Of a stretch of 33,907 nucleotides of DNA, positions 1 through 33,907 are shown piece by piece. The translations under genes were made by a program, and so were the position numbers. Source of the DNA: Armatimonadetes bacterium CG06_land_8_20_14_3_00_66_21 (GTDB lineage: Bacteria > Armatimonadota > Abditibacteriia > CG2-30-66-41). The notes under the pieces were generated by a model. The model did no database searches. It was not told the DNA's origin and saw nothing but the letters and a program-made list of their open reading frames with translations. Positions within the stretch are counted from its first letter, which is position 1, and every line of letters begins with the position of its first letter. Location: contig PEVN01000328.1 in NCBI GenBank assembly GCA_002779825.1, positions 1-33,907 on the forward strand. The letters are read 5' to 3'.

Positions 1-106
1 AGGGAAACCTGCCCACACTGGTGACCCCCCCCCTGGCTACCGATGCTCTTCGGTTCACTGGGCCAGCTTGCGTACCTGAGTAGGTACGGCGATAGAACCA
101 AACTCC
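1..106. other. Window edge, leader with small hairpin
   Basis: I see no gene in this stretch. It contains a perfect 7-bp hairpin (CGTACCT, loop GAGT, AGGTACG) at 71-88, just upstream of the ABC transporter start. It could be a leader structure or chance. I see no convincing Shine-Dalgarno site before the ATG at 107. Confidence 0.3.
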
Positions 107-1195
107 ATGGACGCCAGACTCCCCGAAGGAGCGCCGCCGCCGTTGCCCAACACCTTGGGGACGGACGAGGACCTCTTCCGCGTTGAAAAGCGCGGCGAGG
201 TGTGGGTGTTCTTCCACTTTCTGCGGTGCATGCTCCCCTACTGGCGGCGCGCTGCCCTGGCTGCCGTCCTGGTCATGCTCATCGGCACAGTCAACGTGCT
301 TTACCCGTGGCTCAGCAAGTTCCTCATCGACGACGCTTTCCCGACCCAAGACTGGAACCTCTTCTACCGCCTCTTCGCGGCGGTGCTGGTCATGAGGCTG
401 ATGGGGCGCGTGGTCTGGACGATGAACTACCTGTTCCAGATCTGGATCGACTGCCGGGTGATGCTCGACCTCAAGAAGGACTTCTTCTCCCACTTGCAGC
501 GCCTCTCGATGACCTTCATCGAGAACCGCCCCATCGGCGAGCACATGTTCCGCGCCGGCGCCGACATCTGGGCGGTCATGCGGATGATTACCGATGTCCT
601 GCCGCTGATGGCGCGGTCGATCTATGAGTTTGCGTTGATGCTGGCGTTCATGACCTACCTGGACTGGCAGGCCACCGTGCTGGTGCTGTTCTACAGGGTC
701 CCCTACACGTGGATCGCCTACTGGGTCGCCAGCATCCTGCGGCGCCTCGACCGGGAAGCCCGCGAGAAGTGGCAGAAGCGCGACGCCGGGCTGCAGGAAG
801 GCGTCGCCGGCGTTCAAGTCGTGAAGACCTTTGGCCGGCGCAAACACGAGGTCGGCAACTACCTGGCGCTCACCGTGGTCGGGTACCGCGTCGCGATGAA
901 GCAGTACGACCTGCAGATCATCCACGACGAGCTGATCGCGCCTTGGGGGCTGGTGCCTTGGATCAAGTCGATGGCAGTCCACCCATTCGTGACGAACCAT
1001 GACACTCAGACCCGACGACGTAACGCGACCGACCAACCTGCGGCTCCGCCGGTTCATCGCCAAGTACATGCTGGACCTGGAGGTGACCGGCTACCTGTTC
1101 GTGCTGCTGATTGGCAGCACCATCGCGGCCCTATGGATCATCCAGGTCGACGACGTGGCCAAAGGGAGCCGCCTCCAGCCCGACACCGAGCCTGA
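107..1195 (+). pseudogene. ABC half-transporter lacking its ATPase domain (truncated)
   Basis: Residues about 25-285 read as the membrane domain of an ABC exporter (MsbA/lipid A-export type). There is a soluble N-terminal segment, then hydrophobic helices beginning near VLVMLIGTVNVLYPWL, and cytoplasmic coupling-helix regions such as FFSHLQRLSMTFIENRPIGE and GVQVVKTFGR. Homology stops near residue 290 (WIKSMAV). The remaining residues are a low-complexity shadow of the next gene. No Walker A, signature or Walker B motif is present, whereas family members run about 580-620 residues with the nucleotide-binding domain in the same chain. The gene therefore looks like the 5' half of an exporter joined by deletion to the HlyD-like gene at about position 985-999. 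Unless an ATPase subunit is supplied from elsewhere it cannot be active. The alternative is a chimeric assembly. Confidence 0.7.
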
Positions 1196-2144
1196 AGCCA
1201 TTCGAGGAGGTCCTCTCCTGGACCAGAGAGTGCGTCGTTCTCGAGCTGCTTGTCGAAGACGAGCCAACGGAGCCCGCGAAGGCGGCAACCGAGAGCAGCG
1301 ACGAGAGCGCTGCGGGACCAGCCGCGGAGGAAGATAGCACGCCGAGACGGTAGGCCGTGAAGAAGGGCGAGGCGCTCCTCCGCCTCACCGACGATCCGCG
1401 GTGGGTAGAGAAGCAGAAAGACGCCGACAAGTACCAGAAGGTCGTAGACGACCTCAAGGCCGCGGAGAGCCTCGGACCCCTGTCGCCTGCCATGGAAGCG
1501 TCGCGGGCGGAGGCCCAGACCAAGCTGGACGCGTGGAAGGCGGAGCGCAAGCAAGCGCCTGCCAAGACGCTCCGCGCCCCGATTGCTGGGGTGTCGAGCT
1601 GCTCAGCCGCGACCGCGCGGAGGGCTTGGCGGAGCTCCCCAAGGATGAAAAGCAGGTGATTGCCGCCGAGCAGCTCCACGACAAGGAGTACCGCGCCGTC
1701 ATGATCGACGGCTATCACCACGCGAAGGTGAAGCTCACCCGCTTCGACGACGAGAGGCGCAAGGAGATGGTGGACCTGGTGGAGCCCGCAATCGTCGGCA
1801 AAGCCACCGAAATCAGCGACCCCGCGACCGGTGAGAAACACTACTACCGACTCAGCAAGCTTCGCAGCCCGAAGTTCCTCGTCACGATGATCCTGCGGCA
1901 GCCGCGCGCGCCCGCCGACCAGTCCACCAAAGCGCTCTCGAAGCGCCTGAAGCGCGAGGGAGCCGTGATGACCGATCAACTGGAGCGGTTCTACCAGGGA
2001 ACCCTTCGCGTCGTTGACCCGCCCGAAGTGCTGCAGCAGAAGGTCCGCGAGCTGTTCCTCCTTGACACTCCCAAGTACTTGACCGCCGAGGTTGAGTGGA
2101 TCGTCGACAAGCGACGCATTGCCATGCTGCTGTTCAGGCAGTGA
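999..2144 (+). pseudogene. HlyD-like periplasmic adaptor, broken by frameshifts and a stop
   Basis: The start (ATG at 999) encodes a single membrane anchor (GYLFVLLIGSTIAALWIIQV) followed by VDDVAKG and PDTEPEAI, as in HlyD-family membrane fusion proteins. The sequence then continues in another frame (VVLELLVEDE), meets an in-frame TAG at 1351-1353, and resumes with a lipoyl-like half motif (VKKGEALLRLTDDP), a coiled coil rich in Lys/Glu/Ala, and TLRAPIAGV. From about 1590 the only open frame is again the first one. It encodes about 180 residues (KDEKQVIAAEQLHDKEY through to KRRIAMLLFRQ) that I do not recognise. Two frame changes plus one stop within 600 bases argue for a decayed gene or poor consensus sequence. 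It lies directly after the truncated ABC transporter, its expected export partner. Confidence 0.55.
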
Positions 2145-2168
2145 GCCTCCCGGTTGGGGAACGCCCTC

Positions 2169-2414
2169 ATGAAGACACCGAAACGCGCCAACAAACCACC
2201 GGGGCTGGTGGACTGGTCGTGGCTGCGCTGGCGCTGGAGCGGAATGGAGATCCTGATGCTCATCGGAGTCCTGGTTACCCTCGGCGCCATCGCGGTCATG
2301 CTGTGGGGTACCCTCCAGGACTTCAGCGAGCGCGGCCCGGCCGTCGGTGGCGGCACGACCGCTTCAGAAAGCACGGGCAGCGGGGCCGGGGCCGACTCGG
2401 GCGGCGGACAGTGA
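2169..2414 (+). CDS. Small single-pass membrane protein, unknown function
   Basis: This encodes 81 residues from the ATG at 2169; a TTG five codons upstream (2154) is the alternative. The N-terminus is basic (MKTPKRANKPPG), followed by a Trp-rich stretch (VDWSWLRWRW) and one strong membrane helix (ILMLIGVLVTLGAIAVMLW). The tail is low-complexity Gly/Ser/Thr (GGGTTASESTGSGAGADSGGG). It follows the HlyD-like remnant by about 25 bases and is probably part of the same former export operon. I do not recognise a family. Confidence is moderate because the gene is short, but the membrane segment and the codon pattern look real. Confidence 0.5.
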   Translation: MKTPKRANKPPGLVDWSWLRWRWSGMEILMLIGVLVTLGAIAVMLWGTLQDFSERGPAVGGGTTASESTGSGAGADSGGGQ

Positions 2415-2443
2415 GGGGGGTGGGCGTTCGCGGCGGCTCCCTG

Positions 2444-3940
2444 CTACGTCAGCTCGACGAACCGCGCGTATGCCGCGTCCCAATCCTGCCCGGTCTGCGG
2501 CTCGTACGCGGCCAAGTCGAACGAGTCGCGCACGATCTGCCGCGCCTCCGCGATTGAGCCGAGGTGCTCTCGGGCAACCGCTTGCACCAGGATGTTGCCG
2601 ATGGCGGTGGCTTCGACGGGACCGGCCAGGACCCGCCGGCCGGTGCAGTCAGCCGCCAACTGGTTGAGGAGAGCATTCTGACTGCCGCCGCCGACGATGT
2701 GGATGGTGTCGAGGGCGTTGTTCGTGACCTCTTCGAGGCGCTCGACGACCCAGCGGTACTTGAGCGCCAGGCTCTCCAGCGCGGCGCGGACGAGTTGTCC
2801 CTTGGTCTCGGGCACAGGCTGGTCGGTCTTCACGCAGAACTTGCCGATCTGGGCGGGCATGTCGCCGGGCTTGAGGAATAGCTCGTCGTCGGGGTCCAGC
2901 AGCGACCGGAACGGCTCAGCCGCCTCCGCCGCCTGGGTCAAGTCATCGTACGACAGCGACTCACCCTCGCGCTCCCACTGCCGCCGGCTTTCCTGCACCA
3001 GCCAGAGGCCCATGATGTTCTTCAGGAACCGGATCGTCCCGTTGACGCCGCCTTCATTGGTGAAGTTCAGCTCAGCAACCCGGTCGTTGATCAACGGCTT
3101 GTCCAGTTCGACGCCCACCAGTGACCACGTGCCGGAGCTGAGGTAGCAGGCGCCCTTCTCCACCATCGGCACGGCGGCGACGGCGGAGCCGGTGTCGTGG
3201 CAGGCGGGAGCGATGACGGGAACTGCACCCAGCCCGGTCTCGTCCCCGAGGGAAGGCAGCAGGTTGCCGATGACGCTGCCGGAGGGAACCAGGCCCTGCA
3301 GAATGCGCGTAGGGATGCCGAGTTTGTCGCACAACTCCCGCGACCAGTCGCCCAGGCGCGGGTCGTACATCTGGCTCGTCGTGGCGATGCTGAACTCCGT
3401 CGCCTTCTCGCCGGTCAGCAGGAAGTTGAACAGGTCCGGCATCATGAGCATGGTCTCGGCGATCTCGAGCTGCGGAGATTCGCTCAGCACCATGGAGACC
3501 AACTGGAAGAGAGTGTTCAACTGCATGAACTGGATGCCCGTGCGGTCGAAGATCTCCGCCTTGGGCACAAGCCGGCACGCCGCCTCGACTATGCCGTCTG
3601 TCCGGCTGTCGCGGTAGTGGAAGGGGGTCCCCAGCAGCTTGTCCTGGCTGTCCAGCAGACCGAAGTCGACCCCCCAGGTGTCGATCCCGATCCCGTCGAG
3701 CCTACCTCCGCGCGCGGACGCCATGCCTCCGCACTTGTCGGCCGCGTGCGCCAGCGCGGTGCGGATGTTCCCGTACATGCCCAGCACGTTCCAGTGCAGC
3801 GAACCCAGCACGTCAACCGGCCCATTGGCGAACCGGTGTACCTCTTCCAGGCTCAACCGGCCGCCTTCAAGCGTGCCCATAAGCCCGCGGCCGCTCTCGG
3901 CGCCCAAGTCAATCGCGAGATACCTGGTTGCTGCTGACAT
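2444..3940 (-). CDS. rhaB: Rhamnulokinase (L-rhamnulose kinase)
   Basis: This is an FGGY-family sugar kinase of 498 residues, which phosphorylates L-rhamnulose to rhamnulose 1-phosphate in cytoplasmic L-rhamnose breakdown. The N-terminal phosphate loop is AIDLGAESGRG. IDTWGVDFGLLD, GTPFHYRDSR and TSQMYDPR are typical of RhaB. ACHDTGSAVAAVP carries the likely catalytic Asp, and GTWSLVG and IVGGGSQNALLNQ form the C-terminal ATP-binding lobe. The ORF track extends to 4063, but the ATG at 3940 is preferred: it begins MSAATRYLAIDLG and has GGAGG seven bases upstream. No isomerase, aldolase or regulator gene is nearby, so it appears as a single gene with its own promoter (3980-4008). The following secreted beta-helix gene is divergent. 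Confidence 0.93.
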   Translation of the reverse strand: MSAATRYLAIDLGAESGRGLMGTLEGGRLSLEEVHRFANGPVDVLGSLHWNVLGMYGNIRTALAHAADKCGGMASARGGRLDGIGIDTWGVDFGLLDSQDKLLGTPFHYRDSRTDGIVEAACRLVPKAEIFDRTGIQFMQLNTLFQLVSMVLSESPQLEIAETMLMMPDLFNFLLTGEKATEFSIATTSQMYDPRLGDWSRELCDKLGIPTRILQGLVPSGSVIGNLLPSLGDETGLGAVPVIAPACHDTGSAVAAVPMVEKGACYLSSGTWSLVGVELDKPLINDRVAELNFTNEGGVNGTIRFLKNIMGLWLVQESRRQWEREGESLSYDDLTQAAEAAEPFRSLLDPDDELFLKPGDMPAQIGKFCVKTDQPVPETKGQLVRAALESLALKYRWVVERLEEVTNNALDTIHIVGGGSQNALLNQLAADCTGRRVLAGPVEATAIGNILVQAVAREHLGSIAEARQIVRDSFDLAAYEPQTGQDWDAAYARFVELT

Positions 3941-3979
3941 GCTGAATCCTCCGGCAATGCTCCGGTGATGAAGGTTGAG

Positions 3980-4008
3980 AGTGTACCGCTCCGCGTGCGC
4001 GAGCGCAA
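3980..4008 (-). promoter_or_regulatory. Predicted sigma70-type promoter of rhaB
   Basis: On the minus strand, TTGCGC and TACACT are separated by exactly 17 bases. The -10 box lies about 40 bases upstream of the rhaB start codon. The same geometry recurs at other gene starts in this window. Confidence 0.5.
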
Positions 4009-4103
4009 CAGGAAGAGCGGTCCCTCTCAGCGAACAATGGAATGCCGCCCGGCCGCGAGGCACCCCCGTGGAACCACGAACCTACGTGCGAAGGACGCCG
4101 AGC

Positions 4104-5639
4104 ATGAACCCCATTTGCCGCCCAAATGAGCGGCACCGCCCCTCCAAAGCTGCTCTGGCGAGGCAGCGTGTGCGCCGTGGTCTGTTGGCGGGAGTGGTCT
4201 TCAGTACGGTCGCCTCGGGGGCAGCCCGACCGGCCACGCCGCCGAGCACGCCCAGCTTCTATGTTGACAGCGCCAATGGGAGCGACGCCAACGACGGCCG
4301 CTCTCGCGACACTGCGTGGAAGACGGTGGCGCCGGTGAACGCGATGGTCTTCCCGCCCGGCAGCCATGTTGTGTTCCGCGCGGGGCAGACGTTCGCCGGC
4401 CCCGTCTCGCTGCACGGTTCGGGCAAACGAACGACCCTCAACGTGGTGGATCGTTACGGGCAAGGACCGAACCCACATGTCGCTATCCCGGCGGGACAGG
4501 GAGCCGTCCTGTCGCTGCTCAACGAAGAGTGCTGGGAGGTGCGGAACCTCGAACTGAGTGGAGGCGCCATCGGGGTCTTCACATACCTCAAGGAGTTCGG
4601 CGTCGCCCACCACTTGCACTTCAAGCACCTCGACATCCACGACGTTCGCGGCGGATTGACGGGCGACGACGGCGGCTTCCTTCTCAAGCGCGAAGGACTG
4701 ACCACGTGGTTCGACGATCTGCTGATCGAGGGGTGCAGTATCAAGCGGGTGGACCGGAACGGAATCCTGCACACGGACTACCCGACGGCGTCCGACCAGC
4801 ACCACAGTACGCACGTGGTGATCCGCGGCAACCACCTCCGCGACATCGGTGGCGACGGCATTTTCATTCTCGGTTGCGATGACGCCCTCATCGAGCGCAA
4901 CGTCTTGCGGTACGCCCACCAGCGCGTCGGCCGGCGGCCGGGAGAGCGCGCCTGCGCCGGTATCTGGCCGCACCGCTGCAACCGGACGATCATCCAACTC
5001 AACGAGGTCAGCCACACCGCGGTGGGTGGGGTCACGGTGTGGGACAGTGAAGCCTTTGACGACGACAACAGTTGCCGTGACACCGTCTTCCAGTACAACT
5101 ACAGCCACGACAACGCCGGCGGATTCCTTCTCCTCTGCGGCGGCGCGAAGGGCACGCTCGTCCGCTACAACGTCAGCCAGAACGACGCCGTCGCCACTTT
5201 CAGCCTGGAGGGCGACGGTGTCGAGGACGTCAGCATCTACAACAACGTCTTCTACGTCGGTCCCGACCTGACTGTGAACATGACCCGCAATACCTTCGGA
5301 CACCCCCGCAACGTCCGGTACTTCAACAACCTCTTCTACGCAGAAGGCACGATGACGTACAACCTCGGCGCGGTCGCAGAGACTGCCTTCGAGGACAATG
5401 CCTTCTTTGGAAACCACCCGGGCCGCCCGGCCGAGGCCCACGCTGTGACGAGCGATCCGCTGCTGGTCCGCCCGGGCAGCGGGGGGAACGGCGCGGCCAC
5501 GGCAGCCGGCTACAAACTCAAGCCCGGGTCCCCCTGTCGCAACGCCGGGAAGGCCGTCGCCAACAATGGCGGCCGGGACTTCTGGGGCAATCGGGTGCTA
5601 CGCGACGGGCCGCCCTCGATTGGCGCCCACAACCCGTGA
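4104..5639 (+). CDS. Secreted right-handed parallel beta-helix protein
   Basis: This encodes 511 residues from the ATG at 4104; the longer ORF from 3975 is out-of-gene extension. An Arg-rich N-terminus and hydrophobic stretch (GLLAGVVFSTVASGAA) form a likely export signal. The mature start FYVDSANGSDANDG...TAWKT is the usual entry to this family. The rest is repeated Asn/Gly/Asp-rich coils (IRGNHLRDIGGDGIF, IERNVLRYAHQRV, IYNNVFYVG, YFNNLFYAEG), each a turn of a beta-solenoid. The C-terminus has a typical closing stretch (GSPCRNAGK, then DFWGN and PSIGAHNP). Such proteins are often polysaccharide lyases or binding proteins, but I cannot assign a substrate or catalytic residues. A short hairpin after the stop (5640-5659) has no T-run. 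Confidence 0.85.
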   Translation: MNPICRPNERHRPSKAALARQRVRRGLLAGVVFSTVASGAARPATPPSTPSFYVDSANGSDANDGRSRDTAWKTVAPVNAMVFPPGSHVVFRAGQTFAGPVSLHGSGKRTTLNVVDRYGQGPNPHVAIPAGQGAVLSLLNEECWEVRNLELSGGAIGVFTYLKEFGVAHHLHFKHLDIHDVRGGLTGDDGGFLLKREGLTTWFDDLLIEGCSIKRVDRNGILHTDYPTASDQHHSTHVVIRGNHLRDIGGDGIFILGCDDALIERNVLRYAHQRVGRRPGERACAGIWPHRCNRTIIQLNEVSHTAVGGVTVWDSEAFDDDNSCRDTVFQYNYSHDNAGGFLLLCGGAKGTLVRYNVSQNDAVATFSLEGDGVEDVSIYNNVFYVGPDLTVNMTRNTFGHPRNVRYFNNLFYAEGTMTYNLGAVAETAFEDNAFFGNHPGRPAEAHAVTSDPLLVRPGSGGNGAATAAGYKLKPGSPCRNAGKAVANNGGRDFWGNRVLRDGPPSIGAHNP

Positions 5640-5723
5640 CCGTGTGCCAGCTCGCACGGCCGCGACAGCTCAACGGAGGACAGACCAAGGGTCAGCTTCC
5701 GGCGTTGCGCCTGCAGCCGCTCG

Positions 5724-7076
5724 ATGGTCTTCGCGTTCCTTGCGGTTGCACTGACCGTTTCCCACGGGAGTGAACAGATGAATTGGCAGATCGGTCTCGG
5801 CCGCCGGGTCATCACGCCGCAGACGCCGGTGTGGCTGGCAGGCTACGGAACCAAGCGGGCGCCCGAGGGCAAGCTCCACGACCTCTGGGTCAAGGTGCTT
5901 GCCCTCAAGGCACCCGACGGGAAGCGCGCAGTCCTGGGCACCACCGACCACATGGGCATGTCCAAGACCGTCTACGACAGCCTCTACCGCAAGCTGCGCG
6001 AGCGCTTCGGGCTGGATCGGGCCGGTTTCATGCTCACCTTCTCCCACAACCATTGCGGGCCAGTGCTGAAGGACGACCTCGTGGACTACTACCCGCTGGA
6101 CGAGGAGCAACGACGGTTGGTCGCTGAGTACTCCGACTGGATGGAGGATCAAGTAGTCGAGGCGGTGGGTGACGCGCTGACCAACTGGCAGCCGGCGCAA
6201 CTCCTCAAGGGCGAAGGGAAGTGCACCTTCGCGGTCAACCGGCGGGACAACTCAGAAACGGAAGCCGAGCAACTGCGCGCCGAGGGCAAGCCACTGAAGG
6301 GCGTGGTCGACCACTCCGTCCCCGTGCTGGCTGTGAAGGGCGAAGACGGGCACCTGCTGGCCGTGCTGTTCGGCTACGCGTGTCACCCGACCACGCTGTC
6401 GTTCAACACCTGGTGCGGCGATTACCCGGGCTTCGCGCAGGTCAACTTGGAGGCAATGCATCCCGGTACCGACGCCATGTTCTTCAACGCCTGCGGCGCC
6501 GACCAGAACCCGATCCCGCGCCGGAAGCTCGAGCTGTGCGAACGCTACGGCAAGATGCTCTCCGACGCTGTCGAAGACGTGCTGACCAAGCCCATGCAGC
6601 GGGTATCATCCGGGCTGCGCACCGCGTTCGAGTTCGTCGATCTGGCCTACGATGAGATCGTCACCCGCGGGACGTTGCTGCCAGTCGCCAACGGCACCAG
6701 CGAGTTGCACGCTCGCTGGGCCAAGCGGATGCTGAAGATGATCGACGAGGGCGTGGTCTTCCCGACCTCCTACCCGTACCCGGTGCAAGCCTGGCAGCTC
6801 GGCGACGAACTGCTGTTCCTCGGCATCGGCGGCGAGGCAGTCGTGGACTACTCGCTCCGCTTCAAGCGGGAGTTCGGCCCCACAACCTGGGTCTGCGGCT
6901 ACGCCAACGACATGGCAGCATACATTCCTTCCCGGCGCGTCTGGGAAGAAGCCGGCTACGAGGGTGGTCCGCACCTCGACGAGTACGGCCGCCCGGCCTG
7001 GCGTTGGGCGGGCGACGTCGAGGACCGCATTGCGGGTGCGGTGCAGCGGGTGGTGCGGTCGGTGCGTGGGAGGTAG
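5724..7076 (+). CDS. Neutral/alkaline ceramidase N-terminal domain-type hydrolase
   Basis: This encodes 450 residues from the ATG at 5724. A short hydrophobic N-terminus (MVFAFLAVALTVSHG) may be a signal peptide. The domain follows with IGLGRRVITPQTPVWLAGYG, then FSHNHCGPVL, GYACHPTTLSF and FFNACGADQNP. These are the conserved metal- and substrate-site segments of the neutral/alkaline non-lysosomal ceramidase N-terminal domain family. Full ceramidases are about 650-700 residues and have a C-terminal immunoglobulin-like domain; this protein has only the N-terminal catalytic-type domain. That is common in environmental bacteria, where the true substrate is unknown. It follows the beta-helix gene by about 85 bases in the same direction, and both look exported. 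Confidence 0.85.
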   Translation: MVFAFLAVALTVSHGSEQMNWQIGLGRRVITPQTPVWLAGYGTKRAPEGKLHDLWVKVLALKAPDGKRAVLGTTDHMGMSKTVYDSLYRKLRERFGLDRAGFMLTFSHNHCGPVLKDDLVDYYPLDEEQRRLVAEYSDWMEDQVVEAVGDALTNWQPAQLLKGEGKCTFAVNRRDNSETEAEQLRAEGKPLKGVVDHSVPVLAVKGEDGHLLAVLFGYACHPTTLSFNTWCGDYPGFAQVNLEAMHPGTDAMFFNACGADQNPIPRRKLELCERYGKMLSDAVEDVLTKPMQRVSSGLRTAFEFVDLAYDEIVTRGTLLPVANGTSELHARWAKRMLKMIDEGVVFPTSYPYPVQAWQLGDELLFLGIGGEAVVDYSLRFKREFGPTTWVCGYANDMAAYIPSRRVWEEAGYEGGPHLDEYGRPAWRWAGDVEDRIAGAVQRVVRSVRGR

Positions 7077-7115
7077 AGGGTGCAACCTCGGCCGCGCAGC
7101 GCACGCCGAGCAGCA

Positions 7116-7132
7116 CCCGGAGCTCTTCCGGG
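7116..7132 (+). terminator. Possible terminator hairpin after the ceramidase-like gene
   Basis: A perfect 6-bp hairpin (CCCGGA, loop GCTCT, TCCGGG) lies 40 bases after the stop. It has no T-run, so it may only stabilise the 3' end. Confidence 0.25.
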
Positions 7133-7250
7133 AGTTCGCGTCACGGGAGGGTCCTTGGGCGGCGTAGGCGACTGGCCGGGGGTTGTGGCGGGAACTCCTC
7201 ATCGTGGGTAGATTGACCGTCAACTGAGGAGAGGGAGGGGAGGCAGCGCC

Positions 7251-7700
7251 ATGGAAGACAGGAAGACAACCGACAACATTCCGAGTGTCCACGAGCCCGT
7301 CGCCGAGTACACCGTGGCGGTCCCTCGCGCCGCGAACGCGCAACCGGGTAGGGAGCTGAGCCAGACCGAGAAGAACGAGGGACTGCTACGACTGTTGGAC
7401 GAATGGATGGCTGACGAGTCGGGCCACGACGAACGGGTGTGGCCAACTCTCGCCGCTGAGACCCGGAAGCGGACCAAGTCCACCACTTCCGGCCAGACGT
7501 TGAGGGAGCTTCAGACAGCGATCCGGGAAGATCCGCGTTCAGTGGAAGACAAGCGGCGCGACCTGTCTGCGCTACTGAACAAGTGGACGACCGACGACTC
7601 CGGCGATGGCGAGCGCGTCTGGCCGCTCGTGAAACGGACCATCGAGGAGAACCGGTCTTCGTACAGGAGCAGATTCGGTGAAGCGGATTGTGATGCTTGA
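7251..7700 (+). CDS. Antitoxin-like protein with internal duplication, partner of PIN gene
   Basis: This encodes 149 residues with ATG at 7251 and a strong upstream GGAGGGGAGG. The protein contains two diverged copies of one module: LLRLLDEWMADESGHDERVWPTL near residues 45-67 and LSALLNKWTTDDSGDGERVWPLV near 104-126. Each is followed by a basic helix (AAETRKR and KRTIEENR). The second copy ends in SSYRSRF, and the PIN gene starts inside the last codons (overlap 7678-7700), the usual coupling of antitoxin and toxin. I recall this D/E-S-G-x-x-E-x-W-P module from small proteins next to PIN-domain toxins, but I cannot name a family. As the toxin partner is truncated, the gene may be a relic. Confidence 0.65.
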   Translation: MEDRKTTDNIPSVHEPVAEYTVAVPRAANAQPGRELSQTEKNEGLLRLLDEWMADESGHDERVWPTLAAETRKRTKSTTSGQTLRELQTAIREDPRSVEDKRRDLSALLNKWTTDDSGDGERVWPLVKRTIEENRSSYRSRFGEADCDA

Positions 7701-7971
7701 TACGGGTCCGCTGGGCAGGCTGGCTCACGCCCACGCGCGCACCGAAGTCGCCGAGTGGGTGGATCAGCTCTTGGCTGCCGAGGTCGTCGTCGTGATCCCA
7801 GAGATCACGGACTACGAACTCAGACGCAACCTGCTTCTCGAAGGACTGTCGGCTTCGGGAATGAGACTTGACGAACTGAAGGACGAGTTGACCTACCTCC
7901 CTCTGACCACCGCTTTCCCGGCTGCGGCAGAGACAGGGAAGACGTACTATGTTGACGGCCCCAACCCGTAG
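7678..7971 (+). pseudogene. PIN-domain (VapC-like) toxin, truncated and fused to the next gene
   Basis: The GTG at 7678 has AGGAG nine bases upstream. Residues 1-80 are the first half of a PIN ribonuclease: VMLDTGPLG carries the first catalytic Asp, and VVVIPEITDYELRRNLLLEG the second acidic residue. The recognisable PIN sequence ends at LTYLPLTTA. The second half, including the later Asp residues that complete the metal site, is missing. The reading frame instead runs directly into FPAAAETGKTYYVDGPNP, the signal-peptide end and mature N-terminus of the beta-helix gene, before a TAG at 7969-7971. The product would be inactive as a nuclease. The junction near 7912 marks a deletion or recombination point, or an assembly join. 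Confidence 0.75.
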
Positions 7972-9249
7972 GCGGCCGACAGCAACGCCGGAACGGAGGC
8001 GTCCCCGTGGAAGACCCTCGCCCGCGCCGGCAAGGCGACGGAGCTGAAGCCCGGCGACACGGTGCTCATCAAGACCGGCGTCTACCGCGAGCACGCAGAG
8101 ATCACCGTGTCCGGCGCGCCCGGCAAGCCGCTCACGTTTGCCGCCGCCCCCGGGCACCGGGTGGTGATCAAGGGATCGGAGATCGTGCGCGGCTTCGGTC
8201 TGACCGCCAGCAAGGTCCACGACGTCGTCCTCCGCGGGCTTGAGGTGCGACACAACCGCCAGCCCGGCGGGCAGTGGCCCCTGGCGGCCATTTCCGGGTG
8301 CGAGTGGGTGACGCTGGAAGACTGCGAGGTCCACTTCGCCGACTTCTGCGGACTGAGCCTGCACAGCTCGAAGGACTGCCTCGTCCGGCGCTGCGATTTC
8401 TCGCACAACGGCGCCATTGGGCTGGCCATGGGCGCCACCGAAGACTGCGTAGTGGAAGACTGCACGCTCATGTTCAACAACTACCGGCGCATCGACGGCG
8501 ACTGGGGCGTAGCGGCCGGCACCAAAAACATCCCCGGCAACAAACGGACGACGATGCGCCGGTGCGAAGCTGCCTACAACCTCGACTGCCGCGGCATCTG
8601 GTTCGACACCGACAACGACGACATCCGCATTCTCGACAACGTCTGCCACCACAACGGCGACTGCGGGATCTTCTTCGAGATCAACAAGGGAGGAGGCGTC
8701 ATCGCCGGCAACCTCATCTACGCCAACACCGGCCGGGGCATTTACGTGTCCGGCTCGCAGAACACGTGGGTCGTGAATAACGCCGTTGCCGACAACGCCG
8801 CCGGAATCGTCGTTATGACCCGCGGCGCCGACGAGCCCGCGAAGAACACCAAGGTGCTCAACAACCTGCTGCTCAAGAACTACATCACCGCCGACACCAC
8901 CACCCGCGGTTGCGGCCTCACGCTGGAGATGTCGCCCGACCCGACCTGGCGCGCGGACATGGGCAGCGTGGCCGACTATAACGTCTACGCGAACAACCCG
9001 TGGACGCCCTTCATGCGCCACACCTGGAACGACAACAACCCGCTGGCCCAGTGGCAGGCACGCTACCAACAGGACTTGCACTCGCGCCTCCTGAACGTCG
9101 CCTACGAACGCGTCGGCACCAGGTTCAGCTTGCTCACACAGGAAGGGCTCGACGCGGCAGCGCCGCTGCCAGAAGCGGTGACGCAGGTCTGGAAGCCCCG
9201 CAACCCCAAGCGCGTTGGGGCGGACCTGACGCAGTGGCCCAAGCCGTGA
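7912..9249 (+). pseudogene. Parallel beta-helix protein, N-terminus replaced and TAG-interrupted
   Basis: TYYVDGPNP, TAG, AADSNAGTEASPWKTLARAG and PGDTVLIKTGVYRE form the normal start of a right-handed beta-helix protein, but a TAG codon interrupts it at 7969-7971. Everything before FPAAAETG has been replaced by the PIN gene. The frame is unchanged across the stop and stays open to 9249, with typical coils (LEDCEVHFADFCG, VRRCDFSHNGAIG, ILDNVCHHNGDCG, VVNNAVADNAAG). The TAG is one C-to-T change from CAG. The only later starts, such as GTG 8062, would leave the protein without a signal peptide. The sequence downstream is otherwise undamaged, so the break looks recent. TAG is an ordinary stop in other genes here, so recoding is unlikely. 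Confidence 0.7.
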
Positions 9250-9542
9250 ATCGCCGTTCGGCTCGTCCGGAGGGTGAAGACGTTTGTCCACTGCACGTCG
9301 GGTTGCGCCTGGGAACTCCCGGCGCGTGGTGAATCAACAAGGCCACCAACTTGCTCAGTGACGCGTCGCTGAGGGCGGGAACACCTCCTTCCTTTGGCGC
9401 CGGCTTCGTCTCGGGCGAAGCGCCGAGGGCTGTGACGCCGGTCGTTCACAACGTCCGTCTGGGCAATGCCGGAACACACGCACGCGTGGTGAGTCTAAGT
9501 GCCCTTGTGGACGACAACGAACCCCGGAGCCGCTGGCTCCAG

Positions 9543-10470
9543 ATGCTTATGGCGCTCGAACGCCCCTCGGCACGACTTGCGGTGGCGCTGACGGTTGCGT
9601 TGATGGTGTTGGGCACGCTCTGGATCGATCTGGCAACCGGCCCCGGCCGCGAGCCCGCCGCGCTGTACTTCCTCCTTGTCTGCCTCGTCGCCGCTGCGTT
9701 CGGCACCCGTGGCGCCCTGGGCTGCGCGGTGCTCTGCACGCTGACCTACCAACTCATTCTCTGGCGGCACGTGGTCCCGTACTCCGTTGCCGACGTGAGC
9801 CAGACTGTCATCCTCTTTGCGTTGGGTCTGGTCGTGGCCCAGGCGATGGCGGAGTTCAGGCAACTCCGGGAGATCCACGCTCAACTCCGAGAGCTGAATA
9901 CTCGCCTCCAGCGGCAGGTGCGCCAAGCAGTTGCGGCGGAAGGCGAGGCGACCGAGCGACTGCGCCACGGCGAGCGGCTGTCGGCTTTGGGGGAGGCGAC
10001 GGCACACATCGTCCACGAGGTGAAGAACCCGCTGGTCACCATCGGTGGCTTCGCGCGAAGCATGCGCGAGCAGGTGGAGCCAGGCCATCCGGTGGCACCA
10101 AAACTGACGATCATTGCCGAGGAAGTCACCAAGCTGGAGACGCTGCTGCACGACCTGCTGCACTTTTCCCGTCCGGCCGACACCAACTGCACTGCCGTCC
10201 GCGTTGAGGTTCTATTTGAGGAAGTCCTGGTCCTCGTTCGCTCACCGGCGGAACAGGCTGGCGTAACCCTCCGAGTCGACTGCCCGGCGTCACTCCCGCC
10301 ACTGGCTGGCGGGCGATCAGGAGAAGCTCTCGCGCGCCCTGCTCAACCTCGCCCTCAACAGCGTGCAGGCCATGCCGGCGGGCGGCGAACTCAGCCTCCA
10401 CGCCGAAGTTGACGAGGCGAACCAGCGTCTCCAGATCCGAGTGCGGGACACGGGGCACGGCATTCCGCGA
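9543..10470 (+). pseudogene. Membrane sensor histidine kinase, frameshifted and truncated
   Basis: The open frame begins at 9351, but the likely start is the ATG at 9543, just before the first membrane helix; GGAG lies upstream. Three or four membrane helices (residues about 10-95) are followed by a coiled coil (FRQLREIHAQLRELNTRLQRQV). The dimerisation domain contains the phosphoacceptor His in TAHIVHEVKNPLVTIGGF. At about 10304 one extra G shifts the frame. Reading on in frame 1 restores GDQEKLSRALLNLALNSVQAMPAGGE (N box) and VRDTGHGIP (G1 box). The second half of the HATPase domain (F and G2 boxes) is missing, and the sequence runs straight into the Shine-Dalgarno site of the hydrolase gene. 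No response regulator is adjacent. Two independent lesions make this a clear pseudogene, unless the assembly is faulty. Confidence 0.75.
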
Positions 10471-10483
10471 ACCGGAGCACAAC

Positions 10484-11305
10484 ATGAGCGAGCAAGTCAC
10501 ACGCAGAACGGACATCGTCTACGGCACAACGGATGGTCCCGAACTCCTGTTGGACCTGTTCCTTCCCAGCAGAGCCGACGGGCTCCGGCACGGGCTGGTC
10601 TTCGTCCACGGCGGTGGCTGGCGGAGCGGGGAGCGGCAGGCGTTCCACTGGCACGCCCAACAGGCGGCGTTGCTGGGCTACGTTGCGGCCACCGTCGACT
10701 ACCGCCTCGTTCCGGCCGCCCAGTGGCCGGCGTGCTTCGACGACTGCCAGCGCGCTGTGCGCTGGCTGCGGCATCACGCAGACGAGTTGTCGCTCGACCC
10801 GACCCGGCTTGGCGCGTTCGGATCGTCGGCCGGAGGGCACCTGGTGGCGCTGCTTGGGACCCGCGACACGCGCGAAGACAGCGACACGGAGCTTGCCGGT
10901 CTGTCCAGCCGCGTCCAGTGCGTCGTTGATTACCACGGCGTCCACGACTTCCCGTCTCTCGTCGACGACGAGATGACGGCGGAGTACTGCGTGCCCCTTT
11001 TCGGCGGCGCACTTGGCGAGAGACGCCAGCAATGGGAAGACGCCTCCCCGAGCCGGTTCGTCGATGGCGAGTCTGCGCCCATGCTCCTGTTCCACGACCC
11101 CGGCGACCCCCTGGTCCCCTACAGCCAGTCCGTCCAGCTCGCCACCCGTCTCATGGAAGCCGCCCGCCCCGTGCAGTTCGAGCCCGTCCCAGGCGCCGGC
11201 CACGGATTCGTCTACGACCCCGGCAACGGGTGGACGCAGCGGACGTGGCCGGTTGCGCTGGGGTGGTTGGCGAGGTTTCTGCGACCGCGGGATGGCGAGT
11301 CCTGA
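10484..11305 (+). CDS. Alpha/beta hydrolase (BD-FAE/esterase-lipase type)
   Basis: This encodes 273 residues from the ATG at 10484, with GGAGC eight bases upstream; the ORF track start at 10409 belongs to the kinase remnant. The oxyanion-hole motif is FVHGGGWRSG. The nucleophile Ser is in FGSSAGGHL, the likely acid in FHDPGDPLVP and the His in GAGHGF. This catalytic triad is typical of the carboxylesterase-like alpha/beta hydrolases (esterase/lipase COG0657 type). No signal peptide is visible, so it is probably cytoplasmic. The substrate is unknown. It lies immediately downstream of the truncated kinase and may depend on that gene's former promoter. Confidence 0.88.
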   Translation: MSEQVTRRTDIVYGTTDGPELLLDLFLPSRADGLRHGLVFVHGGGWRSGERQAFHWHAQQAALLGYVAATVDYRLVPAAQWPACFDDCQRAVRWLRHHADELSLDPTRLGAFGSSAGGHLVALLGTRDTREDSDTELAGLSSRVQCVVDYHGVHDFPSLVDDEMTAEYCVPLFGGALGERRQQWEDASPSRFVDGESAPMLLFHDPGDPLVPYSQSVQLATRLMEAARPVQFEPVPGAGHGFVYDPGNGWTQRTWPVALGWLARFLRPRDGES

Positions 11306-11385
11306 GAGCGTGGGCTGCCTGAACAGCCACCGGACCGCCGCCTCGCGTGCCGGTTCTGAGTCGCCGGGACAGCGTGCGCCCTCCC

Positions 11386-11414
11386 TTGAGTCCGCCCCTC
11401 GTCGAGGCTACACT
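11386..11414 (+). promoter_or_regulatory. Predicted promoter of the TauE/SafE gene
   Basis: TTGAGT and TACACT are separated by exactly 17 bases. The predicted transcription start lies about 30 bases upstream of the TTG start codon at 11450. Confidence 0.5.
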
Positions 11415-11449
11415 GCAGGCTCTCCACTCCGCCACATAGGGCGTTTGAC

Positions 11450-12187
11450 TTGGACCTCCAGCAGCTCTCAATTGCCGCACTCCTCGCGTTGGTCGCGTAC
11501 ATCGTCAAAGGCTTCACCGGGTTTGGGGCGGGGATCGTCGTGGTGCCACTGCTCAGCTTGTTTCTCGACCTGAAGGTCGTAGTGTTTGCTGCCTGCGTGT
11601 GCGCGGGGACCAATGGGATTGTGTTGGCCCGGACGGAGTGGCGAAATGCGGCTTGGCGCGCCATTGTCTGGATCGGCGTGGCGGCGCTGGCGGGGCTGGG
11701 GTTCGGGACGTACGCACTGGTGTCGCTCAAGACCGAGGCGCTTCGGAAGAGCTTTGGCGCGCTGGTCTGCGTGTTCGCCCTGGTCATGCTGCTCGAGAAG
11801 TCCAGCGACGAAGGGCCGCCGCCGAAACCGTGGCCCGAGTGGCTGGCGCCGGTCTCGGGGTTCGTCGGCGGGGCGCTCCTGGGCCTGTTTGGCGCGGGCG
11901 GCCCGGCCATGGTGATCTACCTGACTCGGCGCCTGCCCTCCAAAGTAGTGCTGCGCGCGTCGATCATCATGCTGTTCCTGTGCATCGACGCCGCCCGGTT
12001 GGGCGCGTACCTCACGGCCGGCATGTTGACCCACGAGTCGGCGCGGCTCGCGTGCTGGACGCTGCCGGCAGCGCTGCTCGGCAGCTCCGCGGGGACGAAG
12101 GCGCAAAACCGGGTGAACCGCCAGGTGTTCCGGAGGATCGTCGCGGCGGTGCTCTTCGCTACGGGGTTGCTGCTGGCGGGGCGGTGA
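11450..12187 (+). CDS. TauE/SafE (TSUP) family membrane permease
   Basis: This encodes 245 residues with a TTG start at 11450, preceded by AGGG. The family motif KGFTGFGAGIVVVPLL lies in the first hairpin, with a second, symmetry-related motif in the C-terminal half (GGALLGLFGAGGPAMVIYL). Six to eight membrane helices are visible. TSUP proteins export or import sulfur-containing or carboxylated small anions such as sulfite, sulfoacetate or taurine derivatives; the sequence does not show which. It has its own promoter and converges with the acetyltransferase gene on the other strand. Confidence 0.85.
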   Translation: MDLQQLSIAALLALVAYIVKGFTGFGAGIVVVPLLSLFLDLKVVVFAACVCAGTNGIVLARTEWRNAAWRAIVWIGVAALAGLGFGTYALVSLKTEALRKSFGALVCVFALVMLLEKSSDEGPPPKPWPEWLAPVSGFVGGALLGLFGAGGPAMVIYLTRRLPSKVVLRASIIMLFLCIDAARLGAYLTAGMLTHESARLACWTLPAALLGSSAGTKAQNRVNRQVFRRIVAAVLFATGLLLAGR

Positions 12188-12264
12188 GGAGGGACAGGGA
12201 GACTGGGGGACGGGGAGACTGGGCGACAAGGAGATAGGGGCGATAAGGGGATGAGGGGACACGC
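12188..12264. repeat. Purine-rich low-complexity intergenic repeat
   Basis: This stretch between convergent genes contains degenerate repeats of the form GGGAGACTGGGGGAC, GGGGAGACTGGGCGAC, GGAGATAGGGGCGA and AAGGGGATGAGGGGAC. The plus strand is almost purely G/A-rich. It may form unusual structure such as G-runs, or act as a slow-down region between converging transcripts. Confidence 0.5.
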
Positions 12265-12320
12265 AGAAGGGACGGAAGGCCCCACCAGCCATCCACCGTT
12301 CCCGTCTTCCCCCCACTGGA

Positions 12321-13196
12321 TCACGCCCCTGGCCGCAGCCTTGTCGCCTCCTGCCACCAGCCGAGGAACTTGGCGTCGAACCACTTCTCCGGTTCGGCTT
12401 TGAGCGTTGCCAGGAGGGTATCGACCATGTCGCGGGTGCGGATGCCCCGGAGGGTGGCGTTGCCGATGGTGCTGAAGCGGACGAGACCCATGCTGGCGAG
12501 GTACTCGCCCATGTCCTTGAACCCGAAGCCGGGCCACATGAACTCCACGGTGCCGCCCGAGCCCGACTGCCGTTCGCGGTAGTACGCGACCACGGTGTCC
12601 CACCGGGAGATCTGCGCTTCGAGGGCGGCGCGCTTCTCCAGCGGCGCTTGCTGCAGCGCCCACTCCAGGAGCACGCACTGGCAGTAGTGGCCCATGGTGT
12701 TGTAGGTGAAATCGACGCCCAGGAAGCAGTAGTGCGCGTTCCACAAGTAGAAGCGCTCCCACGGGCTGGCTGCCGCGAAGGCGGCGTCGCCGTAGAGGCA
12801 CGGGCGCAGCCCCCACTTGCCGTGGTCGGCCGTGAGTTCCGCCGCTCGCGGGCCGATGGCGGAGACCGAATGGGTGGGGTTGTTGCTGCGGATACTGTCG
12901 GGGCGCAGGCGCAGCGTCTCGGTGATGAGACCCGGGTACGACGGGGAGGCGTCGTAGTCCCAGTCGCTGAGGTCCTGCGTGCCGTTCCACCAAAGCGTGG
13001 GCACGGCGACGGTGCCCTCGGGACCGACGGCATGCAGGAAGCCGTCAATAACAGCGTTGGGGCCGCCGACGACATGCCCCATGCTCTTGAGGGAACTATG
13101 GAACATCACCAGCTCACCGGGCTGCACGCCGACGGCGCGGACGCTGGCGGCGATGTCGGCGGCAGCTACTTGCGTGGTTGTGGCTTTTGGGGGCAC
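12321..13196 (-). CDS. AAC(3)-family acetyltransferase (aminoglycoside N3'-acetyltransferase-like)
   Basis: This encodes 291 residues from a GTG at 13196 that has AGAGGAA five bases upstream. An ATG at 13256 would add 20 residues and has no well-placed site. The family signature VMFHSSLKSMGHVVGGPNAV is at the N-terminus. Later come the acetyl-CoA/antibiotic site stretches VAVPTLWWNGT, SNNPTHSVSAIG and SPWERF. This fold includes true aminoglycoside acetyltransferases and many members of unknown substrate (for example YokD and FrbF-like), so resistance should not be assumed. It stands alone between the TauE gene (convergent) and the GH20-like gene (divergent). Confidence 0.82.
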   Translation of the reverse strand: MPPKATTTQVAAADIAASVRAVGVQPGELVMFHSSLKSMGHVVGGPNAVIDGFLHAVGPEGTVAVPTLWWNGTQDLSDWDYDASPSYPGLITETLRLRPDSIRSNNPTHSVSAIGPRAAELTADHGKWGLRPCLYGDAAFAAASPWERFYLWNAHYCFLGVDFTYNTMGHYCQCVLLEWALQQAPLEKRAALEAQISRWDTVVAYYRERQSGSGGTVEFMWPGFGFKDMGEYLASMGLVRFSTIGNATLRGIRTRDMVDTLLATLKAEPEKWFDAKFLGWWQEATRLRPGA

Positions 13197-13297
13197 GGCG
13201 GTTCCTCTCTGCGGGTCGTGGTCTGCGGCCCTGCCGGATCTGGCGATCCATGGCATGCATGAGTTCGCCGATGCCTGCAAATGACCTCCTGATTCAG

Positions 13298-13326
13298 TTG
13301 TCCGCAGGCGCGAAAGCACGTATGCT
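13298..13326 (+). promoter_or_regulatory. Predicted promoter of the GH20-like gene
   Basis: TTGTCC and TATGCT are separated by exactly 17 bases, about 108 bases upstream of the ATG at 13434. Confidence 0.42.
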
Positions 13327-13433
13327 GCAGGGCACCGCACGCGTGGGCGGAGCAATGTGGACGCACGCCCTGCAATCTCGGGCGGCTGTCCCTGAACTGC
13401 CTCCGCAAGCGAACACGCGACTGGACCCCACAC

Positions 13434-14744
13434 ATGAACAGCCCTCCCAGGAGCAGCAGCTTCCTCGCGATTGCCTGCAGTTGCTTCGTCGCCGCGGCGC
13501 GCTGTCCGGCCGGCGACGCGCAGCAGGAGCCCGACTCCGCCGCCGATCACCCTCGCAGCTCCGTTGACACAGCGGCCCTGCAGCGCAACTGGGACGCGCT
13601 CCGCCAGCGCGGCCTGCGGCTCTTGCCCGTCCCCAAGCAGCTTCAGTTCCGGGGCGAGCCGCTGCCGCTATCCGGCGAGGGGGCGCGTCGTGCCGTGGTC
13701 GTGCTCGCAGAGGACTCGCCGCGGGGACGCATTGCTGCAAATGAGATTGTGTCTCGGCTGGAGGACTTCTCCGCGAAGGTGGAACTCCCCGTTGTCGCCG
13801 CTCCGCAGGCCGGCGCCTACAACGTCGTGATCGAGAACCGCTGGCCTAATACTACAACCGTACTTAGCTCGGGGCAGGTCTCCGACCGCCCCGAAACGCT
13901 TGACCGGAAGGTCTCAAAGGGCTGCGAATCCACGGGATTCGAGGAGACCTGTCGGTCCGGGGAGCGGCGGGGTCAGGAGACCCTCGCCGAGCACATTCGC
14001 GCTAAGTACGGTTGTAGTACTAACACGTTCACTCGCGACGAGACGGTGCCCGCCGAGGCGCGCAAGACCGATCAGGCGTATGGCGTGTACCCGCGCGACG
14101 ACGGTCTCTCGTTGGCGGGGCAAGGCGGGGTGGAGATGCTGTACGCAGCGGTTACGCTGTGCTGGTTGATCGAGGAGCGGGCGGGGCAAGTCTTCCTGCA
14201 CCCCGCCGCCGGGGTGGACTGGCCGGACTACAAGCACCGGCACATGGGCTCGCCCCTGGCTCCCTACCAGACCAACACTGTGGGCGGCGACCCGCAGGCA
14301 CACCTGGCGAACATGCGGAAGTACCTGGACTGGCTGTTCCGGATGAAAGCCACCGGCGTCTTTCGCCACACCATTGGCTCCCAGAGCCATTCCAGTCTGC
14401 CTGACAAGCTCGCCAGCACTCCCGCAGCGCGCGCCTGCGCAAAGCTCGTGAGCGACTACGGCCGCGAGCGCGGGATCGTGACCATGCACAACGGCAGCGT
14501 GAGTCTGGGTACGGACCCCGAGGACAAGGATCGACCCGGCTTCGACCAGATGATGAAGGACGAAGACCGCGGGCACTACCACTCCTGGGCGCGGCACGAC
14601 CTCCATCGCAACAAGGCACACAATCTGGCGGCATTCTGCAAGGAGTGCGGCTTCGACCTGGCTTTCATCCACGCCAACGCCCGCCGTCGAGGGGTGCCTC
14701 CACTTCGGCTTCGAGGGCGACTTCCGCGGGCAATTCCGCCTTGA
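13434..14744 (+). pseudogene. GH20-like glycosidase, C-terminally truncated, carries an inserted element
   Basis: The ATG at 13434 begins a signal peptide (FLAIACSCFVAAARCPAGDA). The N-terminal zincin-like fold of GH20-type enzymes follows (LLPVPKQLQFRGEPLPL, RIAANEIVSRLEDF, YNVVIENRWPN, and GLSLAGQGGVEMLYAAVTLCWLIEE). The start of the catalytic barrel follows (VDWPDYKHRHMGSPLA, then MRKYLDWLFRMKATGV and FDLAFIHA). A 174-base insertion adds 58 residues after RWPNT without breaking the frame. Recognisable homology ends at about 14677. The remaining residues are Arg/Pro-rich, while another frame reads CLHFGFEGDFRGQFRLDGDE and ends with TGA at 14791. The barrel is incomplete and catalytic residues are missing, so function is unlikely. 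The family call is moderately sure. Confidence 0.6.
13847..14022. mobile_element. 176-bp fold-back element (MITE-like) with 22-bp terminal inverted repeats
   Basis: The ends TAATACTACAACCGTACTTAGC-type (13847-13868) and its complement (14001-14022) match at 21 of 22 positions. Both ends carry TA, the expected target duplication of IS630/Tc1-mariner-type transposition. The interior is also an imperfect palindrome closing on a perfect central hairpin (CGAATCC, ACG, GGATTCG). Removing 174 bases (element plus one TA) rejoins the host gene as ...ENRWPNTFTRDE... in frame. No transposase is encoded, so it would be mobilised in trans. Confidence 0.8.
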
Positions 14745-14844
14745 CGGCGACGAGGGGGTCATCCAAGGAGACCTCGGTGTGCAGGGCCTGTGAGCGTCGA
14801 GGCCGGCGTCGCCCGTGGAGTGGTTGGGCTGAGCGCTGCGCCGC

Positions 14845-15105
14845 CTACTCCGCCTCGATCTCCGCCTCGACCGCCTTCCTGTCGTGCCGCTGGGAATAGT
14901 CGATCAACACGATTCGGCAGTGCGGGCAATGCGCGGCTTTGAAGTACTCGCCCTTCCACGGGAAGAGCTTCTTGAGTCCCGCCTCAGATAGGTCTTTGTC
15001 GAGGAAGGCAAAGGAGCGGAACTGCTCCTCCTCAATCCACGACAGCCCGGTGTTGGCGGAGGAGTAGCCAGACACCATTTCGTGCTGGCACTGGTGGCAC
15101 TTCAT
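14845..15105 (-). CDS. Small zinc-ribbon protein (DUF6487-like)
   Basis: This encodes 86 residues from the ATG at 15105, with AAAGGAA five bases upstream; the ORF track start at 15186 is too early. Two CxxC knuckles, MKCHQCQHEM at the start and AHCPHCRIVLIDYS near the end, should bind one zinc. Between them lie GLSWIEEEQFRSF and FPWKGEYFKAAHC, which fit the pattern of the DUF6487 zinc-ribbon family. Its role is unknown. A possible -10 box (TACAAT) lies upstream, but I see no good -35. Confidence 0.7.
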   Translation of the reverse strand: MKCHQCQHEMVSGYSSANTGLSWIEEEQFRSFAFLDKDLSEAGLKKLFPWKGEYFKAAHCPHCRIVLIDYSQRHDRKAVEAEIEAE

Positions 15106-15249
15106 CTCTGTTCCTTTCGCCCGGCGCGCTCTCCCGCATTGTACCTGCGGCCGATGTGTGCCCGCTGCTTCCGCCGCTGCAACCACAAAATCCGAAACCC
15201 CAATTCCGAAGTCCGAAACCCAGAACCCGAGGCCCGAAACGCAGCACTG

Positions 15250-15462
15250 CTACGCCACCACCACCGCCTCACTCGCCGCCTCTTTGCCCATCGTGTCCAC
15301 CGCCACCTTCGCCTCCCGCTTGTCCTCCAGATCGGCAAGCGCGGCGTCGGTGTCCGCCTTCGTGATGCCGCCGAACGCCGTCGTTCCGGTAGCGTACTTG
15401 GTGGCGTGGGCGACGAAGTCGCGCATCCGGTCAGCCAGTTTGGCGGGGTTGATGTGGCTCAC
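15250..15462 (-). CDS. Small conserved-looking hypothetical protein
   Basis: This encodes 70 residues from a GTG at 15462. It is preceded by an unusually strong Shine-Dalgarno stretch (AAGGAGGTGACCT) 11 bases upstream, which supports a real, well-translated gene. The protein is helical and charged (LADRMRDFVAHATKYA, DTDAALADLEDKREAKVAV) and has no Cys, signal peptide or membrane helix. I do not recognise a family. The 21-bp hairpin array lies 70-150 bases upstream, in its leader or promoter region. Confidence 0.6.
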   Translation of the reverse strand: MSHINPAKLADRMRDFVAHATKYATGTTAFGGITKADTDAALADLEDKREAKVAVDTMGKEAASEAVVVA

Positions 15463-15530
15463 GCTTCAGGTCACCTCCTTTCCTGCACTGCCGACGGATA
15501 TCGGGAGTGGTGGACTGGTGGAGTGCTGCA

Positions 15531-15614
15531 GGCACCTGGTGCCGTGACGAAGGCACGTGGTGCCGTGGCGAAGGCACGTGGTGCCGTGACGGAGGCACGT
15601 GGTGCCGCGACGAA
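15531..15614. repeat. Four-copy 21-bp tandem repeat of hairpins
   Basis: There are four head-to-tail copies of GGCACGTGGTGCCGTGACGAA with one to two changes each. Each unit contains a perfect 5-bp stem, GGCAC-GTG-GTGCC, and three of the four contain the palindrome CACGTG. The period of exactly 21 bases (two helical turns) places every palindrome on the same face of the DNA. It sits upstream of the small gene at 15250-15462. Confidence 0.8.
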
Positions 15615-15939
15615 GATACCTCGTTGAGCGCCGAGGAATGGCCCTGAGTTGACCCGAAGGTGAGGTGTGGACAGGCGGAAAGACGAGCAAACGAGACAGA
15701 TTCCCAAACTGAGACGCCACCAACTCACAGCCAGCACCCGCCAACGCCGGCTCCCCTCCGCGCGCAAGCGGAGCCAGAAGCCGCGCTACCCACCACCAAA
15801 CGCCGTAGTTGTCGCCGGTACGGTATCATCCAAGCGCCTCAAGCCCAGAGGTAACATGCTCGGAAAAGACCGTAGAAGCACAGCTTGGGCAGCAGAAAGA
15901 GTCAACTACCGGAAGCGCATTCCCGCCGCGCTTCGCCGC
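15615..15939. other. Non-coding stretch, nothing recognised
   Basis: Together with the repeat and terminator this makes about 520 bases without a gene. The plus-strand ORF at 15667-16329 has no initiation site or protein-like composition and overlaps the HepT gene, so I do not accept it. I see no promoter with the geometry found elsewhere. Confidence 0.4.
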
Positions 15940-15979
15940 CACACAAACAGAAACCGCCCGGCTGCCTCAGCCGAGCGGT
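15940..15979 (-). terminator. Rho-independent terminator of the MntA-HepT operon
   Basis: On the minus strand, three bases after the HepT stop, there is a 12-bp near-perfect stem (ACCGCTCGGCTG, loop AGG, CAGCCGGGCGGT). It is followed by a T-rich tail (TTCTGTTTGTG). Confidence 0.7.
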
Positions 15980-15981
15980 CG

Positions 15982-16479
15982 TCAAGACGCGGCCTTGACC
16001 GCTGCACGGAGCATCGCTGCAAACGCGCTCAGTTCCGCTCGAAGCTGCTCGAAGATCTCGGGGAGCCTCCCGAGCAAGTCCCGGACCCGAGCGGGCTTCA
16101 GGGCAAAGCCGTAGACATTTCGGAAGACATGCCGAAAGGCGCGCAGTTCGTCGAGTTCGTCCCGAAGCGACGCGGACACTACAGCCGGGCGCAGGCCGGG
16201 GATCTCCAGGGCCATATCGGTAAGCAACTGCCGATGCCAGTCGGCTCCTTCAGGCAGGCCGCCGTTGAGGTCTTGACCCACCCGACGCAGGACCGACTCG
16301 GCGCCGCAGCAGAAGTCGTGTATCACTGACCCGGCGGCGCGGAGATGGATGGAGGCAGGCGGCTCAGCAGCCAAGTGCGGAAGGAGGTCTGCGCCTTCGG
16401 CGACAACCCGCTGGAGGTTGCCCAACTCGTCCCCAATCTCCGCCGCCAAACGCAACAGCGCCCCCGACTGCGTCTGCAT
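15982..16479 (-). CDS. hepT: HepT-like toxin
   Basis: This encodes 165 residues and is all-helical. It begins at an ATG that overlaps the stop of the upstream nucleotidyltransferase by one base (TGATG), so the pair is translationally coupled. The stretch ELRAFRHVFRNVYGF at about residues 111-125 is the conserved R/H-containing motif of HepT-like toxins of the type that lacks the classical RX4HXY form. HepT proteins are HEPN-fold toxins (ribonuclease-like) kept inactive by adenylylation by the MntA partner. The C-terminus (VRDLLGRLPEIFEQLRAELSAFA) is the usual closing helix pair. A terminator follows directly. Confidence 0.8.
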   Translation of the reverse strand: MQTQSGALLRLAAEIGDELGNLQRVVAEGADLLPHLAAEPPASIHLRAAGSVIHDFCCGAESVLRRVGQDLNGGLPEGADWHRQLLTDMALEIPGLRPAVVSASLRDELDELRAFRHVFRNVYGFALKPARVRDLLGRLPEIFEQLRAELSAFAAMLRAAVKAAS

Positions 16480-16838
16480 CAGACTCCCTCCAGCAGGTCG
16501 CCTTCAGTCAGCACCCGTTCTCTCAGGGGCGCGGGGCAGTCCTCAAGCTCGATCAGGTCAACTGGCCGAGGCGACTCCCGCAGGACCCGGCCGAGGGCGC
16601 GGAGGTAGAGCTCCGGTGGCAGCCCCTCGACGGCGAGGTCGATATCGGAGTGCTCGCCGAATCGACCTTCCCGGGTCAGCGAGCCGAACGCGTAGACTCG
16701 CTTGGCACCGTAGTCGCCCACCAAAGTCCTCGCGATCCGGCAGGCCTCTTGGCGCGCTGCTGCTGCCGACGCCGCGCGCCGCGCGTCCGTGGCTTCCCGG
16801 CGTGCGCGCCAAGCGAGGGCGAATGCTTGCGGGTCCAT
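16479..16838 (-). CDS. mntA: MntA-like nucleotidyltransferase antitoxin
   Basis: This encodes 119 residues from the ATG at 16838, with GGAG nine bases upstream; the track uses GTG 16853, five codons earlier. The minimal nucleotidyltransferase signature is clear: FGSLTREGRFGEHSDIDLAVEG, with GS at 52-53 and DID at 65-67. VDLIELED carries the third acidic residue. In characterised pairs MntA transfers AMP to a Tyr of HepT and blocks it. The N-terminus is Arg/Ala-rich helix. It is the first gene of a two-gene operon with its own promoter (16871-16899). Confidence 0.85.
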   Translation of the reverse strand: MDPQAFALAWRARREATDARRAASAAAARQEACRIARTLVGDYGAKRVYAFGSLTREGRFGEHSDIDLAVEGLPPELYLRALGRVLRESPRPVDLIELEDCPAPLRERVLTEGDLLEGV

Positions 16839-16870
16839 TCTCGTCCACTCCACACGAGTCGATGCCCAAG

Positions 16871-16899
16871 AGCGTAGCCTAGGGAGCCGACACGGTCAA
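16871..16899 (-). promoter_or_regulatory. Predicted promoter of mntA-hepT
   Basis: On the minus strand, TTGACC and TACGCT are separated by 17 bases. The -10 box is about 33 bases upstream of the ATG at 16838. Confidence 0.42.
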
Positions 16900-17079
16900 C
16901 CGTCGGTTGCGGCGGCACAGGCACCCCGACCTCTGCTGTTGCACTCAACCATGGGCGCCTGGAGAGACCCTAGGGCCTGGACCACATGGCTGCGATCACC
17001 GAGGCCGCAATACCCCGACGTTCCTGCAAAGCACGAACGGCCAACCGCTGGCAGCCGCGTTGGTTGTCGCCCTTTCGCC

Positions 17080-17160
17080 GCTGAGCGTTGTGAGTTGACC
17101 GCCGGGCGTTGAGCGCTCAGCCCCCAACAGCCAACGCAGAACGGCCAACGGTTGACAGTC
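17080..17160. repeat. Low-complexity GTTGAGCG/GTTGGC-type intergenic repeat
   Basis: Downstream of acnA are degenerate repeats built from CGTTG, GAGCG and GGCCAACG units, including the palindrome GAGCGCTC. I see no gene between 16900 and 17172. Confidence 0.4.
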
Positions 17161-17172
17161 GCCAGCGGCCTG

Positions 17173-19101
17173 TCAGTCTCCCTGCCCCTGCTTGATCGCG
17201 TTGAGCAGCCCGCCCTTGCGGATGACGTCGAGTTGGCGGTCGGTTAGGCCGTGGGTCACCTGGTAGGTAAGGTCCTTGGTGACGTTGCGGACGGCGAGGG
17301 GTTGGTCGGGGGCGAGGGCGGTGGTCAGGCCGGTGAGTTCGAGCTGGTCGCCTTGGTCAATGGTGTCGTAGTCGGCCGGGTCCTCGAAGGTGAGGGGCAG
17401 GATGCGGAAGTTGACTAGGTTGGCTTTGTGGATGCGGGCGAAGGATTTGGCCAGCACTGCTTTCAGCCCCAAGTACATCGGAACCAGCGCCGCGTGCTCG
17501 CGGGAGGAGCCTTGGCCGTAGTTGCCGCCGCCGACGACGAAGCCGCCGCTGGCGTCTTTGGCGCGCTGGGGGAAGGTGCTGTCCACCCCGTAGAACACGG
17601 CCTGCGAGTACGCCGGCACGTTGGAGCGGTACTTGAGCCACGTGCCTGCCGGCATGATGTGGTCGGTGGTGATGTTGTCTTCGAGCTTCAGCAGCACGGG
17701 CCCGCTGAGCTGATCGGGCAGCACCTCCGCCAACGGCAGCGGCGCGATGTTGGGGCCGCGGACGATCTCGACGGAGGCGGGATCGGCCGCGGGCGCGAGG
17801 ACCATGTTGTCGTCGATGGAGAAGCGCTCGGGCATCTCGACCGGCGGCTTGTCGCCGAGGGTGCGCGGGTCGGTGACCACACCCGTCAGGGCGGCGGCAA
17901 CGGCCACTTCGGGGCTGCACAGGTAGACCTTGTCGCCCTCGGTGCCGCTGCGACCGGGGAAGTTGCGGTTGAACGTCCGCAGCGAGACGGCGCCCGAAGG
18001 CGGCGATTGCCCCTGCCCGATGCACGGCCCGCAGCCGGACTCCAGCACCCGCACGCCGGCGGCGATGAGGTCCGCCAGGGCGCCGTTGCGGCCGATCATG
18101 GTGAAGACTTGCTTGGAGCCGGGCGACAGCGTCAGGCTCACGCCGGGGTGCACGCTCTTGCCGGCGAGGGCGTTGGCCACCAGCATCAGGTCCAGGAATG
18201 AGGAGTTGGTACAGCTTCCGACGCACACCTGGGCGACGGGCGTGCCGGCAAGTTCGGTCACCGTCTTGACCGCGTCCGGGCTGGACGGGCAGGCGAGCAG
18301 CGGCTCCAGCTCGCTGAGGTTGATCTCGACGACCTCGTCATACGTCGCGTCGGCGTCGGGACCCAGCTCGCGGTAGGCGTCTTCGCGGCCCTGAGCCTTG
18401 AGGAACGCCTGCGTTGCCGCGTCGCTGGGGAACACCGAGGTGGTGGCGCCTAACTCGGCGCCCATGTTGGTGATGGTCGCGCGCTCGGGCACGCTCAACG
18501 TGCCGACGCCCTCGCCGCAGTACTCCATGATCTTCCCGACGCCGCCCTTGACCGTCAGGCGACGCAGGACCTCGAGGATGACGTCCTTTGCGGCAACCCA
18601 CGGCTGGAGCTGCCCGGAGAGCTTGATGCCCACTACCTTGGGCGTGTTGAGGAAGAACGGCTGCCCAGCCATGGCGCAGGCTACATCCAGCCCGCCGGCG
18701 CCAATTGCCAGGGCGCCGATGCCGCCCGCGGTAGGTGTGTGGCTGTCCGACCCAAGCTGCGTGGCGCCCGGCGCGGCGAAGCGCTCCAGATGCACCTGAT
18801 GGCAGATGCCGTTCCCCGGGCGCGAGAAGTGGATGCCGTACTTCGCGGCGACGCCCTGGAGGTAGCGGTGGTCGTCGGCATTCTCGAACCCGGTCTGCAG
18901 CATGTTGTGGTCGACATAGCTCACGGAGAGCTTGGTCTTCACCCGCGGCAGCCCCATGGCTTCGAACTGGAGGTACGCCATGGTCCCGGTGGCGTCCTGC
19001 GTCAGGGTCTGGTCGATGCGGATCCCGATCTCTTCTCCCGGGGTGAGCGAACCTTCGACGAGGTGCTCTGAGAGGATTCTCTGGACAAGGTTTTGGCCCA
19101 T
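17173..19101 (-). CDS. acnA: Aconitate hydratase
   Basis: This encodes 642 residues with ATG at 19101 and GGGG upstream. It interconverts citrate and isocitrate in the TCA cycle. The [4Fe-4S] ligands are Cys297 (VCVGSCTNSS) and Cys357/Cys360 (SGCGPCIGQG). Active-site segments include GSDSHTPTAGGIG and the swivel-domain motif GQGSSREHA. The C-terminal domain (LEDNITTDHIMPAGT) is complete. The length matches the short, mitochondrial-type bacterial aconitases rather than the about 890-residue AcnA or AcnB. Homoaconitase is the main alternative and cannot be excluded without phylogeny. It is monocistronic with a good promoter at 19161-19189. Confidence 0.88.
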   Translation of the reverse strand: MGQNLVQRILSEHLVEGSLTPGEEIGIRIDQTLTQDATGTMAYLQFEAMGLPRVKTKLSVSYVDHNMLQTGFENADDHRYLQGVAAKYGIHFSRPGNGICHQVHLERFAAPGATQLGSDSHTPTAGGIGALAIGAGGLDVACAMAGQPFFLNTPKVVGIKLSGQLQPWVAAKDVILEVLRRLTVKGGVGKIMEYCGEGVGTLSVPERATITNMGAELGATTSVFPSDAATQAFLKAQGREDAYRELGPDADATYDEVVEINLSELEPLLACPSSPDAVKTVTELAGTPVAQVCVGSCTNSSFLDLMLVANALAGKSVHPGVSLTLSPGSKQVFTMIGRNGALADLIAAGVRVLESGCGPCIGQGQSPPSGAVSLRTFNRNFPGRSGTEGDKVYLCSPEVAVAAALTGVVTDPRTLGDKPPVEMPERFSIDDNMVLAPAADPASVEIVRGPNIAPLPLAEVLPDQLSGPVLLKLEDNITTDHIMPAGTWLKYRSNVPAYSQAVFYGVDSTFPQRAKDASGGFVVGGGNYGQGSSREHAALVPMYLGLKAVLAKSFARIHKANLVNFRILPLTFEDPADYDTIDQGDQLELTGLTTALAPDQPLAVRNVTKDLTYQVTHGLTDRQLDVIRKGGLLNAIKQGQGD

Positions 19102-19160
19102 GGTGGGTGTCCCCTTTCTGATGTGGAGTCGTGGTTGTGGTCGGTCGTTCCGGCGCCCTG

Positions 19161-19189
19161 ATTCTACTGCGGGCGCAGTGACGGGTCAA
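19161..19189 (-). promoter_or_regulatory. Predicted promoter of acnA
   Basis: On the minus strand, TTGACC and TAGAAT are separated by exactly 17 bases. The -10 box lies about 60 bases upstream of the start codon. This is one of the best sigma70-like matches in the window. Confidence 0.6.
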
Positions 19190-19224
19190 GGAATGGTGTG
19201 GGAGACGGAGGAGAGCGGCGGCCG

Positions 19225-19318
19225 ATCCGAGCCGCGACCGTGAGGGAGCCCGTGACACGCTGACGTGGTGCGCGACTCCGACGGCTCACGCGCTCCCTGA
19301 CACCGTCGCGGCTCGGAT
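19225..19318. repeat. Long imperfect palindrome between the UVR gene and acnA
   Basis: The outer arms ATCCGAGCCGCGAC and GTCGCGGCTCGGAT pair perfectly over 14 bases. The inner arms AGGGAGC and GCTCCCT extend the stem to about 25 bp after a small bulge, around a loop of about 40 bases. It lies 48 bases after the UVR gene stop and upstream of the acnA promoter. It could act as a bidirectional terminator, or be a dispersed palindromic element. Confidence 0.7.
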
Positions 19319-19365
19319 TGGCTACGCGCCCCCGGGCCCTGGGCGAGTTCCCGCCGCAGTCCCCG

Positions 19366-20109
19366 TCAGCCAAGCTCTTCAATGATGTCCCGCAGCCGAG
19401 CGGCTTCCTCGTATCGCTCGGCGCGCACTGCATTGCGGAGCTGGATGTCCAGCCGGTCCCGCTCGCTAAGCGGCGCTCCCGACTCGATCTGCTTCCGCAG
19501 CTCTTGCAGGAAGTGGAACTCAGGCGTTCGGGTGGCAAGCTCGGGGCGCCCGTACTTGGCCAGGAGCTTCCGGAGAGCGCCTTCGCCCTCTTCCACATGC
19601 CGCAGTGCGGGGATCGGCCCGCGCTCATGCAGAACACGCATTGCCCGCGCCTGAGTCAGGTGGCTGATCACGTACGCCCGATGCTGCTCGGAGGAGACCC
19701 AATCCTGGCGGTCTTCCGCGTACTCCTCCAGCAGGTCGATGATGCGGAGGTTGTGTTCGGCGTCGCTTTCGGCCTGCTGGAACTCGCCGATCTGCAGGCA
19801 GCAGAGCCGGCGGTGGAAGTAGAGCATCGACTCATGGTGCAACGCGCCGCAGTCGCCGCTGTCCAGGGAGAACTCCTCGTCGCTGAAGCGGTGCCGCTCC
19901 AGGGCATCTTCGAAGAGTTCGAGCAGAGAGTCGTACCCATAGGGGCGTTGGCCGTCGGGGCGCCCGGTCAGCTCCATCTGCAAAATGCCCATCTCCAGGC
20001 GCATCTGGATTTTGGGCGTTCCGTCGGCGCCGACGATCTTGCGGGCTGTCACCCGCTCGTCTTCGTTGTAGGGCCAGGCATCGAGAGAGGGTCTGAGGTC
20101 CTTGCTCAT
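19366..20109 (-). CDS. UvrB/UvrC (UVR) motif protein of unknown function
   Basis: This encodes 247 residues from the ATG at 20109 (MSKDLRPSLDAWPYN). The GTG at 20154 would begin only seven bases after the previous stop but adds a sequence that looks non-native. The N-terminus (VTARKIVGADGTPKIQMRLEMGILQMEL) is a conserved strand-rich region, and the middle is helical and TPR-like. The C-terminal 30 residues are a UVR motif (LRNAVRAERYEEAARLRDIIEEL), the helix hairpin that UvrB and UvrC use to bind each other, also found in ClpC and McsA. It follows the sigma factor by 52 bases and is probably co-transcribed with it. Confidence 0.7.
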   Translation of the reverse strand: MSKDLRPSLDAWPYNEDERVTARKIVGADGTPKIQMRLEMGILQMELTGRPDGQRPYGYDSLLELFEDALERHRFSDEEFSLDSGDCGALHHESMLYFHRRLCCLQIGEFQQAESDAEHNLRIIDLLEEYAEDRQDWVSSEQHRAYVISHLTQARAMRVLHERGPIPALRHVEEGEGALRKLLAKYGRPELATRTPEFHFLQELRKQIESGAPLSERDRLDIQLRNAVRAERYEEAARLRDIIEELG

Positions 20110-20161
20110 GAGGTACACCGCGAGTCGGCAGGTTCGCCGGTCTCTGTTGATCACCTACATT

Positions 20162-20620
20162 CTACGCAAGGGAGAGCCCCGTCGCCAACTCGCGCGCCGA
20201 CTGCGAGCGGCGGAAGCGGTGCAGCGCCACTCGCTCGGCGTCGGTCTTCGCCTCCCGCGTGAACAGCTCCTTCTCCAGCGCGGACCGCAGGGTCTCCTGC
20301 AGCGTGCCCAGCCAGGCCCGGGAGAGCACCTCTTCGTAGTGCTGTGCCGCATCGGGCAATGCCTCGAGGGGGTCGGCTCGCCCCTCCGCGTCCGCCTTCT
20401 GGCCGTCCAGCGGCTTGGGCTCGTAGCTCTCGTGGGCCAGGAAGTTGCGGATTCGGTTGGCGGAGGACTTCAGGAGATACGCCTCGTCCTGGATCCCGGT
20501 CTGCAGCAGCTCCCAGACCCGCAGGCGGCCCTCCGAGTAGGCGTCTTCGACCAAAGACGGGGAGAATCGGCAGAGCCGTTGTGCCTGGCGGCGGACGTAC
20601 GGGGAGAGTTCGATGAGCAT
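20162..20620 (-). CDS. ECF-like RNA polymerase sigma factor
   Basis: This encodes 152 residues from the ATG at 20620, which has AGGAGG seven bases upstream; the longer track ORF is rejected. Residues 15-65 (FSPSLVEDAYSEGRLRVWELLQTG, then AYLLKSSANRIRNFLAHE) resemble sigma70 region 2. An acidic/Pro linker and a C-terminal helical part (LQETLRSALEKELF, TDAERVALHRFRRSQSARELATG) may be a degenerate region 4. I see no anti-sigma factor; the next gene is the UVR-motif protein. Its transcript appears to start at the promoter at 20971-20999 and to pass through a SAM-clan riboswitch and terminator, a surprising form of control for a sigma factor. Family assignment is moderate. Confidence 0.6.
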   Translation of the reverse strand: MLIELSPYVRRQAQRLCRFSPSLVEDAYSEGRLRVWELLQTGIQDEAYLLKSSANRIRNFLAHESYEPKPLDGQKADAEGRADPLEALPDAAQHYEEVLSRAWLGTLQETLRSALEKELFTREAKTDAERVALHRFRRSQSARELATGLSLA

Positions 20621-20792
20621 GACCAGCCTCCTATGGTTCCCGCAGGCACCGTGGCACCACGGGTGGGCATTCGCACTGCCACAGGCGGGTTCCGCCGGTG
20701 GGTTTGCGGGCAGGAGCGTCGGGCCCAATCCCTTGTGGCACGCCTGGCGTGCTCAGCATCTCCTGCGCTCGTCATAGGTCCCAGAACGACAA

Positions 20793-20817
20793 ACGCCTCC
20801 GCGGGCGGCGGAGGCGT
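20793..20817 (-). terminator. Terminator following the riboswitch
   Basis: On the minus strand there is a perfect 10-bp GC-rich stem (ACGCCTCCGC, loop CGCCC, GCGGAGGCGT) followed by TTGTCGTT. It lies 16 bases after the aptamer P1 stem, the normal expression-platform position. Confidence 0.7.
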
Positions 20818-20833
20818 CCAAACAACGCATTCG

Positions 20834-20939
20834 CTCATCCTCGCGGAGATCCGTCTCGTGGGTGTAGCACCTTTCCGGAGCGTTGGCTCCGGGAGGTTGC
20901 CGTGCACCTCGCCACGCCGATTAGTACACTCGCGATGAG
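20834..20939 (-). promoter_or_regulatory. SAM-clan (S-box-like) riboswitch aptamer
   Basis: Read on the minus strand, the parts in order are: P1 CUCAUC/GAUGAG; J1/2 GCGA; P2 GUGUAC/GUGCAC (one G-U pair) with a 16-nt loop containing CGUGG; the core GGCAACC; P3 CCGGAGC-CAAC-GCUCCGG; the core AAAGGUGCUACACC; and P4 GAGA/UCUC. CGUGG in the P2 loop can pair with CCACG after P3, matching the pseudoknot of the SAM-I/SAM-IV clan. GGCAACC and GGUGCUA are the hallmark core blocks of this clan. The J1/2-P2 entry (GAGUG) resembles SAM-IV more than classical SAM-I. The same blocks do not occur on the plus strand. Confidence 0.75.
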
Positions 20940-20970
20940 ACCTAAGCGCCGGTTCATTACCGACACGCAC

Positions 20971-20999
20971 AGTGTACCATCGCGCCGACGGCTCGTCAA
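20971..20999 (-). promoter_or_regulatory. Predicted promoter of the riboswitch/sigma-factor transcript
   Basis: On the minus strand, TTGACG and TACACT are separated by exactly 17 bases. The predicted start is about 25 bases upstream of the aptamer. Confidence 0.6.
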
Positions 21000-21016
21000 G
21001 CGGCCGAGGCGCCGTG

Positions 21017-21045
21017 TTGACGGGTGCGCTCGGCACTCCTACAAT
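21017..21045 (+). promoter_or_regulatory. Predicted promoter of the transsulfuration enzyme
   Basis: TTGACG and TACAAT are separated by exactly 17 bases (five of six matches in each box), giving a leader of about 38 bases. It is divergent from the riboswitch promoter 18 bases away. Confidence 0.65.
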
Positions 21046-21089
21046 GGCGACAGAGCTTGCCAGACCCCGCAGACTGGACCACCGCACCT

Positions 21090-22271
21090 ATGCACACGCC
21101 CCCCAACCTCCACACGATGGCGATCCACGCGGGCCAGGAACCGGAACCTGGCACCGGCGCCACGGCGACCCCGATCTACCAGACAGCATCCTTCGCCTTC
21201 CGCGACGCAAAGCACGCCGAGGACGCCTTCGCAGACGGCCGGGACCAGTACGTCTACACCCGCTGGGGCAACCCGACAACAGCGGCCTTCGAGCAGAAAC
21301 TCGCCGCGCTGGAAGGGGCCGAAGCAGCGCTGGCCACGGCCTCCGGCATGGCAGCCGTGTCCACCGCTGTTCTCTCCCAGGTCAAGCACGGCGATCACGC
21401 CATCTGCGCCCGAAATGTCTACTCCGCGTCGTTCACGCTGTTCTACCGCCGGCTCCCGACCATGGGCGTGGAGGTCTCGCTGGTGGACGGCACCGACGCG
21501 GCGGCGTTCGCTGCCGCCGTGCGCCCCAACACGAGACTGATCTACGCGGAGACACCGGGCAACCCAACGCTCCAGCTAACGGATCTGACCGCAGTCGGCG
21601 AGTTGGCGCACCGGGCGGGCGCGGTGCTGCTGGTGGACAACACCTTCGCCACACCGCTCAACCAGCGGCCGTTGGCCTTCGGCGCGACTGCCGTCCTCCA
21701 CAGCACGACCAAGTACCTGGGGGGGCATGGCGACTTGATCGGCGGGGCCATTGCCGGTTCGCACGCGTTTGTCGACTCGCTGTGGTCAACGCAGATCGAA
21801 CTGGGCGGCACGCCGAGCCCGTTCAACGCATTCCTGGGCTTGCGGGGCATGCAGACGTTCCCGCTCCGCATGGAGCGGCACAACCGCAACGCCCAATTGG
21901 TCGCGGAGGCTCTGGAGGCTACCCCCGAAGTTGCGTGGGTGGCCTACCCGGGACTGCCGAGCCACCCCCAGCACGAACTCGCTGCTCGACAGATGACGGG
22001 GTTCGGCGGGATGGTCTGTTTCGAACTCGCCGGCGGTCTGGACGCCGGCCGCAAACTGATCGACGGCGTCCAGCTCTGCACCCGGGCTGTCAGCCTCGGC
22101 GACGTGAAGACGCTGCTCTGCCATCCCGCTTCCTCGACCCATTTCCACGTTCCGGAGTCGGCCCGCCGGGAAGCCGGCATCACGGACGGTCTCGTGCGGC
22201 TGTCTGTCGGCCTGGAAGACCCGGAGGACATTCTCGCCGACCTTCGGCAAGCGCTGTTACGCAGGCGGTGA
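21090..22271 (+). CDS. PLP-dependent Cys/Met metabolism enzyme (cystathionine gamma-synthase/lyase type)
   Basis: This encodes 393 residues from the ATG at 21090; the track start at 21024 lies within the promoter. The family signatures are ATPIYQTASFAF, QYVYTRWGNPTTAAFE, ALATASGMAAV, ETPGNPTLQ and VDNTFATP. The PLP lysine is in STTKYLGGHGDLIGG, and STHFHVPESARREAGI lies near the C-terminus. The position of the methionine gamma-lyase Cys is not Cys here (NVYSASFTLF), so cystathionine gamma-synthase, O-acetylhomoserine sulfhydrylase or cystathionine lyase activity is more likely. The sequence cannot decide between them. It has its own promoter with a short leader that is too small for a riboswitch. 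Confidence 0.88.
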   Translation: MHTPPNLHTMAIHAGQEPEPGTGATATPIYQTASFAFRDAKHAEDAFADGRDQYVYTRWGNPTTAAFEQKLAALEGAEAALATASGMAAVSTAVLSQVKHGDHAICARNVYSASFTLFYRRLPTMGVEVSLVDGTDAAAFAAAVRPNTRLIYAETPGNPTLQLTDLTAVGELAHRAGAVLLVDNTFATPLNQRPLAFGATAVLHSTTKYLGGHGDLIGGAIAGSHAFVDSLWSTQIELGGTPSPFNAFLGLRGMQTFPLRMERHNRNAQLVAEALEATPEVAWVAYPGLPSHPQHELAARQMTGFGGMVCFELAGGLDAGRKLIDGVQLCTRAVSLGDVKTLLCHPASSTHFHVPESARREAGITDGLVRLSVGLEDPEDILADLRQALLRRR

Positions 22272-22403
22272 CTCAGTACCCCCTTGCACTCCATTCCTCG
22301 TCTCGGGAAAGCGGAACTTCCCGCCGGACGAAGCGTCGAGACCAGGACCGCCGCGTCACAACTCGTAGGTACAGAGCGCCCTGCCTTCACTGGTGCGGGG
22401 CAC

Positions 22404-22432
22404 TTGCCGGCGTAGCGCGGCGAAGATAAGCT
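22404..22432 (+). promoter_or_regulatory. Possible promoter of the biosynthetic cluster
   Basis: TTGCCG and TAAGCT are separated by 17 bases, about 80 bases before the first gene of the cluster. The -10 box is weak. Confidence 0.35.
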
Positions 22433-22510
22433 GTTGGAACGCGTTGGCCGGTCGTTCGCGCCAGTCGCTGCCGTTGGTCAGCTCCGCTGACTCGAAAGAA
22501 GGACGTACAG

Positions 22511-23050
22511 ATGTGTTACTCCAGAGGCTCCCTCCGCGGGGGGCTCTTGCTTAGCTGCTTGGCCGGCATCATCGCGGCTTCCGGGTGCGTGGCCGCGGGC
22601 GAGCTGGAAGTGGGCAACAAGATCCCGCCGCTCTTTATCAAAGCGCTTTCGGGGAAGACCGCAAACCTGAAGTCACTGTGCAGTCCGGGCGAGGCAGTTG
22701 TCCTGACGTTTTGGCGCAAGTTCCTTCCGGTCACCGGCGCTCACCTCCCCGCTATGGAGAAGCTCAACACTAAGTACTCGCCCAAAGTCACCCTGGTGGG
22801 CTTCGCGTTGGACATTGAGACGAAGGAAGAGCTGGACGCCTATTTTCAGCGCCTCAAGCCAGCGCCCACCTTTGAGACGTGCGGGAGCGCCGTGAGCAAA
22901 CAAGTCGCGGCGAAGTTCGGCGTGCAGTCGCATCCCACCGTGTGTGTTGTCAACCCGGAGGGAGTGATCACGTACGTGGAGACAGGGTTCGGGGCGAAGA
23001 CGGCCGGTGAGATTGACGAGGCGATCAAGAAGGTACTGGCCGGCAAGTAG
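22511..23050 (+). CDS. Thioredoxin-fold (TlpA/AhpC-like) lipoprotein without redox Cys pair
   Basis: This encodes 179 residues with ATG at 22511 and AAGGACG upstream. The N-terminus is a signal peptide ending in AASGC, a possible lipobox, so the protein is probably anchored outside the inner membrane. The mature part follows the TlpA/alkyl-hydroperoxide-reductase fold: VGNKIPPLFIKALSGKTANLKSL, VVLTFWRKFLPVTGAHLPAM, VTLVGFALDIETKEELDAYF and FGVQSHPTVCVVNPEG, with the cis-Pro retained. At the CxxC position the sequence is KFLPVTGAH, so the usual disulfide catalysis is not possible. It is the first gene in the direction of the cluster but separated from it by 133 bases, so membership is uncertain. 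Confidence 0.75.
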   Translation: MCYSRGSLRGGLLLSCLAGIIAASGCVAAGELEVGNKIPPLFIKALSGKTANLKSLCSPGEAVVLTFWRKFLPVTGAHLPAMEKLNTKYSPKVTLVGFALDIETKEELDAYFQRLKPAPTFETCGSAVSKQVAAKFGVQSHPTVCVVNPEGVITYVETGFGAKTAGEIDEAIKKVLAGK

Positions 23051-23146
23051 GCGCGTGCTCTCAGGGGCTGTCCGGTCGCCGGTTCCCCGGTTTCTCTACA
23101 GGCCTTGGAGCGGCTTGGGGCGGCCGCATGGCGGCATGGTTGCAGG

Positions 23147-23165
23147 TGCGGGCTGACTGCCCGCA
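23147..23165 (+). other. Hairpin upstream of the lipoyl-protein gene
   Basis: A perfect 7-bp stem (TGCGGGC, loop TGACT, GCCCGCA) ends six bases before the GGAGGAG ribosome-binding site. It could terminate the previous transcript or modulate translation. No T-run is present. Confidence 0.35.
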
Positions 23166-23183
23166 TGCATTCGGAGGAGCGGC

Positions 23184-23699
23184 TTGATCACTCGCGTCAT
23201 CATTGAGCAGTTCTACGAGAACTTCGAGGAGGCCACCGTCGGCCAATGGCTGAAGGCGGAGGGAGACCGGGTCGAGAACGAAGAGCCTCTGGTCGAGCTG
23301 ATCACCGACAAGGCGACGTTCGAGTACGAATCTCCCGGCGCCGGCGTACTGCGTCGCCTCGTCGCCCAGGAGAAGAGCGCGGTGCCGGTGGGCTATGTCA
23401 TCGGCGTGCTCGGGGAACCGGACGACGCACTGCCCGACGTCGACCAGGAGAACTCGGAGCTGCTCGCCAAGAAGCAGGCCGAGCAGCAACTCGAAGCCAA
23501 CGCTGTCGGCGCGACGCCCCTGATCCGCAAGGCGCGTGCGGGCCGAGGCGTCCGAGCCACCCCGAAGGCCCGCGCGCGGGCACGCGAAGCAGGAGTAGAC
23601 CTCGAAGAGATCGCTCAGACTTCGGACGCGAAGATGCTCTCGGAAGAGGACGTGGAGCGGTTCCTCGTCCAGCGCCAGCAGCAAGGGCAGCCATGCTGA
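23184..23699 (+). CDS. Lipoyl domain plus peripheral-subunit-binding protein (E2-like, no acyltransferase domain)
   Basis: This encodes 171 residues from a TTG with GGAGGAG five bases upstream. Residues 1-78 are a lipoyl domain with the lipoylated Lys43 in ELITDKATFEYESP. After a Gln/Glu-rich linker, residues about 122-165 form an E1/E3-binding domain (RATPKARARAREAGVDLEEI, then LSEEDVERFL). A normal dihydrolipoyl acyltransferase is 400-550 residues and continues into a catalytic domain with an HxxxD motif. That domain is absent and the gene ends cleanly, overlapping acpS. It should carry acyl groups made by the E1 alpha/beta pair downstream, but it cannot transfer them to CoA itself. This suggests hand-off to the cluster's ACP or ketosynthase (inference). 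Confidence 0.85.
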   Translation: MITRVIIEQFYENFEEATVGQWLKAEGDRVENEEPLVELITDKATFEYESPGAGVLRRLVAQEKSAVPVGYVIGVLGEPDDALPDVDQENSELLAKKQAEQQLEANAVGATPLIRKARAGRGVRATPKARARAREAGVDLEEIAQTSDAKMLSEEDVERFLVQRQQQGQPC

Positions 23700-24079
23700 T
23701 CCACGGCATCGGGACAGACATTGTGGAGATCGACCGGGTGGCGGCACTCATCGCCAAGTGGGATGAACGGTTCTTGGGGAAAGTGTTCTTCCAGGACGAG
23801 ATCGACTACTGCCGCAGTCGCCGCAGCTTTGCCCAGCACTTCGCCGCGCGGATTGCCGCCAAAGAGGCCGCCAGCAAAGCCTTAGGCACAGGGTGGCGAA
23901 ACGGAGTGCACTGGAAGACTGTCCAAATTGCCCGTCAGCCCGGCGCACGCCCGACCATCCAGTTGCACGGTCGCGCAAAGGAGCTTGCGGAGCAGTGGGG
24001 AGTCGGCGCCATTCACCTCACGATGTCCCACAGCAACAGCCACGCGATCGCTGACGTCCTCATGGAGAGGGCGGCCTGA
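23693..24079 (+). CDS. acpS: Holo-[acyl-carrier-protein] synthase
   Basis: This encodes 128 residues from the ATG at 23693, which overlaps the previous stop by seven bases (ATGCTGA) and indicates translational coupling. The N-terminal motif GIGTDIVEIDRV carries the metal-binding Asp9, and ARIAAKEAASKALG carries Glu58; both are the signature of AcpS-type phosphopantetheinyl transferases. MSHSNSHAIADVL closes the fold (S-H motif). It transfers phosphopantetheine from CoA to the Ser of acyl carrier proteins, most probably the cluster ACP at 32385. Whether it also serves primary fatty acid synthesis is unknown. Confidence 0.92.
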   Translation: MLIHGIGTDIVEIDRVAALIAKWDERFLGKVFFQDEIDYCRSRRSFAQHFAARIAAKEAASKALGTGWRNGVHWKTVQIARQPGARPTIQLHGRAKELAEQWGVGAIHLTMSHSNSHAIADVLMERAA

Positions 24080-24155
24080 AGTCTCGCCGCACTAGCGCCC
24101 CGTCGCCGCACGCCCCAGTCTGAGGCTCGACCCCGTCACCCAGGTACTCCGCCCC

Positions 24156-24899
24156 ATGATTCTCGACGGAAAATCCGCTCTCGTCACTGGCAGCTCCCGC
24201 GGCATCGGGAAGGCCATCGCGCTTGCGCTGGCGGACGCTGGGGCTGACGTGCTCGTCAACTACCGCGCGCGCGATGCCGAGGCAAACTCTGTGGTGACGG
24301 AGATCGAGAGCAAGGGGCGTCGCGCCATCTGCGTGCAGGCAGACGTGGGCGTCGCCACCGACGTGGACCGAATGGTGCAGGCAGCGCTGGAGGCGTTTGG
24401 CAAGATCGACGTGCTGGTCAACAACGCCGGCATCGTGCGCGACAAGTTCCTGGCATTCATGTCCGAAGCAGACTGGGACGAGGTCCTCGACACGAACCTG
24501 AAAGGGGCCTTCTTCTGCACCAAAGCGGTCAGCAAGCAGATGGTCCGGCAGAAGAGCGGGAAGATCATCAACATCTCCTCCGCTGCCGGTCTCCTGGGCG
24601 ACATGCTGCGGGTCAACTACTCCGCCGCCAAAGCCGGGATGATCGGGATGACGAAGGCCGCGGCGCGTGAGTTGGCGGCACGCGGCGTTACCGTCAACGC
24701 TTTGGCCCCGGGGTTGATCGAGACTGAGATCACCTCGGATATGAAGGACAACCGCCGGCAACAGCTCCTGAGCATGATTCCCGCCGCCCGCTTTGGGGCA
24801 CCGGAGGAAGTCGCGTCCGTGGTCGTGTTCTTAGCCTCCCCCGCAGCGGATTACCTGACCGGACAGGTGCTCTCGGTGGACGGCGGATTGAGGATGTAG
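24156..24899 (+). CDS. fabG: 3-oxoacyl-[ACP] reductase
   Basis: This encodes 247 residues of the classical short-chain dehydrogenase family. The NADP-binding motif is TGSSRGIG (11-18), and NNAG is at 89-92. The catalytic residues are Ser142 in INISSAAG, Tyr155 and Lys159 in YSAAK. The N-terminal Arg residues (SSRG, NYRARD) favour NADPH. C-terminal PGLIETEITSDM and YLTGQVLSVDGG are FabG-like. It would reduce the beta-ketoacyl-ACP made by the ketosynthase pair to beta-hydroxyacyl-ACP. No dehydratase or enoyl reductase is in the window, so reduction may stop there. It lies 76 bases after acpS and five bases before the esterase. Confidence 0.9.
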   Translation: MILDGKSALVTGSSRGIGKAIALALADAGADVLVNYRARDAEANSVVTEIESKGRRAICVQADVGVATDVDRMVQAALEAFGKIDVLVNNAGIVRDKFLAFMSEADWDEVLDTNLKGAFFCTKAVSKQMVRQKSGKIINISSAAGLLGDMLRVNYSAAKAGMIGMTKAAARELAARGVTVNALAPGLIETEITSDMKDNRRQQLLSMIPAARFGAPEEVASVVVFLASPAADYLTGQVLSVDGGLRM

Positions 24900-24903
24900 C
24901 GCA

Positions 24904-27027
24904 GTGAACAGCATTCGGCAGCGGTTGCAGGGCAAGCTACGCGGACGGGCGATCTGCTGGTTGACCGCCCTACTGGCGGCACTGGTGTGCGCAAGTTTGG
25001 GCGGCAGCCACTGGCTGAGGGCGCAGGAAGAGGACGGACAGGGCGCGGTCGCCCCGAACTCCGCAAAGGCGGAAACAGAGACCGCCAAGAAGCTGAAAGA
25101 CCTCACCGCGGCCACCAACGACTACCTGTCCAACACCGACCCCAAGTCCGCCACCTACCAGATCAATGGGCCGTTCCTCCTTCTCCGACTCGAGAAGGCT
25201 CGGATGCTGGCGGCAAGGAGTTCGTCCTACTATTACAGCTCCGCGCGAGTCGAGGACGAGTTGAAGGTCGTCCAACAGGCGCTCGACTTGAGCAAGCGCG
25301 GCACCCCGATCTACGAAGGCATGACGGGGCTCCAGGAGCGGGCATACGTCTCCGCCGCCGACCGCTCCCCGCAACCCTACTGGGTGAACGTGCCCAAAGC
25401 CTACACCAGAGACAAGCAGTGGCCGCTGGTTGTCTTCCTGCACGGCTACGATCCGTCCATTGACAAGGTCAACGCCTGGCTGCCCTCCCGCGACGTGCTG
25501 CAGGTGTTCGAGGATCGTGGCTACGTGCTGCTGATTCCCTACGGTCGCCGCAACACCGACTTCGTGAGCATCGGCGAGGTGGACACGTTGAAGGCGACCG
25601 CGGAGTGCCGCAAGGTGTTCAACATCGACCCCGACCGGGTCTACCTGGCGGGCGTCTCCATGGGCGGGTACGGAGTTTACGCGGTCGGGATGCACTACCC
25701 GGACCTCTTCGCAGCCATCGCTCCCGCTTGCGGACGAACGGACCACTACTTCTGGCAGAAGCTCAAGCGGGACAAAGTCGCGGGCTTCAAGCGGCCTCTG
25801 ATCGATGCCGACAACCCCCTCGACCTGGTCGAAAACCTGCGCAACGTGCCGACGCACCTACAGCAGGGCCAGCACGATACTCTGGTGGACCCCGAAAACT
25901 CGCACCGCATCCTGAAGGAGTTCGAGAAGCGCGGCTTCAAGGCGAAGTACGAGGAGATCCCCGGGGAAGACCACTGGATCTACTTCAAGACCGACTGCTA
26001 CGTACGGATGCTGGACTGGTTCGACAAGTTCCGCCGCGACCCTGTACCCAAGGTAGTCACGTACACCACGTACCTGCCCAAGTACCGGCGCGCCTACTGG
26101 GTAGCTCTGGACGAGTTCATCAAGTGGGGGCAGCGCACCACCGTTCGCGCCGAAGCCGCTGAGGGCAACGCCCTCGAGATCACCACGCAAAACGTGGCCG
26201 CCCTCACGGTGACTTTCGCCCCCGGTTTGCTGGACTACACGCGCGACGTGTTCGTCAAAGTCAATGGCAAGCAGGCGTTCGCAGGCAAGCCGAAGGCCGG
26301 CGACCATCTCGCCATTCGCGTCGGCACTCCCGACGAAGGCGACGTGCCCAACGGCGCAGTCCCCAAGTCGTGGCGGCTCTCCGGGCCCGTCAGAGAGGCG
26401 TACAACGAGGCGTTCACCTTCGTCTACGGGACGAGTGGTGACGACACCGCGGACACAGACCTGCTGGACCAGGCGAAACGTGCCGCCCGCGAGTGGCAGC
26501 AGTTCGCAGACGGCATTCCCGAGGTGAAGCCCGACACCGCCGTGACCGACGCCGACCTCAAAGGCCGGAACCTCGTGCTCTTCGGCGATGAGGGCACCAA
26601 CTCCCTGGTAGGGCAGATGCGCGACAAACTGCCGTTTCGACTGGAGAATGGAACTGTGTGCCTCGGGGACCGCACCTATGACTACAAGGCAGACCGGCTT
26701 GGCTTCATGCTCTGCTACCCGAATCCCCTGGCTGTGAACCGACTTGCCGTGTTCTGCACCGGCCGGTTCTGGGGCGACGCGCTACCAATCAACCACAAGT
26801 TTGACCTCCTGCCGGATTTCATCGTCTATAGCAGCGAAGTCGACGCCAGCGACAAGACCAATCGGTTCTTGTGTGCTGGCTTCTTCGACAAGGACTGGCG
26901 CTTCGACCCGGACGCCGTATGGCTGGCCTCGGCCAACGGAAAGACCGACGCTGGCGCCCACGAAGGGGACGCACGGCCGGACAAGACGACGGGAGTCAGC
27001 GTCCGCCTGCTGGAACGGAAAAGCTGA
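24904..27027 (+). CDS. Secreted alpha/beta hydrolase (esterase, prolyl-oligopeptidase fold) with C-terminal extension
   Basis: This encodes 707 residues from a GTG five bases after the fabG stop. The N-terminus has a basic stretch and a hydrophobic helix (WLTALLAALVCASLGGS), so it is exported. After a helical linker, residues about 155-375 form an esterase domain: VFLHGYDPS, nucleophile Ser in AGVSMGGYGVYA, an acid in QGQHDTLVD and His in GEDHWIYF, as in PHB-depolymerase/feruloyl-esterase-like enzymes. The C-terminal 300 residues contain a strand-rich region (LEITTQNVAALTVTF, VKVNGKQAFAG) and a second unrecognised domain (LVLFGDEGTNSLV, YPNPLAVNRLAVF). Its stop overlaps the KS start (TGATG). 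Its place inside the operon suggests that it acts on the cluster's product outside the cell. Confidence 0.8.
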   Translation: MNSIRQRLQGKLRGRAICWLTALLAALVCASLGGSHWLRAQEEDGQGAVAPNSAKAETETAKKLKDLTAATNDYLSNTDPKSATYQINGPFLLLRLEKARMLAARSSSYYYSSARVEDELKVVQQALDLSKRGTPIYEGMTGLQERAYVSAADRSPQPYWVNVPKAYTRDKQWPLVVFLHGYDPSIDKVNAWLPSRDVLQVFEDRGYVLLIPYGRRNTDFVSIGEVDTLKATAECRKVFNIDPDRVYLAGVSMGGYGVYAVGMHYPDLFAAIAPACGRTDHYFWQKLKRDKVAGFKRPLIDADNPLDLVENLRNVPTHLQQGQHDTLVDPENSHRILKEFEKRGFKAKYEEIPGEDHWIYFKTDCYVRMLDWFDKFRRDPVPKVVTYTTYLPKYRRAYWVALDEFIKWGQRTTVRAEAAEGNALEITTQNVAALTVTFAPGLLDYTRDVFVKVNGKQAFAGKPKAGDHLAIRVGTPDEGDVPNGAVPKSWRLSGPVREAYNEAFTFVYGTSGDDTADTDLLDQAKRAAREWQQFADGIPEVKPDTAVTDADLKGRNLVLFGDEGTNSLVGQMRDKLPFRLENGTVCLGDRTYDYKADRLGFMLCYPNPLAVNRLAVFCTGRFWGDALPINHKFDLLPDFIVYSSEVDASDKTNRFLCAGFFDKDWRFDPDAVWLASANGKTDAGAHEGDARPDKTTGVSVRLLERKS

Positions 27028-28259
27028 TGCGACAGGTAGCAATCACCGGTGTTGGCATCGTTTCTTGCCTCGGCGACAGCGTCGACACCTTCTGGCGCGC
27101 GCTGTGCGCAGGCGAGTGCGGGCTCCGCCCCATCACCAAGCTCGACACCACCGGCTTGCGGAACGAGAATGCCGGGGAGGTGCAGGAGTTCGCACTGAGC
27201 GAGCACTTGCCCGCAGACGCTGCAGCAGGAGCCTTTGGGGATCTCGACGAGGCGTCGCAGTATGCCCTCGCCGCCGCCTGGGACGCTTGGACTGACGCCG
27301 GTTTAACCGCAACTCCGCCAGACCCGGACCGCGTCGGAGTCGCCTTCTCCACCAACTTCGGCGGCGCCGAGTCCTGGGAAGTCTACTGCGCCGACCTCGC
27401 CGGGGGCGACGCGGACCCGGCTCTGTTCAGTAGCTTCGCCTTCAACGACGCGGCTGATCACACGGCACGGCTGCTGCGCGCCGGGGGACCGAAGCTGACG
27501 CTCTCCAACTCGTGCTCTTCCGGCGCAACCGCAATGGGGACCGCGTTCGACCTGTGTCGCGCGGGGCGAGCCGACGTCGTGGTGACAGGCGGCCACGACA
27601 GCCTGGGGCTTTCGAGCCTGGCCGGACTGAGCATCCTGCGGACCATCTCTCCCGACACGTGCCGCCCGTTTGACAAGAACCGAAGCGGAACAGTCTTCGC
27701 TGAAGGGGCGGGGATGCTCGTGTTGGAGGACCTCGAACACGCGCTGCGCCGCGGCGCGAGGATCTACGGACTCATGCTTGGGTACGGCGTCAACAACAAC
27801 GCCTATCACTTGACGGCCCCCGACAAGGGGGGCGCCGGCATGGTCTCGGTGCTTCGGATGGCGCTGGTCAGCGCGCAGGTTGCACCAACCGAGGTCGACT
27901 ATGTGAACGCCCACGCCACCGGCACGCAATACCATGACGTGGCAGAGATGCAAGCCGTCAAGGAGATCCTGGGGCAACGCGCGTACGAAATCCCGATGAC
28001 TTCCATCAAGGGCGCCACCGGCCACGGCATGGCCGCCGCCGGAGCTATGGAGGCGATTGCCACGCTGCTGACGATGCGCGACGGAATTGTGCCGCCCACC
28101 ATCCACTACGAGACGCCCGACCCCGAGTGCGATCTGGACTGCGTCCCCAACGAGGCGCGGGCGCAGCACATTGCGACGGCGGTCTCCATCTCTGCAGGCA
28201 TCGGGGGCAACAACTCGGCAGTTGTGCTGCGGAAGTCACTGGGTGGAGGTGAGGCATGA
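27027..28259 (+). CDS. Beta-ketoacyl synthase, catalytically complete (KS alpha)
   Basis: This encodes 410 residues starting within the esterase stop (TGATG). It has the thiolase fold of FabF/type II polyketide ketosynthases, with catalytic Cys163 in SNSCSSGATAMG, His296 in NAHATGT and Lys328/His333 in IKGATGHGMAAAG. RPFDKNRSGTVFAEGAGMLVLED is the usual mid-domain stretch. It condenses an acyl group with malonyl-ACP by decarboxylation. The next gene is a ketosynthase-like protein without catalytic residues, overlapping by four bases, so the two probably form a KS alpha/KS beta heterodimer. Sequence alone does not define chain length or substrate. Confidence 0.93.
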   Translation: MRQVAITGVGIVSCLGDSVDTFWRALCAGECGLRPITKLDTTGLRNENAGEVQEFALSEHLPADAAAGAFGDLDEASQYALAAAWDAWTDAGLTATPPDPDRVGVAFSTNFGGAESWEVYCADLAGGDADPALFSSFAFNDAADHTARLLRAGGPKLTLSNSCSSGATAMGTAFDLCRAGRADVVVTGGHDSLGLSSLAGLSILRTISPDTCRPFDKNRSGTVFAEGAGMLVLEDLEHALRRGARIYGLMLGYGVNNNAYHLTAPDKGGAGMVSVLRMALVSAQVAPTEVDYVNAHATGTQYHDVAEMQAVKEILGQRAYEIPMTSIKGATGHGMAAAGAMEAIATLLTMRDGIVPPTIHYETPDPECDLDCVPNEARAQHIATAVSISAGIGGNNSAVVLRKSLGGGEA

Positions 28260-29365
28260 TCGCCGAACCGCAGGTCGTCCTCACCGGCGTCGGTCCCGTA
28301 AGCGCAGCAGGCATCGGGCGAGACGAGTTCCTTCGCGGCGTTCGTTCCGGTGAGGACTTCGTTGCTCCCGTTTCCTTGTTCCCGACCGACGGTCTCCCCT
28401 GCTCCGCCGCCGTTGAGGTCAAGGGTCTCAACCTGGGTGAGCACTTGGCGTCGGAGAAGACGTACCTCGACCGGTGCTCGGAGTTCGCCCTTGCCTCCGC
28501 CAGCCTGGCGTTGCGGGACGCCGGTCTCACCCTCACCGACGACAATCGCCACCGAGTCGGCGTCTGTCTCGGCAGCGCATACGGTTGCCTGGGGACGATG
28601 CGGACGTTCTATGAGCGTTTGCTCACAAAGGGCGCGAAGTTCGCGAACTCGCTGCTGTTCAGTCACTCCTACGTGAACACCCCCATCAGCCTCGTGGCCA
28701 TCGAGTTCGGCATCCAGGGATTCCACTGCGCGTACACCAACGGGCTGACCTCCGGGCTGACCGCCATTGCCCATGCGTGCGACGTTCTCCGCAGCGGTCA
28801 AGCCGAGGTGCTCCTTGCCGGTGGCACCGACGCCCTCTGCGAGACGCTGTTCCGCGCTCTCTGCGATGCCGGGACGCTGGCACCCGACGGGAGCGCCGAA
28901 GGGTGGCGGCTCGGCGAAGGCTCCGGAGTGCTTGTGTTGGAGACCGCGGAACACGCCCGGGCGCGCGGAGCCCGCGTGCTCGCGACGTTTGCAGGCTGCG
29001 GGATGGCGAATGACCTCGAGTTCAATGGCGACGGCGTGAGACGCGCGATGCAGCAGGCGCTCGCCGGCGCCGGAATCTCGGCCGCCGAGGTGGACAGCCT
29101 CTACCTCAGTGCCAACGGAACTGGCGTTAGTGATGGAGCCGAACGCCGCGCGGTGGACGAACTGTTCGGCGAGCTGGCACCAAACTGCCACGCCCTGAAG
29201 CAGCGGCTCGGCGAGCCGCTGGCTGCAGGGGGACCGCTCTGCGCGATTGCAGCGCTCGGAGAGACCGAGAGCGGCTCGGCCGCGCTGATCAACTCGGTCG
29301 ACCGCGGTGGCGGCTGCGTTTCGCTGGCCCTCCGGCGTGGCGAGGGGGCGGCTGCCACCTCATGA
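28256..29365 (+). CDS. Ketosynthase-like protein lacking catalytic residues (KS beta/chain-length-factor-like)
   Basis: This encodes 369 residues, with an ATGA overlap with the preceding ketosynthase. The thiolase fold is recognisable (VLTGVGPVSAAGIG, VGVCLGSAYGCLGTM, GWRLGEGSGVLVLET). The nucleophile position reads TNGLTSG, so Leu164 replaces Cys. The first His motif reads SANGTGV (Asn instead of His) and the second has GEPLAAGG with no His. It is also about 40 residues shorter than its partner. In type II polyketide systems such inactive partners set chain length. By analogy this one should pair with the active ketosynthase, but its Leu differs from the Gln usual in chain-length factors. 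Its stop overlaps the E1 alpha start (ATGA). Confidence 0.85.
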   Translation: MIAEPQVVLTGVGPVSAAGIGRDEFLRGVRSGEDFVAPVSLFPTDGLPCSAAVEVKGLNLGEHLASEKTYLDRCSEFALASASLALRDAGLTLTDDNRHRVGVCLGSAYGCLGTMRTFYERLLTKGAKFANSLLFSHSYVNTPISLVAIEFGIQGFHCAYTNGLTSGLTAIAHACDVLRSGQAEVLLAGGTDALCETLFRALCDAGTLAPDGSAEGWRLGEGSGVLVLETAEHARARGARVLATFAGCGMANDLEFNGDGVRRAMQQALAGAGISAAEVDSLYLSANGTGVSDGAERRAVDELFGELAPNCHALKQRLGEPLAAGGPLCAIAALGETESGSAALINSVDRGGGCVSLALRRGEGAAATS

Positions 29366-30318
29366 GCCTGACGACCCAGCAGCTCGTGGACTGCTACCGC
29401 TCGATGCTCCTCATCCGCGAGTTCGAGGACCGCGTGGATGCCCTGTTCAGTCAAGGCGTCATCCGCGGCACCTCTCACCTCTACGCCGGACAGGAAGCCA
29501 TTGCCGTCGGCACCTGCGCCGCGCTGCGCCCGGCCGATCTCATCAGCAGCACCCACCGCGGGCACGGGCACTTCCTTGCGAAGGGCGGCGACCCAAAGCT
29601 CATCATGGCCGAGTTGTTCGGCAAAGTAACAGGCTATGCCGGCGGCCGCGGGGGAAGTCAACACGTGGCGTGCTTCGAGCTGGGATTCCTCGGCTCCAAC
29701 GGCATCACCGGCGGTCTGATCCCCGTTGCCACGGGCGCCGCGCTGGCCATCAAGCAGCAGGGACGCAGCGAAGTCGTCGGCTGCTTCTTCGGCGAAGGCG
29801 CCTCGAATCAGGGAACGTTCCATGAGGCAATCAACATGGGCGCGATCTGGAAGTTGCCCGTGATCTACCTCTGCGAGAACAACCTGTACGCCATGTTCAC
29901 TCCGGCCGAACAGACGATTCCAGTCGCGAGTGTGGCGGACCGCGCCGCAGCCTATGGCATTCCCGGTGTCGTCGTGGACGGCAATGACCTGTTCGCCGTC
30001 TACGACGCCGTCGGCACCGCAGCGGTCCGCGCCCGCGCCGGCGAGGGACCAACGCTCCTGGAGGCAAAGACGTACCGGTTCTACGGACACTCCAAGTCCG
30101 ACAAGCGGGAGTACCGAACCACCGACGAAGAGGCCCACTGGCACGCGCGGGACCCGATCCCGCGCCTTGCGGAGCACTTGCTGACTCACGGCGTCAGCCA
30201 GCCCCAACTCGACCAGCTCCGCGAGGAGATGAAACGCCTCATCGACGAGTCCGTTGACTTCGCCGACCAGTCTCCCGAGCCCGAAGGTGCCACCGCCGCG
30301 GCCGGTCTGTTCGCCTGA
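29362..30318 (+). CDS. 2-oxoacid dehydrogenase E1 alpha subunit (pyruvate/acetoin dehydrogenase type)
   Basis: This encodes 318 residues starting within the stop of the KS beta gene. The thiamine-diphosphate motif is FFGEGASNQGTFHEAINMG, continuing to CENN (about 144-174). THRGHGHFLAKGG carries the conserved His residues, and GGLIPVATGAALA and TYRFYGHSKSDK (phosphorylation-loop region) are typical. It is closest in form to the acetoin/pyruvate dehydrogenase alpha subunits with separate alpha and beta chains. It decarboxylates a 2-oxoacid or acetoin and reductively acylates a lipoyl domain. The only lipoyl protein here is the one at 23184. The true substrate cannot be read from sequence. Confidence 0.9.
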   Translation: MSLTTQQLVDCYRSMLLIREFEDRVDALFSQGVIRGTSHLYAGQEAIAVGTCAALRPADLISSTHRGHGHFLAKGGDPKLIMAELFGKVTGYAGGRGGSQHVACFELGFLGSNGITGGLIPVATGAALAIKQQGRSEVVGCFFGEGASNQGTFHEAINMGAIWKLPVIYLCENNLYAMFTPAEQTIPVASVADRAAAYGIPGVVVDGNDLFAVYDAVGTAAVRARAGEGPTLLEAKTYRFYGHSKSDKREYRTTDEEAHWHARDPIPRLAEHLLTHGVSQPQLDQLREEMKRLIDESVDFADQSPEPEGATAAAGLFA

Positions 30319-30374
30319 GCCTGCCCGACCAAGTTACGCAGTCGCCGAGCCACCCCTGCCTCCAATCACCCGCC

Positions 30375-31352
30375 ATGGCTGAACTCTACTACTCCTGGGC
30401 AATCCGCGACGCGTTAGCCGAAGAAATGGCGCGCGACGAACGCGTGTTCTGCCTGGGCGAAGACATCGAGACGTACGGCGGCGCCTTCCGCACCACCGCC
30501 GGTCTATCGGAACGCTTCCCGACTCGCGTGATGAACACGCCCATCTCCGAGAACTCCATCGTCGGCGTAGCCACAGGCGCCGCCCTGCTGGGACAGCGGC
30601 CCGTGGTCGAGATCATGTTCATGGACTTCCTCACCCTTGCCATGGACCAGATTCTCAACCACGCCACCAAATTCCACTACGTCTACGGAGAGCAGGCGAA
30701 GGTCCCGTTGGTGATCCGCACCCCCGCCGGCGGCGGTCGGTGCTACGGACCGACGCACTCGCAGAGCCTCGAGTCCATGTTCCTGAGCGTGCCCGGGCTC
30801 AAGATCGCCGCGCCGGCAACGCCGGCCGACGCCAAGGGCATGCTGAAATCCGCCATCCGCGATGACAACCCGGTCCTGTTCATCGAGGGAAAACTGCTCT
30901 ACAACCGAAAGCGCGAAGTCCCCGACGAGGAGTACCTCGTTCCGCTCGGCAAAGCGCGCGTCGTCCGCGAGGGAGGCGACCTCACGCTCGTCGCCTACTC
31001 CCGGATGGTCGAGGAATGCGAGAAGGCGTGCGACGCTCTGGAGCAGGCCGGCGCCTCCGTCGAACTGATCGACCTGAGGAGCTTGGCGCCACTGGATCTC
31101 GATACGGTTCTCACCTCCCTGGAGAAGACCGGGCGGGTCGTCCTCGTTGAAGAGGGGCCGAAGACCGGCGGCGTCTGCGCCGAGATCTCGGCACAGTTGT
31201 CGGAGCAGGCATTCGACCTGCTCGAAGCGCCCCTCACCCGCGTCGCCGCTTTGGATATCCCAATTCCCAACGCCAACTCCCTCGAGCAAGCGACATTGCC
31301 CAACGCCGCCAAGATCGCCGCGGCCGCGCGCCACTTGCTGGAGGAGTACTGA
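30375..31352 (+). CDS. 2-oxoacid dehydrogenase E1 beta subunit
   Basis: This encodes 325 residues with ATG at 30375, 56 bases after the alpha subunit. Typical segments are LGEDIETYGGAFRTT, RVMNTPISENSIVGVATGAAL, PVVEIMFMDFLTLAMDQILNHATKF, RTPAGGGRCYGPTHSQSLE, and the C-terminal transketolase-like domain (SVELIDLRSLAPLDLDTVL, VLVEEGPKTGG). It forms the alpha2-beta2 E1 enzyme with the preceding gene and contributes the other half of the thiamine-diphosphate site. With no acyltransferase E2 or E3 gene nearby, it must borrow these from the main complex or work in a non-canonical route. Confidence 0.92.
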   Translation: MAELYYSWAIRDALAEEMARDERVFCLGEDIETYGGAFRTTAGLSERFPTRVMNTPISENSIVGVATGAALLGQRPVVEIMFMDFLTLAMDQILNHATKFHYVYGEQAKVPLVIRTPAGGGRCYGPTHSQSLESMFLSVPGLKIAAPATPADAKGMLKSAIRDDNPVLFIEGKLLYNRKREVPDEEYLVPLGKARVVREGGDLTLVAYSRMVEECEKACDALEQAGASVELIDLRSLAPLDLDTVLTSLEKTGRVVLVEEGPKTGGVCAEISAQLSEQAFDLLEAPLTRVAALDIPIPNANSLEQATLPNAAKIAAAARHLLEEY

Positions 31353-31415
31353 CACACCCGGTACGTCCGCGCGCACCGAGGGCTCGTGCCAACAGCCCCT
31401 GCTGACAGCCCCGCC

Positions 31416-32285
31416 ATGTTGAACACCGGTCTCGTCTCGATCATCGTCCTCAACCACAACAAGGCCGCCTACTCAGCGGCGTGCCTGGATAGCTTGCTGT
31501 ACTCCACCTACTCGCCGCTGGAGGTCATTGCCGTCGACAACGGCTCTGCAGACGCGACACCCACCGTGCTCCAGGAGTTCCGGGAAAAGGCGCAGCAGCG
31601 GGGCATCCACTGCGAGCTGCTCACCAACGATTCCAATGTGGGCGCCATTGTCGGCCGTAACCAGGCTCTAGAGCGAGCGACCGGCGAGTACCTCGCGTTC
31701 GTCGACAACGACGTGCTCGTGCGCGACCGCGACTGGCTGGAGAAGCTGCGGAGCGCACTGGAGGCGGACCCGCAGACCGGCATCGTCAGCGCCAAGCTGT
31801 TGTTCCCGTGGCCACCACACGCTCTCGAATTCGCCGGGTGCGCCGTCACCCCCAACGGTCGCATCCAGTACCTGGGCCGTGGTGAGGCGGGCGACGCCCC
31901 CGAGCACAACGAGCAGAAGGAAGTGCAGTGCGTTATCAGTGCCTGCCTCATGTTCCGGCGCGCCCTGGTCGAGGAGATCGGCATGCTGGACGAGGTGTTC
32001 AGCCCGGTGCAATACGAGGACCTGGACTTCTGCTACCGGGCTCGGGCTGCCGGGTACCGAGTTCTGTACGTCCCCTCGGCGGCGATGTACCACTACGAGC
32101 ACACCACTACCAGCCGCTCCGTTGACCTCAACTTTCAGTACGTTACGATTAGAAACGGCATGACGTTCAAGAAGCGGTGGCAGCACGTGTTCGCTTCCGA
32201 GGGCGGCCCGACCGACGAGGAAGCAAAGTGGCGCGACCTGCCCCGGAAAACCATCGAGCAGTGCCCGCCGCCGGTTCCGCAGTAG
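31416..32285 (+). CDS. Family 2 glycosyltransferase
   Basis: This encodes 289 residues from the ATG at 31416 (MLNTGLVSIIVLNHNK). A GTG at 31386 would add ten residues and has GAGGG placed rather close. The GT-A fold motifs are present: IIVLNHN, VIAVDNGSAD, NVGAIVGRN, the metal-binding FVDNDVLV (DxD-like), and VQYEDLDFCYRARAAGY with the likely catalytic acidic pair. The protein resembles rhamnosyltransferase-like GT2 enzymes. No membrane helix is seen. It lies 63 bases downstream of E1 beta in the same direction and could glycosylate the acyl product or build an associated polysaccharide. Confidence 0.88.
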   Translation: MLNTGLVSIIVLNHNKAAYSAACLDSLLYSTYSPLEVIAVDNGSADATPTVLQEFREKAQQRGIHCELLTNDSNVGAIVGRNQALERATGEYLAFVDNDVLVRDRDWLEKLRSALEADPQTGIVSAKLLFPWPPHALEFAGCAVTPNGRIQYLGRGEAGDAPEHNEQKEVQCVISACLMFRRALVEEIGMLDEVFSPVQYEDLDFCYRARAAGYRVLYVPSAAMYHYEHTTTSRSVDLNFQYVTIRNGMTFKKRWQHVFASEGGPTDEEAKWRDLPRKTIEQCPPPVPQ

Positions 32286-32384
32286 CCCGGCTTGCTGCGT
32301 CGGGCCACTACGGCTCGGGCGCCCAGCAAGGCGGGCGCGTCTTGTTCGAGAACGTTATGGACTGTGGAGGAGGAAGTGGCACGC

Positions 32385-32648
32385 ATGGCAAGCGATGAAC
32401 TGAAACCCAAACTGAAAGCAATGATCGTCGAGCGCCTGTTCCTCAACGTGGCGCCGGAAGACATCAAGGACGATGAGTCGTTGATGGACACGTACAACAT
32501 CGACTCAGTTGCCCTGTTCGAGGTGGTCGTGGGGCTTGAGGAGGACTTCGGCGTCTCCATGGAAGACGACGAGTTCAGCCTCGACCTGTTTGAGAATGTC
32601 AATTCCGTCGCGGAGTTTGTCGAGAAGAAGCTTGCGGGAGGCGATTGA
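32385..32648 (+). CDS. Acyl carrier protein
   Basis: This encodes 87 residues from the ATG at 32385, with GGAGGAGG upstream; the track start at 32292 is too early. The phosphopantetheine attachment site is Ser41 in NIDSVALFEVVVGLEEDFGV. It is strongly acidic (DESLMDTY, EDDEFSLDLFENV), as expected for a four-helix ACP. It should receive its arm from the cluster AcpS and carry intermediates for the ketosynthase pair. The variant D-S-V-A instead of the D-S-L of FabD/FabF-type ACPs is typical of specialised ACPs (knowledge of the family). It lies between two glycosyltransferases. Confidence 0.92.
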   Translation: MASDELKPKLKAMIVERLFLNVAPEDIKDDESLMDTYNIDSVALFEVVVGLEEDFGVSMEDDEFSLDLFENVNSVAEFVEKKLAGGD

Positions 32649-32681
32649 GCGGCGCTCCTCGGCCGCCCCACCGGTAGCCTC

Positions 32682-33812
32682 ATGCGCGTCCTCTACCTCA
32701 ACCACGTTTCCCAGGTGGGCGGCGCGGAGACGAGCCTGCTCTCGATGGTAGCGGGCGCGCGCGGCGCGGGCGTCGATTCGCGCGTTGTCCTCCCGGGGCC
32801 GGGTCCTCTGGCCGACAGGCTCCAAGCGCTGGGAGTGCCGGTTGACCGGGCGCCGCTCTACCGCGTCCACCGAACGAAGAACCCGCTTCGGCTGGCACGC
32901 CTGGGCCTAACCCTCGAACGCGTCGCCCATCGGCTGGAGGGTCTGTCTCGGCGCAATGAGGTCGACGTAGTCCACTCCAACAGTACCACCGCACACCTCT
33001 TCGCCGCCTACGCCCGTCCCCGCCTCGGCGCACCCCTGGTGTGGCACGTTCGCGATCTCGTGTCGCTGGGGCGCTGGGCACCGTGGCTTTCCACCCAAGC
33101 GCGAGCGATCCTCGCGATCTCGCAGGCGGCAGCGGACAAACTCGTCGAAGAGGGCACTGAGAGCGAGAAGATCGCCGTCATCCACCCGGGCGTTGCGGCT
33201 CCCGAGACGCACAACCGACGCGCGGAAATCCGCGCGGAATGGGGGTGCACTGACGAACAGGTAGTCTTCGGGATGGCCGGGCAGATTGTGCCGTGGAAGG
33301 GTCATCGCGACTTCCTCAACGCGGCGACGATCGTGGCCAACAAGTTTGACGAGGCTCGCTTCGCCCTGGTGGGAGACGACCTGTTCGGGGACCATCCGGA
33401 CCTCTGCACCGAAGTGCGGGCCAGGGCAGCCGCGCCGCCTTTGGCGGGCCGAGCAATCGTCACCGGGCACCGGGAAGACATCGGCGACGTGCTGGACGCC
33501 GTAGACTGCCTTGTGCTCCCCTCCCATGGCGAGCCCTTCGGTCGGGTGCTCGTGGAGGCGATGCTGCTGGGGAAACCGGTCGTCGCGACCGGTGCTGGCG
33601 GCCCGAGAGAGATCGTCGAGCAGGGCGCCACCGGTCTGCTCGTCCCCCAGCAAGATCCCGCAGCGCTGGCCGCGGCGATGCTGGAGGTCGCCCGGAACCG
33701 CGCGGACGCAGCGCGGATGGGCGCAGGGGGGCGCCGCCGCGCTCGCCTCCTTTTCAGCGTGGAACGGAACGTCGAGAAAACGGTCGAAGTGTACCGCGAC
33801 CTTCTCGGCTGA
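32682..33812 (+). CDS. Family 4 glycosyltransferase (GT-B)
   Basis: This encodes 376 residues from the ATG at 32682, 33 bases after the ACP. The N-terminal Rossmann domain starts MRVLYLNHVSQVGGAETSL and the acceptor-side motif VVHSNSTTAHLFAA follows. The C-terminal donor-binding domain contains VFGMAGQIVPWKGHRDFL and SHGEPFGRVLVEAM, the EX7E motif of retaining GT4 enzymes. It transfers a sugar from a nucleotide donor to an unknown acceptor. It is the last gene in the window, and the cluster may continue beyond the right edge. Confidence 0.92.
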   Translation: MRVLYLNHVSQVGGAETSLLSMVAGARGAGVDSRVVLPGPGPLADRLQALGVPVDRAPLYRVHRTKNPLRLARLGLTLERVAHRLEGLSRRNEVDVVHSNSTTAHLFAAYARPRLGAPLVWHVRDLVSLGRWAPWLSTQARAILAISQAAADKLVEEGTESEKIAVIHPGVAAPETHNRRAEIRAEWGCTDEQVVFGMAGQIVPWKGHRDFLNAATIVANKFDEARFALVGDDLFGDHPDLCTEVRARAAAPPLAGRAIVTGHREDIGDVLDAVDCLVLPSHGEPFGRVLVEAMLLGKPVVATGAGGPREIVEQGATGLLVPQQDPAALAAAMLEVARNRADAARMGAGGRRRARLLFSVERNVEKTVEVYRDLLG

Positions 33813-33859
33813 GCGGCGCCCGGCAGTCGACACGTATACCCGCGAAGGTTGGGAACACA

Positions 33860-33882
33860 CCGAAGTCCCGGTGCGACTTCGG
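33860..33882 (+). terminator. Hairpin after the last glycosyltransferase
   Basis: There is a perfect 8-bp stem (CCGAAGTC, loop CCGGTGC, GACTTCGG) 48 bases after the stop. It has no T-run, so termination is uncertain. Confidence 0.35.
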
Positions 33883-33907
33883 CTCCGTCTGGGAGAATAC
33901 CCTCTGT

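Follow-up and report, generated by a model that had tools for sequence, protein, structure and literature searches.

As a rule, a riboswitch controls in cis the genes of a single pathway. Within the SAM clan, SAM-IV (RF00634) has no P4 and carries P5 and PK-2 after P1. SAM-I/IV (RF01725) has no PK-1, an undivided P2 and a PK-2 (PMC6890682), and in SAM-I (RF00162) the residues within 5 Å of SAM are 6-8, 11-12, 44-47, 57-59 and 87 (PMC6890682). Tandem arrangements are also described, including 164 double SAM-I riboswitches, which have been read as pseudo-cooperative, and bi-mechanism tandems of SAM-II and SAM-V, in which the first aptamer controls termination and the second controls access to the Shine-Dalgarno (SD) sequence of sulphur-metabolism or SAM-related genes (PMC9481103). 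SAM-I variants that bind spermidine are reported to be changed in J1/2 and in the P3 internal loop (PMC10853860).

Here we describe a minus-strand leader of the window (the whole 33,907-nt stretch of DNA analyzed, from the Armatimonadota genome G000), in which a promoter is followed by a SAM-clan aptamer (aptamer 1), a 10-bp hairpin, a second SAM-clan aptamer (aptamer 2), an SD sequence and the gene of a sigma factor (Table 1). Judging from sequence, this leader is very probably a bi-mechanism tandem SAM-clan riboswitch that switches off an ECF-type sigma gene when SAM is plentiful. An earlier note on this DNA had recognized the promoter, one SAM-clan aptamer with P1-P4, core and pseudoknot, a 10-bp terminator, an ECF-like sigma gene and a UVR-motif protein behind it, all of which are borne out here, with the qualification that the hairpin has a weak tail; the second aptamer and the tandem transcription-plus-translation layout were absent from that note.

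Table 1 Features of the sigma leader and its surroundings in the window (L005 and L010, which lie on one contig, are loci of the relative G090; L006 is a locus of the relative G255)
Feature	Position	Strand	Basis and remarks
Promoter, sigma-70-type, extended -10	20999-20971	-	TTGACG-17-TACACT, TG ahead of the -10; counterparts in L005/L010 and L006
SAM-clan aptamer 1	20941-20832	-	Covariance matches and helix pairing
Terminator-like hairpin, 10 bp	20817-20785 including tail (stem-loop 20817-20793)	-	ACGCCTCCGC/GCGGAGGCGT, loop CGCCC, T tail TTGTCGTT
SAM-clan aptamer 2 (tentative on its own sequence)	20780-20628	-	RF00162 match, core descriptor, counterparts L005:1397-1491 and L006:2067-1932
Shine-Dalgarno AGGAGG	20632-20627	-	Its initial AGG closes the 3' strand of aptamer 2 P1
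ECF-like sigma gene, 152 aa, ATG at 20620	20620-20162	-	Sigma70_r2 in relatives and Foldseek
247-aa protein, UVR motif at C-terminus	20109-19366	-	52 nt 3' of the sigma gene
Cys/Met-metabolism PLP enzyme (PF01053), divergent	21078-22271	+	Own housekeeping-type promoter TTGACG-17-TACAAT at 21017-21045; context only

The promoter lies 30 nt ahead of aptamer 1, and shuffles of the 700-nt stretch contain a mean of 0.0 sigma-70-type sites. An Rfam scan of the window at the gathering threshold returns no match, since aptamer 1 scores 27.9 bits compared with a gathering score of 44.4 for RF00162. With a relaxed threshold across all 4227 Rfam families, the covariance-model search that the earlier note had proposed does match aptamer 1 to RF00162, the top match in the leader, at that sub-gathering score, with an E-value of 4e-4. 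Nowhere else in the 8.3-Mb genome does RF00162 match as well as at aptamer 1 (E 0.0014); two further places there (17.1 and 15.2 bits) were dropped, as by eye they showed no convincing SAM core. We additionally used a model (R2) with a manually supplied structure, made from 17 SAM aptamers that come from other members of the phylum and exclude the three sigma loci; against it, aptamer 1 scores 28.6 bits (E 1e-5, filters off).

All helices of aptamer 1 pair, namely P1 (CUCAUC/GAUGAG, 20939-20934/20839-20834), P2a (GUGUAC/GUGCAC, 20929-20924/20907-20902), P2b (20920-20918/20911-20909), P3 (GGC AA CCU .. AGG U GCU, starting at 20901), PK-1 (GUGG/CCAC, 20915-20912/20861-20858) and a possible P4 (20857-20854/20849-20846). 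The six-nucleotide kink-turn of SAM-I is missing from P2, where UAA stands opposite G. In this aptamer 1 resembles SAM-IV, as the earlier note had said of the P2 entry, but it has a possible P4. Single-sequence folding of the region is not exceptional (z -1.75).

Taken alone, aptamer 2 is not significant against RF00162 (17.8 bits, E 0.33 across 4227 families), and its identification in the window draws largely on the relatives. Its P1 pairs CCTATG (20778-20773) with CATAGG (20635-20630), and the 3' strand runs on as CATAGGAGG, so that the sigma SD starts inside P1; the start codon is 6 nt beyond the SD, and both SD and start codon are found no more than 15 nt after P1. A hairpin is inserted in P2a (20766-20760/20716-20710), P2b pairs GGG (20732-20730) with CCC (20723-20721), PK-1 pairs UGGG (20727-20724) with CCCA (20667-20664), and in P3 a 3x3 internal loop (AAC/CAG) replaces the 2x1 loop. 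Unconstrained single-strand folding yields P1, P2 and P3, as well as a hairpin in the P4 position. On the window's minus strand, a clan-core descriptor (P1 with AU, J1/2 GAG, P3 with CAA/UG) finds only the two aptamers, compared with 0.42 matches per 33.9-kb strand in shuffled windows, a chance figure that is a guide only because the descriptor was written with the aptamer sequences in view; the hand-drawn helices were likewise picked with the sequences in view.

Using a protein-sequence search, we found the sigma gene clearly in 3 of 291 Armatimonadota genomes, those of the window (G000), of a candidate division WS1 bacterium (G090, 38% protein identity to the window's sigma) and of a Candidatus Zipacnadia bacterium of the Armatimonadota (G255, 45% identity; names from public records). 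The three carriers are uncultured, distantly related bacteria, and we found no relatives of the protein in phages, plasmids or viral contigs. The G090 and G255 genes were located by protein alone, and each then showed a pair of SAM-clan aptamers ahead of it in the same orientation, with promoter, aptamer 1, terminator, aptamer 2, SD and sigma gene in the same order in all three lineages. In G090, the promoter TTGACA-16-TATAAT stands ahead of aptamers at L005:1238-1346 and 1397-1491 (RF00162 27.2 and 27.0 bits), which are directly upstream of sigma and are separated by an 11-bp terminator; the SD arises where GATAGG, the 3' strand of aptamer 2 P1, is followed by AGG. In G255, the promoter TTGATC-17-TATACT is followed by aptamer 1 at L006:2900-2795 (model R2: 50.4 bits, E 1.4e-11), by two terminators and by aptamer 2, where GATAAGGAG comprises the P1 3' strand and the SD; the lone Rfam match with E < 10 in the 216 nt searched for this second aptamer is SAM-I/IV, at 17.1 bits. 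The merging of aptamer 2 P1 with the SD is common to the three genomes.

An array of palindromic units (AACCACGGAGACACCGAG.., 109-132-nt spacing) occupies L006:2110-2740 within the sigma leader of G255, between the terminators and aptamer 2, and accounts for the distance of ~880 nt from aptamer 1 to the gene.

Against Pfam Sigma70_r2 (PF04542) the window's sigma scores 18.2 bits, under the cut-off of 24, while both relatives pass. We predicted its fold from the three sequences, which gives a thin model (pLDDT 74, pTM 0.43) whose top Foldseek matches are ECF sigma factors of M. tuberculosis and E. coli, with probabilities of 0.96-1.00 for the best and E-values of only 0.003-0.04. Region 2 superposes at 2.0 Å over the 65 residues 1-65. 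Pfam finds no match to sigma-70 region 4 in the window protein, and the predicted helices 91-147 of this thin model align with ECF sigma factors as part of the whole fold. These predictions point to an ECF-like sigma factor with region 2 and a short, putative region-4 part. The UVR-motif protein downstream is possibly co-transcribed with sigma in the window; it was not seen adjoining sigma in G090 or G255.

We consider it unlikely that the true target is a gene for methionine or SAM synthesis in the same transcription unit, which was lost in the window and left sigma behind as a passenger, a deletion that the earlier note had also raised. Such a reading would suit G090, where sigma, NDK and an archaeal-type SAM synthetase (PF01941) follow one another on one strand, so that sigma there might be a co-regulated passenger, and it would suit the rest of the phylum, where ordinary SAM riboswitches directly precede metK, or precede Cys/Met PLP-enzyme-like genes or an archaeal-type SAM synthetase (genes named by eye from their translations). 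However, sigma is the first gene behind the aptamers in all three genomes, including the two relatives, a synteny comparison for which the earlier note had called; no methionine gene lies between aptamers and sigma in any of them, and in G255 the gene after sigma is convergent, leaving sigma alone behind the aptamers. Because the aptamers adjoin sigma in every relative, and the second overlaps sigma's own SD, the deletion of a methionine gene is disfavored.

The sigma gene of G090 is additionally flanked by two NDK paralogues (L010:1546-2433 and 4520-5326), one on either side, each with a C-terminal extension.

All three genomes have an ordinary metK, and the divergent PF01053 gene of the window is the only one found in its genome. 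In none of the three genomes did the metK, MTHFR or PF01053 loci yield a SAM aptamer, with only a short stretch covered upstream of metK in G000. With model R2, the sigma leader is the only significant SAM-clan match genome-wide in G000 and G255, a result that is only suggestive as this search scores 150 candidates per genome and missed the known aptamers of G090; absence is likewise weak evidence in the RF00162 and RF01725 searches across the whole G090 and G255 genomes, whose candidate filter passed over real aptamers. Since the sigma leader is the only significant match in these two genomes and metK was found without an aptamer, we tentatively suggest a SAM-sensing relay, in which, in the carrier lineages, a double riboswitch on an ECF sigma factor would replace separate riboswitches on methionine genes, and sigma would carry the low-SAM signal to a regulon.

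SAM-clan RNAs elsewhere in the phylum include further unusual cases. Two genomes of one Armatimonadota genus (G095 and G112) have a SAM-I riboswitch, scoring 41 and 50.6 bits, 7 nt 5' of an SNF2-type helicase gene (PF00176), an unusual target for a SAM riboswitch (L054:2046-2152 and 2160-3953 on the plus strand; L055 on the minus strand), with another SAM-I riboswitch ~850 bp away that precedes a small gene without assigned function. We also observed SAM-clan-like RNAs of only 66-86 nt (L044:1763-1828 and L045:1535-1620 on the minus strand, L047:1495-1574 on the plus strand; RF00162 22-25 bits), which show P1, J1/2 AGAGCGG, a tiny P2 and GGCAACC/GGUGCC, and which precede short genes without assigned function.

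Across the six aptamers of the three sigma loci, A6, U7, G11, A12, C44, A45, U57 and G58 are conserved throughout, as are PK-1 and a divided P2. Position 8 of the window's aptamer 2 is a G with a C partner, and A46 is replaced by G in aptamer 1 of G255, which has a SAM-I-like kink-turn (GGA/UGUGAA). The 3x3 P3 loop (A45-AAC or AGA / CAG-U57), located beside the adenine-binding site, is found in aptamer 2 of the window and of G090, while aptamer 2 of G255 has the normal 2x1 loop. The earlier note had considered a variant class, and the periphery does deviate, as the window's aptamer 1 has no kink-turn and its aptamer 2 has a larger P3 loop, but the core that contacts SAM is retained.

This conservation also bears on whether either aptamer or both, with aptamer 2 and its 3x3 P3 loop as the likeliest candidate, switched ligand in the manner of the spermidine-binding SAM-I variants, which we regard as quite improbable. 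The 3x3 loops that stand in place of 2x1 loops in the window and G090 would be in keeping with such a switch, given the altered J1/2 and P3 internal loop reported for the spermidine variants (PMC10853860). On the other hand, G11, A6/U7, C44, A45, U57 and G58 are present in all six aptamers, the normal loop persists in G255, and the controlled gene is not polyamine-related.

The A46-to-G change also occurs in above-cut-off SAM-I aptamers with a GGCAGCC core from phylum family f5 (L049:2989-3099, L050:2091-2201, L051:1833-1943 and L052:1978-2089), some of which precede Cys/Met PLP-enzyme-like genes.

In all six aptamers the P2b loop pairs with J3/4 (GUGG/CCAC, CGCC/GGCG, CCCA/UGGG, UGGG/CCCA, CGUGA/UCACG and AACUC/GAGUU). 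With the borders of loop and J3/4 set by hand, the true partners form 26 bp in total, compared with a mean of 16.3 for swapped partners, a total reached by 2 of 720 permutations, the true pairing included, and by 5 of 20000 shuffles; a MAFFT alignment of the six aptamers, which is not structure-aware, was left out of the counts. That the aptamers are decayed or chance RNA which binds nothing, in a leader that is merely a long GC-rich untranslated region, is very improbable: the sub-threshold Rfam scores and unexceptional folding z-score of the aptamer 1 region would allow it, but six elements stand in the same order in three lineages, the pseudoknots are complementary though their sequences differ, and aptamer 1 of G255 reaches an E-value of 1.4e-11.

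The window's hairpin is absent from the terminator-scan listing because of its poor T run, and both relatives have better terminators than the window's at the equivalent position. In G090, the P1 3' strand of aptamer 1, GAAGAUG, is complementary to CAUCUUC of the terminator, and the resulting antiterminator and the combination of P1 and terminator are mutually exclusive, with the antiterminator fold 6 kcal/mol higher. For the window's aptamer 1 region, the most stable predicted fold (-72.1 kcal/mol) has the P1 3' strand paired to the terminator region, and the alternative with P1 and terminator lies 3 kcal/mol higher (-69.1 kcal/mol, pseudoknot not counted), a difference small enough for a bound ligand to overcome. 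Ensemble predictions for G090 and G255 have most of the SD region paired, and the prediction for the window is mixed because other pairings compete.

We infer from these elements that SAM would be the ligand of both aptamers and that its effect would be OFF. RNA polymerase with the housekeeping sigma factor would start a few bases past 20971, and SAM bound to aptamer 1 would hold P1 together, barring its 3' strand from the alternative pairing and allowing the hairpin at 20817-20793 to terminate transcription. Transcripts that escape would carry aptamer 2, where SAM would hold a P1 that is continuous with the SD, thereby blocking translation of sigma. At low SAM, sigma would be made and would send RNA polymerase to its own promoters.

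If true, a riboswitch on a sigma factor would make a local metabolite sensor control many promoters, and the locus would offer a concrete system for the broadcast of SAM status, in which SAM-clan aptamers apparently gate the regulator at the levels of both transcription and translation. Such elements escape Rfam at its default thresholds, as none of the six aptamers at the three sigma loci reaches the gathering score. A literature search with little coverage of subscription journals found no report of a SAM riboswitch ahead of a sigma-factor gene, and, as far as checked, the parts are of known kinds while the target and the arrangement are new.

Compared with known systems, the sigma protein resembles ECF factors such as SigL, SigH and SigE in its predicted fold and, in the relatives, in a Sigma70_r2 match above the cut-off, and differs in its length of only 152 aa, its short region-4-like end and the lack of a Pfam region 4 match. 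The aptamers share with SAM-I (RF00162) P1, P2a/P2b, the C44-A45-A46/U57-G58 of P3, G11 of J1/2, PK-1, P4 (in aptamer 1) and a terminator as platform. As regards membership in RF00162, aptamer 1 gives a significant covariance match, and the contact nucleotides and PK-1 are in place, while the window aptamers stay under the gathering score, aptamer 1 has no kink-turn, aptamer 2 has the hairpin inserted in P2 and the 3x3 P3 loop, and the gene behind them encodes a sigma factor. SAM-I/IV (RF01725) shares the clan core and is the top Rfam name for aptamer 2 of G255, but the PK-1 and divided P2 seen here set the aptamers apart from it. As in SAM-IV, aptamer 1 of the window has no SAM-I kink-turn, but it has a possible P4, and RF00634 is absent from the window's match listing, in which clan overlaps are merged. 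The spermidine riboswitch likewise combines a SAM-I fold with P3-loop changes, but its J1/2 is reported to be changed as well (PMC10853860), whereas G11 and A12 of J1/2 are intact here. Tandem SAM-I riboswitches also have two SAM-I-like aptamers per leader; in the present case the second is positioned to act at the SD, and a sigma-factor gene follows. Finally, the layout of a terminator aptamer followed by an SD aptamer, as read from sequence in the window, L005 and L006, is that of the SAM-II/SAM-V bi-mechanism tandems, which are built from unrelated aptamer folds, while the target here is a sigma factor.
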